Shown: one piece after another, positions 1 to 64,000 of the stretch
How positions within the stretch are numbered: the stretch's first letter is position 1
Layout of the letters: each line of letters starts with the position of its first letter
Origin: Actinomycetota bacterium
GTDB taxonomy: Bacteria > Actinomycetota > UBA4738 > HRBIN12
Reading direction: 5' to 3'
DNA length: 64,000 nucleotides
Assembly (NCBI GenBank): GCA_035697485.1
Contig: DASSCU010000063.1
Span: 124,001 to 188,000 of the forward strand
Made by a program: the position numbers and the translations under genes
The notes under the pieces: model-generated
What the model was told of the DNA's origin: nothing
The model's database searches: none
What the model saw: the letters and a program-made list of their open reading frames with translations, nothing else

Positions 1-278
1 CGCCCCGGGAACCGGAAGCGTGCGAGCAGGTACGCGGCCGGCAGGCCGGCCGCGAGCGTCATGGCCGTCGACACCACGGCCTGCCAGGTCGTGAACCAGA
101 TCACGCCACGCAGGCGGGCATCGCCGAGCACGGTCCCCGGCGAGACGTCGCCGACCACCGACCCGACGATCGAGACGAGCGGGTAGACGAAGAAGAGGCC
201 GAGGAACACCGCCGGCACGGCGGCGAGCGCGAGACGTCCGGCGGTGGCCCGGCTCAGCCGAGCATCAGGTCGGTCCAC
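1..278 (-). CDS. thiP: Thiamine ABC transporter permease, N-terminal part (runs off the window)
   Basis: Inner-membrane permease expected to carry thiamine delivered by the binding protein encoded just upstream. Only about 92 N-terminal residues are inside the window. They show a hydrophobic first membrane helix (LALAAVPAVFLGLFFVYPLV) and then an amphipathic stretch leading into a second helix (VVSTAMTLAAGLPAAYLLA), the usual start of an Fbp/ThiP-type permease. The proposed start is a GTG at 278 that overlaps the end of thiB by 25 bases; a CTG at 257 or a later codon is also possible. The specificity is inferred from the operon (riboswitch, thiN, thiB), not from these residues. Confidence 0.75.
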   Translation of the reverse strand, partial: MDRPDARLSRATAGRLALAAVPAVFLGLFFVYPLVSIVGSVVGDVSPGTVLGDARLRGVIWFTTWQAVVSTAMTLAAGLPAAYLLARFRFPG

Positions 279-1318
279 GTCTGCACCCACGCCTCCCGCT
301 CGGCCGAGACCTGCTCGGGCGGCAGGGCGAGCGGCGACTCGGGCTCCTCGCCCCACCGGACGAACTCCTCGGGGAGCTCGGCGTCGCCCACCACCGGGAA
401 GACGAACATGCGCAGGGGCACATCTTCCTGGAAGGGCCTCGACAGCAGGAAGTCGATCACCGCTCCGGCTTCGCGAGGGTGTTCGGTGCCGGCGAGCACG
501 CCGGCGAACTCCACCTGGCGGTAGCAGCTCTCGATGACCGCGGCGGTCGGCGCCCGATCGAGCGTTTCCTCGGCGAAGACCACCTCGGCGACCGGGCTCG
601 TCGCGTACGACACCACGATCGGACGCTCGCCCTCCCCCCCGCCCGCTCCCGAGAACTCGCCGAAGTAGGCCTGCTCCCAGCCGTCGACGACGAGCACGTC
701 GTTCGCGCGCAGGTCGCGCCAGAACGCCTGCCAGCCGTCGTCGCCGAACCGGACGATCGACGCGAGCATGAACGCGAGCCCGGGCGTGGAGGTCGCCGGG
801 TTCTCGACCACGGTGAGTCCCCGGTACCGCCCTTCGGTGAGGTCGCCGAGGTCTCCGGGCGGCGGGAGGCCCCGCTCTCCGAACCAACCCAGGTCCACAT
901 TGAGGCAGACGTCCCCGTGGTCGACCGGCGTGACGGCATGGGTCGGATCGAGCTCGTAGGCTTCCTCGACCCGCGAGAGCTCGGGCGACTCGTACGGCTC
1001 GAACACGCCTTCCTCGACTGCCTTCGGGAACAGGTTGTCGTCGACGCCGAACAGCACGTCGCCCTCGGGGTTGCCCGCGGTCAGGATGGCCCGGTTCACG
1101 AGCTGCCCGGCGTCGCCGGCAGGCACGATCTGCAGATCGATGCCGCTCTCTCGCTCGAACGCGCGCACGACGTCCCTGCTGACGTCGAAGGAGTCGTGCG
1201 TGAGCAGCGTGACGGTGACCGTCGGCTGCGGGCCGTCGGCGGTCTCCTCGCTGCCCGAGCAGGCGCCGGCGACGAGCGCGAGGAGCGCGAGCGCCGCCAC
1301 GGGGGCGCGTGCCTTCAT
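254..1318 (-). CDS. thiB: Thiamine ABC transporter substrate-binding lipoprotein
   Basis: Periplasmic-type solute-binding protein of 354 residues, family of ThiB/TbpA and iron-binding FbpA. The N-terminus is a lipoprotein signal ending in the lipobox VAGAC, so the protein should be anchored to the outer face of the membrane. The segment VTLLTHDSF, followed by a two-lobed binding fold, matches this family. The ATG overlaps the thiN stop by four bases (ATGA), and thiP begins inside its 3' end, so thiN-thiB-thiP form one coupled unit. The upstream TPP riboswitch makes thiamine the likely ligand. No ATPase gene is visible; it should lie beyond base 1 if the operon continues. Confidence 0.88.
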   Translation of the reverse strand: MKARAPVAALALLALVAGACSGSEETADGPQPTVTVTLLTHDSFDVSRDVVRAFERESGIDLQIVPAGDAGQLVNRAILTAGNPEGDVLFGVDDNLFPKAVEEGVFEPYESPELSRVEEAYELDPTHAVTPVDHGDVCLNVDLGWFGERGLPPPGDLGDLTEGRYRGLTVVENPATSTPGLAFMLASIVRFGDDGWQAFWRDLRANDVLVVDGWEQAYFGEFSGAGGGEGERPIVVSYATSPVAEVVFAEETLDRAPTAAVIESCYRQVEFAGVLAGTEHPREAGAVIDFLLSRPFQEDVPLRMFVFPVVGDAELPEEFVRWGEEPESPLALPPEQVSAEREAWVQTWTDLMLG

Positions 1319-1956
1319 GCGTCGTCCTCGACGCCCGGCCGGATCGCGAGCACGACGCCGTCGCGTACCTCGATCACGGCGCGCTCGGTGACGAAACGGT
1401 TGCTGACCCCGAGGCTCGAGCCGGGCTCCAGCACGGCGCCGTCGAGCGGCCATCGCACCCCGAAGGCACGCACGCCGTGAGCCGGCCCGCCGAGCGCGAA
1501 CAGGCTGATCAGCTCGCCGGGCACCCCCACGAGCTCCCGGCGGCCGCGCACGACGTGCAGGCGCGTGGCGCCGAAGATCGCGTCGACCTCGACCGCTGCG
1601 TGACGAGGGGAGGCCAGCAGCACGGCGTTCGCGAGCAGGTGGTCGAGCCGGCCACGATCGCCGCCGACGACGAGGAGACGCCCCGCGCCCGCGACGATCG
1701 CGTCGGTGATCGCGAGCTCGAGGTCGGTGGCGTCCTTGTCCTCGGGATGCCGCCGCACCTCGCCGCCGGCGTCCTCGAACGCCTCGAGGTCCACCGGATC
1801 CACCGAATCGAGGTCGCCGACGAGCAGGTCGACGGCGACGCCGAGCCGGTTCGCTTCGGCCAGGCCGACGTCGGCCGCGATCACGAGCGCGCCGTCGGGC
1901 ACCTCGACCGGAAGGCGCGCGGGACCGCCGCCGCAGAAGATGAATGCCGATCGCAC
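1315..1956 (-). CDS. thiN: Thiamine pyrophosphokinase (thiamine diphosphokinase)
   Basis: Cytosolic enzyme of 213 residues that transfers pyrophosphate from ATP to thiamine, giving the cofactor TPP. Family hallmarks are visible: VGDLDSVD near residue 50, KDATDLELA near residue 75 and GGDRGRLDHLLAN near residue 105. The start is a GTG five bases after the riboswitch's last paired base; the only good ribosome-binding sequence (GGAGGGAG, 1967-1974) lies inside the aptamer. As the first gene of a transport operon it would trap imported thiamine as TPP, a salvage arrangement. Length is normal for the family. Confidence 0.9.
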   Translation of the reverse strand: MRSAFIFCGGGPARLPVEVPDGALVIAADVGLAEANRLGVAVDLLVGDLDSVDPVDLEAFEDAGGEVRRHPEDKDATDLELAITDAIVAGAGRLLVVGGDRGRLDHLLANAVLLASPRHAAVEVDAIFGATRLHVVRGRRELVGVPGELISLFALGGPAHGVRAFGVRWPLDGAVLEPGSSLGVSNRFVTERAVIEVRDGVVLAIRPGVEDDA

Positions 1957-1961
1957 CGCCC

Positions 1962-2049
1962 GGAACTCCCTCCGCCGGCATTACCCGGTTCAGGTTCGTC
2001 GGGTCGCCGGCACCATCAGCCGGCCTCTCAGCCCGGTCCCCCGAGCTCC
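1962..2049 (-). promoter_or_regulatory. TPP riboswitch (THI element)
   Basis: The minus strand carries the conserved TPP-aptamer signatures in order: GGGCTGAGAGG, then GACCCG, GAACCTGAACCGGGTAATGCCGGCG split over the pyrimidine- and pyrophosphate-binding arms, and GGAGGGA. The closing stem P1 is formed by GGAGCTC (2043-2049) and GAGTTCC (1962-1968), seven pairs with one G-U. The thiN ribosome-binding sequence GGAGGGAG overlaps the 3' side of P1. Ligand binding should therefore hide it and repress translation of thiN-thiB-thiP. I see no separate terminator between aptamer and start codon. Confidence 0.95.
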
Positions 2050-2063
2050 CCTGTTCTCCCCCG

Positions 2064-2069
2064 AGTATA
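2064..2069 (-). promoter_or_regulatory. -10 box of the thi operon promoter
   Basis: TATACT on the minus strand, 14 bases before the first paired base of the riboswitch, so transcription should begin close to 2057. No convincing -35 hexamer is visible upstream. Confidence 0.6.
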
Positions 2070-2078
2070 GGGCCGCAC

Positions 2079-2531
2079 TCAGGTCCGGGCGGGGCCGGTC
2101 GCGATCAGGAACCCGCGCAGCCCCTGCATCGCCCGGCCCATCAGCACCCGCATCACCGGTCGGTAGAGGGTCGCCGCCAGCTCGCCGACGACCGGCACGG
2201 CGAGGCGGACGTCCTCGCGCCACGTGAACCGGGTCCCACCCTCGATCGGGTCGAGGAGCCACGTGCCCGTGCCGGTCACGAGCGAGCCGTGGCGGATGTC
2301 GAGCCGGCGCGGCGGATCCCACACCACCACCTCCATCGGCTCGGTGAACGCCGGCACCCCGAGGATGCGTGTCCGCACGGCGAGCCGCACGCCGACCCCT
2401 TCCCGCTGCTCGGACACGACCGTCACGCCGTCGGCGTCGAGCATCCAGTCGGCCTGGCGCTCCCAGTCCATCAGCACGGTCCAAGCCTCCTCGAGGGGAA
2501 CCGGCAGCACGATCTCGCGTTGGACCAACAC
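2079..2531 (-). CDS. SRPBCC-fold (polyketide cyclase/START-like) protein
   Basis: A 150-residue cytosolic protein of the SRPBCC superfamily, small helix-grip folds that bind hydrophobic ligands. The pattern is clear: a first strand REIVLPVPLEEAWTVLMDWERQADWM, a mid-protein motif with DPPRRLDIRHG, a central FTWREDV strand and a long C-terminal helix that would close the cavity. The ligand cannot be told. The start is GTG at 2531, chosen because TAGACT (2539-2544) sits seven bases upstream, the leaderless pattern seen across the window. It is divergent from hutI, but nothing links it to histidine breakdown. Confidence 0.75.
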   Translation of the reverse strand: MLVQREIVLPVPLEEAWTVLMDWERQADWMLDADGVTVVSEQREGVGVRLAVRTRILGVPAFTEPMEVVVWDPPRRLDIRHGSLVTGTGTWLLDPIEGGTRFTWREDVRLAVPVVGELAATLYRPVMRVLMGRAMQGLRGFLIATGPART

Positions 2532-2538
2532 GATGTCG

Positions 2539-2583
2539 AGTCTAGGCGGAGGCGCGAAAGGCGAGCCGATGCACGCGTAAGCT
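2539..2583. promoter_or_regulatory. Divergent leaderless promoters of the SRPBCC gene and hutI
   Basis: Minus-strand -10 box TAGACT (2539-2544) ends seven bases before the GTG at 2531. Plus-strand -10 box TAAGCT (2578-2583) ends six bases before the hutI ATG at 2590. Both spacings predict transcripts that begin at or within a base or two of the start codon. No -35 box is evident for either. Confidence 0.6.
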
Positions 2584-2589
2584 GCCGCC

Positions 2590-3831
2590 ATGGCGCGGGG
2601 TGCGGTCGTGGCTGCGGCGATGGCGACGGCGCGAGGCACCCGCCCGTCGGTCGAGCCGGCCAGGACGACCGAGGGAGGCGTCGGGATCGCCTGGGACGGC
2701 GAGGGCACGATCGTGCACGCGGGCACCGCCGACGGCCTTCCCTGGGAACCGACCCTCGGCGACGCAGATCGCGGGTGCCTGGTGGCGGGGTTCGTCGACC
2801 AGCACACGCATCTGCCGTTCGTCGGCTGGCGCGCCGACGAGTTCGAGGCGCGCCTGCGCGGCGTCTCCTATCGGAAGCTGCACGGCGGCGACGGTGGCAT
2901 CTTCCGGTCGGCGCGCATGTTCGCCGAGGCCACCGACGATGAGATCGTCGCGTTCTCGAGTGCGCTGCTCGACGAGATGCTCGTCCACGGCACGACGGCC
3001 CTCGAGCTGAAGACGGGCTACGGCCTCTCGGTGGAACAGGAGCTGCGCGGCGCGCGGCTCGCGCGCCGGCTGGCCGATGAGGCACGCCAGACCTGCAGCG
3101 TCACGTTGCTCGCCGCCCACGCGGTGCCGGCGGGGATAGCTCGGAAGGACTGGGTACGCATCGCGTGCGACGAGCTGATCCCGGAAGCCGCCCGAGGAGG
3201 ACTCGCCCAGGCGGTCGACGTCTACGTCGAGGACATCGCGTTCTCGGTCGACGACCTGGATGCGATCGCCGCGGCGACGAGCGGCGCCGGGCTCGAGCTG
3301 CGGGTGCACGCCGACCAGCTCGGCGACTCGGGCGCTGCGGCGGCCTCGGCGCGGCTCGGCGCGCGCAGCGCCGACCACCTGAACCACTGCTCGCCCGAGG
3401 GCGTGGCGGCCCTGACCGCGAGCGGGACGGTCGCCGGCCTCCTGCCCGCGTCGACGTTCTTCCTGCGCGGGGAGCCGGCGCCGGCCCGGGCCCTCAGGGA
3501 CGCCGGCGTGCCGATCGCGCTCGCAACCGACGCGAACCCCGGCACGTCGCCCGTGGTGTCGATGCCCGAGGTGATCGCGATGGCGGCGGGGGTCTACGAG
3601 GTGCCGCCCCTCGAGGCGCTGACCGCAGCGACCCTCAACCCCGCGTGGGTGCTGGGCCTCGCGGACCGCCTCGGCACGCTCGAGCCCGGGAAACGCGCCG
3701 ACCTGGTGCTGCTGGAAGACGCGTCGTTCGCCCAGGTGCCGTATCGCCCGGGTCATCACCCGGTGGTCGCGACGATCGTGAGTGGCGAGATCGCCTATCG
3801 GCGCCGAGCCGACTCGTCCGTCATGGACTAG
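2590..3831 (+). CDS. hutI: Imidazolonepropionase
   Basis: Cytosolic amidohydrolase of 413 residues that opens 4-imidazolone-5-propanoate to N-formimino-L-glutamate, the third step of histidine breakdown. Metal ligands are visible: VDQHTHLPF (two His) near residue 72, AAHAVP, VHADQLG, and ATDANPGT near residue 318. Length is usual for HutI (about 400-415). The first 20 residues are Ala/Arg-rich and weakly conserved in character, so a slightly later start is possible, but the leaderless -10 six bases upstream supports the ATG used here. It converges on hutH; the two stop codons interleave in one CTAG. Confidence 0.93.
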   Translation: MARGAVVAAAMATARGTRPSVEPARTTEGGVGIAWDGEGTIVHAGTADGLPWEPTLGDADRGCLVAGFVDQHTHLPFVGWRADEFEARLRGVSYRKLHGGDGGIFRSARMFAEATDDEIVAFSSALLDEMLVHGTTALELKTGYGLSVEQELRGARLARRLADEARQTCSVTLLAAHAVPAGIARKDWVRIACDELIPEAARGGLAQAVDVYVEDIAFSVDDLDAIAAATSGAGLELRVHADQLGDSGAAAASARLGARSADHLNHCSPEGVAALTASGTVAGLLPASTFFLRGEPAPARALRDAGVPIALATDANPGTSPVVSMPEVIAMAAGVYEVPPLEALTAATLNPAWVLGLADRLGTLEPGKRADLVLLEDASFAQVPYRPGHHPVVATIVSGEIAYRRRADSSVMD

Positions 3832-5360
3832 TCGAACGGGCCGCCGGTCGCCGCCTCCGCGGCCGCGATCAAGCGGCCTTCTCGCACCAGGCTCACGGCA
3901 TCCTCGATATCGGGGCCGAACTCGCGGTCGGCCTCGAAGAACGGCACGTGAGCCCTGATCGTCGCGTGCACCGCCCGCGTTGCCGGACCCGGCTCGAGCG
4001 GCGCCCGAAGGTCGAGCGCCTGCGCCGCCCCGAGCGCCTCGAGCGCGAGCACGGTCTCGGCGTTCGCGACGATCTCCCGCGCGTGGCGGGCCGACGTCAT
4101 GCCCATGCTCACGTGGTCCTCCTGGCCGGCGCTCGACGGGATCGAATCGACCGACGCAGGGTGGGCGAGCGTCTTGCATTCGCTCACGAGCGACGCTGCC
4201 GTGTACTGCACGAGCATGAAGCCGGAGTTCAGCCCGGAGCCGTGCACGAGGAACGGCGGCAGCCCATTGGACTGGTGTTCGTCGAGCAGGCGGTAGAGAC
4301 GGCGTTCGGCGATCGATGCGAGCGACACGAGCGCGGTCGCCACGGTGTCGAGCGCCACGGCCACCGGCTGCCCGTGGAAGTTTCCCCCGCTCACGACCTC
4401 GCCGCCGTCGGGCAGCACGATCGGGTTGTCGCTCACGCTGTTGATCTCGATCGCGAGCACGCCGCGCGCGTAGTCGAGCGCGTCGCGGGTCGCGCCGTGC
4501 ACCTGCGGCGCGCACCGCAGCGAGTACGCGTCCTGCACGATGTGCGGCGACTCGCGATGCGACGCGAGGATCGGCGAGGTGGCGAGGAGCCGGCGCAGGT
4601 TCGCCGCGCTCACCGCCTGCCCCGGGTGCGGACGCAGCGCCTGCAACCGCTCGTCGAAGGGACGGTCGGTGCCGAGCGACGCCTCGATCGTCATCGCCGC
4701 GACGACGTCGGCGGTTCGTGCGAGCGTCGCGGCTCGCTCGACCGACAGGATGCCGATCGCCAGCATGCCCTGGGTGCCGTTCACCAGGGCGAGTCCTTCC
4801 TTCGCCTGGAGCGTCAGCGGCGAGAGCCCGGCTCGGGCCATCGCGCCGACGGCCGGTTCCACGCCGCCTTCCGGCGACAGCACATCGCCGTGGCCGATCA
4901 GCGGCAGGGCGAGGTTCGCGAGTGGGGCGAGATCGCCCGACGCGCCGAGCGATCCCTGCTGGGGTACGGCCGGCACCACGTCCTCGTTCAGCATCGCGAC
5001 CATCAGGTCGACCACCTCGGGCCGCACCCCCGAGTGCCCGAGGGCCAGCACGTGGGCGCGGAGCAGCAGCATCGCCCGTGCCTCCTCACGCGGCAGCGGC
5101 GCACCCACAGCCGTCGCGTGTGACCGCACGATGCCGTGCTGCAGGGTCGATGCCTGCGCCGGTTCCACGCGGGTGTGGGCGAGCGCTCCGAAGCCGGTCG
5201 TGACCCCGTAGATCGTGTCGCCGCTCGCCACAGCATCGTCGATCACGGCCCGCGCCGCAGAGACCCGGGCGCGGGCGTCGTCGCCGAACGAGACGGGCGC
5301 CCCGCCGGCGACCGCCACCACGTCGGACGCCGACAACCGGCCGCCGATCGCAACGGTCAT
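3828..5360 (-). CDS. hutH: Histidine ammonia-lyase
   Basis: Cytosolic enzyme of 510 residues that removes ammonia from L-histidine to give urocanate, the first step of the pathway. The Ala-Ser-Gly that cyclises to the MIO electrophile is in GSLGASGDLAPLA near residue 137. Other family signatures include YGVTTGFG near residue 50 and NPIVLPDGG in the substrate region. The ATG overlaps the S51 peptidase stop by four bases (ATGA), so it is the last gene of hutU-peptidase-hutH. No hutG or hutF (the following step) lies in this window. Confidence 0.96.
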   Translation of the reverse strand: MTVAIGGRLSASDVVAVAGGAPVSFGDDARARVSAARAVIDDAVASGDTIYGVTTGFGALAHTRVEPAQASTLQHGIVRSHATAVGAPLPREEARAMLLLRAHVLALGHSGVRPEVVDLMVAMLNEDVVPAVPQQGSLGASGDLAPLANLALPLIGHGDVLSPEGGVEPAVGAMARAGLSPLTLQAKEGLALVNGTQGMLAIGILSVERAATLARTADVVAAMTIEASLGTDRPFDERLQALRPHPGQAVSAANLRRLLATSPILASHRESPHIVQDAYSLRCAPQVHGATRDALDYARGVLAIEINSVSDNPIVLPDGGEVVSGGNFHGQPVAVALDTVATALVSLASIAERRLYRLLDEHQSNGLPPFLVHGSGLNSGFMLVQYTAASLVSECKTLAHPASVDSIPSSAGQEDHVSMGMTSARHAREIVANAETVLALEALGAAQALDLRAPLEPGPATRAVHATIRAHVPFFEADREFGPDIEDAVSLVREGRLIAAAEAATGGPFD

Positions 5361-6064
5361 GCCGATGCCGCCAGCAGCCGTGTCTCGAGCGGGGTCTCGA
5401 CCACGTCGCCGCGCTCGCCCGGCTCGACCCGTCGCGCGCCGGCGCCGGCATCGGAGACCAGCACCTCGGCCACCTCGTTGCCGATCAGGTGCACCGCGGC
5501 GAGGTCGTCGCACGCGATGCCGGGCGGCAGCACGCCTTCCCCGACCAGGCGGCGGTACTCGGGCCGGCGCGACGCCTCGGAGTCGAAGTGAGGACAGAAG
5601 CTTCCCGGCACGAACCCCAGCCCGTCCGGAAGCGGGTCGGCACGCCCGAGGAGGTAGGAGTCGGTCGTCGAGGCCTCGAACCAGCAGTTCGCGCCGGCGC
5701 TGCCCCCCGCGAGCACCACGCCCGCGTCCCAAGCCTCCCGCAGGATCCCGTCGAGCCCGTGCGCCCGCCAGATCGCGAGCAGGTTCAGGGTGTTGCCGCC
5801 GCTCACGAACACGACATCCTGGGTGAGCACCAACGAGCGCAGGTCCTCCACCGTGCGATGGAAGAGGGCGAGATCGCTCGGCTCGAACGAGTGCGACGGG
5901 AACGATCGGTAGAACGTGGCGACGGCGCGGTCGGCGTCGCCGACGGCGGTCGGCACGAACAGCACCTTGGGGCGCGCCGCCCCCGTCAGGTCGAAGATGA
6001 AGCCGTACACCGGGTCGTCGGGCCACTGCCCGCCGCCCATCGCAACGATGTGCGCGTCGCTCAC
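5357..6064 (-). CDS. Peptidase E-like protein (family S51) inside the hut operon
   Basis: A 235-residue cytosolic protein of the S51 group (PepE dipeptidases, cyanophycinases). The nucleophile motif [10 protein letters not shown] is near residue 121, and the N-terminus has the family start [12 protein letters not shown]. The segment [20 protein letters not shown] matches the His/Asp-containing loop of PepE relatives. PepE cleaves Asp-X dipeptides, but no relative with this motif set is known to me in histidine breakdown. Four-base overlaps with hutU upstream and hutH downstream place it firmly in the operon, which suggests a role with histidine-containing peptides or with an acidic pathway intermediate; that role is inference. 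Confidence 0.85.
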
Positions 6065-7725
6065 TCCGCCTCCTGCATCGGCACCCGTACGCCGCGCTCC
6101 CGCGCGACCTCGATCGCCCGTTCGTACCCGGCGTCGACGTGGCGGACCACGCCCATGCCCGGGTCGGAGGTGAGCACACGCTCGAGGCGCTCGGCCGCGT
6201 TCACCGTGCCGTCGGCCACGACGACCATGCCGGCGTGGATCGACGAGCCGATGCCCACGCCGCCCCCGTGGTGCACGCTCACCCAGTGGGCGCCGGCGGC
6301 CGTGTTCACGAGCGCGTTCAGGATCGGCCAGTCCGCGATCGCGTCGGAGCCGTCGCGCATCGCCTCGGTCTCGCGGTACGGGCTCGCGACGCTGCCGGCG
6401 TCGAGGTGGTCACGCCCGATCACGATCGGCGCGCTCACCGCGCCCGAAGCGACGAGTTCATTGAACCGCGTCCCCGCCCGATCGCGCTCGCCGTAGCCCA
6501 GCCAACAGATGCGAGCGGGCAGACCCTGGAAGGTCACCCGTTCGGACGCGAGGCGCAGCCACCGCTGCAGGCGTTCGTCGTCGGGGAAGAGCTCGGCCAC
6601 GGCGGCGTCGGTCGCGGCGATGTCGGCGGGGTCGCCCGAGAGCGCCGCCCACCGGAACGGGCCCTTGCCCTCGCAGAACAGCGGCCTCACGAACGCCGGC
6701 ACGAACCCTGGGTAGCTGAACGCGACGTCGTGCGGGAGCCCGCCGGCCTCCGCCCCGGCGCGCAGGTTGTTGCCGTAGTCGAACGCGACCGCTCCGCGGG
6801 CCGCGAAGCCCACGATCGCCTCGACGTGGGCCGCCATCGACGCTTCGGCACGGTGCACGTACCCGGCGGCGTCGCGCACGCGCAGCTCGACGGCCTCGGC
6901 GAGCGAGAGACCGGCCGGCACGTAGCCGCCGAGCGGGTCGTGGGCGGAGGTCTGATCGGTGACGACATCGGGCTGCCAGCCTCGGGCGAGCAGGGCCGGC
7001 AACACCTCGCCGCAGTTGCCGACCAACCCGATCGAGACCGCCTCCCCCGCTGCCTTCGCCTCGTCGGCCCAGCGCAGCGCCTCGTCGAGCTCGTTGGTCT
7101 CGCGGTCGAGGTAGCGCGTCTTCACGCGACGCTCGATGCGCGCGGGGTCGACCTCGACGCAGAGCGCGACGCCGCCGTTCATCGTGACGGCGAGCGGCTG
7201 GGCACCGCCCATGCCGCCGAGCCCGCCGGTGAGCGTCACCGTGCCGGCGAGCGAGCCGTCGAAGTGCTGGTGCGAGCACTCGGCGAGCGTCTCGTACGTG
7301 CCTTGCAGGATGCCCTGGGTCCCGATGTAGATCCACGACCCGGCGGTCATCTGCCCGTACATCGTGAGGCCCTGGGCCTCCAGCGCGCGGAACGTCTCCC
7401 AGTCGGCCCACTTCGGCACGAGCATCGAGTTCGAGATCAACACGCGAGGGGCCAGGTCGTGAGTCCGGAAGACCGCGACCGGCTTGCCCGATTGCACGAG
7501 GAGGGTCTCGTCGTCGGCGAGCGTACGCAGCGAGCGCACGATCGCGTCGAATGCCTCCCAGCTGCGAGCGGCGCGCCCGGTGCCGCCGTATACGACGAGG
7601 TCCTGCGGCCGCTCGGCCACCTCGGGGTCGAGGTTGTTCATCAGCATGCGCATCGCCGCTTCCTGCGGCCAGGATCGGCACGACAACTCGCTGCCACGTG
7701 GCGCACGGATCTCTCGAGCGGTCAT
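6061..7725 (-). CDS. hutU: Urocanate hydratase
   Basis: NAD-containing cytosolic enzyme of 554 residues that adds water to urocanate to form imidazolonepropionate, the second histidine-degradation step. Features seen: the N-terminal [14 protein letters not shown] and [13 protein letters not shown] blocks, a glycine-rich [11 protein letters not shown] dinucleotide-binding segment near residue 175, and the active-site cysteine in [13 protein letters not shown] near residue 407. The start was chosen at 7725 because GGAGGTGA lies six to seven bases upstream; a longer frame upstream lacks such a site. It is first in the operon with the S51 peptidase and hutH. Confidence 0.96.
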
Positions 7726-7762
7726 CGCGTCACCTCCACGGCCCGACGCTTCCTTCCGCGCG

Positions 7763-7768
7763 ATGCTA
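7763..7768 (-). promoter_or_regulatory. -10 box of the hutU operon
   Basis: TAGCAT on the minus strand, followed by roughly 30 bases of leader containing the strong ribosome-binding sequence GGAGGTGA before the hutU ATG. Unlike many genes here, hutU therefore has a normal leader. Confidence 0.5.
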
Positions 7769-7862
7769 CTGCGGCGGCAGGCCCGCTCGCCCAGGGCGGG
7801 CATGGCTCTCGGCGTGTCCGGGATGCTTGAGTGGCCCGTTCAGGCCGGGTAGCGTCCCTCCG

Positions 7863-9068
7863 ATGGCCGTCGGAACTTCCCCCTACGATGCTGGCGGCGC
7901 CGGTGGGCTCGTGACCGAGCCGATCCGCGTGCTGATCGCCGACGACGAGCCCGAGCTGCGAGTCGCCCTGGCCGACCTACTCGCACACGAGGACGACCTG
8001 AGGCTGATCGGCGCGGCGGGCGACGCCGACGAGGCTATCGCGCTCGCCGGCGACGAGCGCCCCGACGTCGCGCTCGTCGACGTCTCGATGCCGGCGGGCG
8101 GCGGCGCCCGGGCGGCACGCGAGATCGCCCGCTGCTCCCCCGACACACGCGTGATCGCGCTCTCCGCGTTCGAAGATCGGTCGACGGTGCTCGAGATGCT
8201 CCGGGCCGGCGCGGTGGGCTACCTCGTCAAGGGGACCGCCGGTGAGGAGATCGTCGGCTCGATCCAGAAGGTGATGGCGGGCGGCGCGAGCCTGTCGACC
8301 GAGGTCATCGCCGGCATCGTGTCGGAGCTCACGAAGCAGCTGCGTCGCGAGGAGGACGAGCGCGAGCGGCTCGACGCACGCCGTGCCGAGATCCAGCGGT
8401 TCGTCGACGGCGAGGGCATCTCGATGGCGTTCCAGCCGATCGTCGATCTCGCGGTGGGCACGACGGTGGGCATCGAGGCGCTCGCTCGCTTCGCGACGCC
8501 TCCGCCCCGGCCACCCAACGAGTGGTTCACCGAGGCTGTCTCGCTGGCGCTCGGCGTGCAGCTCGAGCTGACGACGCTGACCCGAGCGTTGCGCGTCCTG
8601 CCGCGGATCGACCCGGGCGTGTACCTCGCCGTGAACTGCTCGCACCGCGCCGCCGTCTCGGCCGAGCTGGCGGCGCTCGTCGAGCCGGTCGCCGACCGGC
8701 TGCTGCTCGAGATCACGGAGCACGAGGCGGTCGAGGACTACGACGACCTCGTCGACGCACTGGCCCCCCTGCGGGCTCGAGGAGCGAGGGTGGCGATCGA
8801 CGACGCCGGGGCGGGCTTCGCCAGCCTGCGGCACACGGTGCGCATCGCGCCCGACATCGTGAAGCTCGATCTGAGCCTCACCCGCGACATCGACTCGGAC
8901 CGCGCGAAGCGCGCGCTCGCGACGGCGCTCGTCTCGTTCGCGCACGAGATGGGCTTCTCGCTCGTGGCCGAGGGCATCGAGACGGCGAACGAGCTCGCGA
9001 CGCTGCGCGAGCTGGGCGTGGGCTACGGACAGGGGTTCTACCTCGCGGAGCCCGGCCCGCTTCCCTGA
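7863..9068 (+). CDS. Response regulator with cyclic-di-GMP phosphodiesterase (EAL) output
   Basis: A 401-residue cytosolic protein: receiver domain (residues about 20-140, phospho-acceptor Asp in ALVDVSMP, Lys in YLVKGT), a short charged helix, then an EAL domain (about 165-400). EAL catalytic residues all look present: the E of IEALAR, N of AVNCSH, E of LEITEHE, DD of IDDAGAG, K of VKLDLSL, E of AEGIET and Q of YGQGFY. It should hydrolyse c-di-GMP to pGpG under control of phosphorylation. No histidine kinase is adjacent. The start follows TAGCGT (7850-7855) by seven bases, so it is probably leaderless. It converges on the receiver-GGDEF gene 12 bases away. Confidence 0.92.
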   Translation: MAVGTSPYDAGGAGGLVTEPIRVLIADDEPELRVALADLLAHEDDLRLIGAAGDADEAIALAGDERPDVALVDVSMPAGGGARAAREIARCSPDTRVIALSAFEDRSTVLEMLRAGAVGYLVKGTAGEEIVGSIQKVMAGGASLSTEVIAGIVSELTKQLRREEDERERLDARRAEIQRFVDGEGISMAFQPIVDLAVGTTVGIEALARFATPPPRPPNEWFTEAVSLALGVQLELTTLTRALRVLPRIDPGVYLAVNCSHRAAVSAELAALVEPVADRLLLEITEHEAVEDYDDLVDALAPLRARGARVAIDDAGAGFASLRHTVRIAPDIVKLDLSLTRDIDSDRAKRALATALVSFAHEMGFSLVAEGIETANELATLRELGVGYGQGFYLAEPGPLP

Positions 9069-9080
9069 CCCTCCCGGTCG

Positions 9081-10076
9081 CTACTCGCCGCTGCGGCGGT
9101 CCACCGCCCACGACGACGTCTCCGACCCCTTCGTGTACTGCTTCATCTCCGCGGCGACGGCGACGGCCTCGGCGTAATGCTGGAACGATCGCTTGGCCGT
9201 GCTCGCGATCCCGATCGACAGGGTGAGGACGCCGAACCGCTGCAGCTCGCCGCGGCGGTTCGTGACCTCGATGTAGCCGCGCTCACGGTCGCTCTCGTCG
9301 TAGAAGCCGGGCGCGGCCCCGTCGAACGCCGACACGATCGCCTGGGCGACCGGTTCCGACAGGTCGGGAGCGACCACGACCACGAAGTCGTCACCGCCGA
9401 CGTGGCCGATGAAGGCCGCGCCGTCGGACGCAGAACGTGCGGCGTCGCCGATCAGCCGGGCCGACGCCTGGATCACCTCGTCGCCCCGCATGAAACCGTA
9501 GTGGTCGTTGTACGCCTTGAAGTTGTCGAGGTCGGCGTAGAGGATCGCGAACGGGTCGGAGCGCGCGAGCCGGGCGTCGATCTCCTCCTCGATACGCACG
9601 TTGCCGGGCAGTCCGGTGAGCGGCGACTGCGTGCGCGTGTCGCGGGAGCGGCGCAGCACGCCGCGGATCCGGGCCAACAGCTCCGGGGTGTCGAAGGGCT
9701 TGACGATGTAGTCGTCGGCGCCGATCGCGAACCCTTCGAGCTTGTCGGCCGAGAGTCCACGCGCGGTGAGCATGATCACCGAGACGGCCGCCGTGCTCGG
9801 GTCCTGCCGCAAGCGGCGGGTCAGCTCGAAACCGTCCATGTTGGGCATCATCACGTCGGCCAGTACGAGGTCGGGGCGACGCTCGCGCGCCGCGTCGAGC
9901 GCGAGGGCGCCGTCGGCGGCGACCCGCACGTCGTAGCCAGCGGCGCGCAGCTCGATCTCGAGCAACCTGGCGATGAACGGGTCGTCGTCGACCACGAGGA
10001 GGCTCTCTCCACCGCCGTTGCCGTCGGCGGCGGTCTCGATCTCCGCCTGGTCGGTGCGGTTCCCCTCGGTCACCAC
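9081..10076 (-). CDS. Response regulator with diguanylate cyclase (GGDEF) output
   Basis: A 331-residue cytosolic protein: receiver domain (residues about 25-145, acceptor Asp in LVLADVMMPNMDG, Lys in YIVKPFD) followed by a GGDEF domain. The catalytic signature is GGDDF, an accepted active variant of GG[D/E][E/D]F, preceded by the metal-binding YADLDNFKAYND. No RxxD inhibitory site is evident at the usual spot five residues before it. It should make c-di-GMP when phosphorylated, opposing the convergent EAL regulator. The start is a GTG; the TAAAGT at 10176-10181 on this strand could be its promoter. Confidence 0.9.
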   Translation of the reverse strand: MVTEGNRTDQAEIETAADGNGGGESLLVVDDDPFIARLLEIELRAAGYDVRVAADGALALDAARERRPDLVLADVMMPNMDGFELTRRLRQDPSTAAVSVIMLTARGLSADKLEGFAIGADDYIVKPFDTPELLARIRGVLRRSRDTRTQSPLTGLPGNVRIEEEIDARLARSDPFAILYADLDNFKAYNDHYGFMRGDEVIQASARLIGDAARSASDGAAFIGHVGGDDFVVVVAPDLSEPVAQAIVSAFDGAAPGFYDESDRERGYIEVTNRRGELQRFGVLTLSIGIASTAKRSFQHYAEAVAVAAEMKQYTKGSETSSWAVDRRSGE

Positions 10077-10175
10077 ATCATCCTCGATCCCTCGCGCTCC
10101 CGCGCGACCTCGGCCATCGGCGACGCGTTCAGGTCGTCATGCGCGTCGCCGCATGCGTCGGTTCATGGATTCGGC

Positions 10176-10181
10176 ACTTTA
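10176..10181 (-). promoter_or_regulatory. Possible -10 box for the receiver-GGDEF gene
   Basis: TAAAGT on the minus strand about 100 bases before the start codon, the best -10 candidate in this 219-base intergenic region. The rest of the region shows no riboswitch signature (in particular no c-di-GMP aptamer) and no long stem. Confidence 0.3.
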
Positions 10182-10295
10182 TCCCGCGAGGTGAAGCATG
10201 TCCGAGCATCCTGTCGAACACCCGGCGCGGCCCCGGACGCCGGTCGGCCCCGCGTGGCACGATAGCCGCACCACACTGGGCAAGGGGGTCGGTCG

Positions 10296-11672
10296 ATGCA
10301 GGTGCTGGACACGTTCCTCGACGCGATGGGGAACACCCCCCTCGTGCGCCTGCGGTCGGTCTCGCGCGGGCTGCACCCGACGATCCTGGCCAAGGTCGAG
10401 ATGTTGAACCCGGGCGGGTCCGTGAAGGATCGCATCGGCATCCGCATGATCGAAGCCGCCGAACGCGCGGGCACGCTGCGCCCAGGCGGCACGATCGTCG
10501 AACCCACCTCGGGCAACACCGGGCACGGTCTCGCGATCGCCGCGGCGATCCGCGGCTACCGCTGCATCTTCGTGATGCCCGACAAGATGAGCCAAGAGAA
10601 GATCTCGCTGCTGCGCGCGTACGGCGCCGAGGTGATCATCACCCCGACCGCCGTGCCGCGGGAGTCGCCGGAGTCGTACTACTCGGTCGCGTCCCGCCTG
10701 GCCGACGAGATCCCCGGGGCGTTCCAGCCCAACCAGTACTTCAATCAGGAGAACCCCGCCACGCACTTCGACACGACCGGCCCCGAGATCTGGGAACAGA
10801 CCGACGGGCGCATCGACGTCTTCGTCGCCGGGGTCGGCACGGGCGGCACGGTCACCGGCGTCGGCCGCTTCCTGAAGTCGCAGAACCCCGACGTCGTGAT
10901 CGTCGGGGCGGACACCGAGGGTTCCGTGTACACGGGCGACGAGCCGCGCCCCTACCTCACCGAGGGCATCGGCGAGGACTTCTTCCCGGAGACGTTCGAC
11001 CCCGACATCGTCGACCGCTGGGTGCGGGTACCCGACCGCGAGGCGTTCCTCACGGCGCGGGCCGTCACGCGACAGGAAGGCATCCTCGTCGGCGGCTCGT
11101 GCGGCTCCGCGGTCTACGCCGCGCTCGAGGTCGCGCGCGACTACGGCGACGACACCACGATCGTGGTCCTGCTGCCCGACACCGGCCGCAACTACCTCTC
11201 GAAGCTGTACTCCGACGGCTGGATGCGCCAGTACGGGTTCCTCGAGGGGCCCGAGGTGACGACCGTCGAGCAGGTGCTCTCGTCCAAGGGTGCCGAGCTA
11301 CCGGCGCTGATCACCGTGAACGCGCACGACAAGGTGCGCCAGGCGGTCGACGTGCTGCAGGCGAGCTCGATCTCCCAGGCGCCCGTCGTGCGCGAGAGGT
11401 CCGCGGACGTGACCCAGTTCGTGGGCTCGATCCGCGACCGTGAGCTGCTCGAGCGCGTCTTCCGCGACCCGGACGCGCTGCAGGCAGACGTGGCCGAGGT
11501 CATGGCGCCGCCGATCCCGTTCGTCGAGTGGGACCAACCGATCGAGGCGGCCTTCGCACAACTCGAGCAGGCGCCCGCGGTGCTCGTCGCGAAGGCCGGC
11601 CAGGTGCTCGGCGTGCTCACGCGCAGCGACCTGCTCGACTTCATCGCCCACCGTCGCCAGGCCCAGCGGTAG
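10296..11672 (+). CDS. cbs: Cystathionine beta-synthase with C-terminal CBS pair
   Basis: PLP enzyme of 458 residues that condenses homocysteine and serine to cystathionine. The PLP lysine is K44 in NPGGSVKDRIG and the phosphate loop is EPTSGNTGHGL near residue 70. After the catalytic core (to about 330) come two CBS domains ending in VLGVLTRSDLLDFI, the nucleotide- or SAM-sensing pair that separates CBS from the shorter cysteine synthases. The ATG has AAGGGGGTC upstream. With the PLP cystathionine enzyme at 12530 it suggests conversion of homocysteine to cysteine; a serine or O-acetylserine preference cannot be read. Confidence 0.92.
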   Translation: MQVLDTFLDAMGNTPLVRLRSVSRGLHPTILAKVEMLNPGGSVKDRIGIRMIEAAERAGTLRPGGTIVEPTSGNTGHGLAIAAAIRGYRCIFVMPDKMSQEKISLLRAYGAEVIITPTAVPRESPESYYSVASRLADEIPGAFQPNQYFNQENPATHFDTTGPEIWEQTDGRIDVFVAGVGTGGTVTGVGRFLKSQNPDVVIVGADTEGSVYTGDEPRPYLTEGIGEDFFPETFDPDIVDRWVRVPDREAFLTARAVTRQEGILVGGSCGSAVYAALEVARDYGDDTTIVVLLPDTGRNYLSKLYSDGWMRQYGFLEGPEVTTVEQVLSSKGAELPALITVNAHDKVRQAVDVLQASSISQAPVVRERSADVTQFVGSIRDRELLERVFRDPDALQADVAEVMAPPIPFVEWDQPIEAAFAQLEQAPAVLVAKAGQVLGVLTRSDLLDFIAHRRQAQR

Positions 11673-11680
11673 CGGCTGCG

Positions 11681-12520
11681 GTGCGGTCGCTGGGTATCGA
11701 CGTCGGCGCGGGCAAGGGCCTCGACGTCGTGCTGCTCGACGAGCGTCGCGTTCCCCTGCACGTGTCCTCTCGCGTGCACGTGCACGACGTCGAGCGACTG
11801 ATCCGCAAGCTGCTTCCCGACGTCGTCGCGATCGACTCGCCGCCTCGCTGGGCGCCGTCAGGTCGCTCACGGTTGACCGAGCGCGAGCTGGCGGCCCTCA
11901 ACATCTCCTCGTTCAACACGCCGAGCGAGGCCCACGGCAAGGGCAATCGCTTCTTCGCCTGGATGGAGGTCGGGTTCGAAGTGTTCACGCAGGCCGCCGC
12001 CGCGGGGTTCCCGGCGTACTCAGCCGGCAGCCCCCGCGGGAAAGCCCTCGAGGTCTTCCCGCATGCCACCGCCGTCGTGCTGGCGGGCTGCCTCGCGCCC
12101 AAGGGGACGAACAAGCGCGCCTGGCGTACGGCCGTCTTGCGGGCTCAAGGCGTGCGAACCGACGAGCTCGGGTCCGCCGATCGCGTGGACGCCGCCCTCG
12201 CCGCGCTCACCGGGCTGTACGCGCTCGACGGGAAGCGGTTCGCCCCAGGCGATCCGAGCGAGGGCGTGATCGTGGTGCCGTCGGCCGCGCTGCCGGCCAC
12301 GCCCTACCGACAGGGTTCGGCCGCACCACGCGAGACCCAGCCGCTGTTCACCTACTGCGCGTGCGGCGACCCGGCCTGCGATCGCCTCGTCCGTGGAGAG
12401 TTCGCGCCTGGGCACGACGCGAAGCGCAAGGCCATGCTGTGGAGGCGCGCCCGCGAAGGCGCCGACGCGATGGACGAGCTCGCTACCCGTGGTTGGAAGC
12501 CACCACCCGAGATGCGATGA
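11681..12520 (+). CDS. DUF429 family protein (predicted RNase H-fold nuclease)
   Basis: A 279-residue protein of the DUF429 family, proposed from its fold to be RNase H-like. The N-terminus SLGIDVGAGKGLDVVLLD carries the first acidic residue expected of that fold; VVAIDSPPRW, KALEVFPHATAV and the late SADRVDAALAALTGLYA (Asp/Glu pattern) are the usual family blocks. A C-terminal CACGDPACDR segment has three cysteines and could bind a metal. The GTG start lies eight bases after the cbs stop and a PLP gene starts nine bases after its end, so it sits in the middle of a transsulfuration operon. Its function there is unknown. Confidence 0.8.
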   Translation: MRSLGIDVGAGKGLDVVLLDERRVPLHVSSRVHVHDVERLIRKLLPDVVAIDSPPRWAPSGRSRLTERELAALNISSFNTPSEAHGKGNRFFAWMEVGFEVFTQAAAAGFPAYSAGSPRGKALEVFPHATAVVLAGCLAPKGTNKRAWRTAVLRAQGVRTDELGSADRVDAALAALTGLYALDGKRFAPGDPSEGVIVVPSAALPATPYRQGSAAPRETQPLFTYCACGDPACDRLVRGEFAPGHDAKRKAMLWRRAREGADAMDELATRGWKPPPEMR

Positions 12521-12529
12521 GGAGCGCCG

Positions 12530-13690
12530 ATGAGTGACGAGGAAGCCACCGGCCGATATCGGTTCGAGACCAGAGCGATCCACGCCGGGCAGGACCCCGA
12601 CGCCCTCTACGGCGCGGTGAACGTGCCGATCTACCAGACCTCGACCTACGCACAACCCGAGGTCGGCTCCCCGAAGGTCTGGGACTACGCGCGCGGCGGG
12701 AACCCAACGAGGGAGGCCTTCCAGCAGGCGCTCGCCTCGCTCGAGGGCGGCGCGCACGGGTTCGCGTTCTCGAGCGGACTCGGCGCCGAGACCACCCTCC
12801 TGTTGACCCTTCGACCGGGCGACCACGTCGTGCTGGCCGACGACGTGTACGGCGGCACCTACCGGCTGCTGTCGAAGGTGCTGACCGACTGGGGTCTCGC
12901 GTTCTCGACGGTCGACCTCGGCGATCTCGATGCGCTGTCGGCGGCGCTGACACCGGCCACGAAGCTCGTCTGGATCGAGACGCCGTCGAACCCGCTGCTG
13001 AAGATCGTCGACATCGGCGCGGTATGCGCCGTCGCCCACGAGCACGGCGCCCGCGTCGTGGTCGACAACACGTTCGCCACGCCTGCCCTGCAGCGTCCGC
13101 TCGTGCTCGGCGCCGACGCAGTCGTGCACAGCGTGACGAAGTACGTCGGCGGGCACTCCGACCTGATCGGCGGAGCCATCGTCACGAGCGACGAGGAGTG
13201 GATCGAGCGGCTCGGCTTCCTCGTGAACGCCGTGGGTGCCGTGCCCGGTCCGATGGACAGCTACCTCGCCCTGCGGGGCCTGAAGACGCTCGCGGTACGG
13301 ATGCGGGCCCACTGCGCCGGGGCGAAGGCGGTCGCCGGCTACCTGCGCACCAGCCCGGCCGTCACCCGGGTCCTCTACCCCGGCCTCGAGGGCCATCCAG
13401 CGCACGACGTGGCCGCCCGGCAGATGACCGATTTCGGCGGCATGGTGTCGTTCCGGGTCGGCAGCGCCGAGCGGGCGCTCGGCGTCGCGCGCCGAACCGA
13501 GCTCTTCCTCCTGGCGGAATCGCTCGGCGGGGTCGAGTCGCTGATCGAGGTACCCGGTCCGATGACACATGCGAGCGTGGCCGGGTCGCCGCTCGAGGTG
13601 CCGGCCGACCTCGTGCGGCTCTCCGTGGGGATCGAGCACCCCGACGACCTGATCGAGGACCTCGACCGTGCCCTCACGGGCCAGCCGTGA
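12530..13690 (+). CDS. Cystathionine gamma-lyase / gamma-synthase family PLP enzyme
   Basis: Cytosolic PLP enzyme of 386 residues in the Cys/Met-metabolism family. The cofactor lysine is about K203 in HSVTKYVGGHSD; other blocks are YARGGNPTRE, FSSGLGAETTLLL and VWIETPSNPLLK. Sequence alone does not separate lyase (cystathionine to cysteine) from synthase (O-acylhomoserine plus cysteine to cystathionine). Being two genes downstream of cbs favours the lyase direction and reverse transsulfuration. The start has GAGGAG eight bases upstream and follows the DUF429 gene closely. Confidence 0.9.
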   Translation: MSDEEATGRYRFETRAIHAGQDPDALYGAVNVPIYQTSTYAQPEVGSPKVWDYARGGNPTREAFQQALASLEGGAHGFAFSSGLGAETTLLLTLRPGDHVVLADDVYGGTYRLLSKVLTDWGLAFSTVDLGDLDALSAALTPATKLVWIETPSNPLLKIVDIGAVCAVAHEHGARVVVDNTFATPALQRPLVLGADAVVHSVTKYVGGHSDLIGGAIVTSDEEWIERLGFLVNAVGAVPGPMDSYLALRGLKTLAVRMRAHCAGAKAVAGYLRTSPAVTRVLYPGLEGHPAHDVAARQMTDFGGMVSFRVGSAERALGVARRTELFLLAESLGGVESLIEVPGPMTHASVAGSPLEVPADLVRLSVGIEHPDDLIEDLDRALTGQP

Positions 13691-13709
13691 GCGTGCCGTC
13701 GAGGGGCCC

Positions 13710-14444
13710 ATGAGCGACGAGCCCTACTACCGGCGCGACCTGGCCCTCGTGCACCATCGGGGGTTCGGGTTCCATGCCGACGACTGCGCCCCGGGCATCC
13801 TGGCGCTGCTCGAGCCGGTCCGCGCCCGGGACGGTCTCGTCGTCGAGCTCGGATGCGGCAGCGGGTTGCTGACGAGGCATCTGCTCGACGCCGGTCATCG
13901 CGTGATCGCCACCGACGCCTCGCCCGCCATGCTCGAGCTCGCCGGGGTGGTCGCCGGTAAGGCTCAGGAGATCCGCCGCCTCACCCTCCCCGACGATCCG
14001 ATCCCCGCCGCCGACGCGATCGTCTCGGTCGGACACGCGCTCAGTTACCTGCCGACCGCAGAGGCGATCGACCGGGCGCTGATGGCGATCGCGGACTCGC
14101 TGCGACCCGGCGGCGTGCTCGCGCTCGACCTGTGCGACCTCGAGTGGGCCGCGTCCCGCATCGACCAGCCCAGCAGGGGATGGGTCGGCGAGGATTGGGC
14201 GATCGTGACCGAGTTCTCGGTGCCCTCCCCCGACCGGTTCGTGCGCCGGATGGCCACGTTCATCCGCGAGGACGACGGCTCGTGGCGGCGCGACGACGAG
14301 CGGCACGACAACGTGATGGTCGACACCTCGCTCGTGCCGGCCCTGCTCGCCGGGCACGGTGTGGAGGCGACCGTCGGACCGGCGTTCGGGGACGAGACGC
14401 TGCCCGTCGGCCTCCGTGCCATCGTGGGCCACCGACCGGACTGA
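13710..14444 (+). CDS. Class I SAM-dependent methyltransferase
   Basis: A 244-residue cytosolic methyltransferase. Motif I is VVELGCGSGLLTRHLL (residues about 44-59), with the acidic end of the next strand in VIATDASPAMLELA and a motif near ALSYLPTAEAIDRAL. The substrate is not evident; Ubi/menaquinone-type C-methyltransferases and small-molecule O-methyltransferases share this pattern. GAGGGG lies just before the ATG, 19 bases after the PLP gene, so it is probably the last gene of the cbs operon. SAM use gives a loose link with homocysteine metabolism. Confidence 0.8.
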   Translation: MSDEPYYRRDLALVHHRGFGFHADDCAPGILALLEPVRARDGLVVELGCGSGLLTRHLLDAGHRVIATDASPAMLELAGVVAGKAQEIRRLTLPDDPIPAADAIVSVGHALSYLPTAEAIDRALMAIADSLRPGGVLALDLCDLEWAASRIDQPSRGWVGEDWAIVTEFSVPSPDRFVRRMATFIREDDGSWRRDDERHDNVMVDTSLVPALLAGHGVEATVGPAFGDETLPVGLRAIVGHRPD

Positions 14445-14461
14445 GCCGGCGCAGGTTGGCC

Positions 14462-15124
14462 TCAGAGCCTGAGCGTCGCGCCGTCGGCGAGCGAGAGATA
14501 CACCGCTCGAACCTGAGCGTCGCCGTCGGACACGTCGATCGGCAGGCCGCCGCCCTCGGGTCCGAGCCACTCGCGCAGGCGTACGGGGTCGCCCGCGATC
14601 TCTACGCGCGCGATCCCGGTGACGTCGACCTCGTGGCGGATCGCCGTCCGTCCTGGATGCAGATCGGCGGGCACGTCCCAGGTGATGAAGAACGGCAGCC
14701 ACGCATCGCGTGCCTCGTCGTCGATGCCTGCGCCGCGCCACCGGAGCTCCACCCCGTCGGGTCGCCTGCGAGCGCCGGCCTCCACATGCAGCCCGAGTCG
14801 TTGGGCGGTCACCTCGAGCTCGGTATCCGACACGCAGACGGCGAACCACCGGTCTCGCCCGTCCTCGGACGACGCCAGGAGCGCCCGCCCGAGTGGGGTC
14901 GAGCTGCCAACCTCGTGATCGACGACGGCGATGAGCTCGATGTAGCTGTCACCCAGCGGCACGATGCGGTTGCCCGTTCCCCACCGCGGATGCGCGCCGC
15001 CGGCGACCGAGGCAAGCCCGTGCTCGCGATGCAGCCGCTCCCCCGCTCGGTCGAGGTCCGACACCGCGAGCACCACGTGATCGATCGAGTACACCCGCAC
15101 CTCCGTCGTCGCGGACCCAGCCAT
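14462..15124 (-). CDS. VOC (glyoxalase-like) superfamily protein
   Basis: A 220-residue protein of the vicinal-oxygen-chelate superfamily. It opens with IDHVVLAVSDLDRAGERL, the characteristic first beta-alpha unit with the metal-ligand His, and contains PRWGTGNRIVPLGDSYIELIAVVD, like the glyoxalase_3 type. The second half ends in a strand-rich region (VRAVYLSLADGATLRL). It could be a dioxygenase-like or isomerase-like enzyme or a binding protein; the substrate is unknown. It is divergent from the sugar dehydrogenase with 27 bases between the starts. Confidence 0.75.
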   Translation of the reverse strand: MAGSATTEVRVYSIDHVVLAVSDLDRAGERLHREHGLASVAGGAHPRWGTGNRIVPLGDSYIELIAVVDHEVGSSTPLGRALLASSEDGRDRWFAVCVSDTELEVTAQRLGLHVEAGARRRPDGVELRWRGAGIDDEARDAWLPFFITWDVPADLHPGRTAIRHEVDVTGIARVEIAGDPVRLREWLGPEGGGLPIDVSDGDAQVRAVYLSLADGATLRL

Positions 15125-15151
15125 CGTCCCATCTCGCGATACCGTCGATGG

Positions 15152-16366
15152 ATGCGCCCGGCCAGACTCGCGGTCGCGACCCTCGTGATCGTCGCCGCCC
15201 TCGCCGCACCGGCCGCCGCTGCCGACCTCGCGCCTCGGCGGTTCCTCGACGACCTCGCGTTCCCGACGAACATGGCGTTCCTGCCCGACGGGACGCTGCT
15301 GTTCACGGAGAAGGAGACCGGCAACGTGCGGGTCGTCGCGCCCGACGGCCGGCTGGTCGATCGGCCGTTCATCACGCTTCCGGTGATCGGCGACGCGGAG
15401 CGCGGACTGCTCGGCATCGCAGTGCATCCGGACTTCGAACGCGACCCGTGGATCTACCTGTACCACTCCGATCCGAGGGATGGCCTGAACCGGCTCGTCC
15501 GCGTGCTTGCGGACGGTACGGTCGCCGGGGGTCAGCCGGAGACGCTCCTCGACGGCATCAGTGCCGTCGCCGGCTACCACAACGGCGGAGACCTCGCGTT
15601 CGGGAGCGACGGTTCGCTGTTCGTGGCGCTGGGCGAGGCGCACGAGTCCGATCGGGCGCAGGACGAGACCGATATCGGCGGCAAGATCGTGCGGCTGACG
15701 GCTGCGGGGGGCGTGCCGCCGGACAACCCGTTCGGGCCCGACAACCCCGTCTGGTCGATCGGGCACCGCAACTCGTTCGGCCTCTGCGTCGATCCTGCGA
15801 CCGGGGCGCTCTGGGAGACCGAGAACGGACCCGACGTCGACGACGAGGTGAACCTGATCGAACCGGGGAGGAACTACGGCTGGCCGGCGGTCACGGGCAC
15901 CTCCGGCGACAGCCGTTTCGTGGATCCCGTCGTGGTGTTCCCCCAGACGGTCGCCTTGACCGGCTGCGCGGTGGCCGACGGCGACCTGTGGTTCGGATCG
16001 TTCGACGGCCGACTGTGGCGCTTACCTGCATCGGCGGACGCCACCGCGGGGGCGGAGGAGATCGCTCGGTTCCCGGCGGGGGTGACCGACGTGCTGCTCG
16101 GGCCCGACGGCGCCCTCTACGTCGCCACCGCCGACTCGATCTGGACCCTCCGCCTCGAGGAGGCGAGCGGGTCCACCCGGGCCCCGACGCTGACCGACCC
16201 ACGCTCGGCCATCCCCTCGCCACAGGTGGGGGCCACGGCGGACGACGGCGACTCGTTGCGTCCATGGATCGCGATCGCCGCGCTCGTCGTGCTGGCGGGC
16301 GCGCTCGGCGCCCGGCTCGTGGCCGGTCGCCGGCTCCGGCAGGGCGATCCCGGCGACGATCGATGA
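15152..16366 (+). CDS. Secreted PQQ-type glucose/sorbosone dehydrogenase, membrane-anchored
   Basis: A 404-residue exported protein: signal peptide (LAVATLVIVAALAAPAAAA), a six-bladed propeller of the soluble aldose dehydrogenase family, and a C-terminal helix (WIAIAALVVLAGALGARLVA) followed by Arg-rich residues that would hold it in the membrane. Family blocks: FPTNMAFLPDGTLLFTEK near residue 40, ERGLLGIAVHPDF, GYHNGGDLAFGSDGSLFV with the catalytic-type His, and VWSIGHRNSFGLC. It should oxidise sugars outside the cell with PQQ as cofactor; no PQQ synthesis genes are in the window. The start follows TACCGT (15140-15145) by six bases. Confidence 0.88.
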   Translation: MRPARLAVATLVIVAALAAPAAAADLAPRRFLDDLAFPTNMAFLPDGTLLFTEKETGNVRVVAPDGRLVDRPFITLPVIGDAERGLLGIAVHPDFERDPWIYLYHSDPRDGLNRLVRVLADGTVAGGQPETLLDGISAVAGYHNGGDLAFGSDGSLFVALGEAHESDRAQDETDIGGKIVRLTAAGGVPPDNPFGPDNPVWSIGHRNSFGLCVDPATGALWETENGPDVDDEVNLIEPGRNYGWPAVTGTSGDSRFVDPVVVFPQTVALTGCAVADGDLWFGSFDGRLWRLPASADATAGAEEIARFPAGVTDVLLGPDGALYVATADSIWTLRLEEASGSTRAPTLTDPRSAIPSPQVGATADDGDSLRPWIAIAALVVLAGALGARLVAGRRLRQGDPGDDR

Positions 16367-16370
16367 GCGG

Positions 16371-16538
16371 TCAGGCGGGCTTCGGCCGCTTCATGTAGGC
16401 GACCGTGGAGAGCGCCCCCGAAGGCGTCGGCTGCGCCACGACCGAGACCAGTTCCCAGCCGTCGCTGCCGAACGTGTTCAGGATCTCGCCCGGGTTGTGC
16501 TCGAGCAGCGGCGCGACGAAGTACTCCCACGCGGTCAT
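16371..16538 (-). CDS. Small DUF4177-like protein
   Basis: A 55-residue protein beginning WEYFVAPLLEHNPGEILNTFGSDGWELVSV and ending VAYMKRPKPA, the pattern of the small DUF4177 group (an antiparallel sheet with a GWELV turn). Function unknown. GGAGGGG lies five bases before its ATG, and its start overlaps the stop of the CoA-binding protein (ATGA), so it is the last gene of a three-gene unit. Confidence 0.75.
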   Translation of the reverse strand: MTAWEYFVAPLLEHNPGEILNTFGSDGWELVSVVAQPTPSGALSTVAYMKRPKPA

Positions 16539-16981
16539 GCGGTCCCCTCCCTTTGCAGTCGTTGATCGGTGCGCCTGATGCACACGCCCATGATCACCTC
16601 GAGGCCCGCCTCGGTCGCGATGCGGTACGCCTCCTCGTTCACGATGCCGTCCTGCAGCCACAGCACCTTCGCACCGATCGCCACGGCATCGCGCGCGATC
16701 GGCGGCGTGTCCTCCGCGCGCCGGAATACGTCCACCACGTCGATCGCCAGGTCCTCAGGGATGTCCCGCAACGACGGATAGGCCGGTTCGCCCAGAACCT
16801 CGGTCTCTCGCGGATTCACGGGCACGATGCGGTAACCACGCTGTTGCAAGTAGGCGGCGACGTCGAGCGACGGGCGGCCGGGCCTCGACGAGAGCCCCAC
16901 CACGGCGATCGTGCGGGCCTCCCCCAGCAGGATGCGAAGCTCTCGATCCTCTGGAGCCACCGCGTTCACGGCATCGGCCAT
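16535..16981 (-). CDS. CoA-binding domain protein (YccU-like)
   Basis: A 148-residue cytosolic Rossmann-fold protein. The nucleotide-binding start TIAVVGLSSRPGRPSLDVAAYLQ and the blocks IVPVNPRETEVLGEPAYPSL and KVLWLQDGIVNEEA are those of the small CoA-binding proteins represented by YccU. AAGGAGAC precedes the ATG chosen. The coding region overlaps the upstream CoA-type Nudix gene by 16 bases and the downstream small gene by 4, so CoA handling is a shared theme of the unit. The biochemical role of this family is not settled. Confidence 0.85.
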   Translation of the reverse strand: MADAVNAVAPEDRELRILLGEARTIAVVGLSSRPGRPSLDVAAYLQQRGYRIVPVNPRETEVLGEPAYPSLRDIPEDLAIDVVDVFRRAEDTPPIARDAVAIGAKVLWLQDGIVNEEAYRIATEAGLEVIMGVCIRRTDQRLQREGTA

Positions 16982-17547
16982 GTCGTCTCCTTCCTGATCG
17001 TCTCGAGCAACGTGTGGAGCATCCATCCGGTCGCTCCCCACACGGTGTGTCCCTCGATCTCGTAGGCGAACCCTCGCCAGGTGCGCCCGTCCGGGCGGTC
17101 GTAGCTCACCGTCCGCTCGGCCGACGCCAGGCGTTCGATGCCGAACACCAGCACCTCGTCGATCTCAGCTTCGTTCACCGTGAACGCCGGCGTGCGGTCG
17201 AGCACGCCGACGAACGGCACCACGAGGATGCCGCTCACGAACGTGTGCACGGGAGGCAGAGCGCCGAGCAGGTGGAGCAGCGCCGGCTCGAGCCCGATCT
17301 CCTCGTGCGCCTCGCGCAGCGCAGTCTCGGCGAGTGTCTCACCTGGGTCCTGCAACCCCCCCGGGAACGAGATCTCCCCGGCGTGGCGCGAGAGCGCGGC
17401 CGCCCGCACCGTGAAGACCAGGGACGGCGCCGGCTCGAGGACGATCGGGGCGAGCACCGCGGCGAGACGGTCGCCGGTCCCGGGCAACGGCGACGGCTCG
17501 TCGTCGAGCGACGCGGCGAGCGACGCGAGCGCGTCGGCGTGTAGCAT
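16966..17547 (-). CDS. Nudix hydrolase, CoA diphosphatase type
   Basis: A 193-residue cytosolic Nudix hydrolase. The box is G-LQDPG-E-TLAETAL-REAHEEIGLE near residues 64-86, complete for metal binding. Directly before it is LSRHAGEISFPGG, the extra signature of the NudL/UPF0035 group that splits CoA into phosphopantetheine and 3',5'-ADP. The last 30 residues (EGHTVWGATGWMLHTLL) also fit. Start ATG at 17547 has TACCAT (17556-17561) eight bases upstream and no ribosome-binding site, so it is probably leaderless. Confidence 0.88.
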   Translation of the reverse strand: MLHADALASLAASLDDEPSPLPGTGDRLAAVLAPIVLEPAPSLVFTVRAAALSRHAGEISFPGGLQDPGETLAETALREAHEEIGLEPALLHLLGALPPVHTFVSGILVVPFVGVLDRTPAFTVNEAEIDEVLVFGIERLASAERTVSYDRPDGRTWRGFAYEIEGHTVWGATGWMLHTLLETIRKETTWPMP

Positions 17548-17561
17548 CGCGCGCCATGGTA
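17542..17561. promoter_or_regulatory. Interlocked divergent leaderless promoters (Nudix and M20 genes)
   Basis: A 20-base element, TAGCAT, eight bases, ATGGTA. Read forward, TAGCAT is a -10 box eight bases before the M20 ATG (17556). Read in reverse, TACCAT is a -10 box eight bases before the Nudix ATG (17547). Each -10 box therefore contains the start codon of the opposite gene, and the element is nearly palindromic. Confidence 0.65.
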
Positions 17562-18743
17562 GAGGAGGCCGTGCTCGACGCCGCCGCGGCCGCCGTCGAT
17601 CCCGACGAGGTGCTCGCCTATACCCGGGCGCTGATCGCCGCGAAGAGCGAGAACCCCGGCGGCACTGAGGATCTGGCGGCGGCCGTCGCGAGCGACATCC
17701 TCATGGAGCTCGGGGCGACGCCCGAGATCGTCCGCTCGGATGCCGGGCGACCGAGCGTGGTGGCCTCGCTGGGCACCGAGACCGGCTACCGCCTCGCGTG
17801 GAACGGCCACCTCGACGTCGTGCCTGCCGGTTCCCTCGACACGTGGCGACACGACCCGTGGGCCGGCGAGGTCTGCGACGACGGGCGCCTCGTCGGGCGC
17901 GGCGCCGCGGACATGAAGGGCTCGATCGGGGCCGCGCTCGCCGCCGCATCGGCGCTGCGCCGGGCCGCCACGCCCCTCACGGGTTCGCTCGTCTTCCACC
18001 TGGCGGCCGATGAGGAGCTCGCCGGCGTGCACGGCACGAAGGTGCTCTGGGAACGCGGCCTGCTGGTCCAGGACGCGGCGATCGTGGGCGAGCCGAGCGA
18101 GCTGCAGGTCGGGATCGCCGAGCGCGGGGGCGCCTGGTTCACGGCGACGGCCTTCGGGAGGGCTGCCCACGGCTCCCAGCCCCACCAGGGCGTGAACGCG
18201 ATCACCTCGATGGCGCGCTTCCTGCTGCGGCTGTCCGACGCGCTCCCCGACCTCGAACATCCCCTCGTGGGCCGGCCCACGGTGAACGCCGCCCTGATCG
18301 CCGGCGGCAGCGCCCCCAACGTCGTCCCGGACCGATGCGAGGTCGATATCGACCGCCGCACCGTGCCGGGCGAGTCCGATCCCGACGCCGTGCGCACGCC
18401 GTTCCTGGCGCTCGTCGCGTCACTGCGCGCCGAGCACCCCGAGGTCGAGATCGAAGTCGAGCTCCGGGAATGGACCGACGCGGCCGAAGCGTCGTCCGAC
18501 ACCGACATCGCTCGGATCGCGGTCGAGGCCGTCCGGGCGACGACGGGCACCGCGCCCGAGCTGGTCGGGTTTACCGGCATCACCGATGCACGCTTCTACA
18601 TCAACCAAGCCTCCATCCCCACGGTGATCTGCGGACCGGGATCCCTCACGGTGGCCCACGCCGCCGACGAGTGGGTGCCGGTCCACGAGCTCGTGGCCGG
18701 GGCGCGGGCGTACGCACGCATGTTCGCGGCGTCGCTCGCGTAG
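17556..18743 (+). CDS. M20 family metallopeptidase (ArgE/DapE/CPG2-like)
   Basis: A 395-residue cytosolic zinc amidohydrolase. Ligands and motifs: AWNGHLDVVPAG (first His) near residue 85, GRGAADMKGSIGAALAA (bridging Asp) near residue 115, LAADEELAGVHGTK (catalytic Glu and ligand Glu) near residue 150, IVGEPSELQVGIAERG, and a late FTGITDARFY. The family includes succinyl-diaminopimelate desuccinylase, acetylornithine deacetylase and carboxypeptidases; nothing in the neighbourhood picks one. The start is leaderless, sharing an interlocked promoter with the divergent Nudix gene. Confidence 0.88.
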   Translation: MVEEAVLDAAAAAVDPDEVLAYTRALIAAKSENPGGTEDLAAAVASDILMELGATPEIVRSDAGRPSVVASLGTETGYRLAWNGHLDVVPAGSLDTWRHDPWAGEVCDDGRLVGRGAADMKGSIGAALAAASALRRAATPLTGSLVFHLAADEELAGVHGTKVLWERGLLVQDAAIVGEPSELQVGIAERGGAWFTATAFGRAAHGSQPHQGVNAITSMARFLLRLSDALPDLEHPLVGRPTVNAALIAGGSAPNVVPDRCEVDIDRRTVPGESDPDAVRTPFLALVASLRAEHPEVEIEVELREWTDAAEASSDTDIARIAVEAVRATTGTAPELVGFTGITDARFYINQASIPTVICGPGSLTVAHAADEWVPVHELVAGARAYARMFAASLA

Positions 18744-18801
18744 TCGCTCCGCGTTCCTCCGCCGCCTTCGCGTTCGCCGTTTCCCGGCGTATCCTTGGGG
18801 G

Positions 18802-19152
18802 ATGGACATCATCGCCACCACGCCCCTGATCACGATCACGGACGCCGCGGCGGCGAGGGCGCGCGCGTTGGCCGAGCGTGACGGCCGCCCCCAGGCTGCC
18901 TTGCGCATCCGCGTGACCGCGGGTGGGTGTTCGGGCTTCAGCTACGAGCTGACCCTCGACGATGCGCCCGCCGAGGGCGACCACGTGGTGGAGGGTCCCG
19001 GCGGCTTCCGGGTCCTGATCGACCCGGCCAGCGCCCCGATCGTCTCCGGCTCGACCCTCGAGTTCAACGACTCGCTCCTCGGCGGCGGGCTCAAGATGGT
19101 GAACCCGCAGGCCAAGCATGAGTGCGCCTGTGGTGAATCCTTCAGCGTCTGA
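18802..19152 (+). CDS. A-type iron-sulfur carrier (IscA/HesB family, ErpA-like)
   Basis: A 116-residue protein that carries Fe-S clusters to target enzymes. The three conserved cysteines are present: GGCSGFSYEL near residue 43 and the C-terminal CACGESF. Length and the N-terminal ITITDAAAARARALAE helix are typical. TATCCT (18790-18795) lies six bases before the ATG, so it is probably leaderless and transcribed alone. The Fe-S-dependent F420-hydrogenase-beta-like protein nearby is a possible client, but no operon links them. Confidence 0.92.
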   Translation: MDIIATTPLITITDAAAARARALAERDGRPQAALRIRVTAGGCSGFSYELTLDDAPAEGDHVVEGPGGFRVLIDPASAPIVSGSTLEFNDSLLGGGLKMVNPQAKHECACGESFSV

Positions 19153-19192
19153 CCGGTAGCGTCCGGCTGCCCCTGGTCGCCTGACCGCACCG

Positions 19193-19585
19193 TCACGCCA
19201 CTTGCAGCGTACCCGTCATCGACGGATGGATCTCGCAGTGGAATCCCACCGAGGAAGAGAGGTCCACGGTGACCGTCACCTTCTCCCCCGCCGCCACCGG
19301 CTGGTTCACGGTGTCGTCGTCGAGCGTGAACGTGTGGTCGGTCGAGTCGGCGTTCGTGATCGCGATATCGGTCGATCCCGCGGCCACCGTGATCGTGGTG
19401 GGCTCGAACGTGAGGTCCACGATGTTGACCGCGGCCGACCCGGGCGCGAGGTCTCCCACCTCGGCGTCCGTCTCCGACGTCTCCGAGCCTCCGCCGTCCG
19501 AGTCGCCCGAACACGCCCCGACCGCGAGGATCAGCAGGAGGATCGTCGCGAACGATGTCGCTGATCGGACCGTGGTCGGTCTCAT
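19193..19585 (-). CDS. Cupredoxin-like lipoprotein
   Basis: A 130-residue exported lipoprotein with signal peptide and lipobox AVGAC, an acidic Ser/Gly linker, then a plastocyanin-type domain. The copper ligands expected of a cupredoxin are visible: His in DSTDHTFTL, then Cys and His in [10 protein letters not shown], with the terminal Met of the same motif. It should be a small copper electron carrier or copper-binding protein outside the membrane. GGGGG precedes the ATG. The partner oxidase or dehydrogenase is not identifiable here; the PQQ-type dehydrogenase 3 kb away is only a candidate. Confidence 0.85.
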
Positions 19586-19711
19586 CGTTCCCCCTTCTTG
19601 CCCGGATGCCCCGATCGATCGGAGTCGCGACGGCCTCCCGAGCCTATCCCAGTCCCAACGGCTCTGCGAACGGCGACGGTCCGGGCGACATCGTGGGCTA
19701 TGCTGCGGGCG

Positions 19712-20842
19712 ATGCCGGCGCCGACCGACAAGACCCAGTGGAAGCATCTCTACGACGAGGTGGTGACCACCGGGTTGTGCACCGGCTGCACCGCGTGCAT
19801 CGTCGCCTGTCCGTTCAACGTGCTGGGCTACGAGGACTACGAGCCCGTGCAGCTGCAGGACGAAGGCCCCGACCGTTGCTCTCACGGCGACAAGGGCTGC
19901 TCGCTGTGCACCCTCGCGTGCCCGAGGTTCCGCGACTGGGAAGCCGAGATCGATACCACGCTGTTCGGCATGGCGCGCAGCCCCGACGAGGTGATCGGCA
20001 AGCACCGCGAGATCGTGCTCGCCCGCGCCACAGCTCCTGAGGTGTTGATGAGCGGCCAGGACGGCGGGGTCGTCTCGTCGCTCTTGATCTGGGGGCTCGC
20101 CACCGGTCAGATCGACGGAGCATGCACGTCGAAGCTCTCCGACGACCGGGCGTGGGACGCCGAACCCACGGTCGTCACCGACGCCCAGGGTGTGCTCGAC
20201 ACGGCGGGCTCTCGCTACACCTACTCGGCGAACCCCCTGGCTCTCCTGCAGGCGGCCGAGATGGGACTGTCGAAGGTCGCCCTCGTCGGCATGAGCTGCC
20301 AGGCCAGCGTGACCGGGTCGATGGAGGCGCGACGCGTGAACAAGTGGCGCAGGAAGATCGCCTGGACGTTCGGCCTGCTGTGCTCGAAGACGTTCACCTA
20401 CGACGGGCTCATGGTGGACATCGCCCAGCACGAGCTGGGGCTCGACCTCGATCGCCTCGCCCGGGTGAACGTGAAGGGCAAGCTGCTCTTCTACACCGAC
20501 GACGGTGACGAGCAGGCCTACTCGCTGAAGGAGGCCCACCGGTACACGCGTCCGGGGTGCCTGCGCTGCCCCGACTTCGCAGCGGAGCATGCCGACATCT
20601 CGTTCGGCGGTCTCGGGCAGTCCGAGGGGTGGACGCTCACGATCGTGCGGACCGATCGCGGTGCGGACATCTGGCAACGCGCCCTCGCGGACGAGGTCGT
20701 CGAGGCCCGGCCGGCCTCCGAGGACCCGAAGGCGGTCGAGCTGATGTTCAAGCTCGCGGCGAAGTCGCGAGCCAGGTGGCCGGAACCCGGCGAGATGCCT
20801 TCCGCAGGAACCACACCTGGCCTCATGCCAGATCCCGCCTGA
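19712..20842 (+). CDS. Coenzyme F420 hydrogenase/dehydrogenase beta-subunit family protein
   Basis: A 376-residue cytosolic iron-sulfur flavoprotein of the FrhB/FdhB/FqoF family. Two cluster motifs are at the N-terminus: [14 protein letters not shown] near residue 22 and [16 protein letters not shown] near residue 56. The FAD/F420-binding N and C domains follow ([43 protein letters not shown]). It should pass electrons between F420 or a related deazaflavin or ferredoxin and a partner that is not encoded here. TATGCT (19699-19704) is seven bases before the ATG, indicating a leaderless monocistronic gene. Confidence 0.85.
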
Positions 20843-20892
20843 CCGCTCGCGCCGCCTACACCCCGGCCACCATCGGCCGATACACGAGACGT

Positions 20893-20906
20893 GACCCTTC
20901 GGGGTC
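20893..20906 (+). terminator. Short UUCG hairpin after the F420-type gene
   Basis: GACCC-TTCG-GGGTC, a five-pair stem closed by a UUCG tetraloop, 50 bases after the stop codon. There is no following T run, so it may be a weak terminator or simply a stable leader hairpin of the kinase gene downstream. Confidence 0.35.
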
Positions 20907-20958
20907 CTGTCCGCGTGCGCCCGCACCGCGGACCGGGGTACGAGAGGAGGCGACAGGG

Positions 20959-23886
20959 GTGGACACAGTCCGCACGGCCGAGTCCGTGCGCCACGACGCC
21001 GTGCTCGAGGCGGTGGCCCATGCAGCCGAGCGCCTCCTGCTCGCCGCCGACTGGCGGGAGGCCGCCGACGAGGTGCTCGATCGCATGGGACGCGCCGCGG
21101 GGGCGTCACGAGCGTTCGTGATCGAGAACCGCACCGACGAGACGGGTCGGGCACTCGGCACGATGCGACACGAGTGGTGCGGCCCGGGTGTGCCGCCGCG
21201 AGCCGGCCCCGCCTTCGCGGGGACTCCGTGGGACGGTGGGTTCGCGCGGTGGGCGACGATGCTCGCGCGAGGAGAGCCCGTGGTGAGCCACATCGCAGAG
21301 CTGCCCGAGACCGAGCGACCCGTCTTCGTCCGACACGGCGTCGTGTCGATCGCCGAGCATCCGATCTTCGCCGGTGACCGGTGGTGGGGCACGATCGGGT
21401 TCGACGACTGCGAGCGCGAGCGTCGGTGGAGCTCCGAGCTCGAGGCGCTGCGTGCCGCGGCCACGCTGATCGGCGCCGCGGTGTCCCGCCAACAGGTCGA
21501 GGACGACCGTCGGGTCGCGGAGCAGCGGTGGCGACAAGTGATCGAGCACATCCCGGCCGTCACCTACGTCGACGCGGTGGTCGCGCCCGGCGACGTCCGC
21601 ATGGAGTTCGTCAGCCCACAGGTCCGGGCGATCCTGGGCTACGAGCCCGAGCGGTTCCTCGCCGACCCCGCATTCTGGTTCACGCTGATCCATCCCGACG
21701 ACCTGGCGAGGCTCGAGGCGTCGGGGGTGCTCGAGTCCGCCGACGTCTCGACGTTCGACGAGGTGTACCGCATGCGGACCGCGGACGGCTCATACCGATG
21801 GATCCACGACACGTCGACCCCGGTCCTGCGTGACGACGGGCAGCTCGATCACTTCCTCGGCTTCATGATGGACATCACGGAACGCATGCAAGCCCAGGAA
21901 GACGTGCGTCAGGCCGAGGAGCGCTACCGCCTGCTCGTGGAGCGCACACCCGCGATCACCTACACCGAGTCGATCGTCGAGCTCTACGAGCCGACGTCCG
22001 TCAGCAGCTACCTGAGCCCACAGATCGAGGCGGTCCTCGGGTACCCCCCGGCGGCATGGGGAGCCCCCGGGTTCTGGCTCGAGGTGATCCATCCCGACGA
22101 TCGCGACCGCGTGATGGCCGAGAGCGTGCGGACGAACGGCTCCCTCGAGCCGTACCAGCAGGAGTACCGGATGATCGCGGTCGACGGCCGCGAGGTGTGG
22201 ATCCACGACGAGTCGGTGGTCGTGCGCGACGCGCTCGGCGGTCCCCTCTACTGGCAGGGCGTGATGCTCGACGTCACCGAGCGCAAGCACGCCGAGGAAC
22301 AGCTCCGCCAGGCCGAGCAGCGACACCGCGCGCTGATCGAGCACATCCCGGCCGTCGTGTACCGCGAATCGCCGGAAGGTGATCCGGCGAAGTTCTACAT
22401 CAGCCCCCAGGTGGTTGACCTGTTCGGCTACACGCCCGAGCTCTGGACCTGGACCCCCGACTTCTGGCGGGATCGGATCCACGCCGACGACCGGGCGCTC
22501 GTGCACGAGGTCGACGACCGCTCCAACGAGACGAAGGAGCCCTACACGCTCGACTACCGCTTCCGGCACGCCGACGGCCGATGGATCTGGGTGCACGACG
22601 AGGCCACGTTCGTGCCCGACCCCGACGACGAGGGCTTCTGGCAGGGGTTCCTGGTCGACATCACCGAGCGCAAGGAGGCGGAGGAGCGGCTCCGCGAGGC
22701 CGAGCTGAAATTCCGAACGATCGTCGAGCAGAACCAGGCGATCTTCTACACCCAGGAGATCGATCCCGACGACCCGACGGTCTCGCTCACCACGTACATC
22801 GCGCCCGGCAACACGGACCTGATCGGCTACACGCTCGAGGACATCCGAGCCGATCCCACACTCTGGCGATCGATCATCCACCCGGACGATCGCGACCGCG
22901 TGCTCTCTGCAGATGCCGAGAGCAACACCACGGGGGACGACCACTTCTCGATGGAGTACCGGATGATCGCGAAGGACGGGCGGATCGTGTGGGTCCAGGA
23001 CGAGGCCCGCCTGGTGGAACTACCCGGCAAGACGCCCTACTGGCAAGGGTTCCTGCTCGACGTGACGGAACGGAAGGAATCCCAGGCACAGCTGGAGCGG
23101 GCGCTCGCCGTCGAGCGCGAGGCGAGCCAGCGGCTCCGCTCGCTCGACGAGATGAAGAACACGTTCCTGCAAGCAGTCTCGCACGACCTCCGGACACCGC
23201 TCGCCGCGATCCTCGGCCTCGCGATCACGCTCGAGCGCGGCGACATGCAGCTCGACGAAGCCGACTCTCGCGACCTCGCCGGTCGCATCGCCGCCAACGC
23301 CCGACGGCTCGAACGCCTCGTCACGAACCTGCTCGACATGGATCGGCTCGCCCGCGGCATCGTCGCCCCCCAGCTCGAGGAGACCGACGTGGACGCGCTC
23401 GTCGGCCGCGTCGTCGAGGAATCCGAGCTCGTGCCCCGCGATCGCCTCATCGTCGAACTGGAGCCTGTGCGGCAGCCGGTCGACGCGGCCAAGGTGGAGC
23501 GCATCGTGGAGAACCTGCTCGCCAACGCCGCGCGCCATGCTCCCGCCACGGCCACCGTTTGGGTTCGGGTCCAGGCGCACCCCGGCGGGGTCCGGATCGC
23601 GGTCGAAGACGACGGTTCGGGCGTGCCCGAGGGCCTGCAGGACACGGTGTTCGAAGCATTCCGGCAGGGACCCGACGCGCCCCGTCACTCCCCCGGCGTC
23701 GGTGTCGGGCTCACGCTCGTACGCCGCTTCGCCGAGCTGCAGGGGGGTCGGGCGTGGGTGCAGGAGCGCGACGGCGGCGGGGCATCGTTCCGGGTCTTCT
23801 TGCCGGCCGACCCCGAGGCGGCCGGCGACGCAACCGAGCCGAGCGACGCCGACACCGACCCGTTCGCGACGCCCCCGCCCCGCTGA
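20959..23886 (+). CDS. Multi-PAS sensor histidine kinase
   Basis: A 975-residue sensor kinase with no membrane helices, so probably cytosolic. Order: GAF-like domain (about 1-175), four consecutive PAS domains each opening with a related phrase (RWRQVIEHIPAVTY near 189, RYRLLVERTPAITY near 321, RHRALIEHIPAVVY near 454, KFRTIVEQNQAIFY near 583) and ending DITER/DVTER, then a HisKA domain with the phospho-acceptor His in AVSHDLRTP near 740 and an ATPase domain (NLLANAARHAP, VEDDGSGVPEG, GVGVGLTLVRRF). The GTG start has AGGAGG eight bases upstream. The repeated PAS units look like internal duplication. No response regulator is adjacent. Confidence 0.92.
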   Translation: MDTVRTAESVRHDAVLEAVAHAAERLLLAADWREAADEVLDRMGRAAGASRAFVIENRTDETGRALGTMRHEWCGPGVPPRAGPAFAGTPWDGGFARWATMLARGEPVVSHIAELPETERPVFVRHGVVSIAEHPIFAGDRWWGTIGFDDCERERRWSSELEALRAAATLIGAAVSRQQVEDDRRVAEQRWRQVIEHIPAVTYVDAVVAPGDVRMEFVSPQVRAILGYEPERFLADPAFWFTLIHPDDLARLEASGVLESADVSTFDEVYRMRTADGSYRWIHDTSTPVLRDDGQLDHFLGFMMDITERMQAQEDVRQAEERYRLLVERTPAITYTESIVELYEPTSVSSYLSPQIEAVLGYPPAAWGAPGFWLEVIHPDDRDRVMAESVRTNGSLEPYQQEYRMIAVDGREVWIHDESVVVRDALGGPLYWQGVMLDVTERKHAEEQLRQAEQRHRALIEHIPAVVYRESPEGDPAKFYISPQVVDLFGYTPELWTWTPDFWRDRIHADDRALVHEVDDRSNETKEPYTLDYRFRHADGRWIWVHDEATFVPDPDDEGFWQGFLVDITERKEAEERLREAELKFRTIVEQNQAIFYTQEIDPDDPTVSLTTYIAPGNTDLIGYTLEDIRADPTLWRSIIHPDDRDRVLSADAESNTTGDDHFSMEYRMIAKDGRIVWVQDEARLVELPGKTPYWQGFLLDVTERKESQAQLERALAVEREASQRLRSLDEMKNTFLQAVSHDLRTPLAAILGLAITLERGDMQLDEADSRDLAGRIAANARRLERLVTNLLDMDRLARGIVAPQLEETDVDALVGRVVEESELVPRDRLIVELEPVRQPVDAAKVERIVENLLANAARHAPATATVWVRVQAHPGGVRIAVEDDGSGVPEGLQDTVFEAFRQGPDAPRHSPGVGVGLTLVRRFAELQGGRAWVQERDGGGASFRVFLPADPEAAGDATEPSDADTDPFATPPPR

Positions 23887-23908
23887 TCGTTCGAGCGTCG
23901 CGGACGGC

Positions 23909-25996
23909 TCAGACGCCCGCGCTGAACGCGAGGTCGGCTACGTCGATCACACCCTTGTTCGTGCGATCGAACCGGATCTCGATCGCCCGGACGTCTGCGA
24001 GATCGAGGGCGTCGAAGCCTGCCAGCGGGAAGCGCAGCTGCTGCAGGATCACGTGCCCGGAGAACCGACGGAGTCCCGACGGGAAGCGGAGCGCCTCGTT
24101 CCCGACCTCGGCGGCCGCCACCGAGACCTCATCGCCGTTGCCGTCGATGAGGGACACGGAAAGGTCCTGATACGAAACTCCCGCGTTGGCCCGATAACCG
24201 GGGTTCACGGTGGCCCTGAACTGCAAGGCGTCGAACGCTCGCACGTCGACCCCCGCGCCGAGGTCGAACCGCGCCACACCGTCGCGGCCCGACCAGCCGA
24301 ACACACCACGCGAGAGCCCGGGCAGGTGGGCATCGGTGAACGATAGATCGCCCGGCACGCACGGGATCTCGAAGGTGTTCGCGCACCACGCGAGCAGCGA
24401 CAGGCTCGATGCGACCACGGCCTCCCCCGTCTCGGTGCGAGCGATCGAGCGCTCGCGGGTGAAGCGGTCGACGTCGAGGCGGCGTCCGGGCTGGTCGGGC
24501 GCCAGGTAGGACACGAGCGCGCGGGTGGGGTTCACGCCGACCGGTGTGCTCTCTCCGGTCCATTCCGGGTCCAGGCCGGTCTCGCCGCCGAGGTACCGGC
24601 GGAAGTACGACACGATGTACGCAGCCCCGATGCGTCGCTGCTGCGCCGGCGTGAGTTTGCCTTCGCATCGCCCGAACGTATCGTCGAACGAGCCCGGATA
24701 GCCGGACGACGGGGTCCAGACGGTGTTGAAGTAGTTGTGGTTCGCCCCGTACAGCGTGAGGGAGTGCTTCGGCTCAGGGTCGCCCGCCACCCGGTAGCGC
24801 GCGTCGTCGAAGAGGTGCACCCCCTGCAGATCGAAGACGTCGCCGTCGCAGTACGGCAGCACGACCGCCAGCGGGGCGCGATTCACGGTCTCACGGGTGA
24901 AGTCGACCGGCGCGATCGGCAGGATCGCGTCGATACCGAACGGATCGGCGCGTTCCCGGTCGACGATCACGTGCCACACCACACCCTCGCCGCCGCGGGA
25001 GTGACCCATCGTGCCGATCGTGGTCATGTCGACCTGTCCCACGAACCGGTCGTCGAACGGTTCGCCGCCGGTCGTCGACCACGTCTGCCACAGGTCGAGG
25101 TGCTCCTCGAGCAACTCGCCGCGCTGGCGCATGCCCGAGTCCTCCAGCCGATTGCCGAACACGTTGACCCCGTTGGCGCTGACCGAGACCACGACGTAGC
25201 CGTAGCTCGCGAGGCGGGAGGCCGCGTAGTCGTACCCCTCGTGGTTCGGGAGCGGCTTCCAGCCTTCCCGGCAGGGCCAGCGGTATCCGGCGCGAGCCCC
25301 CCGGTAGCACGACGAGTGGTTCCCGTGCATGAACAGCACGATCGGATACGGCCCGTCGGGCAACCCCTTCGGAAAGTGCACGTCGGCCCTGACCTCGACC
25401 TTGGCGCCGAGCTCGGTCGGCTGGAACGCCCGGTCGCCGAAGTCGTACTCGCGTCGCGCCACGTCGTAGGGCCCGGGCGACGGGAGGGGTCGCGGTCGCC
25501 GATGAGACGGCGCCTCGATCGCCGATGTCGGCGACTCAGAGGCCGGGCGGCCGCCATAGGTGAGCGCGAGCGCCCCCGACGCGACGGCCCCATCGTCGGT
25601 GAGCGCCACGACCGAGCGCTGGTTCGGCGAGGGCACGGCGGTCGCGAGGGGGACGCCGTCGAGGGTCAGCACGTACTGGAGGGCTCGCGGCGCGTACCGG
25701 CCGGCGAACCGCACCCGGTAGACACGAGCCGGGGTCCCGGGGGCCCGCATGGCCGGAGGGACGTCGACCTCCTCCACGGTGAAGTCGTCCCCCGATCGCA
25801 CCACGGCACCAGGGCGACGCAGTACGGCGCGGGCGACCTCGGGTGCGACCGCCGGAGCGAGCGTCGATCCGGCGCCGGCCACGGTCGAGGGCTCCTCGGC
25901 CGTGGCCCCGATCGGCGCCCACACCGCCAGCACGGTGATCACGATCGCGATCGGTGCCGCATACATGAACGCCGGCAGGCGTCTCCGTCGATCCAT
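23909..25996 (-). CDS. Large secreted alpha/beta hydrolase
   Basis: About 695 residues, exported by an N-terminal signal or anchor (RRRRLPAFMYAAPIAIVITVLAV...). After a 150-residue all-beta-looking N-terminal part comes an alpha/beta-hydrolase core: oxyanion region IVLFMHGNHSSCYR, nucleophile elbow TMGHSRGGEG, acid region LPYCDGDVFD and a His in GANHNYFN. The core resembles the dienelactone/PET-hydrolase-like lipase group. A C-terminal region of about 200 residues ends in a carbohydrate-binding-like sandwich (LQFRATVNPG, DLADVRAIEIRFDR). Substrate unknown, possibly an extracellular ester or polymer. Start at 25996 chosen for GGAGG nine bases upstream; an ATG at 26002 is the alternative. Confidence 0.78.
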   Translation of the reverse strand: MDRRRRLPAFMYAAPIAIVITVLAVWAPIGATAEEPSTVAGAGSTLAPAVAPEVARAVLRRPGAVVRSGDDFTVEEVDVPPAMRAPGTPARVYRVRFAGRYAPRALQYVLTLDGVPLATAVPSPNQRSVVALTDDGAVASGALALTYGGRPASESPTSAIEAPSHRRPRPLPSPGPYDVARREYDFGDRAFQPTELGAKVEVRADVHFPKGLPDGPYPIVLFMHGNHSSCYRGARAGYRWPCREGWKPLPNHEGYDYAASRLASYGYVVVSVSANGVNVFGNRLEDSGMRQRGELLEEHLDLWQTWSTTGGEPFDDRFVGQVDMTTIGTMGHSRGGEGVVWHVIVDRERADPFGIDAILPIAPVDFTRETVNRAPLAVVLPYCDGDVFDLQGVHLFDDARYRVAGDPEPKHSLTLYGANHNYFNTVWTPSSGYPGSFDDTFGRCEGKLTPAQQRRIGAAYIVSYFRRYLGGETGLDPEWTGESTPVGVNPTRALVSYLAPDQPGRRLDVDRFTRERSIARTETGEAVVASSLSLLAWCANTFEIPCVPGDLSFTDAHLPGLSRGVFGWSGRDGVARFDLGAGVDVRAFDALQFRATVNPGYRANAGVSYQDLSVSLIDGNGDEVSVAAAEVGNEALRFPSGLRRFSGHVILQQLRFPLAGFDALDLADVRAIEIRFDRTNKGVIDVADLAFSAGV

Positions 25997-26091
25997 CACC
26001 ATCCGCCTCCGGGTCGTCCAGGACATCCTGTCATGTGGGAAACGTTCCGACTCCAGGGTCGAGGCGCGTCATCCCAGGTGGCACACGCTGA

Positions 26092-26118
26092 AGGGCCCCG
26101 GGCGAAGCCCAGGGCCCT
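26092..26118 (-). terminator. Hairpin terminator downstream of fdxA
   Basis: Perfect arms AGGGCCC/GGGCCCT and inner GGGC/GCCC around a short loop, with a single A-C mismatch, 27 bases after the ferredoxin stop. It is followed by only two T residues, as is common in GC-rich actinobacterial terminators. It also lies upstream of the secreted hydrolase, in the same orientation. Confidence 0.65.
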
Positions 26119-26144
26119 GCGAGGTCGTGCTCACCACCCGGACG

Positions 26145-26471
26145 CTAGATCGCCTGCCATCCGGCCACGACGGGGTGGTCGACGGCTGCCGGTCCGACCT
26201 GGGCCGCTCCACCGGGCGATCCGAGGCCGCTCACGTCGTCGTTGAAGAACTCAGCGTTGATCGGCGTGAACTGCTTCCACTCGCCGGGCACGTCGTCCTC
26301 GTAGAAGATCGCCGTGACGGGGCAGGCGGGCTCGCACGCGCCGCAGTCCACGCACTCGTCGGGTTGGATGTAGAGCATGCGCGGGCCTTCGTAGATGCAG
26401 TCGACCGGGCACTCATCGACGCACGCTCGGTCCTTCACGTCGATGCAGGGTTCCGCGATCGTGTAGGTCAT
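26145..26471 (-). CDS. fdxA: 7Fe ferredoxin (3Fe-4S plus 4Fe-4S)
   Basis: A 108-residue electron carrier of the actinobacterial FdxA type. The cluster cysteines are arranged as [13 protein letters not shown] (near residue 17) and [17 protein letters not shown] (near residue 40), with the unusual spacing that gives one 3Fe-4S and one 4Fe-4S cluster. The [13 protein letters not shown] block that follows is nearly invariant in this family. AGAGG precedes the ATG and a clear promoter lies upstream. Possible partners in this window are the F420-type flavoprotein and cytochrome or reductase enzymes outside it. Confidence 0.95.
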
Positions 26472-26511
26472 GGCATAAACCTCTTTTCCACGGTGTCGAC
26501 CTTGCAAACCC

Positions 26512-26539
26512 AGTGTACGCCCCCGGACCGCCGCTGCAA
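26512..26539 (-). promoter_or_regulatory. fdxA promoter
   Basis: Minus-strand -35 TTGCAG (26534-26539), 16-base spacer, -10 TACACT (26512-26517). One of the few promoters here with a recognisable -35. It leaves a leader of roughly 35 bases that carries the ribosome-binding site. Confidence 0.65.
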
Positions 26540-26825
26540 CTCACCCAGCGGGGCGAGATTCCGGAAGGTGTGCCACCGCGCCTGACCGTCCGCGCCGTGG
26601 GGCACCGGGTACGCCACGGGCAGATCGCACCCCGGCCGCCGGTAGCGTGGAGCCGAGCTCGGGCGTGGGATGCGTCGCAGGTCAGACACACCCGTGCGAG
26701 CAAGGGCTTCACGGCCTCGAGTCAGATCCGGCCCCTCCCGACCCGGCGGCGGCCGCGGCGGCGGATCCCACGCCCATCGCCTCGCCGGTTGTCGCGACGC
26801 GTCCACGACTGCCATCGTCGCAGAG
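26540..26825. other. Intergenic stretch between fdxA and a divergent hydrolase
   Basis: No gene could be supported in these 286 bases. A plus-strand frame beginning at 26670 joins the hydrolase gene, but its extra 52 residues are Arg/Gly/Ser-rich and unlike an enzyme N-terminus. TAGCGT near 26643 on the plus strand could be a -10 box for the hydrolase. Confidence 0.4.
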
Positions 26826-27485
26826 GTGGAACCGGTGACGTTCTCGACCGACGACGGTCTTCGCATCGAGGGTGAGCTCCGACGCCCGGACCATGCCCCG
26901 AAGGGGTCGGCGATCCTCTGCCATCCGCATCCCGAGCACGGCGGCAGCAAGGACCACCCGATCCTGTGGGCCCTGCGGAACGAGCTCGCCGGGGCCCGTG
27001 GCTTCGTCGTGCTGTTGTTCAACTTCCGTGGGGTGATGGGCTCGGGCGGCACGTACGGCGGTGGCCGCGAGGAGATCCGCGACGCACGCGCGGCGATCGG
27101 GCGGGTACGCGAGGACGCGCCCGACCTGCCGACGGTCGCCTGCGGCTGGTCGTTCGGGGCGAGCGTCGCGCTTCGCGAGGCGCTCGACGACAGCCGGGTG
27201 GCCGCCCTGGCGCTCCTCGGCATGCCGCTGCGCCCCGACGACCTGGCGCTGCCCCCGATCCCGCATCCCTCGGAGCTTCGCGCCCTGAAGCGTCCGGTGC
27301 TCGTGCTCGCCGGCGACGACGACACGCACTGCCCACCCGAGGACGCCCGTAGGTTCACGGCCGGCCTGCCCGAGGGCCGTCTCCACGTCGTCGAGGGCGC
27401 CGATCACTACCTGTGGCGACGCGAGCGCGAGGCTGCGGCGGTCGTCGGTGCGTTCGTCGACGACGTGCTCGCCGCGTCAGCCTGA
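26826..27485 (+). CDS. Small alpha/beta hydrolase (dienelactone hydrolase-like)
   Basis: A 219-residue cytosolic alpha/beta hydrolase of the short YfhR/dienelactone-like type. Seen: oxyanion region AILCHPHPEHGGSKDHP, the FNFRGVMGSGG block, nucleophile elbow CGWSFGASVAL, acid region VLAGDDDTHCPP and catalytic His in EGADHYLWRRE. The start is placed at a GTG directly before the first predicted strand (EPVTFSTDDGLRIEGELRRP). The substrate is unknown; relatives act on small esters. It ends nine bases past the stop of an antiparallel small membrane-protein gene. Confidence 0.82.
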   Translation: MEPVTFSTDDGLRIEGELRRPDHAPKGSAILCHPHPEHGGSKDHPILWALRNELAGARGFVVLLFNFRGVMGSGGTYGGGREEIRDARAAIGRVREDAPDLPTVACGWSFGASVALREALDDSRVAALALLGMPLRPDDLALPPIPHPSELRALKRPVLVLAGDDDTHCPPEDARRFTAGLPEGRLHVVEGADHYLWRREREAAAVVGAFVDDVLAASA

Positions 27486-27647
27486 CGGTGCCCCGCCGCC
27501 GGGCTCCTCGCCCGACCGCCCAACCCCGCCGGCTCCGTCCCCCTCGTCGGGGCGAAATGTGCGACGCCACGACAGGATCAGTCGCCGCACGACGAAGATG
27601 CCGAACGCCACCACCGCGGCGGCAACGGCGTAGCTGACGAGCTCCAC
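27477..27647 (-). CDS. 56-residue single-helix membrane protein
   Basis: A small frame starting at a GTG 11 bases after an aldehyde dehydrogenase stop. The N-terminal half is one membrane helix (VSYAVAAAVVAFGIFVVR) followed by a positively charged RRLILSWRRTFR stop-transfer segment, then a Gly/Pro/Glu-rich tail. This helix-plus-positive-edge organisation and the coupling distance argue that it is real, although a proline/glycine tail can arise in GC-rich shadow frames. Function unknown; it could be a membrane anchor or a small regulator. It overlaps the hydrolase 3' end by nine bases. Confidence 0.5.
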   Translation of the reverse strand: MELVSYAVAAAVVAFGIFVVRRLILSWRRTFRPDEGDGAGGVGRSGEEPGGGAPSG

Positions 27648-27658
27648 GCGGTCGCGCC

Positions 27659-29089
27659 CTAGAGCGGCACGTGCGAGAGCACCATGATGCGCGGCTCGGT
27701 CATCTCCTCCATCGCGAAGCGCAATCCCTCACGCCCGAACCCGGATTCCTTCGAGCCGCCGTAAGGCATCTGGTCGGCCCGGAACGCGCTCACGTCGTTC
27801 ACGATCACGCCGCCGACCTCGAGGGTGCGGTGCGCGTCGAAGGCGCGGTTGATGTCGTTCGTGAACACGCCGGCCTGCAGCCCGTACTTCGAGTCGTTGA
27901 CCTCGGCGAGTGCCTCCTCGAAGGTCTGGTACGGCGTGATCGTGCAGACGGGGCCGAACACCTCCTCGCAGCGCACCTTCATCTGCGGCGTGGTCTGCGA
28001 GATAAGGGTCGGCTCGAAGAACGGCCCGTCGGCCTTCCCGCCTGTGAGCACCTCCGCCCCCTGCGCCTCAGCCTCGGCGACCCACTCAGCGATGCGGTCG
28101 ACCTCGCTGCGGGTGATCACCGGGCCGACATCGACCGTCTCGTCCATCGGGTCGCCGACCTTCAGCTGCTCGACCTGCTTGGTGAGCCGCGCCGCGAAGT
28201 CCTCGTACACCTCGCTCGCGACGAGCACCCGCTGCACGCTGATGCAACTCTGGCCGGCCTGGTAGTAGCCGCCGAACGCGATCCGCTGGGCCGCGAGGTC
28301 GAGGTCGGCGTCGGAGTGCACGATCACCCCGGCGTTGCCACCGAGCTCGAGGGTGACCTTCTTCTTCGGGTCCAGGCCCTTCAGGTACCAGCCGATGCCG
28401 GCCGATCCCGTGAACGAGATCTTGCGGAACCGGTCGTCGCGCGCCATCGCGTCGGCGACCTTCGAGCTGACCGGCAACACCTGGTACATGCCCTTGGGCA
28501 GGTCGGTCTCGTCGAAGAACTCCGCCAGGCGCAGGGCCCCGAGCGGGGTCGCGCTCGCGGGCTTGACGACGATCGGCGCCCCCACCGCGAGCGCGGGCGC
28601 CACCTTGTGCGCGACCAGGTTCAGCGGGAAGTTGAACGGCGTGATGCCGAGCACCGGTCCGATCGGGAACCGTCGCAGGATGCCGAACCGCGAGCCGAAC
28701 GCCGCCTCGGTATCGAGCCGCATCGCCTCGTCCTGCCCGTGCCGGAGCGTCTCAGAGGCCCATCGGAACGTCGAGACGGCCCGCGCGGCCTCCACGCGCG
28801 CCCACTTCAGCGGCTTGCCGCCCTCGCGCGCGATCAGCTCGGCGTTCTCTTCCTGCGTCTCGGCGAGCCGTCGCGAGATGTGGTCGAGCGCGCTCGAACG
28901 CGCAGCCACCGACAGTTTCGGCGAGTCCTCGAACGTCGCGGCGGCGGTCGCGACGGCTTCCTCGACGTCGGCATCGGTCGGCACTCCGAGCAGGGCGACC
29001 ACCTCGTCGTCGAACGGGTTGCGGACCTCGAAGGTGCCGTCGCCGCTTCGCCACTCGCCGTTCACCAGGAACGGCCTGATCTCGGCCAT
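27659..29089 (-). CDS. Aldehyde dehydrogenase (NAD(P)-dependent)
   Basis: A 476-residue cytosolic aldehyde dehydrogenase. Catalytic residues are in LELGGNAGV (general base Glu, near 250) and GQSCISVQRV (nucleophile Cys, near 284); the coenzyme-binding ITPFNFPLNL and ISFTGSAGIGWYL blocks are present. The CISVQR form resembles lactaldehyde, phosphonoacetaldehyde and related short-acid aldehyde dehydrogenases more than betaine-aldehyde types. AGAGGTGA precedes the ATG used; an in-frame GTG 12 bases upstream is an alternative. With the neighbouring dehydrogenase and gabT it may oxidise succinate semialdehyde, which is inference from context. Confidence 0.88.
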   Translation of the reverse strand: MAEIRPFLVNGEWRSGDGTFEVRNPFDDEVVALLGVPTDADVEEAVATAAATFEDSPKLSVAARSSALDHISRRLAETQEENAELIAREGGKPLKWARVEAARAVSTFRWASETLRHGQDEAMRLDTEAAFGSRFGILRRFPIGPVLGITPFNFPLNLVAHKVAPALAVGAPIVVKPASATPLGALRLAEFFDETDLPKGMYQVLPVSSKVADAMARDDRFRKISFTGSAGIGWYLKGLDPKKKVTLELGGNAGVIVHSDADLDLAAQRIAFGGYYQAGQSCISVQRVLVASEVYEDFAARLTKQVEQLKVGDPMDETVDVGPVITRSEVDRIAEWVAEAEAQGAEVLTGGKADGPFFEPTLISQTTPQMKVRCEEVFGPVCTITPYQTFEEALAEVNDSKYGLQAGVFTNDINRAFDAHRTLEVGGVIVNDVSAFRADQMPYGGSKESGFGREGLRFAMEEMTEPRIMVLSHVPL

Positions 29090-29185
29090 CAGGGGTGTCA
29101 CCTCTTCCTCGTCAGGCAGCGGACGGGGCGCCCCGGCGGACGTCCCGATCGCCGCTCATCTGCTCCGCGCTCGAGGTCGCCGCTC

Positions 29186-30625
29186 TCAGTCGAGCGACCA
29201 CATCACGTGCTTGATCTGCGTGTAGTCCTCGAGCGAGTACATCGACATGTCCTTGCCGTACCCGCTCTCTTTGTAACCGCCGTGGGGCATCTCGGGAGAG
29301 ATCATGAAGTGTGTGTTCACCCACACGGCTCCGAATTGCAGCCTGCGGGCGACGCGCGCAGCCCGCGCCGCATCCTTGGTCCAGACCGACGAGGCCAGAC
29401 CGTAGACGACGTCGTTCGCCCATTGGACGGCTTGATCCTCGTCGCTGAACCGCTGCACGGTCACGACCGGGCCGAAGACCTCCTTCTGGATGATCTCGGC
29501 CTTCTGGTCCACGTCGGCCACGACGGTGGCCTTGTAGTAGGCGCCCGGGCCGTCGATCGGCTCGCCGCCGGTCATGACCTTGGCCCCGGTCTCCTGGGCC
29601 CGCTCCACGAAGCCGGCAACGCTCTCACGCTGCCCCGTGGAGACGAGCGGCCCCATCTCGACCGTCTCGTCGTAGATGTCTCCGACCTTGATGGACTCCA
29701 CCGCGGGGACCAGCTCGGCCAGCAGGTCCTCGTAGATCCCGGATCCGGCGACGACGCGGGTCGACGCCGTGCAGTCCTGACCGGTGTTCGTGTAGCCGGC
29801 AAACTTGAGCGTCTCGACCACCTTCTCGATGTCGGCATCGTCGAACACGACGACCGGCGCCTTCCCGCCGAGCTCGAGATGGACGCGCTTGACCGTCTCC
29901 GCCGCGGTCGCCTGGATGATCTTGCCGGTCGATATGTCGCCGGTCACCGAAACGAGACGGACATCGGGATGGCGAACGAGCTGGTCGCCGACCTCCGATC
30001 CGTGGCCGGTGACGACGTTGATCACTCCCGGCGGGAAGATGTCGGCGGCGAGTTCTGCCAGCCGCAACGTCGTGCGAGGCGTGAGCTCCGCCGGCTTGAG
30101 GATGGTCGTGTTCCCGGCCGCGAGCGCGGGGCCGATCTTCCATGCTGCCATCATCAGTGGGTAGTTCCATGGGCAGATCCCGACCGTTACCCCGAGGGGC
30201 TCCCTGCGGATCATGCTCGTGAACCCTCGTTCATACTCTCCGGTGGACTTCCCTTCCTGCACCCGGGCCGCGCCCGCGAAGAACCGCAGGTTGTCGGTGA
30301 TGAACGGGATGTCTGCCGCCGAGACGGAGATCGGCTTGCCGACGTCCTCAGCCTCGAGGCGGGTCAGGTTGTCCGCGTCGTCGTCGAGCGCGTCGGCGAG
30401 TTTCAACATCATCGCGGAGCGTTCCTTCGGAGGTGTGTCGAACCAGACCTCCTCGTACGCCTTCCGCGCCGCGGCGACCGCCTTGTCGGCGTCATCGCGT
30501 GTTCCGATCTGAACGGTGGCGACGGACTCACCCGTCGCAGGATTGACGTCGGGTTCGGTCTCGCCGCTCGAGGAGTCCACCCACTCCCCACCGATGAACA
30601 TCTTCCAGGTCTTCTCCTCACCCAT
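29186..30625 (-). CDS. Aminobutyraldehyde-type aldehyde dehydrogenase
   Basis: A 479-residue cytosolic aldehyde dehydrogenase of the gamma-aminobutyraldehyde/betaine-aldehyde group. Features: VGICPWNYPLMMAAWKIGPALA, LELGGKAPVVVFDDAD with the base Glu, and TNTGQDCTASTRV with the catalytic Cys near 289. PatD-like enzymes make GABA from 4-aminobutanal, which would feed the nearby GabT. GAGGAGGGGG lies six bases before the ATG. Upstream is a CATACT -10 candidate and a GTACGG half-site like the one in the pucR operator. Related substrates such as betaine aldehyde cannot be excluded. Confidence 0.88.
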   Translation of the reverse strand: MGEEKTWKMFIGGEWVDSSSGETEPDVNPATGESVATVQIGTRDDADKAVAAARKAYEEVWFDTPPKERSAMMLKLADALDDDADNLTRLEAEDVGKPISVSAADIPFITDNLRFFAGAARVQEGKSTGEYERGFTSMIRREPLGVTVGICPWNYPLMMAAWKIGPALAAGNTTILKPAELTPRTTLRLAELAADIFPPGVINVVTGHGSEVGDQLVRHPDVRLVSVTGDISTGKIIQATAAETVKRVHLELGGKAPVVVFDDADIEKVVETLKFAGYTNTGQDCTASTRVVAGSGIYEDLLAELVPAVESIKVGDIYDETVEMGPLVSTGQRESVAGFVERAQETGAKVMTGGEPIDGPGAYYKATVVADVDQKAEIIQKEVFGPVVTVQRFSDEDQAVQWANDVVYGLASSVWTKDAARAARVARRLQFGAVWVNTHFMISPEMPHGGYKESGYGKDMSMYSLEDYTQIKHVMWSLD

Positions 30626-30772
30626 GTTCCCCCTCCTCGCTCGGGAGCGAACCTTCGGCTGAACCAACGCTCAGGCGGTCAGTATGCATCGCCCGTACGC
30701 GAACGGACCACCCGACGCAACGGCCGCACGCCACCCCGGCGTTGGACGCCGTGGACAAGTCGTGACCGGTCG

Positions 30773-32329
30773 TCATCCGTCGATCTGCGCCGCTTGCAGA
30801 TCGCGAGCCCGCAGGGCGAGCCAGAACTCCATACGGTCGAAGCTGCTCGAGAGGTCGCGACCGGTGAGCTCCTCGACCTTGCGCATGCGGTAGCGCAGCG
30901 TGTGCCGGTGCACGAACAGCTGCGCCGCGGCCGTCTCCCAGCGCGCGTTGTGCTGCAGGAAGGCCTGGAGCGACTCGAGCAGCTCGCCACCGTGGTCGCG
31001 GTCGTAGGCGTCCAGTGGGTCGAGCATCGAATCGGCGAACGCTCGGAGCGCATCGGGATCGGCCATCGACAGCAGCAAGCGGTACGTCCCGAGGTCGGCG
31101 AAGCCCGCGTGCGGCCAGCCCTCGAGCCTGCACACCTGCAGCGCGTACCGAGCCTCCCGCAGGGAGCGCGCGACGTCGGTGGGATCGACCGGGGAACCGG
31201 CGCCGACCCGCAGCCCCCCGCCGAACCGTTCCACGATCGAGGCCGTGATCTCCGCGAGGTCGGGGGCCGGATCGGCGGGCAGCAGCAGATGCACCCCCGC
31301 GTCATGCGAGGAGGCGAGGAACCCGCCCCCCACGCGGGACCGATCGTCGGTGACGGCGTCGGCGAGCGTGCCGGGTTCCGGGTCGCCGTCGACGGCCTCG
31401 AGAGACAGCACGATCACCCGGGCGTGCTTGTCGAACCCGAACCGGGCGAGGCCACGGACCGCCTCGCCCGTCGAGAGCGAGCCGCGCGCGAGCTCGTCGA
31501 AGAAATCGCCCTGCAAACGGCGTTGCGCGTCGGCCACCGCGCGCGACTTCGCGAGCTCGATCGCGAAGAGGCTGAGCGCGTGCCCGGCCACGATGCGATC
31601 GAGCTGGCTCGGCTGCTCCGGCTTGCCGACGGCCAGGAATGCCTCGACCCGGCCGCGGGCGCCCACGGGCTGGACCCAGATGTGGTGCCCGCGATCGACG
31701 AGGGTGACACTGAACGAGGTCCCGTCGGGCCGCCGGGTCCGCAGCTCCTCCCAGACCCGCTCGGCGCGCAGGCTCGCGGCGCGCCCGGTGCTGGCGATCG
31801 GCAGCCCGTGCAGGTCGAGCAGCAAGGCCCACCCCTTCGTGACGTCGGCGAGCGACCGCGCGATCCCTTCGGTGCCTGAGCCCTCCATCACTGCCCGGGT
31901 GAGCACGTGTTCGGCGTCGACGGCACGTTGCAGGGTGTCGTACTGCTCGGCGACGATCCTCGTGAAGATCGCCTCGGTGATCGCGATGAACGGCACCGGG
32001 TACGGCACCTCGAACAAGGGGAAGCCGACCTGGCTCGCGGCCGTGATCAAGGAACGCGGCGTCTTGTCGTGGGTGAAACCGAGGCCGAAGCCGAGCCCGG
32101 TCAGTCCCGCGTCGGCCAGCCGCTTCACGTACGCCCGCTGCTTCGCCGGAGTCGTCCCGATGCCGAGCCCCGTCGTGAGGATCAGCTCGCCGCCCTTGAG
32201 CCAAGGCGTGGGGTCCTCAAGCTCGGAGACGTGCACCCACCGGATCGGCCGGTCGATGTCCTCCTCGCCGGCCAGCAGGCGCAGCGGCATGCCCGGGATC
32301 GCGACGATGTCCCTCACGGCCACTGCCAT
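30773..32329 (-). CDS. PucR family transcriptional regulator
   Basis: A 518-residue regulator. An N-terminal PucR sensing domain (RDIVAIPGMPLRLLAGEEDIDRPIRWVHVSEL, about 1-130) is followed by a GGDEF-like/GAF-like middle (about 180-440) and a C-terminal PucR-type HTH (WETAAAQLFVHRHTLRYRMRKVEELTG, near 470). This domain order is usual for regulators of purine, amino-acid and polyamine breakdown in actinobacteria. The gene faces gabT, and its start lies nine bases from a perfect TGTACGG-A-CCGTACA palindrome, a likely autoregulatory site. The effector is unknown; a polyamine or GABA-related metabolite is a reasonable inference. Confidence 0.88.
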   Translation of the reverse strand: MAVAVRDIVAIPGMPLRLLAGEEDIDRPIRWVHVSELEDPTPWLKGGELILTTGLGIGTTPAKQRAYVKRLADAGLTGLGFGLGFTHDKTPRSLITAASQVGFPLFEVPYPVPFIAITEAIFTRIVAEQYDTLQRAVDAEHVLTRAVMEGSGTEGIARSLADVTKGWALLLDLHGLPIASTGRAASLRAERVWEELRTRRPDGTSFSVTLVDRGHHIWVQPVGARGRVEAFLAVGKPEQPSQLDRIVAGHALSLFAIELAKSRAVADAQRRLQGDFFDELARGSLSTGEAVRGLARFGFDKHARVIVLSLEAVDGDPEPGTLADAVTDDRSRVGGGFLASSHDAGVHLLLPADPAPDLAEITASIVERFGGGLRVGAGSPVDPTDVARSLREARYALQVCRLEGWPHAGFADLGTYRLLLSMADPDALRAFADSMLDPLDAYDRDHGGELLESLQAFLQHNARWETAAAQLFVHRHTLRYRMRKVEELTGRDLSSSFDRMEFWLALRARDLQAAQIDG

Positions 32330-32337
32330 GCGCCGAT

Positions 32338-32352
32338 TGTACGGACCGTACA
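32338..32352. promoter_or_regulatory. Probable PucR operator (palindrome)
   Basis: TGTACGG-A-CCGTACA, perfect 7-base arms around one base, in the pucR-gabT divergent region. A related sequence (TTCGTACAA) lies about 50 bases further at 32399-32407, closer to gabT, and a GTACGG half-site precedes the aminobutyraldehyde dehydrogenase gene. Recognition by PucR is inference. Confidence 0.55.
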
Positions 32353-32474
32353 GCGAGGAAGGCCATGCATCGCCCCCGGCCCACAACGAGATGGACGGTT
32401 CGTACAAACGCGGTGCCCGTTCATAGCGCCGCGGGTGCCTGACAGGGCCTCCTGCGGCTCCGACACTCCTTAGC

Positions 32475-33815
32475 ATGGACATCCCTCAGGAACGCAAGCT
32501 CGTCACCGAGATCCCGGGGCCCAAGTCGAACGAGTGGTTCGCGCGCCGGCGCGGGTCCGTCGCGGCCGGCGTCGCGAACATCCACCCGATCGTCACCGCG
32601 CGCGCCAGCGGCGCGATCGTCGAGGACGTCGACGGGAACCGCCTGATCGACTTCGCGACCGGCATCGCGGTGCTGAACGTGGGGCACGCCGCGCCGGACG
32701 TGGTCGCCGCGATCACGCGGCAGGCCGAGCTCGACACCCACACCTGCTTCCACGTGACCGCGAACGAGCCCTACATCGAGCTGGCGGAGCGGCTGAACGA
32801 CCTCACCCCTGGCCCGCACGCGAAGCGAACGATGTTCGCGAACTCGGGCGCCGAGGCGGTCGAGAACGCGGTGAAGATCGCCCGCTACCACACGGGGCGC
32901 AGCGCCATCGTGACGTTCGACCACGCGTTCCACGGGCGCACGCTGCTGGCGATGAGCCTCACGGCCAAGGTGATGCCCTACAAGCAGGGCATGGGGCCGT
33001 TCGCGCCCGAGATCTACCGACTGCCGTTCGCCTACCCCTACCGTTGGCTCGGCCATCCCGACCGCGTCACCGAGGAGGCGCTCGCGTACGCGGTCGACGA
33101 GATGCACAAGCACATCGGCGAGGAGAACATCGCGGCGGTGATCATGGAGCCGATCCAGGGTGAGGGCGGCTTCATCGTGCCTTCGCCCGGCTTCGTGAAG
33201 GGTGTCGCCGACTTCTGCGCCGGGCATGGCATCGTGTTCATCGCCGACGAGATCCAGTCGGGCATGGGCCGCGCCGGACGGTGGTACGCGATCGAGGACG
33301 AGGACGTGGTTCCGGATCTGGTGACCACGGCGAAGTCGATGGGCGGCGGCATGCCGATCAGCGCCGTGACGGGCCGCGCCGAGATCATGGACGCCGTGCA
33401 CGCCGGTGGGCTCGGAGGCACGTACGGCGGGAACCCGGTCGCCGCCGCGGCCTCGCTCGCGGTTCTCGACATGATCGAGCGCGATGACCTGCTCGCACGG
33501 TCCCGCCGGGTGGGTGCCACGATCATGGACCGCTTCGACGGGTTCGCGCAGCGCTACGACGTGGTCGGCGACGTGCGGGGCCGCGGCGCGATGTGTGCGA
33601 TCGAGCTGGTGGCCGACCGGGGCACCAAGGAACCGCTGAGCGCCGAGACGATGAACACGATCGCTCGCCGGTGCCTCGAGGAGGGCGTGCTCGTGCTGAC
33701 GGCCGGCACGTACGGGAACGTGGTGCGGCTGCTGCCGCCGATCACGATCGACGACGCGCTGCTCGCCGACGGCCTCGACGTGCTCGACACCGCGCTGGGA
33801 GCCGTCACCGCCTAA
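32475..33815 (+). CDS. gabT: 4-aminobutyrate aminotransferase
   Basis: A 446-residue class-III PLP aminotransferase that moves the amino group of GABA to 2-oxoglutarate, giving succinate semialdehyde. The PLP lysine is about K286 in VTTAKSMGGG. Other blocks: FANSGAEAVENAVKIAR, FDHAFHGRTLLAMSLT, MEPIQGEGGFIVPSPGF and ADEIQSGMGRAGRW. Length matches GabT. The start follows GACACT (32462-32467) by seven bases, a slightly off-consensus leaderless pattern. It is divergent from pucR, and the two aldehyde dehydrogenases on the far side complete a putrescine/GABA route to succinate. Confidence 0.92.
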   Translation: MDIPQERKLVTEIPGPKSNEWFARRRGSVAAGVANIHPIVTARASGAIVEDVDGNRLIDFATGIAVLNVGHAAPDVVAAITRQAELDTHTCFHVTANEPYIELAERLNDLTPGPHAKRTMFANSGAEAVENAVKIARYHTGRSAIVTFDHAFHGRTLLAMSLTAKVMPYKQGMGPFAPEIYRLPFAYPYRWLGHPDRVTEEALAYAVDEMHKHIGEENIAAVIMEPIQGEGGFIVPSPGFVKGVADFCAGHGIVFIADEIQSGMGRAGRWYAIEDEDVVPDLVTTAKSMGGGMPISAVTGRAEIMDAVHAGGLGGTYGGNPVAAAASLAVLDMIERDDLLARSRRVGATIMDRFDGFAQRYDVVGDVRGRGAMCAIELVADRGTKEPLSAETMNTIARRCLEEGVLVLTAGTYGNVVRLLPPITIDDALLADGLDVLDTALGAVTA

Positions 33816-33851
33816 CCGCAGCGTTCCCGGAACGGTTGCTACCGTTGGGGG

Positions 33852-35150
33852 ATGCCCACCGACGACGCACCTGACCGCGACGGTCGGGTGCGTCCGCGTC
33901 TGCGCCGCCTGCTCCTCGATCTCACCCCGTTACGCGTGTCCCGCGACTACCGGTTGCTATGGACCGGCTCGTTCGTCTCGGCGCTCGGCTCCCAGTTCGC
34001 GAGGGTGGGGTTGTACGTGCAGGTGTTCGCCCTCACGGGATCGCCCGCGGCCGTGGGCCTGCTCGGCCTCTCGGGCCTGGTCGGAAGCGTCGCAGGCACC
34101 TTCGTCGGCGGCTCCTTCATCGATGCCCACGACCGGCGATCGGTCATCGTGTGGACGCAGGTCGGCCACGTGGTCGTCGCCGGCGTGCTCGTCGCGACCG
34201 CTCTCGTCCCGGAACCACCGATCGCAGTCTTGCACGTCGCCAACGCCCTGACGTGGCTGTTGGCGGCCATCAACATGCCCGCACGACAGGCGTCGGTGCC
34301 GCGACTGGTCGGCGACGAGCTGATGCCCCAGGCGGTGGCACTGTCCCAGATGCAGTTCCAGGTGACCGGCATCGTCGGCCCTGCCCTGGCCGGGGTGTTG
34401 ATCGCCGCCACCGGTCCCGGCTGGGCGTACGCGGTCGATCTCGTGAGCTACGCGGGGATGCTGATCGCGGCCGTAGCGATGAAGCCCCTGCCGCCTCAAG
34501 TCAACGAAGACCTTCCCAGCGTGGGCGGCCGGGCGGTGATCGAAGGGTTCCGCTACGTCGTGCATCACCGTCTGATCCAGTCGACGTTCGTGATCGACCT
34601 CGTCGCGATGATCTTCGGCATGCCGGCCGCGCTCTTCCCGGTGCTGGCCGTCAGCCAGTTCGACCGTGGCGAGGCGGTGGTCGGACTGCTCTTCGCGGCG
34701 CCCGCCGTGGGTGCCCTGGCACAGGTCCTGTTCTCGGGCAGCGTCACGCGCATCCGGCACCAGGGCGAGGCGGTGATCTGGGCAGTGGCCGGGTGGGGGG
34801 CGGCGATCGCCGCATTCGGCCTCGTCGGGTCGAACCTGCCGCTCGCCCTGCTCTTCCTCGCGATCGCGGGCGCCGCCGACGTGGTGAGCGCGATCTTCCG
34901 GTCGACGATCCTGCAGGTCATGGTCCCGGACCGGTTGCGAGGGCGATTGTGGGGCATCTTCTCGCTGGTGGTGACCGGAGGGCCCAAGCTCGGTGACGTC
35001 GAGGCGGGCCTGGTCGCGACCTGGTTCACGCCAACGATCAGCGTCGTGACCGGTGGGCTGGCGTGCATCGCGGGGGCCGGGGTCGTCGCGATCGCCTACC
35101 CCGAGCTGCGCCGCTACCGGGCGGACGCGACCCCCTCGGACGCCGCCTGA
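33852..35150 (+). CDS. MFS transporter, EntS-like exporter
   Basis: A 432-residue inner-membrane protein of the major facilitator superfamily with about 12 helices. The opening RDYRLLWTGSFVSALGSQFARVGLYVQVFALTGSP and the DAHDRRSVI loop between helices 2 and 3 are typical of the EntS/enterobactin-exporter-like branch. The substrate is unknown. TACCGT (33840-33845) lies six bases before the ATG, so transcription starts at the gene. It is alone between gabT and otsA. Confidence 0.88.
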   Translation: MPTDDAPDRDGRVRPRLRRLLLDLTPLRVSRDYRLLWTGSFVSALGSQFARVGLYVQVFALTGSPAAVGLLGLSGLVGSVAGTFVGGSFIDAHDRRSVIVWTQVGHVVVAGVLVATALVPEPPIAVLHVANALTWLLAAINMPARQASVPRLVGDELMPQAVALSQMQFQVTGIVGPALAGVLIAATGPGWAYAVDLVSYAGMLIAAVAMKPLPPQVNEDLPSVGGRAVIEGFRYVVHHRLIQSTFVIDLVAMIFGMPAALFPVLAVSQFDRGEAVVGLLFAAPAVGALAQVLFSGSVTRIRHQGEAVIWAVAGWGAAIAAFGLVGSNLPLALLFLAIAGAADVVSAIFRSTILQVMVPDRLRGRLWGIFSLVVTGGPKLGDVEAGLVATWFTPTISVVTGGLACIAGAGVVAIAYPELRRYRADATPSDAA

Positions 35151-35215
35151 GGCCCGGTCCTGCCACGCTGATCACGCACCCATCGACCCCGAGCCGTCCG
35201 GATACACTGCGGGCG

Positions 35216-36691
35216 ATGTCACGGAGAGGAACCGGCGGCGCGAGTGCGATCGAGTCGCCCATCGTGGTCGCGTCGAACCGCGGGCCCGTGAGCTTCGACC
35301 GCGACGACCGGGGCAGGCTGAGCCCGCGCCGTGGCACCGGCGGACTGGTCACGGCGCTCTCCGGCGTCTTCTACCGCGATGACACCGCCTGGGTGTCGGC
35401 CGCGATGACCGACGGCGACCGCGCCGTCGCCCTCAAGGGGCGGACCGTCACGTCGGACTCGCACCAGCGCATGCGCTACGTGGTGATCCCGCCGGAGCGC
35501 TACGACGGCTACTACAACGAGGTCTCGAACCGCATCCTGTGGATGGTGCACCACAACCTGTGGGACATCCCCCGCTCGCCGATGTTCGACGACGGCACGC
35601 AGGACGCGTGGCATGACTTCGTCGATGCGAACCGGGCGTTCGCCGAGGCGCTCGCCCAGGAGGCGGACAACGACCCGGTCTACCTGATCCAGGACTACCA
35701 CCTCTGCCTCGTGCCGGGCATGCTGCGGGAGCTCGTGCCCGAGGCGAAGATCGTGCACTTCTCCCACACCCCGTTCGCGGGCGCCACCTACCTCAGGGTG
35801 TTGCCCGTGACGATGCGCACCGCGCTCCTGCGCGGCATGGCCGGAGCGGACGTGCTCGGCTTCCAGTCGAAGCAGTGGGCCGAGAACTACCTGCTGTCGG
35901 CGCGTAGCCTGCCCGAGCTCCGCGTGCTGCGAGGGGGGCGCCTCGACATCGACGGGCGCACGGGCGCCGTGCGTTCGTTCCCGGTGGCGGTCAGCGCCGA
36001 GCCGCTGCGCGAGACCGCGAACCGTCCCGAGGCCGACGAGGTGCGAGTCGAGCTCCGCGAGTGGGCGGGCGACGCCAAGATCATCCTGCGGGTCGACCGG
36101 CTCGAGCCGTCGAAGAACATCCTCAGGGGTTTCCTCGCGTACGAGCTCTTCCTGCGCCGCAACCCGTCATGGGTCGGATCGGTGCGGTTCCTCTGCTTGT
36201 TCAGCCCCTCGCGCGAGGACGTGCCGGAGTACCAGAACTACGGGGAGGAGTGCCTGGCCGAGGCCGACCGGATCAACGCCGAGTTCGGCACGAAGACGTG
36301 GAAGCCGATCGACGTGCGGGTGCAGGAGGACTACGCCTTCGCCGTGGCCGCGTACGACCTCTACGACGTGCTCTTCGTGAACCCCACCTACGACGGCATG
36401 AACCTCGTGGCGATGGAGGGTCCGCTCGTGAACCGCCGCGACGGCGTGCTGGTGCTCTCACGCAACGCGGGGGCGTTCAGTCGCCTCGGCCGTCAATCGC
36501 TCGGGGTGAACCCGTTCGACCTCGCCGAGACGGCTGAGACGATCCGTGAAGCGCTCGAGATGCCCGACGAGGAACGAGCGAGGCGAGCCCGCGGCCTCTC
36601 GCGCACGGTGCAGGCCCACACGCCGGCCAACTGGCTCGCCGACCAGCTCGAGGCGGTCGACCAGGTCAGGCCGCCCCGACGCCGGCGTTGA
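35216..36691 (+). CDS. otsA: Trehalose-6-phosphate synthase
   Basis: A 491-residue GT20 glycosyltransferase that joins UDP- or GDP-glucose and glucose-6-phosphate. Family blocks: PIVVASNRGPVSFDRD, RGTGGLVTALSGVF, YLIQDYHLCLVPGMLR (catalytic-type His in QDYH), HFSHTPFAGATYLRVLP, RVDRLEPSKNILRGF and NPTYDGMNLVAMEGPLVN. Related glucosylglycerol-phosphate synthases share most of these, but an otsB partner lies next door. TACACT (35203-35208) is seven bases before the ATG, so it is leaderless. Product is dephosphorylated by the convergent otsB product. Confidence 0.88.
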   Translation: MSRRGTGGASAIESPIVVASNRGPVSFDRDDRGRLSPRRGTGGLVTALSGVFYRDDTAWVSAAMTDGDRAVALKGRTVTSDSHQRMRYVVIPPERYDGYYNEVSNRILWMVHHNLWDIPRSPMFDDGTQDAWHDFVDANRAFAEALAQEADNDPVYLIQDYHLCLVPGMLRELVPEAKIVHFSHTPFAGATYLRVLPVTMRTALLRGMAGADVLGFQSKQWAENYLLSARSLPELRVLRGGRLDIDGRTGAVRSFPVAVSAEPLRETANRPEADEVRVELREWAGDAKIILRVDRLEPSKNILRGFLAYELFLRRNPSWVGSVRFLCLFSPSREDVPEYQNYGEECLAEADRINAEFGTKTWKPIDVRVQEDYAFAVAAYDLYDVLFVNPTYDGMNLVAMEGPLVNRRDGVLVLSRNAGAFSRLGRQSLGVNPFDLAETAETIREALEMPDEERARRARGLSRTVQAHTPANWLADQLEAVDQVRPPRRRR

Positions 36692-36732
36692 CGCCGGGCG
36701 CCGCCGACCGCCCTCGTCCGGTCGAGGATCGG

Positions 36733-37461
36733 TCACAGGCCTCGCAGCAACGTGACGAGGCCCGCCGGACCGTCGACGACGACGTCGGCCGCGTCGCTCA
36801 ACGCCCCGGGGGTCTCGCGCCCGTGCACGGCGACCTTCACCGTGCGCACTCCCCGCTCGGCGAGCCGGTCGAGCGCCTCGAACGCCCGTAGGTCGGCCAC
36901 GTCGTCGCCCGCGTAAAGCACGGCGTCGAGCCGCTCCTCTTCGACGATGCGCTCGACCGCGCCCTCCTTCAGCGGGCGCCCGGCGGGGACGAGCTCGATC
37001 ACCATCTTGCCGGGGAGCAGCGCGAGACCCGCCGCCTCGGCGACCGGCGCGAGGCCGGTCGCGAGCGCCCCCTGGGCCGAGGCTGCATCCTCGGCGGCGC
37101 GGTAATGCACCGCGACCGACCCTCCCTTGGGTTCGACCCGCGCACCCTGCACGCCGTCCGCCACGCTCCGCACCTCGTCGAGCACGTCGCTCGAGAGGGG
37201 CGTCGCCTCCTCGGCCAGGCCGTAGAGCGCCGCGAGTCGGACCCCATCGACCCCGACGAGCTGGCGGAGCTGGTCGCCCGTGCGACCCGAGACGATGGCG
37301 ACGACCGCGTACCGGCCGACCAGCCGGGCGATCGCGTCGCGCGCTCCGTCACGGATGCGCGCGAGCTCGGGCTTGGCCACGATCGGGCTCAGCGTGCCGT
37401 CGAAATCGAGTAGCACGCCCGCACGGCCTTCCCAGGCTCGGAACGACGCGAGACGATCCAT
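36733..37461 (-). CDS. otsB: Trehalose-6-phosphate phosphatase
   Basis: A 242-residue HAD-superfamily phosphatase. The nucleophile Asp is in VLLDFDGTLSPI near residue 18; IVSGRTGDQL, GRPLKEGAVERIVEE and YAGDDVADLRAFEAL are the other HAD and trehalose-phosphatase motifs. It converts trehalose-6-phosphate to trehalose. TAGGAT (37470-37475) lies eight bases before the ATG, another leaderless start. It converges with otsA and diverges from the GH15 gene. Confidence 0.9.
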   Translation of the reverse strand: MDRLASFRAWEGRAGVLLDFDGTLSPIVAKPELARIRDGARDAIARLVGRYAVVAIVSGRTGDQLRQLVGVDGVRLAALYGLAEEATPLSSDVLDEVRSVADGVQGARVEPKGGSVAVHYRAAEDAASAQGALATGLAPVAEAAGLALLPGKMVIELVPAGRPLKEGAVERIVEEERLDAVLYAGDDVADLRAFEALDRLAERGVRTVKVAVHGRETPGALSDAADVVVDGPAGLVTLLRGL

Positions 37462-37469
37462 CGCCTGAA

Positions 37470-37501
37470 ATCCTAGTGTTCGCGCGGCAGGGAGCTACAC
37501 T
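37470..37501. promoter_or_regulatory. Divergent leaderless promoters of otsB and the GH15 gene
   Basis: Minus-strand TAGGAT (37470-37475) is eight bases from the otsB ATG; plus-strand TACACT (37496-37501) is eight bases from the GH15 GTG. The two -10 boxes are only 20 bases apart, so polymerase binding at one probably interferes with the other. Confidence 0.6.
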
Positions 37502-37509
37502 CGCCACCC

Positions 37510-39453
37510 GTGAGCAGCGCCAACGTCGTCCCGCTGCCCGGCCCGGCGGACCCGCCCCAGGGTGGATCGGTCGCACCGTTGCAGAGCCATCAGAGCCCGT
37601 TCCCGCCGATCGCCGAGTACGGGTTCCTCAGCGATCGCGAGGTCACGGCGCTGGTCGGCCCCAGCGGCAGCGTCGAGTGGCTGTGCGCGCCCCGGCCCGA
37701 CAGCCCCAGCATCTTCGGCGCGATACTCGACCGCTCGGCCGGGGCGTTCCGGCTGGGCCCTGCCGAGCTGCTGGTCCCCGCCGGCCGACGGTACATGCCG
37801 GGTTCGAACGTGCTCGAGACCACATGGCAGACGCGGACCGGGTGGCTGATCGTGCGGGACGCGCTCGTGATGGGCCCCTGGCGAGACGACGAGCGCCCCG
37901 AGGGGTATCGGCGCCCGCCGGGGGATTACCGTGCCGAGCACATGCTGCTGCGGGTGGTGCGCTGCATCCAGGGACAGGTCGACCTCGTGCTGAACTGCGA
38001 GCCCGCGTTCGACTACGGTCGCACCGACGGGCGCTGGGAATACGCCGGCCCCGGCTGGACCGAGGCGATCGCACGGGGCGGCGAGGACGATCCCACGCTG
38101 CGGCTCACCACCGACATGCGGCTGGGCCTCGAGGGCCGTGCCGCCGTAGCGTTCACCCGACTCAACGACGGTGAGTCGGCGTTCGCCGCCCTGAGCTGGA
38201 ACGGCGACCTCAACGCCGCTCCCGCCGACGCCGAGGGGGCCTGGCGGCGGGTGTACGAGACGGCGGACTTCTGGCGTGCCTGGCTGAACATGGGCGAGTT
38301 CCCCGACCATCCGTGGCGCTCCCATCTGCAGCGGGCGGCGCTCACGCTGAAGGGTCTGACCTACGCGCCGACCGGCGCCCTGATCGCGGCGCCCACCACC
38401 TCGCTGCCGGAGACCCCCGGCGGTGAGCGCAACTGGGACTACCGCTACAGCTGGGTGCGCGATGCGACGTTCGCGCTGTGGGGCCTGTACACGCTCGGGT
38501 TCGATTTCGAGGCCAACAGCTTCTTCTACTTCATCGCCGATCAGGTGAAAGACGGTTCGTCCCTGCAGGTGATGTACGGGGTGGGCGGCGAGACCGAGCT
38601 CACCGAGCAGCTCCTCGACCACCTCACAGGCTATGAGCACGCGCGCCCCGTACGCGTGGGCAACGACGCTCACGATCAGCGCCAGCACGACGTGTGGGGC
38701 GCCCTGCTCGACAGCGTGTACCTGCACATGCGCTCGGGCGAGTTCCTCACGGGCCGGGCGTGGTTCGGTCTCGAGCGGCAGGTGGAGGAGGCGGTCGAGC
38801 ACTGGCGAGAGCCCGATCAGGGCATCTGGGAGATGCGCGGCACGCCCCAGCACTTCGTGTCGTCGAAGATCATGTGCTGGGTCGCTTGTGACCGGGGAGC
38901 CAGGCTCGCCGAGGTGCTCGACAAGCCGGAGCTTGCGGCTCGCTGGTCCGCCGAAGCGGAGCTGATCAAGGCCGACGTGTTAGAGCACGGCGTCGATGAC
39001 CGGGGCGTGCTGACCCAGATCTACGGGTCCGACGCCCTCGACGCCTCGCTGCTGCTCGCCCCCCTGATGCGGTTCCTGCCTGCCGACGACCCCCGCATCC
39101 GCGCGACGGTGCTCGCGATCGCCGACGAGCTCACGCTCGAGGGGCTGGTGATGCGCTACCGCGTCGGGGAGATCGATGACGGTCTCGACGGCGAGGAGGC
39201 GACGTTCGCGATCTGCTCGTTCTGGCTGATCTCCGCGCTGGTGGAGATCGGCGAGCTCGAACGCGCCCGCGACCTCTGCGAGCGGATGCTCTCGTTCGCG
39301 AGCCCGCTCGGTCTCTACGCCGAGGAGATCGACCCGCGGACGGGCAGGCATTGGGGGAACTTCCCGCAGGCCTTCACGCACCTGGCGCAGATCAACGCCC
39401 TGATGCATATCGTGCGCGCCGAGGCCGAGGCGCCGGCGTCGCCGCTCCGCTGA
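37510..39453 (+). CDS. Glycoside hydrolase family 15 (trehalase or glucoamylase-like)
   Basis: A 647-residue GH15 enzyme with no signal peptide, so probably cytosolic. N-terminal beta domain with YGFLSDREVTALVGPSGSVEWLC; the catalytic (alpha/alpha) barrel has NWDYRYSWVRDATFALWGLY near 315, and the late catalytic-base region is EEIDPRTGRHWGNFPQAFTHLAQINAL. Some actinobacterial GH15 proteins are trehalases; with otsA and otsB beside it that assignment is attractive, but glucoamylase or dextran activity cannot be excluded. Start is GTG, eight bases after TACACT. Confidence 0.85.
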   Translation: MSSANVVPLPGPADPPQGGSVAPLQSHQSPFPPIAEYGFLSDREVTALVGPSGSVEWLCAPRPDSPSIFGAILDRSAGAFRLGPAELLVPAGRRYMPGSNVLETTWQTRTGWLIVRDALVMGPWRDDERPEGYRRPPGDYRAEHMLLRVVRCIQGQVDLVLNCEPAFDYGRTDGRWEYAGPGWTEAIARGGEDDPTLRLTTDMRLGLEGRAAVAFTRLNDGESAFAALSWNGDLNAAPADAEGAWRRVYETADFWRAWLNMGEFPDHPWRSHLQRAALTLKGLTYAPTGALIAAPTTSLPETPGGERNWDYRYSWVRDATFALWGLYTLGFDFEANSFFYFIADQVKDGSSLQVMYGVGGETELTEQLLDHLTGYEHARPVRVGNDAHDQRQHDVWGALLDSVYLHMRSGEFLTGRAWFGLERQVEEAVEHWREPDQGIWEMRGTPQHFVSSKIMCWVACDRGARLAEVLDKPELAARWSAEAELIKADVLEHGVDDRGVLTQIYGSDALDASLLLAPLMRFLPADDPRIRATVLAIADELTLEGLVMRYRVGEIDDGLDGEEATFAICSFWLISALVEIGELERARDLCERMLSFASPLGLYAEEIDPRTGRHWGNFPQAFTHLAQINALMHIVRAEAEAPASPLR

Positions 39454-39478
39454 CGCGGCGCCTCGTACGAGCGACCGC

Positions 39479-42478
39479 TCATGCGTCCTCTGAGCCCGGC
39501 CGGCTCGCCGGCTCGCTGCCCACAGGCTCGACCTCCCTCGGATCGATCGCAACCCCCACCACGTCGGTGTGGCTCCGCTCTTTCACACCCCCCTCGACGT
39601 CGATGCGCGGCACCACCCGATCGAGGAAGCCCGGCAGACGGAAGACGGACCCGCCGAAGAGCACGAGCATCGCGGGGGCCAGCAGCACGACCATCGTGCC
39701 CGCCAGCAGCACCGCGACCGCCAGGCCGACCCCGAACTGCTTCACGGTCGGGTCGCCGTTGATCACGAAGCTCGCGAAGACGCAGAACATGATCAGGGCC
39801 GCGGCCGAGATCACACGGCCGCTCGCCCCGAGCCCTGCCGGCACGGCCTCGCGGGGCGGCCTCCCGGCGGCGTGCTGCTGCTCGACGCGGCTCACGAAGA
39901 ACACCTCGTAGTCCATGGACAGGCCGAACAGCACCGCGAACATCATCAGTGGCACGTAGCTCGCGATCGGCACGGTGCCGCGAGGCACGTCGAGCCCGAT
40001 CAACGAGAGCCCCCATCCCCATTGGAAGACGGCCGTGAGCACACCGAGGGCCGCCGCCACCGACAGCAGGTTGGTGACCGAAGCCTGCAGCGGCACCGTC
40101 AACGAATGGAAGGCAACCGTGAGCAGCAGGAAGCTCAGCAGCACCACCGTGGCGATCACGAGCGGCAGCCGCTGACCGATCTTCGTGGCGAGGTCGACGT
40201 TCGACGCGGTCGACCCTCCGACGTTCGTCACCACCCCCTCGCCCTCCGTGGCGTCCGGCAGCACATCGATCCGCAGGGTGCCGACGAGGTCGGCGGTCGC
40301 CGGTGACGAGGGCGCGCGCTCCGGGATCGCGCTCACGATGACGGCGTCTCCCGCATCGTTGATCTGGGGCGGGAAGAGTCCGACGACCCCGTCGGTCGAG
40401 GTCAGCGCATCCTGCACCTGCACGACGCGGTGATCGGTGCCGCGATCGTCCCCTCCGGCCTTCGTGAGGATGTCGGTGAGCTCGTCCTGTAGGCGCAGGG
40501 CCCGCTGTTCCTGGGCGTTGGCCTCGTTGGCCTCGGACTGGAGCTCGTCGGCCTGCCGCTGGAGCGCCGCGCCCTCGCGCTGCAGTGCCGCCGCCTGGCG
40601 CTGGAGCTCGGCTCCTTGGACCTCGAGACCGGCGGCCCGCGACCGCAGCGCGTCGGCCTGTCGTTCGAGGGCCTCGCCCTCGGCTCGGAGCCGCTCCGCG
40701 TCCGCCAGCACGGCACGGCCCTGCTCGAGGAGCGGTTCCAGCCGGACGCGGGTGCGGGCCTCCTTGTCCTCGAGGCGCGCGAGGCGCCGACGTAGACGCT
40801 CGAGCTTGTCGGGGTCGGTCGTCTGCTCGATCAGGCGTTGCACGAGCCGCTCCCGGCCCAGGATGAAGGCGAGGTGGGCCGCGATCGGCCGCGCCCGCTG
40901 AGCGAGACGCTCGGCTCGGGCGCGCAACCGCGCCTCTTGCTGGAGGAGCCGGGCCCGCTGCAACTCGAGCTCGGCCCGCTGCCGCTCGAGCCGCGCCTGT
41001 CGGCGCTGCAGCGCGGCTCCCTTGCGTTCGAGTCGGGCCTGCTCCTCCTCGAGCTCGTCCTGCTGGGTCTCGAGCTCGGCCTGCTGCCGCTCGAGGCGCC
41101 GTTGTTCCTTCTCGAGCTCGGCTTGCAGCGAGATGGCTTCGTCGTACTTCCTCGTGTAGCCGACGCTCGGGTGGGCCGGAGGGTCGAGCCGCATCGCGAT
41201 GAGCAGGGGGCCGTTGTATCCGACGCCGAACCCGCGCGTGAGCAGGTCGTAGGCCTGGCGCTCGGTCGTGGACTTCGGCGACACGCCGATGTCCTCCTGC
41301 CCGAGCCGCAGGGAGAACAGGGGAACGATCAACGGCGTGAGGATCGCCGCGGCGAGCGCGATCGCGAGCCAGGGATGCCGGGCGACAGCGCCCGCCCACG
41401 CGTCCCAGCGCGTGTGACCCTCCGGGCGCTTCCTGAGCTGCAACAAGCGGGGCACCCGCACCCGGTTGATCCAGCCGCCCACCAGCGACAGGATCGCGGG
41501 CATCAGCGTGATCGAGGTGACGACCGCGCACAGGACGGCGATCGCCGACGCGAGGCCCAGCGTGCTCACGAGCGGGATGCCGGCGACTCCCAACGAGACG
41601 AGCGCGATCACGACGGTGCTGCCCGCGAAGACGATCGCGCTGCCCGACGACGAGACGGCGCGGGCGATCGACTCCCACATCTCGACGCCGGCGTCCAGCT
41701 GTTCCTTGTGCTTCGTGACGAGGAACAGCGCATAGTCGATGCCGACCCCGAGCCCGATCATGATCGCGAGCGTGGGCGCGACCGTCGGCACCGCGATCAG
41801 GTGTCCGAGCAGGCCGATCAGCGACGTGGCCACCGCGAGGCCGACCGCGGCGGTGAGGATCGGCAACCCCATCGCGACGAGGCTCCCGAACACGAGCGCC
41901 AGGATCACCATCGCCGAGAGGTTCCCGATACGCTCGCTGGTCGTGGTGTCGGGCTGGGACAGCTCGCTGCCGATCGGCCCGCCCACCGCGACCTGGATCC
42001 CGGCCTCGCGGGCAGGCTGCGTCGCGTCGAGCACCTTCTCGGCCAGATCGACGGTGATGAACCCGGAGTCGATGTCGAGCAGCACCGGCATGAACGCGAT
42101 CGTCCCATCGTCGCTCAGCAGGCCGGCCGTCCGCCCGTCCTTCGACAGCGGGTTCGTGACGCTGTGCACGTGCTCGGCACCCTTCATGCGCCGGTAGGTC
42201 GCGTCGACCGCATCCTTCGCCTTCCGCTCGGTCAGCCTCCCGTCGTCGGTGGTGAACACGAACGGACTCGTACCGTTCTGCTGTGGAGGGAACCGGTCGG
42301 CGAGCACGTCGAACGCCGCCTGGCTGTCGGTACCCGGCAGCGTGAGCTGGTTGTCGGTCTTCGCGCCGAGCATCCGGACGGCGCCGACGCTGGCGAGGAC
42401 GACGGCCACCCACACTGCGGCGACGACGAGACGATGACGGGCGCCGAACAGTCCGATGCGGTAGAGGAAACGGGCCAT
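39479..42478 (-). CDS. MmpL-type RND transporter with long coiled-coil arm
   Basis: A 999-residue inner-membrane exporter of the MMPL/RND group. Two helix bundles: about 180-360 with GIDYALFLVTKHKEQL, and about 760-950 with LSMDYEVFFVSRVEQQ, giving the paired Asp-Tyr residues expected of the proton relay. The first outer loop (about 40-175) is a normal porter domain. The second loop carries a region of about 220 residues (near 446-666) of heptad repeats rich in Gln, Glu, Arg and Leu, which would form a helical hairpin. Start ATG at 42478 is ten bases after TAGGGT. Substrate (lipid, siderophore or drug) is unknown. Confidence 0.88.
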   Translation of the reverse strand: MARFLYRIGLFGARHRLVVAAVWVAVVLASVGAVRMLGAKTDNQLTLPGTDSQAAFDVLADRFPPQQNGTSPFVFTTDDGRLTERKAKDAVDATYRRMKGAEHVHSVTNPLSKDGRTAGLLSDDGTIAFMPVLLDIDSGFITVDLAEKVLDATQPAREAGIQVAVGGPIGSELSQPDTTTSERIGNLSAMVILALVFGSLVAMGLPILTAAVGLAVATSLIGLLGHLIAVPTVAPTLAIMIGLGVGIDYALFLVTKHKEQLDAGVEMWESIARAVSSSGSAIVFAGSTVVIALVSLGVAGIPLVSTLGLASAIAVLCAVVTSITLMPAILSLVGGWINRVRVPRLLQLRKRPEGHTRWDAWAGAVARHPWLAIALAAAILTPLIVPLFSLRLGQEDIGVSPKSTTERQAYDLLTRGFGVGYNGPLLIAMRLDPPAHPSVGYTRKYDEAISLQAELEKEQRRLERQQAELETQQDELEEEQARLERKGAALQRRQARLERQRAELELQRARLLQQEARLRARAERLAQRARPIAAHLAFILGRERLVQRLIEQTTDPDKLERLRRRLARLEDKEARTRVRLEPLLEQGRAVLADAERLRAEGEALERQADALRSRAAGLEVQGAELQRQAAALQREGAALQRQADELQSEANEANAQEQRALRLQDELTDILTKAGGDDRGTDHRVVQVQDALTSTDGVVGLFPPQINDAGDAVIVSAIPERAPSSPATADLVGTLRIDVLPDATEGEGVVTNVGGSTASNVDLATKIGQRLPLVIATVVLLSFLLLTVAFHSLTVPLQASVTNLLSVAAALGVLTAVFQWGWGLSLIGLDVPRGTVPIASYVPLMMFAVLFGLSMDYEVFFVSRVEQQHAAGRPPREAVPAGLGASGRVISAAALIMFCVFASFVINGDPTVKQFGVGLAVAVLLAGTMVVLLAPAMLVLFGGSVFRLPGFLDRVVPRIDVEGGVKERSHTDVVGVAIDPREVEPVGSEPASRPGSEDA

Positions 42479-42540
42479 CTGGGCGCCCACCCTAGGGCGG
42501 GGGTTCTCGGGGGGTCAAACCCGAGCGCGGCCGGGGTCTT

Positions 42541-42885
42541 TCACGGAACCGCAGCGCTGCAACGCACACACCGCACCGACGAGGGTCGGGCCTCGAGCCG
42601 CTCGTCGGGGATCGTCGCGCCACATCGATCGCAGATGCCGTACGTGCCATCCTCGAACTTCTCCAGCGCGCGCCGCACGCCTGCGAGTTTCGCCGAGAGA
42701 GCGTCGGCCTGGCCCACCCGCTCGATCCGGCCGATCGCCTCACTCGTCCCTTCCCCGACGCGTTTACCGAACCCGATCGTCGCGGTGGGTTCGCGTGTGA
42801 CCGCGGTCAACGTTGCGAGCTCGCTCTCGAGGGACCCGAGCTCGGCCTCGAGCGTGTCCCGCATCGCGTCGAGATCGAGGCTCAC
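42541..42885 (-). CDS. TraR/DksA-type zinc-finger protein
   Basis: A 114-residue protein of the DksA/TraR family. A helical N-terminus (LDAMRDTLEAELGSLESELATL) would form the coiled-coil tip, and the zinc site is C4: YGICDRCGATIP near residue 83 and VRCVRCSAAVP near residue 105. Family members bind RNA polymerase's secondary channel and respond to ppGpp. Its ATG overlaps the stop of the HesB-like gene upstream by four bases. Nothing shows which genes it controls. Confidence 0.88.
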   Translation of the reverse strand: MSLDLDAMRDTLEAELGSLESELATLTAVTREPTATIGFGKRVGEGTSEAIGRIERVGQADALSAKLAGVRRALEKFEDGTYGICDRCGATIPDERLEARPSSVRCVRCSAAVP

Positions 42886-43154
42886 GTGACGCTATCCTCG
42901 TCGTCGGCGATCAGCACGAGGCGGTCGTGGGGATCCGCGACGTCCACAGTGCCTGCGAGGCCGGGAGCCACGACGAGCGAGAACCCGGCGTCGTGATCGA
43001 GGACCGTGTCGGCAGGGTCGGCCCCGTCGGTGAGCTCGAACCGGACCCCGCCGTCGTCGGGCACGAGTCGGATGCGGGCGTCGGGGTTGAACCGTCGCGC
43101 CGCCTCGTCGGCGGTGCGCAACAACGCCACCGCTCGGGGGGTGCACCTGATCAT
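42882..43154 (-). CDS. HesB-like protein lacking cluster cysteines
   Basis: A 90-residue protein with the outline of the IscA/HesB fold: ITPRA-type opening (TPRAVALLRTADEAARR), VRFELTDGADPADTV in the middle and LVVAPGLAGTVDV near the end, but with a single cysteine (position 4) instead of the usual three. It therefore cannot bind a cluster in the normal way. It is translationally coupled to the TraR/DksA protein. TAGCAT (43161-43166) is six bases before its ATG. I cannot assign a function; the fold assignment itself is by pattern only. Confidence 0.6.
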   Translation of the reverse strand: MIRCTPRAVALLRTADEAARRFNPDARIRLVPDDGGVRFELTDGADPADTVLDHDAGFSLVVAPGLAGTVDVADPHDRLVLIADDEDSVT

Positions 43155-43160
43155 CGCCCG

Positions 43161-43170
43161 ATGCTACCGT
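43161..43170. promoter_or_regulatory. Overlapping divergent -10 boxes (HesB-like gene and DNA glycosylase gene)
   Basis: ATGCTACCGT contains minus-strand TAGCAT (43161-43166) and plus-strand TACCGT (43165-43170), sharing two bases. Each stands six or seven bases from its start codon (ATG 43154 and GTG 43178). Only one polymerase can occupy the element at a time. Confidence 0.6.
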
Positions 43171-43177
43171 GGCCGTC

Positions 43178-44098
43178 GTGTCGACCTCGTTGCCGCTGCC
43201 CCTGCGCGGCCCGAGCGGGGAGCCGGTCGACCTCGTGCGCACGCTGAACTCCCACGGGTTCGCCGAGCTGGCGCCGACGACGCTCGACGAAACCGCGACC
43301 GCGCTCTCCGTCACCGTGCGGGTGCCGAAGGCTCGTCCCCGCCGGATCCGGATCGGGCCCGGGCCAGGCGGAGGCGCCCGCGTGGAGGTGCTCGGGCCCG
43401 CGGCCGGGCCTCGCGTGCAGGCCGCCGCGCTGGCGGGCGCCGCACATGTCCTGCGGCTCGATCACGATCTCTCGAGGTTCTACGCGCTGATCGCCGACGA
43501 TCCCGACCTCTCATGGGCGGCGACCGGGGCCGGACGGATGCTGCGGTCCCCCACCGTCTTCGAAGACGTGGTGAAGACGATCTGCACGACGAACTGCGCC
43601 TGGGGGGCCACCGTGCGGATGGTGAACGCCCTCGTCTCCTCGCTCGGCGAACCGGCGATCGGTGGCGACGGCCCGCTCACGAACGCCTTCCCGACCCCCA
43701 CGGCGATGAGGGGGGCTCCTGAAGCCTTCTACCGGGACGAGGTGCGAGCGGGATACCGCGGTCCCTACCTGATCGAGCTCGCCCGCAGGGTCGACGCCGG
43801 CGAGGTCGATCTCGAGGCGATGGCGACGGCGACCTCCGACGAGCTCTCCGACGACGACCTGGAGGCAGCGCTCCTCGATCTGCCGGGGGTCGGTCCGTAC
43901 GCGGCGGCCCACGTGATGATGACGCTCGGTCGCAACTCCCGGCTGATCCTCGACAGCTGGACCCGGCCGAAATACGCTCGCCTCACGGGTCGTACCAAGC
44001 CCGTGGCCGACGCGGCGATCGTGCGCCGGTTCCGTCGATACGGCGACGAGGCCGGGCTGGCGTTCTGGCTGTTCCTCACCCGCGACTGGATCGAGTGA
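43178..44098 (+). CDS. DNA glycosylase of the HhH-GPD superfamily
   Basis: A 306-residue base-excision repair enzyme. An N-terminal beta domain (LRGPSGEPVDLVRTLNSHGF...) is followed by the helical core with FEDVVKTICTTNCAW near 130, the helix-hairpin-helix LLDLPGVGPYAAAHVMM near 240, and the catalytic Asp in RLILDSWTRPKY near 265. No Fe-S cysteines. It fits AlkA/OGG-like glycosylases; the base lesion is not evident. The GTG start at 43178 was chosen because TACCGT ends seven bases upstream; an earlier in-frame GTG at 43169 would lie inside the -10 box. Confidence 0.85.
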   Translation: MSTSLPLPLRGPSGEPVDLVRTLNSHGFAELAPTTLDETATALSVTVRVPKARPRRIRIGPGPGGGARVEVLGPAAGPRVQAAALAGAAHVLRLDHDLSRFYALIADDPDLSWAATGAGRMLRSPTVFEDVVKTICTTNCAWGATVRMVNALVSSLGEPAIGGDGPLTNAFPTPTAMRGAPEAFYRDEVRAGYRGPYLIELARRVDAGEVDLEAMATATSDELSDDDLEAALLDLPGVGPYAAAHVMMTLGRNSRLILDSWTRPKYARLTGRTKPVADAAIVRRFRRYGDEAGLAFWLFLTRDWIE

Positions 44099-44130
44099 TC
44101 GGCTACCGGTTGCCCCTGTCTCGTCTCCCG

Positions 44131-44172
44131 CACGATACTGAGCCCACCCCCCACGATACTGAGCCCACCCCC
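44131..44172. repeat. Perfect tandem duplication of a 21-base promoter unit
   Basis: The unit CACGATACTGAGCCCACCCCC, 21 bases long, occurs twice without mismatch at 44131-44151 and 44152-44172. Each copy contains GATACT, a -10-like hexamer. The copies end immediately before the ribosome-binding sequence AGAGGAG (44173-44179) of the following gene cluster. Confidence 0.9.
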
Positions 44173-44203
44173 AGAGGAGCCGATCGATGAGCCACGTGCC
44201 GTT

Positions 44204-45436
44204 ATGCCCAGCGTCCGCCGCCAATCGCGGCTCATCGCTGCCGTGCGGTCAGAACGTCGAACGATCCGGCAGGGCATCGTGGCGCTCGTCCTCAGCACGG
44301 GCGCGGGTTTCGTCGCGGGCCTGATCCTCAGCCACATCACGGGAGCGCTGGAACGGTTCCCCGGGCTCCTGGTGTTGATACCGGCAGCCGTCGGGATGCG
44401 AGGGACGATCTTCGGGGCGCTCGAGGCCCGCCTGGGTACGAGCATCCACACTGGCCTCTTCCACGCCACGCTCCTTCGAGACGGCGTGCTCAGGGACAAC
44501 GTGACGGTGGCGATCGTCACGACGTTGACGTCGTCGCTCTGGCTCGCGATGCTCGCGAAGCTCACCTCCGAGCTGTTCGGCGAACCCTCGATCTCGCTGA
44601 TCCAGCTCGTCGTGATCTCCGTCGTCGGCGGCGCGCTCGGGTCGGTCGTGATCCTCGGGTTCACCGTCGGGCTCTCGGTGGTCTCGTTCCGGCGAGGCTG
44701 GGACCTCGACTCCGTCGGCACGCCGATGGTGACAGCGCTCGGCGATGCGGCCACCCTTCCGACGTTGTTCCTCGCCTCCTTGTTGGTCGAGAACGACCTC
44801 GTGACGGCGGCGGCTGCGGTCGCATGCATCGGCGCCGCGGCGTACAGCGTCGTTGCGGCCATGCGGAGCGACCGCCCCGCGGTGCGCCGCATCGTGCTTC
44901 AGATGACCGGGGTCATCGTGCTCACTCCGTTGCTGGATGTCGCCGCGGGTGGCCTGCTCGGGCGGTTCCAGTCTGAACTCGTCCGCAACGCGGGCATCCT
45001 CATCCTGATCCCTCCGTTCGTCTCACAGTCGGGTGCACTCGGAGGCATCCTCGCCTCCCGTCTCTCCTCGAAGATCCAGGTCGGCCTCGTGCGCCCGACC
45101 CCGTGGCCGGACCCCCTCGCCTGGGTGGATGCGGCGATCGTGTCCCTGCTCGCGCTCGTGACGTTCCTGGTCGTGGGATCGGGCGCGACGGCGCTGGCGG
45201 ATCTGACCACGCGCACGCATCCCGGAGCTTGGGAGATGATCGGCGGCACCCTCCTCGCCGGGCTCTCGCTGCTGCCCGTGTTGCTGGCGCTGTCGTACGG
45301 CGTCGCGGTGGCAACGGCGCGGCTCGGCCTCGACCCGGACGATCAGAGCGTGCCCGTGATCACCAGCTGCATGGACCTCACGGGTGTCGCCGCTCTGCTG
45401 GTGGTGATGTCGTTGCTCGGGGTCCTGCCTGGCTGA
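44204..45436 (+). CDS. SLC41/MgtE-like divalent cation transporter, first copy
   Basis: A 410-residue membrane protein built from two MgtE-type membrane domains in tandem, as in the SLC41 family, without the N-domain or CBS domains of bacterial MgtE. The two halves repeat the pore-type motif: GLLVLIPAAVGMRGTIFGALEARLGT near 55 and GILILIPPFVSQSGALGGILASRLSSK near 265. DPDDQSVPVITSCMDLTGVAAL closes the protein. Mg2+ is the likely ion. The only ATG with a good ribosome-binding site (44187) is out of frame with this reading frame; the start at 44204 has none. Its nearest relative is the next gene. Confidence 0.82.
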   Translation: MPSVRRQSRLIAAVRSERRTIRQGIVALVLSTGAGFVAGLILSHITGALERFPGLLVLIPAAVGMRGTIFGALEARLGTSIHTGLFHATLLRDGVLRDNVTVAIVTTLTSSLWLAMLAKLTSELFGEPSISLIQLVVISVVGGALGSVVILGFTVGLSVVSFRRGWDLDSVGTPMVTALGDAATLPTLFLASLLVENDLVTAAAAVACIGAAAYSVVAAMRSDRPAVRRIVLQMTGVIVLTPLLDVAAGGLLGRFQSELVRNAGILILIPPFVSQSGALGGILASRLSSKIQVGLVRPTPWPDPLAWVDAAIVSLLALVTFLVVGSGATALADLTTRTHPGAWEMIGGTLLAGLSLLPVLLALSYGVAVATARLGLDPDDQSVPVITSCMDLTGVAALLVVMSLLGVLPG

Positions 45437-45519
45437 GAGCTTGTTCGGCCCCGGACCTCGGGCGATACTTCGGCCGCCACCACCGGCCCGACGCCGACGG
45501 CGCCTCGAATCTCCTATCC

Positions 45520-46767
45520 ATGGCCACGTCCAGGAGCACCCGGTTGGTTCCCCGACGCGCTCGTCGTGTCTACGACACCTTGCGCGCCGAGCGGCGGACC
45601 CTGCAGCAGGGCGTGGCCGCCCTCGCGCTCAGCACGGCTGCCGGCTTCGTCGCGGGGCTGATCCTGGGGTCGATGGCTGGCACACTCGAGCTGCTCCCCG
45701 GATTGCTGGTGCTGATCCCTGCCTCGGTCGGCATGCGAGGCATGATCTTCGGAGCGATGGGTGCCCGGCTCGGAACCGGCATCGCCGCGGGCGTATTCGA
45801 GCCCACCCTCCGTCGCGGTGGCCTGCTCGCACACAACGTCGAGGTCGCGGTGGTCTCCGCAGTCCTGTCCTCTTTCTACCTCGCGGGCATGGCGAAGCTG
45901 GTGGCGTCGGCGTTCGGCGAGGACACCGTGTCGTTCTGGGATCTCGTCACGATCTCGGTGATCGGCGGAGTGCTCGCGTCGGCGGTGATCCTCGTGGTCA
46001 CCATCCGCCTCTCGATCCAGTCGTTCCGTCGAGGATGGGACCTCGATGCCGTGTCGACCCCCATGGTCACGGCGATCGGCGACATGATCACGCTGCCCGC
46101 GTTGTTCCTCGCGACGTTCATCGCGCGGAACCCTTCCCTGAATGCGGTCGCTGCGGCACTCTGCACGGCGGCGGCGGTCGGTGCCCTGGCCTGGGCCGTG
46201 GTGCGGAGCCCTCCCGTGGTGCAACGCACGCTGCTCGAGATGGCGGGTGTGAGCGCCCTCGCCCCGCTGCTCGACATCTTCGCCGGCGCCGTGCTCGAGG
46301 CACATCGCACGGAACTCGAAGCGATCCCGGGCATCCTCATCCTGATCCCGCCGTTCGTCTCCCAGGCCGGCGCCATCGGCGGCATCCTGTCGTCGCGCCT
46401 GTCCTCCAAGCTTCAGCTGGGCGTGATCACCCCCAGAGGGCGTCCCGAACGCCCCGCGCTCGTCGACGCAACGATCGTCATCGCGCTCGGACTCGTCGTC
46501 TTCACCGCGATCGGAGTGATCGCCGCCGTGCTCGCGTCGATCACCGGCGTCGCTCGGCCCCCGTCGGGGCTCATGGTTATCGGCACCGTGCTCGCGGGTC
46601 TGCTCGTGCTTCCGGTGACCCTGGTCGTGGGCTATTACGTCGCGGTGCTCACGACTCGATTCGGACTCGACCCAGACAACCACGGGGTGCCGACGATCAC
46701 CGCCACGCTCGACCTGACCGGGGTCGCCGCCGTGCTCTTCGTCATGTCAGTATTGGGGGTCACCTGA
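45520..46767 (+). CDS. SLC41/MgtE-like divalent cation transporter, second copy
   Basis: A 415-residue paralogue of the preceding protein, colinear along its length: GLLVLIPASVGMRGMIFGAMGARLGT in the first half, GILILIPPFVSQAGAIGGILSSRLSSK in the second, and DPDNHGVPTITATLDLTGVAAVLF at the end. About ten helices are expected. The two genes probably arose by duplication and may form a heteromeric or alternative pair. GATACT at 45464-45469 is a possible -10 of its own. Its stop overlaps the next start by one base (TGATG), coupling it to the PhoU-RCK_C gene. Confidence 0.85.
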   Translation: MATSRSTRLVPRRARRVYDTLRAERRTLQQGVAALALSTAAGFVAGLILGSMAGTLELLPGLLVLIPASVGMRGMIFGAMGARLGTGIAAGVFEPTLRRGGLLAHNVEVAVVSAVLSSFYLAGMAKLVASAFGEDTVSFWDLVTISVIGGVLASAVILVVTIRLSIQSFRRGWDLDAVSTPMVTAIGDMITLPALFLATFIARNPSLNAVAAALCTAAAVGALAWAVVRSPPVVQRTLLEMAGVSALAPLLDIFAGAVLEAHRTELEAIPGILILIPPFVSQAGAIGGILSSRLSSKLQLGVITPRGRPERPALVDATIVIALGLVVFTAIGVIAAVLASITGVARPPSGLMVIGTVLAGLLVLPVTLVVGYYVAVLTTRFGLDPDNHGVPTITATLDLTGVAAVLFVMSVLGVT

Positions 46768-47954
46768 TGAACGAACCGCGCAACGTCAAGGATCTGCTCG
46801 TCGAGCTCAAAGATGCCTCCGAGCTCATGGTCGACCTCGCGTACGCCGCGGTCTTCTTCAACGAGGACAAGCTCGCTCGCGAGGTCGCGCGCCTCGAGTC
46901 GCGGATGACCGACGACCTGCGCCGCCTCCGCACCACCGCCATGCTCGCCGCGCGTAGCCCCGAGGATGCCGAGGGCATGGCGGGGGTCCTGTGGATCGCC
47001 GACGCGATCGAGCAGGTGGGCGATGCCGCCTCCGACATCGCCAGGGTGGTCGCCGCCCGGCTCGGCATCCCCGACGCCCTCAAGCCCGACCTGCGCCACG
47101 CTGACGAGATGACCGCCCGCGTGAAGGTCCGTGAGCGCGGTGAGCTCGTGGGGCGGGACCTTCGCGAGCTCTCGCTGCCCACCGAGACCGGCATGTGGAT
47201 CGTGGCGATCCGATCCGGCCTGGACTGGCGCTTCGACCCTGGCCCCGACGACGTGATCGCCGACGGCGACGTGCTCGTGGTGCGCGGGCCCGACGAAGGC
47301 GTGAACGAGCTCCGCAAGCTCGCGGGCGCACCCCCGCTGCCGCTACCACCCGAAGGCGACGAACCCGCCCTGTCAGAACTCGATCGTGCTGTCGACATCC
47401 TCGTGGAGATGAAGGACCTGGCGGAGGCCGCGGTGGGCATGGCGTACTCGTCGCTACTGTTCAACAACCGATCGCTGGCCGCCGAGGTCGGCGCGCTCGA
47501 GGCTCGGAGCGATCAGCTCCGCGACGAACTGGAATCGTGGGTGCTGCGGGCCGCCCCCGAGGCACGCGATCCCGACGAGCTCCGCGGACTGATCCGGCTC
47601 GCCGGAGCGAGCGAGGCGATGTGCGACGCGGCACGCGACATGACCTGGTACGTGGAGCATGGAGAGGCGCTCCACCCCGTCGTGCAGATGGCGCTCGAGG
47701 AGACCGAGGAGACGAGCGCGGAGACGATCGTGCAGCCGGGCTCGCCGGCGGCGGGTCGCTCGTTGAAGGAGATGCGGCTCGAGACCGAGACCGGCATGTT
47801 CGTGCTGGCGGTGCAGCGAGGCGCCCGGTGGATCTACCGGCCGCGCCCCGGCTTCGTGGTCATGGAGGGTGACCGCCTGATCTCGGTCGGACCGGAGGAG
47901 GGCGAGGAGGAGCTCTGGGCCCTCACCGGCGCGCCGGTCGCAGCGGAAGGATGA
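46767..47954 (+). CDS. Internally duplicated PhoU-RCK_C regulatory protein
   Basis: A 395-residue cytosolic protein made of two repeats, each a PhoU-like helical bundle followed by a TrkA-C (RCK_C) domain. Repeat 1: helices about 5-105 with VDLAYAAVFFNEDKLAREV, then RGRDLRELSLPTETGMWIVAI-type RCK_C to about 200. Repeat 2: AVGMAYSSLLFNNRSLAAEV, then AAGRSLKEMRLETETGMFVLAV. RCK_C domains bind small ligands or ions and gate K+ or Mg2+ transport. The one-base overlap with the second transporter gene makes it a likely regulatory subunit of these transporters. The same domain mix next to MgtE-like genes is known in archaea. Confidence 0.85.
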   Translation: MNEPRNVKDLLVELKDASELMVDLAYAAVFFNEDKLAREVARLESRMTDDLRRLRTTAMLAARSPEDAEGMAGVLWIADAIEQVGDAASDIARVVAARLGIPDALKPDLRHADEMTARVKVRERGELVGRDLRELSLPTETGMWIVAIRSGLDWRFDPGPDDVIADGDVLVVRGPDEGVNELRKLAGAPPLPLPPEGDEPALSELDRAVDILVEMKDLAEAAVGMAYSSLLFNNRSLAAEVGALEARSDQLRDELESWVLRAAPEARDPDELRGLIRLAGASEAMCDAARDMTWYVEHGEALHPVVQMALEETEETSAETIVQPGSPAAGRSLKEMRLETETGMFVLAVQRGARWIYRPRPGFVVMEGDRLISVGPEEGEEELWALTGAPVAAEG

Positions 47955-48016
47955 TGCCGAGCGCAACACGCGACCGGCTCCTTGTACCGGCTCCCTCCCT
48001 GACCTAGCCTCGGCGC

Positions 48017-48568
48017 ATGGACGCCTACGTCTACCTCCACGTCGAGCCTGGGAGGATGAGCGACGTGCTCACGGGGCTCGCATCGAAGTCGCAGGTGCGC
48101 CGGGCGACCGCGGTGGTCGGCGCCTGGGACGTGCTGATGCACGCCGAGGGTGCCGATCTGGCGACGATCGCCACCCAGGTGCTCTCCGAGATCCACCACG
48201 TGCCGGGGGTGCTTCGCACCGTGACCGCACCCGTCGTCCCTCCCGATCGCATCGGCATCGCCGGATGGGGGGCGCCCAAGGCTCCCGCGATCATCGGCGA
48301 CGCCTGTTACGTGCACGTCAAGGCTGCGGCCGGCGCGGCCGCGGGCATCGCCGAACGCCTGGGCGACATGGGTGACGTTTCCGGTGTCGCCGTGCTCGGC
48401 GGCGAATACGACTTGATGGCCTGCGTCGCGCAGCCGTGGGAGGTCGCGAGCGGCGTGATCCTCGAGGAGATCCACGGCCTGCCGGGTGTGGTCTCGACCG
48501 ACACGCTCGTCTCGATCGTGTACGAGGAACCCGAGGAAGACCGCGACCAGTTCTCGTCGTGGACCTAG
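48017..48568 (+). CDS. Tandem Lrp/AsnC ligand-binding (RAM) domain protein without DNA-binding domain
   Basis: A 183-residue protein made of two Lrp/AsnC-type alpha/beta ligand-binding domains: MDAYVYLHVEPGRMSDVLTGL with GAWDVLMHAEG, and DACYVHVKAAAGAAAGIAERL with GGEYDLMACVA. No helix-turn-helix is present. Such stand-alone RAM proteins may bind amino acids or modulate other regulators. TAGCCT (48005-48010) is six bases before the ATG, so it is a separate leaderless gene even though it follows the transport cluster by 62 bases. Confidence 0.8.
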   Translation: MDAYVYLHVEPGRMSDVLTGLASKSQVRRATAVVGAWDVLMHAEGADLATIATQVLSEIHHVPGVLRTVTAPVVPPDRIGIAGWGAPKAPAIIGDACYVHVKAAAGAAAGIAERLGDMGDVSGVAVLGGEYDLMACVAQPWEVASGVILEEIHGLPGVVSTDTLVSIVYEEPEEDRDQFSSWT

Positions 48569-48580
48569 GGTCTCGGTCCG

Positions 48581-49555
48581 TCAGGGCGCCTTCGGCGGAT
48601 CGACGACCGAGACCGGGATCTGCCGCACCCCCGCAGGCAGGGAGAACCGCACCCGCTCCTCGGTGAGCGTCACCTCCTCGACCGTCGCGAACCCGCGATG
48701 GGCGAGCCAGGTCAACATGCGGTGCACCAGCCATTCGGGCGCCGACGCGCCGGACGTCAGGCCGACGGTGTCGGCGCCCTCGAGCCACGCCGCGTCGACG
48801 TCGGTCTCGTCGTCGACGAGGAAGGCCGGCGTGCCGAGCTCCCTCGAGAGCTCGGCCAGGCGATTCGAGTTCGAGGAGTTCTGCGATCCGATCACGAGCA
48901 TGACATCGGACTTCGGCGCGATCACCTTCACGGCGTCCTGTCGGTTCTGGGTCGCGTAACAGATGTCGTCGCGGGGGGGTCCCTGGATCGACGGGAACCG
49001 CTGCTCGAGGATGCGCACGATCTCGTTCGTCTCGTCGACCGACAGGGTCGTCTGGGTCAGGTAGCTCAGGTTGTCCGGGTCGGGCACGTCGACGGTCCGC
49101 GCATCGTCCGGCGACTGCACGAGGATCGTTCGCTCCGGAGCCTGTCCGCTCGTGCCCTCGACCTCCTCGTGACCCTGGTGGCCGATCAGGACGATCGTGC
49201 GACCCCGGCCGGCGAACCGGCGAGCCTCTACGTGCACTTTGGTGACCAGCGGGCATGTCGCGTCGATCACGTCGAGGTGCCGGCGCCCCGCGTTCTCGTA
49301 GACCGACGGCGCGACCCCGTGTGCCGAGAGCACGACCACGGCTCCCTCGGGTACCTCCGTCTCCTCCTCGACGAAGATCGCTCCCTTCGACTCCAGGTCT
49401 CGCACGACGTGCATGTTGTGCACGATCTGCTTGCGGACGTAGACGGGGGCCCCGTGCTTCGCGAGCGCACGCTCAACCGCGTCGACGGCGCGCTCCACCC
49501 CTGCGCAGTAGCCACGCGGGGCAGCGAGCAGCACGGTGCCGGAGGTGCCGGACAT
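48581..49555 (-). CDS. ispH: 4-hydroxy-3-methylbut-2-enyl diphosphate reductase
   Basis: A 324-residue iron-sulfur enzyme for the last step of the MEP isoprenoid route, giving IPP and DMAPP. Cluster cysteines: APRGYCAGVERAV near residue 15, DATCPLVTKVH near residue 108, and the third in the GDDICYATQNRQDA region near 205; the substrate-site SQNSSNSNRL follows. Length is normal. TACCAT (49562-49567) is six bases before the ATG, so it is probably leaderless. Confidence 0.95.
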   Translation of the reverse strand: MSGTSGTVLLAAPRGYCAGVERAVDAVERALAKHGAPVYVRKQIVHNMHVVRDLESKGAIFVEEETEVPEGAVVVLSAHGVAPSVYENAGRRHLDVIDATCPLVTKVHVEARRFAGRGRTIVLIGHQGHEEVEGTSGQAPERTILVQSPDDARTVDVPDPDNLSYLTQTTLSVDETNEIVRILEQRFPSIQGPPRDDICYATQNRQDAVKVIAPKSDVMLVIGSQNSSNSNRLAELSRELGTPAFLVDDETDVDAAWLEGADTVGLTSGASAPEWLVHRMLTWLAHRGFATVEEVTLTEERVRFSLPAGVRQIPVSVVDPPKAP

Positions 49556-49749
49556 GCAACCATGGTATGCCGCAGCGTCTATGACCACCGGTCAGGTTCA
49601 TGTTGTCGCATGTCGGAGCCCGCCCGTAGGGTGACCGGGCACGACGCGGATGGTTCCCCTCCGCTTCCTCCCGGCGCACGCTGCGCTCACCACCTTCCCA
49701 GGGTCGGTACGCGTATGCCTGCATGCGCCCGGGAGCAGGTCGGGAACGC

Positions 49750-49916
49750 CGCGTCGCGCGATAGGTCACACAGATTGAGATCTCGACCACAGGAGGTGAT
49801 GTCCGCACCCACGACCTACCGCGGGGCGATCGGCGACGCAGGTGAAGAGCTCACCGCACGGCCGGGCGACCCGAACGCAGCTGCCAGCTCCGTTCACCGC
49901 GGGGGTGAATCGATCT
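49750..49916 (+). promoter_or_regulatory. Probable c-di-AMP (ydaO-type) riboswitch leader
   Basis: A structured leader before a secreted transglycosylase. It contains TAGGTC (49762-49767) pairing with GACCTA (49813-49818); CAGGAGGTGAT; GCGGGGCGATC; a GGTGA-AGAGC-TCACC hairpin (49841-49855); then CCCGAACGC...CCAGCT, and GGGGGTGA just before the ATG. These blocks and their order resemble actinobacterial ydaO/yuaA riboswitches, which are typically found upstream of cell-wall hydrolases like this one. The match is partial, so the class is likely rather than certain. The 180 bases between this and ispH hold nothing else I can name. Confidence 0.55.
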
Positions 49917-50360
49917 ATGACCCGTACCGACACCGAGCGCCGCCGCTTCCCGGCCGCGCTGTTCCTTGCCTCGCTGATCACCCTCGTGCCCGCCGCTTCC
50001 ATCGTGAACACCGCGCACGCCCGCGAGGCCGACATCGGTCGCCACATCTGCCAGATCGACTGGCGCAAGGGCGACTGGCACATCAAACAGCTCATCCGAT
50101 GTGCCGAAGATCGCTGGAGCGTGCCTGGAGGATCATCGATGGCCCTGTACGTGGCCAACCGGGAATCCCACCTCAACCCGAAGGCCTACAACGGCTACAG
50201 CGGGGCGAGCGGCATCTTCCAGCACCTGCGTCAGTACTGGCCCGAGCGAGCCGACTCCTTCGGCTTCGACGGCTGGTCGGCGTTCAATGCCCGAGCCAAC
50301 GTCATGGTGACGATGCGCATGGTGCATCGCATGGGCAGCTGGAGCCACTGGAGCATCTGA
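49917..50360 (+). CDS. Secreted lytic transglycosylase-like protein
   Basis: A 147-residue exported protein: signal peptide (FPAALFLASLITLVPAASIVNTAHA) followed by a short lysozyme-like domain. The catalytic-type Glu is in ALYVANRESHLNPKAYNGYSGASGIFQHL near residue 85, and YWPERADSFGFDGWSAFNARANVMVTMRMV completes the fold. It would cut peptidoglycan outside the cell, for growth or resuscitation. GGGGGTGA lies eight bases before the ATG. The riboswitch-like leader would tie its expression to c-di-AMP, the usual signal for cell-wall and osmotic state. Confidence 0.85.
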   Translation: MTRTDTERRRFPAALFLASLITLVPAASIVNTAHAREADIGRHICQIDWRKGDWHIKQLIRCAEDRWSVPGGSSMALYVANRESHLNPKAYNGYSGASGIFQHLRQYWPERADSFGFDGWSAFNARANVMVTMRMVHRMGSWSHWSI

Positions 50361-50381
50361 GCCCGTTCACGGGGACGCCGA

Positions 50382-50714
50382 TCAGGCGCCGACCGGACCG
50401 CCCGGGCGGGGCAGGCCGAGCACCGTGCCCCGCACCTCGCCGAGCGAGGTGGCCACGACGCTGGCCCCAGGCGTGTCCCGGTCCGTCACGATCCGCATCG
50501 ACGGGAACCGTTCCCGCGCGATGCGTACCAGCTCGGCATGGGCGCCGAACGCGACCATCACGTGCGGTCGTTCGGCATCGATCTGGTCGAGAGCCGATCG
50601 CAGGTCGGTCGCGCCCGGAGCGAGCTCCCACTCGGCGGAGACGGCCGAAGCCTTGAGGGCCGCGAGCCCCTCGGGGTCATCAGCGACGCAGAGCACGACG
50701 AGGGCTCGACACAT
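50382..50714 (-). CDS. Hypothetical protein downstream of corA
   Basis: A 110-residue protein that I do not recognise. It opens with a hydrophobic strand (ALVVLCVADDPEGLAAL) and has alternating strand/helix predictions (HVMVAFGAHAELVRIARERFPSMRIVTDRD), like the first half of a receiver-type or Rossmann fold, without the phospho-acceptor and Lys positions of a receiver. Its ATG is two bases after the corA stop, so the two are probably co-transcribed. Confidence 0.6.
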   Translation of the reverse strand: MCRALVVLCVADDPEGLAALKASAVSAEWELAPGATDLRSALDQIDAERPHVMVAFGAHAELVRIARERFPSMRIVTDRDTPGASVVATSLGEVRGTVLGLPRPGGPVGA

Positions 50715-50716
50715 CC

Positions 50717-51691
50717 TCAGAGCCACCCGCGCTTCTTGAACACCACGTAGAGCCCGATCGCCGTGCCGACCATCATGCCGAGCGCCAGCGGATAGCCGAG
50801 CTGCCAGCGCAGCTCCGGCATGTCCCTGAAATTCATGCCGTAGATGCCGGCGATGAGGGTCGGCACGAGCACGATGGCCGCCCAGGCGCTGAGTTGCTTC
50901 ATCACCTCGTTCAGCCGGTTCGCGGCCTGAGCGACGCGAACCTCGAGCATCGAGGTCAGCAGGTCGCGCACGTTGTCCGCCAGCTCGGCGACTCGGATCA
51001 CATGGTCCATCACGTCGCGGAAGTAAGGCGACAGCGCCGGGGACGCGAACGCAGGCTCTTCCTGCAGGAGGTCGATGCCGTAGCGGAGTGGGGCGGCCGA
51101 GCGTCGAAGGAGGACGGTCGATCGCTTCAAGCGGAACAGACGCTCCTGCACATGCGATCCTCGCTCGGAGCTGTCGTCGCGCTCGAAGACCACGTCCTCG
51201 AGTTCGTCCGCCTCGTCCTCGAGACCCTCGACCACGGAGAGGTAGCCGTCGACGACCTCGTCGAGCAACACGTACAGGCCGAACCCAGCGCCGTGGAGGT
51301 CGGCATGACGCTCCCACCTCGTCTTGACGGCATCCAACGGGTAGAGCGGCGTCCATCGCACGGTCACGAGGAAATCGGCGCCGGCGATCGCGTGGATCTC
51401 GTGCTCGGTCGCGGTCACGGTGTCCCCGGCCATCGTGACCGGCCGCAGCACGACGAACGCGTAGCCCTCGAAGAGCTCGACCTTCGTCCGTTGGCGCCGG
51501 TGCTGAGCGTCCTCGAGGGTCACGGGGTGCAGGCCGAACGTGTGCTCGAGGTATGCGAGGTCGGCGGCGTCCGGATCGACGACATCGATCCACGCGAACC
51601 TGCCGGTCCCGCGGGTCCAGCCATCCGCTCGCTCGGGGTCGAGCGGCTCGCCGTTCGGTTGTCCCGCTCGATAGAGGCGGCCGGTGATCAT
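50717..51691 (-). CDS. corA: CorA-type magnesium/cobalt transporter
   Basis: A 324-residue membrane protein: a large cytosolic funnel domain and two C-terminal helices. The signature YGMNF (as IAGIYGMNFRDMPE) lies between the helices near residue 290, with the basic end VFKKRGWL. It forms a pentameric Mg2+ channel. TAGGCT (51699-51704) is seven bases before the ATG. With the SLC41-like pair 6 kb away the window holds two kinds of Mg2+ transporter. Confidence 0.93.
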   Translation of the reverse strand: MITGRLYRAGQPNGEPLDPERADGWTRGTGRFAWIDVVDPDAADLAYLEHTFGLHPVTLEDAQHRRQRTKVELFEGYAFVVLRPVTMAGDTVTATEHEIHAIAGADFLVTVRWTPLYPLDAVKTRWERHADLHGAGFGLYVLLDEVVDGYLSVVEGLEDEADELEDVVFERDDSSERGSHVQERLFRLKRSTVLLRRSAAPLRYGIDLLQEEPAFASPALSPYFRDVMDHVIRVAELADNVRDLLTSMLEVRVAQAANRLNEVMKQLSAWAAIVLVPTLIAGIYGMNFRDMPELRWQLGYPLALGMMVGTAIGLYVVFKKRGWL

Positions 51692-51698
51692 CGCAGGA

Positions 51699-51724
51699 AG
51701 CCTAACGGAGGCCCCGTCTACACT
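51699..51724. promoter_or_regulatory. Divergent leaderless promoters of corA and the GNAT gene
   Basis: Minus-strand TAGGCT (51699-51704) lies seven bases from the corA ATG; plus-strand TACACT (51719-51724) lies six bases from the GTG at 51731. The two -10 boxes are 14 bases apart. Confidence 0.6.
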
Positions 51725-51730
51725 CGCGTC

Positions 51731-52561
51731 GTGATCCCCTTGGACTCGCGGATCCCCGAGCACGTGCTGCGGTTCTGGCGCGCGCTCGACGCCCTGTTCG
51801 GCCGGGTGGAGCCGACGCGGTGGGGCGCTGTCGTGACCGACGGCCGCTTCCCGGCGGTCTGGGACGCGAACTACGCCCGCGTCGACGTGGCCGCTGCCGA
51901 CCTCACGCTCGCGGAGGTCGAGGCGTCCCTGCTGCCGGCGCTCCTCGAGACGGGTTCGTCGGTGCAGCACGTCGTCTCGTTCTACCCGCGCGCCACCGAG
52001 CGCCTGCTCCAGGAGCTCGCGGACCGCGGTCACCGCCTCACCTGGGACCTGGTGATGGATCTCGACGTCCAACCGCCCGCCGAAGGGTCCTGGCAGGTGG
52101 AAGCGCTCCCGAACGGACCGGAGCTGTGGGGCCGCGTCCGCGAGTCGCTGGCACTGTTCGGCATCGACGACGACACGACCGCCGACCAGCTGGCCCGGAT
52201 CGAGCGTGATGTGCTCGCACCGGGTAGCAAGCGCTGGTTCGGCGTGCGCGACGACGGCGGAGATCTCACGTCGCTGGGAGCGCTGCTGGTGCTCGACGAT
52301 GTCGGCTACATCGACAACGTGGCGACCTTCGAGCATGCACGCGGGCGCGGACTCGCGAGCGCCGTGACCGCCCACATGATCGGGGTCGCGGTGCGGGGCG
52401 GCGCCTCCCACGTCTGCCTGTTCGCCGACGCGGACGACCGATCGGTTGTCGGCATGTACGAACGGCTCGGGTTCCGGCACGCGGGCGTGCTCGCTGCGAC
52501 CAGAGGCCCGGTGGACCCCGGCGCGATCAATCGGGCAGACCGAGGTAGCGGACAGCCGTGA
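51731..52561 (+). CDS. GNAT-family N-acetyltransferase
   Basis: A 276-residue cytosolic protein with a C-terminal GNAT domain. The acetyl-CoA loop region is VATFEHARGRGLASAVTAHMIG near residue 205, followed by HVCLFADADDRSVVGMYERLGFRHAG, the usual end of the fold. The first half (about 1-110) resembles a second, degenerate GNAT-like unit (VSFYPRATERLLQELADRGHRLT). The substrate is unknown. Its last 35 bases overlap the end of the convergent mutT1-like gene. Confidence 0.82.
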   Translation: MIPLDSRIPEHVLRFWRALDALFGRVEPTRWGAVVTDGRFPAVWDANYARVDVAAADLTLAEVEASLLPALLETGSSVQHVVSFYPRATERLLQELADRGHRLTWDLVMDLDVQPPAEGSWQVEALPNGPELWGRVRESLALFGIDDDTTADQLARIERDVLAPGSKRWFGVRDDGGDLTSLGALLVLDDVGYIDNVATFEHARGRGLASAVTAHMIGVAVRGGASHVCLFADADDRSVVGMYERLGFRHAGVLAATRGPVDPGAINRADRGSGQP

Positions 52562-53381
52562 ACAGGCCCCCGTCGCGTTCCAGCATCCAGGTCGAGCCCT
52601 TCCGCCAGGCGGGCGGATCGTGCATCTCGATCCCGCGTTCGGCGAGGCCAAGCACGATCGCGGGGATCACGTCGCCGTGGCTGCATATCACCACGGCGCC
52701 CCCGCGCGACCGGACGAGCGAGAGCGCCGACTCGGTGGGCGCGCCTTCGGCGAGCTCGTCACGCTCCTCGATCGTGATCGACCTCGCGAGGGCCAGCGGC
52801 CGCACGGTCTGCACGCACCGCACCGCCGGGCTCGACAGCAGGTGGTCGACCTCGAGTTCGCGGAACAGCGTCACGAGCCCTTCCGCCTGCGCCTTGCCCC
52901 GCCTCGAGAGCGGACGCAGGACGTCGTCCTCGATCCATGCGTCGCGGTCGCCGGCCTTCGCGTGCCGCACGAGGTAGACCGGCTGATCGAACGAGCGCGC
53001 CGCGTCCAGCACCCCTCGGTCGTGGTCGTAGGTGAGCAGGGCGGCTGCGGTCGGCGCATCGACCCACCGCAGCTCGTCCACCTCGGCGTTCGGCGCGAAC
53101 GCGCCTCCCGCCGGATACATCAGCCAGTAGCGCACCGTCTTCGGGCGGTCGAGGTGGTCGAGGTAGTCGATCGTGGTGACCTCGGGGCCACGCTCACATC
53201 GGAAGCCGGTCTCTTCGCGCACCTCGCGCTCGGCGTTCTCCTCGTCGGATTCCCCGTCCTCGGCCTTCCCTTTGGGGAACGTCCAGTCGTCGTAGCGCGG
53301 CCGGTGCACGAGCGCGAACTCGGGGCCGACGCGACCCCGTCGACGCACCACACCGCCACCGGCGCGGATCTGGGTCTTCAC
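52527..53381 (-). CDS. MutT1-like Nudix hydrolase fused to SixA-type histidine phosphatase
   Basis: A 284-residue fusion: Nudix domain (about 1-130; box G-KAEDG-E-SDEENAE-REVREETGF near 45) then a histidine-phosphatase domain (LVRHAKAGDRDAW near 137, late His in VICSHGD). This is the architecture of mycobacterial MutT1, which breaks down 8-oxo-dGTP and diadenosine polyphosphates and is encoded beside ppk there. The start is GTG at 53381, overlapping the CHAD-gene stop by four bases (GTGA). A polyphosphate-related phosphohydrolase role is suggested by the operon. Confidence 0.88.
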   Translation of the reverse strand: MKTQIRAGGGVVRRRGRVGPEFALVHRPRYDDWTFPKGKAEDGESDEENAEREVREETGFRCERGPEVTTIDYLDHLDRPKTVRYWLMYPAGGAFAPNAEVDELRWVDAPTAAALLTYDHDRGVLDAARSFDQPVYLVRHAKAGDRDAWIEDDVLRPLSRRGKAQAEGLVTLFRELEVDHLLSSPAVRCVQTVRPLALARSITIEERDELAEGAPTESALSLVRSRGGAVVICSHGDVIPAIVLGLAERGIEMHDPPAWRKGSTWMLERDGGLFTAVRYLGLPD

Positions 53382-54871
53382 TCCCAGAACCTCAAGCGTT
53401 TCCGGCGGAGGCCGGCCCAAGCGTCTGGCCACGCTCGCCGTGCCTCGTCGCGCCCAGTCGCCTCGATGCCCGCGAGCCTACCGGCGGTGAATGCGACGCG
53501 AGGCGTCGCTCCCCCTGCCTGCTCCCGGAGCCACGCGATGGCCATCACCGCATCCTGATGGCTCCCGAGCACCTCCTGCAACGTCTCGGCGCGCCGCGCG
53601 AAGGTCCGGGCGGGTTTGCCGAAGACCGGGGTGAGCACCTCGGCCGCGTAGCGCACGCGTTTGGCCCGGATGCGGGCTTCGTGCAGCTCGGCGTCGGCGG
53701 AGTCGGGGCCGAGGCCGTCGCAGAGCTTCTTGAGGTGCCCCCACGGGGAGTCCATCAGGACCCCCATCACCTCGGCCGCCGGCGCACCGGCCACGTCGCG
53801 GAGCATGCACGGTTCGGCCGAGGCGGCGACCAGGGCGTCGAGCAGCCGCAGGTACCTCGGCTCGCGCATCGCGGAGAGCATCTCGGCGCGAGCGGCATCG
53901 CGTCTCGCACGCAACCGGTCGAGCACCTTCGCCACGTTCGTCGCGTCGTCGTCGGGCAACAGGAGCGCGTCCTCCCGAAGCCGCTCCCCGAGCACGTCGC
54001 AGTCCCTGACCCCTCCAAGCTCCCTTCCCAGCCATCCCAGCTCCCCTCGGAGCTCGTCGCGCCATCTGGGCTCGAGCAGGGAGCGGAACGTCCTCAGGTC
54101 GGAGCGGATCCGTCGGGTCGCGACCCGAGCCTGATGCACTCCCTCGGGGTCGACGCCGAGCCGCACGACAGCGTCATGCTGCATCAGGCGTCGCGTCGAC
54201 GTCGCGATCGTCGACCGAACGACCTCCTCGACGGTCGACGACGGACCGACCTCTGCCGCGACCACGTCAGGTGGGGCATGGGCACGTTCGCCGAGCGCGC
54301 GCACGATCTTCGGCAACGGTTCGCCGATGCGAGCCCCGGCGTCGATCAGCAGATCGACGATCGGAGCCATCGCCGGGTCGGCCGCATCGTGCGCGAGCTC
54401 GACCTCGATCTCGCGGAACCGGTCAACGATGCGACGGCCCTCGAGCACCGACACCTCGTCGTCGACGACCTCGGCCACCATGCGATCGTCGGCCGGTCGC
54501 ACGATCCGGGTTCGGTGGCGGACGGTCTGCAGGCGGAGTACCGGCCCGATCGATCCACCCCGGACGAGGCCGCGGACGAGGTCGGCCGCTTCCGCCGGCG
54601 CCTTCCCCGCACCTCCGTCGAAGGAGTGCTCCTGCCGCACCACCGTCGGGGCGGCGACCGACCGTGGGAGTTTGACCACCCACCCCTCAGTGTTGCGGTA
54701 TCGGAGAGACGCCCCCCAGCGGACCAGTCGCAGGTCGTCGGTGTCGTGGTAGGTGCTGACGAACCGCTCGGTCGTACCGGATCGCCCGCAGAAGGACCCG
54801 TCGAGCGAGGAGAGGTCCGGCATCCGGAAGCCGGGCTCGACCTCGAGCTTGGCCTCTCGCTCGAGCTTCAC
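53378..54871 (-). CDS. CYTH-CHAD protein (polyphosphate-associated)
   Basis: A 497-residue cytosolic protein. CYTH domain (about 1-200) opens with LEREAKLEVE, the Glu-x-Glu-x-Lys type metal/triphosphate signature (ExExK), and carries the basic tunnel residues of triphosphatases. The CHAD domain (about 220-497) is an alpha-helical bundle with conserved His/Arg patterns: GVHQARVATRRIRSDLRTFR near 270 and LHEARIRAKRVRYAAEVL near 425. CHAD domains bind inorganic polyphosphate. GTGA overlaps on both sides put it between ppk1 and the mutT1-like gene. It is likely a triphosphatase or an adaptor at polyphosphate granules. Confidence 0.88.
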   Translation of the reverse strand: MKLEREAKLEVEPGFRMPDLSSLDGSFCGRSGTTERFVSTYHDTDDLRLVRWGASLRYRNTEGWVVKLPRSVAAPTVVRQEHSFDGGAGKAPAEAADLVRGLVRGGSIGPVLRLQTVRHRTRIVRPADDRMVAEVVDDEVSVLEGRRIVDRFREIEVELAHDAADPAMAPIVDLLIDAGARIGEPLPKIVRALGERAHAPPDVVAAEVGPSSTVEEVVRSTIATSTRRLMQHDAVVRLGVDPEGVHQARVATRRIRSDLRTFRSLLEPRWRDELRGELGWLGRELGGVRDCDVLGERLREDALLLPDDDATNVAKVLDRLRARRDAARAEMLSAMREPRYLRLLDALVAASAEPCMLRDVAGAPAAEVMGVLMDSPWGHLKKLCDGLGPDSADAELHEARIRAKRVRYAAEVLTPVFGKPARTFARRAETLQEVLGSHQDAVMAIAWLREQAGGATPRVAFTAGRLAGIEATGRDEARRAWPDAWAGLRRKRLRFWE

Positions 54872-56943
54872 CGATCGCCGCCGGCGCGCGCCACCGCCAG
54901 CTCCTGGAGCACGCGGTGGGCTTCGACGCCCTCGGTCGCCGCGACCTTGCCCCAGACGCCCTCGGGGTCCAGCTCCCACGCGAGCTCGTCGTCGTCGAAC
55001 CCCACGCGCAGGATCTCGTCCAGGCGTTCCTGCAGCGCCGGATCCTCGACCGGCGTCAACGCCTCCACACGACGGTCGAGGTTGCGAGGCATCCAGTCGG
55101 CCGACCCGATCAGGTAGTCGTATCCCCGCTGCTCGCTCCCGAACCTGTAGATGCGAGAATGCTCGAGGAACCGACCGACGATCGAGCGGACCCGGATCTC
55201 CTCGGAAAGCCCCGGCACGCCGGGACGGAGGCAGCAGATTCCGCGGACGAGCAGGTCGATGCCGACCCCGGCCTGCGACGCCTCGTAGAGGGCGTCGATC
55301 AGGTCTGCGTCGACGAGGCTGTTCATCTTCAACACGATGGATCCGTCGTCGTGCGACATCTCCCGACGGATCAGGGCCTCGAGTCCCGGACGCATCGTCA
55401 CCGGGGCGACGAGGAGCTTGCGGTACTCGCGCTGCCGGCTGTACCCCGTGAGCAGGTTGAACAGGTCGGTGAGGTCCGCGCCGAGGTCGGGATCGGCGGT
55501 CAGCAGGCCGAGATCCTCGTACAGGCGGGCGGTGGTCGGGTTGTAGTTGCCTGTGCCGATGTGTGCGTAGCGGCGGATGCCGCCGCCCTCGCGGCGTACC
55601 ACGAGGCACGTCTTGGCGTGCGTCTTGAGGCCGACCACGCCGTAGACGACGTGCACGCCCGCGGTCTCGAGCGTCCTCGCGAACGTGATGTTCGCCAGCT
55701 CGTCGAACCGCGCCTTCAGCTCGACGAGGGCCACGACCTGCTTTCCGGCCTGCGCGGCGCGCACGAGCGCATGGATGATCGGGCTGTCCGACGACGTGCG
55801 GTAGAGGGTCTGCTTGATCGCGAGCACGTCTGGATCGCTGGCGGCCTGTTCGACGAACGCCTCGACCGACGACGAGAAGGAGTCGTACGGGTGATGCACG
55901 AGGATGTCACCGCGACGGATCGCCTCGAACACGTCTGCCGTGCCCTCCGCCGACTGCAGCGTGGGTGGGGTGACGGGCGTCCAGGGTTCGTCCTTCAAGT
56001 CGGGACGGTCCAGGTGGGCGAAGAACCACAGGTCGCCAAGCGCCAGCAGCCATTCCCCCACGTAGACCTGGGACTCGTCGACGCCGAGCTCGCGCATCAG
56101 GAGCTGGCGCATCTCGTCGCTCATCGTCGGGTCGATCTCGAGCCGGATCGCGGTCGCACCTCGCTGCCGGCGCTGGAGCACGGTCTCGATCGCGGCGAGC
56201 AGGTCGTCGGCCTCGTCCTCCTCGACCTCAACGTCGGCGTCGCGAGTCACGCGGAACACGTGCACCCCGAGGATGTCCATACCCGGGAAGAGCTGGTCGA
56301 GGTGGGCAGCCACGACCTCCTCGAGTGGCACGAAGCGCTCGCCGTCGGGCAGGTCGGTGAATCTCGGCAGCAGCGGAGGGATCTTCACTCGGGCGAAGCG
56401 GCGTTCACCCGTCAGAGGATCGCGGATCGCCGCCGCGAGGTTCAGCGACAGGTTGGAGATGTAGGGGAAGGGGTGCGACGGGTCGACCGACAAGGGCGTG
56501 AGCACGGGGAAGATGCGCTCGCGGAAGCGCCTCCCGAGGAACTCCCGGTCGGCGTCGGCGAGCTGCTCCCAGTGCACCACCCGGATGCGTTCCTTCTCGA
56601 GCGCGGGCAGCAGGTCGCCGAGCACGAGCGCGTCGGCGCGTTCCTGCATCGCGACGACACGTTCGCGGCTTGCCTCCAATTGCTCCTGGGGATTCATGCC
56701 GTCGGGGGTCATGGCCGCCACGCCGGCATCGACCTGCTCCTCGAGACCCGAGACCCTGATCTGGAAGAACTCGTCGAGGTTCTGCGTGTAGATCGCGACG
56801 AACTTCACCCGCTCGAGCAGGTGGCGGGCCGGATCTTCGGCCAGCGCGAGGACGCGCGAGTCGAACTCCAGCCAGGAGAGCTCGCGATTGATGTACCGCG
56901 AGGTCGTGGCCGTCACGGACTCGGGGAAGGGCTGGGCATCCAC
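54868..56943 (-). CDS. ppk1: Polyphosphate kinase 1
   Basis: A 691-residue enzyme that polymerises ATP gamma-phosphate into polyphosphate, reversibly. Blocks: RYINRELSWLEFDSRVLALAED near the start, LKTHAKTCLVVRR with the phospho-acceptor His near 442, YAHIGTGNYNPTTARLYEDLGLLTAD, and a late ICCLRPGVPGLSEEIRVRSIVGRFLEHSR. Length is usual. The start was set at GTG 56943 with TACGAT 11 bases upstream; GTG 56916 is the alternative. It is the first gene of a coupled three-gene unit with CYTH-CHAD and mutT1-like. Confidence 0.94.
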   Translation of the reverse strand: MDAQPFPESVTATTSRYINRELSWLEFDSRVLALAEDPARHLLERVKFVAIYTQNLDEFFQIRVSGLEEQVDAGVAAMTPDGMNPQEQLEASRERVVAMQERADALVLGDLLPALEKERIRVVHWEQLADADREFLGRRFRERIFPVLTPLSVDPSHPFPYISNLSLNLAAAIRDPLTGERRFARVKIPPLLPRFTDLPDGERFVPLEEVVAAHLDQLFPGMDILGVHVFRVTRDADVEVEEDEADDLLAAIETVLQRRQRGATAIRLEIDPTMSDEMRQLLMRELGVDESQVYVGEWLLALGDLWFFAHLDRPDLKDEPWTPVTPPTLQSAEGTADVFEAIRRGDILVHHPYDSFSSSVEAFVEQAASDPDVLAIKQTLYRTSSDSPIIHALVRAAQAGKQVVALVELKARFDELANITFARTLETAGVHVVYGVVGLKTHAKTCLVVRREGGGIRRYAHIGTGNYNPTTARLYEDLGLLTADPDLGADLTDLFNLLTGYSRQREYRKLLVAPVTMRPGLEALIRREMSHDDGSIVLKMNSLVDADLIDALYEASQAGVGIDLLVRGICCLRPGVPGLSEEIRVRSIVGRFLEHSRIYRFGSEQRGYDYLIGSADWMPRNLDRRVEALTPVEDPALQERLDEILRVGFDDDELAWELDPEGVWGKVAATEGVEAHRVLQELAVARAGGDR

Positions 56944-56977
56944 GGTGGACGGCCATCGTACGGACGGGTAGCCGAGG

Positions 56978-56987
56978 GTTGCAACCA
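56978..56987. promoter_or_regulatory. Palindrome between ppk1 and the divergent DUF47 gene
   Basis: GGTTGCAACC, a perfect 10-base palindrome in the 113-base divergent region. Possible operator for a dimeric regulator; RegX3 recognition is not supported because no direct-repeat PHO box is evident. Confidence 0.35.
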
Positions 56988-57056
56988 CCGAAGGTCTAAT
57001 GGACGAACGACTGCCATGATGCGACGGTACGGGTCCAGGAAAGCGGGAGGCCGGTC

Positions 57057-57680
57057 GTGAAGTTGAAGGTGTCACAGAAGCCGGATCAGTTCTTCGACCT
57101 GTTCCAGGAATCAGCTGCGAGTCTGTGCGCGGCGACCGATCAACTCCGCAACCTGGTGCATGAGTACGAGGACGTCGAAGCGAAGGCGCGGAGGATCGCC
57201 GAGCGGGAGCACGAGAGTGACGAGATCACCCACGCGATCATCCGCCTGATCAACACGACGTTCGTCACCCCGATGGATCGCGAGGACATCTACCAGCTCG
57301 CGACCGCGCTGGACGACGTGATGGATGCGGTGGAAGCGACGGCCGACCTGTTCGTGCTCCACGCGATCGAGGAGCCTCGTCAGGCGATGCGTGATCAAGT
57401 CGATGTCCTTTGCCAGGCCGCTCGCCAGACCGAGCAGGCGATGATCGCCTTCCGGAACCTGCGACGGGATCAGCTCGAGCCCTACTGGGTCGAGATCAAC
57501 AGCCTCGAGAACCAGGGTGATCGTCTCTACCGTCGGGCGGTCGCCGATCTGTTCTCAGGTGACCACCGAGCCATGGACGTGCTCCGCTGGAAGGCTGTGA
57601 ATGAAACGCTCGAGGAAGCGCTCGACGGGCTCGAGAACGTGGCGAATGTGATCGAGGCCGTCGTTCTCAAACACGCGTAG
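57057..57680 (+). CDS. DUF47/PhoU-like phosphate transport accessory protein, first copy
   Basis: A 207-residue all-helical cytosolic protein of the DUF47 family, distant relatives of PhoU commonly paired with Pit transporters. Blocks: FFDLFQESAASLCAATDQL, HESDEITHAIIRLINTTFVTPMDREDIYQLATALDDVMDAVE (metal-binding EExxD-type residues) and a final LENVANVIEAVVLKHA. It is paralogous to the protein at 58886. GGGAGG lies six bases before the GTG start. It is divergent from ppk1 and converges on the end of the phosphate operon. Confidence 0.88.
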   Translation: MKLKVSQKPDQFFDLFQESAASLCAATDQLRNLVHEYEDVEAKARRIAEREHESDEITHAIIRLINTTFVTPMDREDIYQLATALDDVMDAVEATADLFVLHAIEEPRQAMRDQVDVLCQAARQTEQAMIAFRNLRRDQLEPYWVEINSLENQGDRLYRRAVADLFSGDHRAMDVLRWKAVNETLEEALDGLENVANVIEAVVLKHA

Positions 57681-57900
57681 ACGGGTCCTTCGGCCCCGTC
57701 CTCGGTTTCCGCCGCCTCTCGCTCGCGGGCCGCCAGCGCCCAAGTGACCGATCCTCAAGGGCGACCGCGATCGCCCAGAGCAGGGCGAGCGCCGCCGCGA
57801 ATAGGTTCACCCATCGGTACTCCGCCGGTGTGGGCTCCCACAGCAGCAGGCTGACGCCCGCGAGCGCAGCGAAGAAGAGCGATCGACGTCCGAGGGTCAT
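57667..57900 (-). CDS. 77-residue two-helix membrane protein
   Basis: A small membrane protein with two predicted helices (SLFFAALAGVSLLLW and VNLFAAALALLWAIAVAL) joined by a short EPTPAEYRW loop, and a very basic C-terminus (RRRKPRTGPK). The ATG overlaps the pit stop by four bases, so it is a translated member of the phosphate operon. I do not recognise its family. It ends 14 bases inside the convergent DUF47 gene. Confidence 0.65.
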   Translation of the reverse strand: MTLGRRSLFFAALAGVSLLLWEPTPAEYRWVNLFAAALALLWAIAVALEDRSLGRWRPASERRRKPRTGPKDPSTRV

Positions 57901-58889
57901 CCGAATGCCTTGAACGGGAGATACGCCACGTAGCTGATCACGAATGCCCCTGGGATCGTGAGGACCCACGCCCAAACGACCTGTCCGGCGACACCCCAAC
58001 GTACCGCCGACAGACGCTGGGTCGACCCGACCCCCACGATCGCGCCCGTGATCGTTTGCGTAGTGGAGACAGGGATGCCGGCAACCGTGTTCGCCATGAT
58101 GGTCGCGGCCGCCGCCGTCTCCGCCGCCATCCCCTGCGCGGGCTGGAGCTTGGTGATCTTGGAACCCATCGTGTGCACGATGCGCCATCCGCCGAAGAGG
58201 GTCCCCAATCCGATCGCCGTATGGGCCGACAGGACCACCCAGAGAGGGACATCGGCGTCACTCGGAAGGACTCCGTTGGCAATCAGCAACGCCAGGATGA
58301 TGCCCATCGTCTTCTGGGCGTCGTTCGCACCGTGGGCCAAGCTGAACGAGGCTGCTGAGAACAGTTGCCCCACCCGGAACCCTCGGTTGAGACGCTCGAG
58401 TCGGCGGTATCGATGGAACGTCCAGTAGATCGCCGCCATGAGGGTGAACCCCAGCAACAGCCCGACGACGGGCGACAGCACGATGAACACGGCGATCTTC
58501 TGGAACCCGGACGCGATGAGCGAGGCCCAGCCCGCACTGGCAACCGCTGCCCCAGCCATCGCGCCGACGAGGGCGTGCGAAGAGCTCGTCGGAAGTCCAA
58601 CCCACCAGGTGATGATGTCCCACGCCACGGCTCCGACGAGTCCGGCGAAGATCACTGCGTTGGTGAAGACGTCGGGGTGCACGACATCGTTTGCGATCGT
58701 CGCGGCGACTTCGGTTCCGAAGACCATGAATGCGACGAAGTTGAAGAATGCCGCCCACACGACGGCCCGCTGCGGTGACAACACTCGCGTCGACACGACG
58801 GTGGCGATGGAGTTCGCAGCATCGTGGAACCCATTGAAGAAGTCGAACGCAAGCGCGATGAAGATGATCGCCGCGACCCAGATCGTCAT
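57897..58889 (-). CDS. pit: Low-affinity inorganic phosphate transporter (PiT family)
   Basis: A 330-residue membrane protein with about ten helices. Both PiT signatures are seen: FNGFHDAANSIAT near residue 20 and AHGANDAQKTMGI near 205; the sequence GLPTSSSHALVGAMAGAAVA lies in between. It moves metal-phosphate with H+ or Na+. Four-base overlaps with the DUF47 gene upstream and the small membrane protein downstream place it in the phosphate operon. Confidence 0.94.
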   Translation of the reverse strand: MTIWVAAIIFIALAFDFFNGFHDAANSIATVVSTRVLSPQRAVVWAAFFNFVAFMVFGTEVAATIANDVVHPDVFTNAVIFAGLVGAVAWDIITWWVGLPTSSSHALVGAMAGAAVASAGWASLIASGFQKIAVFIVLSPVVGLLLGFTLMAAIYWTFHRYRRLERLNRGFRVGQLFSAASFSLAHGANDAQKTMGIILALLIANGVLPSDADVPLWVVLSAHTAIGLGTLFGGWRIVHTMGSKITKLQPAQGMAAETAAAATIMANTVAGIPVSTTQTITGAIVGVGSTQRLSAVRWGVAGQVVWAWVLTIPGAFVISYVAYLPFKAFG

Positions 58890-59503
58890 GCGAACTTCAG
58901 CGCCACCGATTCGACGATGTTGGCGATGTCCTCACAATGATCGATCGCGTCCTCGGCTCCGTCGAGGAGGTCCTTCCACATCAGCACCTCCATCGCTCCG
59001 AAGTCGCCCGAGTACAGCACCGCAACACCACGGCGGTAGACCCAGTCGCCCTCGCGCTCCGCGCGCTTGACTTCGGCGCATGCGGCCTCCACGCCGGTGA
59101 GCGTTCGCAAGTCATGGACCGCGAGTGCGACGCTGGTCGCCGCCCGCTGCAGGACATCGATCTGTTGCATGAAGTGGGGCAACGGGTGGCTGATCGGCAG
59201 CAGCGCCAGCAGGTCGGCGAGTCCCTCCATGGCGTCGAGCACATCGTCGATGGACGAGGCGAGCGAATGGATGTCCTTGCGGTCGAACGGTGTGACGAAC
59301 GTCGTGTTCACGAGCGCGAGGATCTGGTGGGTGAGCTCGTCTCCCCCTTCCTCGAGGGTTCGGATCCGCTCGGCATGGTGTGCGGCGTTCGGGAGGTCGG
59401 AGAGGAGCACCGTAAGATCGACGACGGCCCGCACCATGCCGTCGGCAGCTCGATCGAACAGGTCGAAGAACTCAAGCTCCCGCGGGATCACCTGGAACGG
59501 CAC
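58886..59503 (-). CDS. DUF47/PhoU-like phosphate transport accessory protein, second copy
   Basis: A 205-residue helical protein, paralogue of the one at 57057 (shared ALVNTTFVTPFDRKDIHSLASSIDDVLDAMEG and IANIVESVALKFA). DUF47 proteins next to pit genes are thought to control Pit activity. The GTG start has GGGAGGG about ten bases upstream; a longer frame exists but starts with a poor N-terminus. The stop overlaps the pit start (ATGA). Confidence 0.88.
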   Translation of the reverse strand: MPFQVIPRELEFFDLFDRAADGMVRAVVDLTVLLSDLPNAAHHAERIRTLEEGGDELTHQILALVNTTFVTPFDRKDIHSLASSIDDVLDAMEGLADLLALLPISHPLPHFMQQIDVLQRAATSVALAVHDLRTLTGVEAACAEVKRAEREGDWVYRRGVAVLYSGDFGAMEVLMWKDLLDGAEDAIDHCEDIANIVESVALKFA

Positions 59504-59595
59504 GACGCGACAACCCTCCCACCGCACAATGGCCGTGCGGAACGTACAGGCCTTGCCCACGGGTGTCCACCGAGACTGAGAGGCGAACCACGTCG

Positions 59596-60330
59596 TCAGT
59601 CGTCGTCGACGAACCGGTAGCCGAGCCCACGGACCGTCACGAGATGACGGGGATGGTGCGGGTCGGCCTCGATCTTCTGGCGGATCCGTTTCACGTGCAC
59701 ATCGAGAGTCTTCGTGTCTCCAACGTAATCAGCCCCCCACACCTCTTCGATCAGGAAGAGGCGCGTGAGCAGGCGGCCCTTCCTGCGCAGGAGAGCCTCG
59801 AGCAGTTCGAACTCCTTGGGCGGGAACGCGACCATCTCACCTCCGACCCGCACCTCATGCCGAGCGACGTCCATCTCCACCGGTCCTCCCTGGATCACGT
59901 CGTCGATCGACTCAGGCTCGCCGCGCATCGTGGCGCGACGGAGGTGTGCTCGGACCCTGGAGACGAGTTCTCGGACGGAGAATGGCTTGGTCACATAGTC
60001 GTCGGCACCGAGCTCGAGACCTGAGACCTTGTCGGCCTCCGAATCCTTCGCCGTCACCATGATGATGGGTACGTCGCTCACCGCGCGGATCGAGCGGCAC
60101 ACATCGAGCCCCGACAGCTCGGGTAACATCAGATCGAGGATCACGAGCGACGGGCGCTCCGCGCGGAACCGCTCCAGCGCCTGCCGACCGTCCGCAGCGA
60201 CCGAGACGCGGTACCCCTCCCTTTCCAAGTTGTATCGGACCGAGTCGGCGAGGGACTCCTCGTCCTCGACGATCAGTATCGAGACCGGAGGATCGGACAC
60301 GACCGCGCCACCATCCCGCAACACACTCAC
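59596..60330 (-). CDS. regX3: OmpR/PhoB-type response regulator (RegX3-like)
   Basis: A 244-residue regulator: receiver domain with DDE-type acidic pocket (IVEDEESL) and acceptor Asp in VILDLMLPELSG near 66, Lys in YVTKPFSV, then a winged-helix DNA-binding domain (FPPKEFELLEALLRRKGRLLTRLFLIEEVWG, KTLDVHVKRIRQKIEADP). Its place after phoU and the pst genes makes phosphate control the obvious role. The GTG start overlaps the phoU stop by four bases. No sensor kinase (SenX3/PhoR) is in the window. Confidence 0.9.
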   Translation of the reverse strand: MSVLRDGGAVVSDPPVSILIVEDEESLADSVRYNLEREGYRVSVAADGRQALERFRAERPSLVILDLMLPELSGLDVCRSIRAVSDVPIIMVTAKDSEADKVSGLELGADDYVTKPFSVRELVSRVRAHLRRATMRGEPESIDDVIQGGPVEMDVARHEVRVGGEMVAFPPKEFELLEALLRRKGRLLTRLFLIEEVWGADYVGDTKTLDVHVKRIRQKIEADPHHPRHLVTVRGLGYRFVDDD

Positions 60331-61007
60331 TCCATCGAGACCGGATGTGAGGCATCGGTGAACTCGCGGAACTCTCCCGTGAGGAGGAAGCCAACCTGCT
60401 CGGCGATGTCCACCGCGTTGTCTCCGACCCGCTCGAGCGCCCGAGCTGCCATATTCATGTGGAGTCCCCAGTCGAGCTGCGAGGGATCGTCCGCAAGCTT
60501 CAGCGCTTCGAGATGCGTCGTTCGGTTGAGGCGATCGACAGGATCATCCATCACTGGCACCTTCAATGCGAGATCGAGGTCGCGCCGCCCGAATGCCTCC
60601 ATCGAAGTGCGCACCATGGTGACGACGTGGGTGCCCATCTCTTCGATCTGCTGGCGCATCGGCTCGCTGCCGCGAGCATCCCTGGTTGCGAGGTAGAGCT
60701 TCGCAACGTTGACGGCCTGGTCCCCGATACGCTCCAGGTGGAGATCGCAGTGGAGGATCGCCGAGATCAGGCGGAGGTCGAGTGCGACCGGCGACTGAAG
60801 CGCGAGCATCTGCAGGACCCCGGAATCGATCTTGAGATAGAGGTCATCGATCTCATCGTCTCCGTCGATCACCTCCTGTGCCTTGGCGTCGTCATGCTGC
60901 ACCAGCGCCTCGATCGCGCGCTGGACCGCTGTGCCCGCGAGCTCACCCAAGCTGAGCAGCTCGAGCTCGGTCTTCTCGAGCTCTTCGTGGAACGTCTCTC
61001 TGGTCAT
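60327..61007 (-). CDS. phoU: Phosphate signalling protein PhoU
   Basis: A 226-residue helical protein made of two PhoU repeats ([26 protein letters not shown], later [44 protein letters not shown]). It links Pst transport to the sensor kinase and shuts the pathway off when phosphate is plentiful. Four-base overlaps with pstB upstream and regX3 downstream. Confidence 0.94.
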
Positions 61008-61900
61008 CCGAATCGCCCCGTCACGTAGTCCTCGGTCCGTTGGTCACTCGGGTTGGTGAAGATCGTCTCCGTGCGGTCGAACTCCACGATCGTGCCGGTG
61101 CGGGAGCCGTCTTCGTGCACATCGACCGTGAAGAACGCGGTGCGGTCGGAGACGCGCGCCGCCTGCTGCATGTTGTGGGTCACGATCACGATCGTGTAGT
61201 CGGCCACGAGCTCCTGCATCAGGTCCTCGATCTTCGCCGTCGCGATCGGATCGAGCGCCGAGCACGGCTCGTCCATCAGGATCACGTCGGGCTTCGTGGC
61301 GATCGCCCTCGCGATGCAGAGGCGCTGCTGCTGGCCGCCTGACAGCGCCATTCCGGACTCCTTCAGCTTGTCCTTCACCTCGTCCCACAACGCGGCTCGG
61401 TGCAGGCTCTCCTCGACGAGCTCGTCCATGTTCCCCTTGTACCCGGCGATCTTGGGCCCGAACGCGATGTTGTCGTAGATCGATTTCGGGAACGGGTTCG
61501 GCTTTTGGAACACCATGCCGATCCGCCGGCGAACCTCGACCGGGTCGACCTGCTCGTCGTAGAGATCGACGCCGTGGTACAGCAGTTTCCCTTCGACCCG
61601 AGCGCCCTCGATCAGGTCGTTCATGCGGTTCAGGCAGCGCAGGAAGGTGGTCTTGCCACAGCCCGAGGGTCCGATCAGCGCGGTGATCTCGTTCTTCAGG
61701 ATCGGCAGGTTGATGTCGCGCACGGCCCGGAAGGCGCCGTAGTACACGGCGAGGTCGGTCGTTGAGAACACGACCTCACGAGCGGCCTCGTCGGCTTCGG
61801 TGATGACGGACGGTTTCACGATCAGTTGCGGACCATCTTCGGCGACGGGGGATGTCGCTGTCAGGTCGGTCGTATCCATGGGCTCACCACTTTCGGTCAT
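61004..61900 (-). CDS. pstB: Phosphate ABC transporter ATP-binding protein
   Basis: A 298-residue ATPase: Walker [10 protein letters not shown] near residue 80, Q-loop [10 protein letters not shown], signature [14 protein letters not shown] near 190, Walker [13 protein letters not shown]. The N-terminal 40 residues are an extension before the usual domain start. Its ATG overlaps the end of pstA by 17 bases; an alternative ATG at 61879 would leave a shorter, more typical N-terminus. Confidence 0.96.
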
Positions 61901-62831
61901 ACCGGTTCCTCAGCAGGATCGCGGCGAGGTTCACGACGAGGATGATCACGAGGAGCACGACGATCGCCGCCGCCGTGTTGGCCTTCCAGCCCTCACCCGC
62001 GAGACGGGACCACGAGAAGATCTGGGTCGGAAGGGCGGTGTACTGACCTTGCAGGATCTCGAGGGGTGATCGACTGCCGGGGGTCGACAGGTAGCCGGTG
62101 ACGGCGCCGACCAGCAGCAGGGGCGCGGTCTCGCCGAACGCACGAGCCAGGGAGAGGATCACGCCGGTGAAGATGCCGGGGGCGGCGTACGGCAGCACGT
62201 GGCTCCGGACGACCTCCCAACGGGTGGCTCCCACGCCGTAGGCGGCCTCCCGGATGCTCTTGGGTACCGCCCTGAGGGCCTCCATCGTGATGAGGATGAC
62301 GATCGGCAGCACGAGCACCGCCAGGGTCAGGCCGCCGGAGATGAAACTCCGGCCGAAGGTGTCCGGACCGGTGACCGTGCGCATGGTCTGGACGAAGAGG
62401 ACGAGCCCGAGGATGCCGTACACGATCGACGGCACCCCGGCGAGGTTCCGGATGTTCGTCGTCAGTAGGCGGTTGGTCCGCGTGTCCTTCGCGTACTCCT
62501 GGAGGTAGATCGCGGCGGCGATGCCTAGCGGCAGCGCGACGGCCGCGACGAACCCGATCAGGATCAACGATCCGACGATGCCTTGTCGGACACCCGCGCG
62601 TGTGTCCAACCGCGACACGTTGCTCGTGAGGAAGTCCCCCGCCCTCGTGGACAGCACCGGCCAGGCATCGGAGATCGCGGTGCCGAGCAGCACGATCAGG
62701 ATCGCGAGGGAGAGCAGCAACGAGAGCAGCAACGTGGCCTGGAAGAACCGGCCGTACAGGTCGCGCTTCTTGCCCCGCAGCGCGAGCTCGACGGAGCCCT
62801 GGACCTGCCGGGTGGGTGCGATCGCCGCCAT
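61884..62831 (-). CDS. pstA: Phosphate ABC transporter permease PstA
   Basis: A 315-residue inner-membrane permease with about six helices. The binding-protein-dependent transport signature [25 protein letters not shown] is near 205, with [16 protein letters not shown] and the family end [11 protein letters not shown]. Its ATG overlaps the pstC stop by one base (TGATG). Confidence 0.94.
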
Positions 62832-63781
62832 CAGAAGTCCTTGCGAACCTTCCGCACGTACCGCTCCGACACGACGTTGAGGGCCAGGGTCATGACGAAC
62901 AGCAACAGCCCGACGAAGAAGAGCGAGTCGAACGGATTCAGCCCGGTCGTACTTTTCACCTGGTCCGATCCGATCGCGAGCGACGAGATCGCGCCGGTCA
63001 TCGTCTGACCCGGCTCGAGGGGATTCAGGTGACGGGTCGCGCTGCCGGTCGCGCCCGCGGCGATCGCCACGACCATCGTCTCCCCGACGGCCCGCGAGAA
63101 ACCGAGGATCAGGGCGGCCACGATGCCCGAGACGGCGGCCGGGAACACGACCTTGGTCGTCACGCTCCGGCGGCGCGCGCCGATCCCGTAGGCCGCCTCG
63201 CGGAGCGCGCTCGGCACCGCGTACATCGCGTCCTCGGCGACCGATGCGACCAGTGGGATCGTGAGGATCCCGACCCCGATGCCGGCCGCCATGACGTTGA
63301 ATGTGCCGGCCGACGAGAACAGCGGTTGCACGAGCGCCGGGTTGATGACCTGCAGGGCGAAGTACCCGAGCACCACACTCGGGATCCCCGCGAGGGTCTC
63401 GAGGATCGGCTTGAGCTTGCGTCGCGTCTTCGGGTTTGCATACTCAGAGAGGTACATCGCCGCGCCGAGTCCGAGCGGGGTCGCGATCATCATCGCGATG
63501 ACCGACACCTCGATCGTCCCGATGAATATCGTGAGGACGTCGAACTCGCCGCTGCGGGGCCGCCATCCGTCGCTCCAGAGCTGGCCGAGCTCCACGTTTG
63601 ACAAGAAGGTGACGGCCTTGCCGGCGAGCGCGACGATGATGGCGACGCTCACGACCATCGAGACGATCGCGGCCGCCATCAGGAGGATCCGGACGAACCC
63701 TTCCTTGCGCCGGCGTCGAGGGCTGCCCTGAAGCGACCCGATCGAGAGACGGGCGTCCGCGGTCGGCTTGGCCATCTCCAC
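62831..63781 (-). CDS. pstC: Phosphate ABC transporter permease PstC
   Basis: A 316-residue inner-membrane permease, partner of PstA. The permease signature AEDAMYAVPSALREAAYGIGARRRSV is near 200 and LGLGAAMYLSEYANPKTRRKLKP near 110. The start is a GTG with GAAGGG six bases upstream; ATG at 63775 is the alternative. It is separated from pstS by a strong hairpin. Confidence 0.94.
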   Translation of the reverse strand: MEMAKPTADARLSIGSLQGSPRRRRKEGFVRILLMAAAIVSMVVSVAIIVALAGKAVTFLSNVELGQLWSDGWRPRSGEFDVLTIFIGTIEVSVIAMMIATPLGLGAAMYLSEYANPKTRRKLKPILETLAGIPSVVLGYFALQVINPALVQPLFSSAGTFNVMAAGIGVGILTIPLVASVAEDAMYAVPSALREAAYGIGARRRSVTTKVVFPAAVSGIVAALILGFSRAVGETMVVAIAAGATGSATRHLNPLEPGQTMTGAISSLAIGSDQVKSTTGLNPFDSLFFVGLLLFVMTLALNVVSERYVRKVRKDF

Positions 63782-63815
63782 GGCCTACCCTTCGCTTCGA
63801 TCCGGGGAGGGCGGC

Positions 63816-63836
63816 GGGGGGCGGTATCCGCCCCCC
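63816..63836 (-). terminator. Strong hairpin between pstS and pstC
   Basis: GGGGGGCGG-ATA-CCGCCCCCC, nine pairs with no mismatch and a three-base loop, on the minus strand 35 bases before the pstC start. It lies after the pstS stop and has no T run. It is likely a partial terminator or an RNA-stability element that makes PstS more abundant than the permease genes. Confidence 0.65.
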
Positions 63837-63867
63837 AGCCGTTCCCGCCCTCCGCGTTCAATCTCGA

Positions 63868-64000
63868 TCATGCAGCGGCCGACCCCCACGCGGAGCGCGT
63901 CGCCTCGACCCGCTCGGTCGGCAGGGCGATGTAGCCGACCTCCTCCACCAAGGTGGTCATGGCCTCGTCGCTCACGTAGTAGTCGAGGTAGGCGGCGACC
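63868..64000 (-). CDS. pstS: Phosphate-binding protein PstS, C-terminal part (runs off the window)
   Basis: Last 43 residues of a substrate-binding protein, with the end FVDYYVSDEA-type segment (here AAYLDYYVSDEAMTTLVEEVGYIALP). This matches the C-terminus of PstS proteins. The first part of the gene and the operon promoter lie beyond base 64000. Confidence 0.8.
   Translation of the reverse strand, partial: VAAYLDYYVSDEAMTTLVEEVGYIALPTERVEATRSAWGSAAA

Follow-up and report, generated by a model that had tools for sequence, protein, structure and literature searches.

A conserved pair of an SLC41-like transporter and a PhoU-RCK_C protein in Actinomycetota and Archaea, with an extra transporter at one bacterial locus

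PH0236 of Pyrococcus horikoshii is a protein whose structure was reportedly solved in 2005, with no function given. Its PDB records (1vct, 2bkn, 2bko and 2bkp) state no function, and it consists of one PhoU-RCK_C repeat in a gene of its own, while the related Thermococci have two adjacent one-repeat genes. The actinobacterial protein analyzed here, REG, has the same repeat and fuses both. Other regulators with RCK_C domains, i.e., those of the KTN/RCK group (KtrA, TrkA, KhtT and the MthK ring), place this domain on a cation transporter, as is proposed here for REG, which nevertheless has no RCK_N Rossmann domain, contains PhoU bundles, and has a partner of the MgtE type rather than a K+ channel.

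This partner, T, also has close relatives among described systems. The Mg2+ channel MgtE of Thermus thermophilus (PDB 2yvx/2zy9 and 4u9l) has the fold of the membrane domain and the position of Asp432 in common with T, although each chain of T holds two membrane domains and lacks N and CBS domains, and the putative regulator is encoded by a separate gene and has an unrelated fold. SLC41A1-A3 and the archaeal double-MgtE proteins have two MgtE domains per chain and no CBS domain, like T (PMC9276622), whereas T is bacterial and is accompanied by REG. In a 2022 review, double MgtE motifs were confined to Archaea, choanoflagellates, and metazoa (PMC9276622), and elsewhere “some prokaryotic proteins” were allowed for (PMC13022745). 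Searches of the open-access literature found nothing relevant on the T-REG gene pair.

The window, i.e., the whole stretch of 64,000 nucleotides analyzed here, contains two such transporters, T1 and T2, together with REG (Table 1). Pfam finds two stretches of MgtE (PF01769) in both T1 (E 2.6e-23) and T2 (E 1.2e-26), which score 83.1 and 93.8 bits against a curated cut-off of 27.6, and detects N and CBS domains in neither, which corresponds to the architecture of SLC41 (two MgtE domains without CBS) and not to that of the classical MgtE (one membrane domain with N/CBS). In REG, the start of which overlaps the stop of T2 by one base (TGATG), TrkA_C (E 3.1e-28) and PhoU (E 1.3e-18) each occur twice, and Pfam gives no TrkA_N (RCK_N) match, which separates it from the KTN/RCK gating rings, just as its 43.6 bits against the phoU_full equivalog TIGR02135 (cut-off 130.25) leave it outside this equivalog. 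An earlier note on this DNA had read the locus as twin transporters with tandem MgtE domains but no N or CBS, a regulator with two PhoU-RCK_C repeats, and a RAM-domain protein 3' of it, and this description holds in all three parts, given that the last protein has two AsnC/Lrp ligand-binding (RAM-type) stretches, with no HTH or DNA-binding part found by Pfam. T and REG both belong to known families, and the domain pattern of the locus is not a product of chance, given that full-length REG is found in 89 of the 296 Actinomycetota genomes sampled. The RAM protein was rejected as a part of the module, as the comparison of neighborhoods found its gene beside REG only within the family of the window genome. 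Elsewhere in the window, the minus strand (39479-42490) encodes an MMPL/RND-like membrane protein split by a very long coiled-coil of repeated “LERQRAEL”-type heptads.

Table 1. Features of the transporter and regulator locus, in positions of the window.
Feature	Position	Strand	Details
T1 promoter-like sequence, TTGCCC-N18-GATACT	44110-44139	+	layout as TTGYCC-N17/18-ATACT before most family transporters
Perfect 21-bp tandem duplication, CACGATACTGAGCCCACCCCC x2	44131-44172	+	doubles the -10-like GATACT before T1
T1, extra SLC41-like transporter	44204-45436	+	410 aa, two MgtE domains; acid motifs D181 and D391 intact
T2 promoter-like sequence, TTGTTC-N17-GATACT	45441-45469	+	homologous to the HHH-T2 gap of the same-genus genome
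T2, ancestral SLC41-like transporter of the locus	45520-46767	+	415 aa, two MgtE domains; D188 and D398 equivalent to MgtE D432
REG gene, PhoU-TrkA_C-PhoU-TrkA_C	46767-47954	+	Pfam
REG repeat 1, PhoU + RCK_C	46767-47333	+	PH0236 relative
REG repeat 2, PhoU + RCK_C	47379-47954	+	domain search, tree, model
RAM protein, double AsnC/Lrp ligand-binding	48017-48568	+	neighbor outside the conserved core

Structural models lead to the same families. In the AlphaFold (AF2) model of T2 (pLDDT 90.8), one half matches the MgtE membrane domain 4u9l with a Foldseek probability of 1.00 and a TM of 0.71 for the MgtE chain, while the whole model retrieves MATE-type chains at the top with low TM, so that only the half-domain match to MgtE is meaningful. 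Similarly, a search of the PDB with full-length T sequences returned nothing useful, but a half-domain profile did align to MgtE. In this alignment, the MgtE pore Asp, numbered D432 here, falls on a position where every half has an Asp, those of T1 and T2 among them. The P(D/A)X4PX6D motif takes the form PDX4PX6D in half 2 and LDX4PX6D in half 1, and the PX6GN motif of half 1 is PX6GT/M in the window transporters and others of their type, and PX6GN in the other type.

The model of REG (pLDDT 87.5) has halves that match PH0236 over approximately 185-190 residues, i.e., one repeat, with a TM of 0.91-0.93 over the PDB chain, and the sequences match with an E of 7.1e-37, which makes REG a protein of the PH0236 type, with PhoU followed by TrkA_C in the PH0236 fold. 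The ExxxD pairs E19-D23, E245-D249, and E283-D287 are invariant in 49 sequences, and REG contains the E(D)XXXD motif named for the PhoU superfamily (PMC5686610).

Profile searches of 296 Actinomycetota genomes placed T and REG in an identical set of 89 and found neither in the other 207, and the two lists, compared by hand, coincide (Fisher p ~5e-78, uncorrected and with kinship ignored). T lies adjacent to REG in 84 of the 89 genomes; in three (G147, G286, and G305) they are on different contigs, and in two a contig end falls between them. Within each of six families (f10, f12, f14, f29, f44, and f47), T and REG are present or absent jointly, which points to several independent joint gains or losses. 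The loci were located with a query alignment that included a hand-written consensus row and a PH0236 row with invented first residues, used for this purpose only. In a set of 61 relatives, near and far, almost all REG-bearing genomes have one transporter, mostly directly upstream of REG, and two full transporters beside REG are found in the window genome only, considering both these relatives and the 296 Actinomycetota genomes. What the genomes conserve is REG with a single transporter, and T1 is a local extra. Given this, the conservation of the neighborhood expected in the earlier note divides: the trio is not conserved, since T1 is genome-specific and not sister to T2, and the RAM gene is family-specific, whereas the members of the T2-REG pair always occur together across the sampled actinobacteria. 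The presence of double-MgtE proteins in 30% of the sampled Actinomycetota contradicts their restriction in PMC9276622. Two degraded copies were also observed, a second T-REG pair in which both partners have decayed (G273:C11:45548-47979) and an additional REG copy interrupted by a stop (G163:C97:7744-8940).

The pair is not confined to bacteria. In a survey of 148 genomes of the phylum around Methanohalophilus, which was complemented with named archaeal loci, REG was found in 128 genomes (in one of them, G337, as a weak single match only) and transporter halves in 125, all of which have REG; two genomes, G405 and G449, have a clear REG without T, so that T is present in 125 of 127 REG-bearing genomes. 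Almost all of these genomes contain REG repeats and MgtE halves in exactly two copies each, and this 2:2 number is kept in actinobacteria, methanogens, and Thermococci despite different gene fusions and splits. Both T and REG are fused in the actinobacteria, the Methanosarcinales and Methanocellales combine two one-domain transporter genes with a fused REG, and the Thermococci have a fused T with two one-repeat REG genes, as well as, in two of the eight genomes searched in this group, a second transporter elsewhere. In the trees, repeats 1 and 2 of REG separate into two groups that each span archaea and bacteria, with the Thermococcal second repeats attached basally, and the first transporter halves behave in the same way, as do the second halves with weaker support, which indicates that the doubling is ancient and that the halves are not interchangeable copies. 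The bacterial T-REG pair represents an ancient unit of two proteins that archaea also have, and the module of transporter and regulator with twofold domain numbers, shared with archaea, that the earlier note had proposed is found in this form.

The additional transporter of the window has a different history. T1 and T2 are approximately 55% identical, and T2 is sister to the sole transporter of a same-genus genome (support 100/100), while T1 forms a long branch inside the larger group of T2; the origin of T1 as a recent tandem copy of T2 was rejected, as was a T1+T2 clade (AU p 5.3e-6). The sequence preceding T2 corresponds to the gap that lies before the only transporter of the sister genome, but the DNA before T1 does not, which places the entry of T1 between the upstream gene and the ancestral promoter-like sequence of T2. 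Exchanges of the transporter beside a stable regulator are seen elsewhere. For example, in two genomes of one genus (G015 and G011) REG is 97% identical and T only 43%, with DNA identity rising from ~55% to 96% at the start of REG, and two other pairs give 90% for REG and 52% for T (G026/G024), and 88% and 52% (G019/G020). The two transporter types, which differ in their pore-side residues (GMRGT/FVSQAG vs. GMRGN/FLEDT), take each other's place next to the same REG. In-place swaps of T beside a nearly unchanged REG in same-order genomes were noted at the loci L003 vs. L006, L040 vs. L052, and L045 vs. L047. T1 would be a same-family transporter, with a promoter-like sequence of its own, that was gained upstream of T2 in the window lineage; it may share REG, or it may be an intermediate of the exchange seen in other genomes, in which case the T1-T2 pair may represent a transporter exchange caught half-way.

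The conserved TTGYCC-N17/18-ATACT layout before these transporters was recognized by comparing loci and not by a strict sigma-70 scan, which returned no promoter, the T1 promoter-like sequence falling below its cut-off. The duplicated 21-bp unit has no copies in the genome besides the two before T1, and its first base, 44131, is where the region delimited in the earlier note begins. An upstream ATG/GTG lies ~11-20 bases before the annotated start of T1 (44187-44204) and at the corresponding site before T in L032-L048 and L052, i.e., in most transporters of the family, T2 excepted, in a constant non-T frame with a conserved ...CCGTTATGG (M-x-x-P-L-W), which is possibly a leader peptide or a coupled start. 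A riboswitch search near the genes gave only a sub-threshold ZMP/ZTP match within the RAM gene (E 0.42), taken as chance.

Given the fixed domain numbers and the shared distribution, it is rather likely that REG is a pseudo-dimeric cytosolic regulator which gates a pseudo-dimeric SLC41-like transporter of divalent cations; from such patterns we infer the binding of REG to T, the gating, the cargo, the direction of transport, and the ligand. The two MgtE domains fused in the T2 chain would form the pore that the classical MgtE forms as a homodimer, and the two PhoU-RCK_C repeats fused in the soluble REG would form the matching cytosolic pseudo-dimer, docked on the cytoplasmic face of T, where a ligand would open or close the transporter. 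The PhoU-RCK_C repeats would in this way stand in for the N/CBS domains of the classical MgtE, whose job they probably do. Against this reading, no fused T-REG protein was seen, and half 1 of the window transporters is without the N of PX6GN. The likeliest signal would be a divalent metal bound at the conserved E/DxxxD sites of the PhoU bundles, a small ligand bound at the RCK_C pair, or both, and the likeliest cargo would be Mg2+ or a related divalent cation, Mg2+ being favored because T retains the pore Asp of MgtE and because CorA is encoded directly upstream of T-REG, on the same strand, in the Rubrobacteraceae (L148, L155, L162, and L166). T need not be the Mg2+ importer, given that the window genome also has CorA (50717-51691, minus strand) and a CBS-MgtE. 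The latter, on another contig (L061, C33), is a single-domain MgtE of 325 aa with CBS but without an N domain.

These same genes bear on the direction of transport. A secondary exchanger that carries Mg2+ out of the cell, the activity reported for SLC41A1, in place of a channel-like importer, is a tentative alternative of some weight, in which REG would turn export on at high Mg2+: the double-domain, CBS-free architecture is that of SLC41 (PMC9276622), CorA and CBS-MgtE are already present in the genome, and the CorA of the Rubrobacteraceae would pair import with export, although direction is not readable from sequence and the exchange by SLC41A1 is disputed (PMC9276622). That T and REG form one pathway for another cargo, such as a different divalent metal, is suggested by the interchange of two pore-side signatures beside one REG, yet this is unlikely in view of the pore Asp conserved in each half and the neighboring CorA. 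A defined complex of T1, T2, and REG, with twin transporters matching the two repeats, would agree with three consecutive genes on one strand and with motifs intact in both transporters; it is improbable, however, as relatives carry one transporter per REG, one T with one REG already satisfies the twofold numbers, and T1 is preceded by a promoter-like sequence of its own and does not branch as the sister of T2.

The names of the PhoU and RCK_C domains come from phosphate and K+ systems. These names, and the labeling of PH0236 in the PDB as potassium-channel related, would agree with REG as a regulator of K+ or phosphate that merely neighbors T, but the co-occurrence of both in two domains of life, even in genomes where they are unlinked, makes this very unlikely. 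The RCK_C domains of REG align with those of KtrC, CpaA, KhtT, and BusR, several of which bind c-di-AMP (PMC8517857), so that the pair could be a c-di-AMP receptor gating T, as in KtrA, CpaA, KhtT, and BusR. This reading is extremely doubtful, as 40 of the 89 REG genomes are without the diadenylate cyclase PF02457, which REG carriers have less often than other genomes; in the window lineage c-di-AMP is a very unlikely signal because neither the window genome nor any sampled REG carrier of its family has the cyclase, and the same applies to the sampled carriers of f4 and f5. Across the sample as a whole, PF02457 is present in 218 of the 296 Actinomycetota genomes and missing from whole related families (G000-G014, G019, G021, G024, G027, G042, and G056).

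The preferred reading remains the gating of T by REG. Its most complete form, which is advanced tentatively, is a two-protein cation system in which PhoU-RCK_C gates SLC41 in trans at a fixed 2:2 in the Methanohalophilus phylum, the Thermococci, and the Actinomycetota, with a constant regulator, a repeatedly swapped transporter, and both the old and the new transporter in the window genome. A partner that acts in trans, whose fold is known and which accompanies the transporter in more than 200 genomes of two domains of life, would offer a direct and testable answer to how MgtE/SLC41 proteins that have no N/CBS domains, a class which includes the human SLC41 proteins, are regulated. The double-MgtE transporters are thereby extended widely into bacteria, where their exchange under a constant regulator provides a natural experiment.
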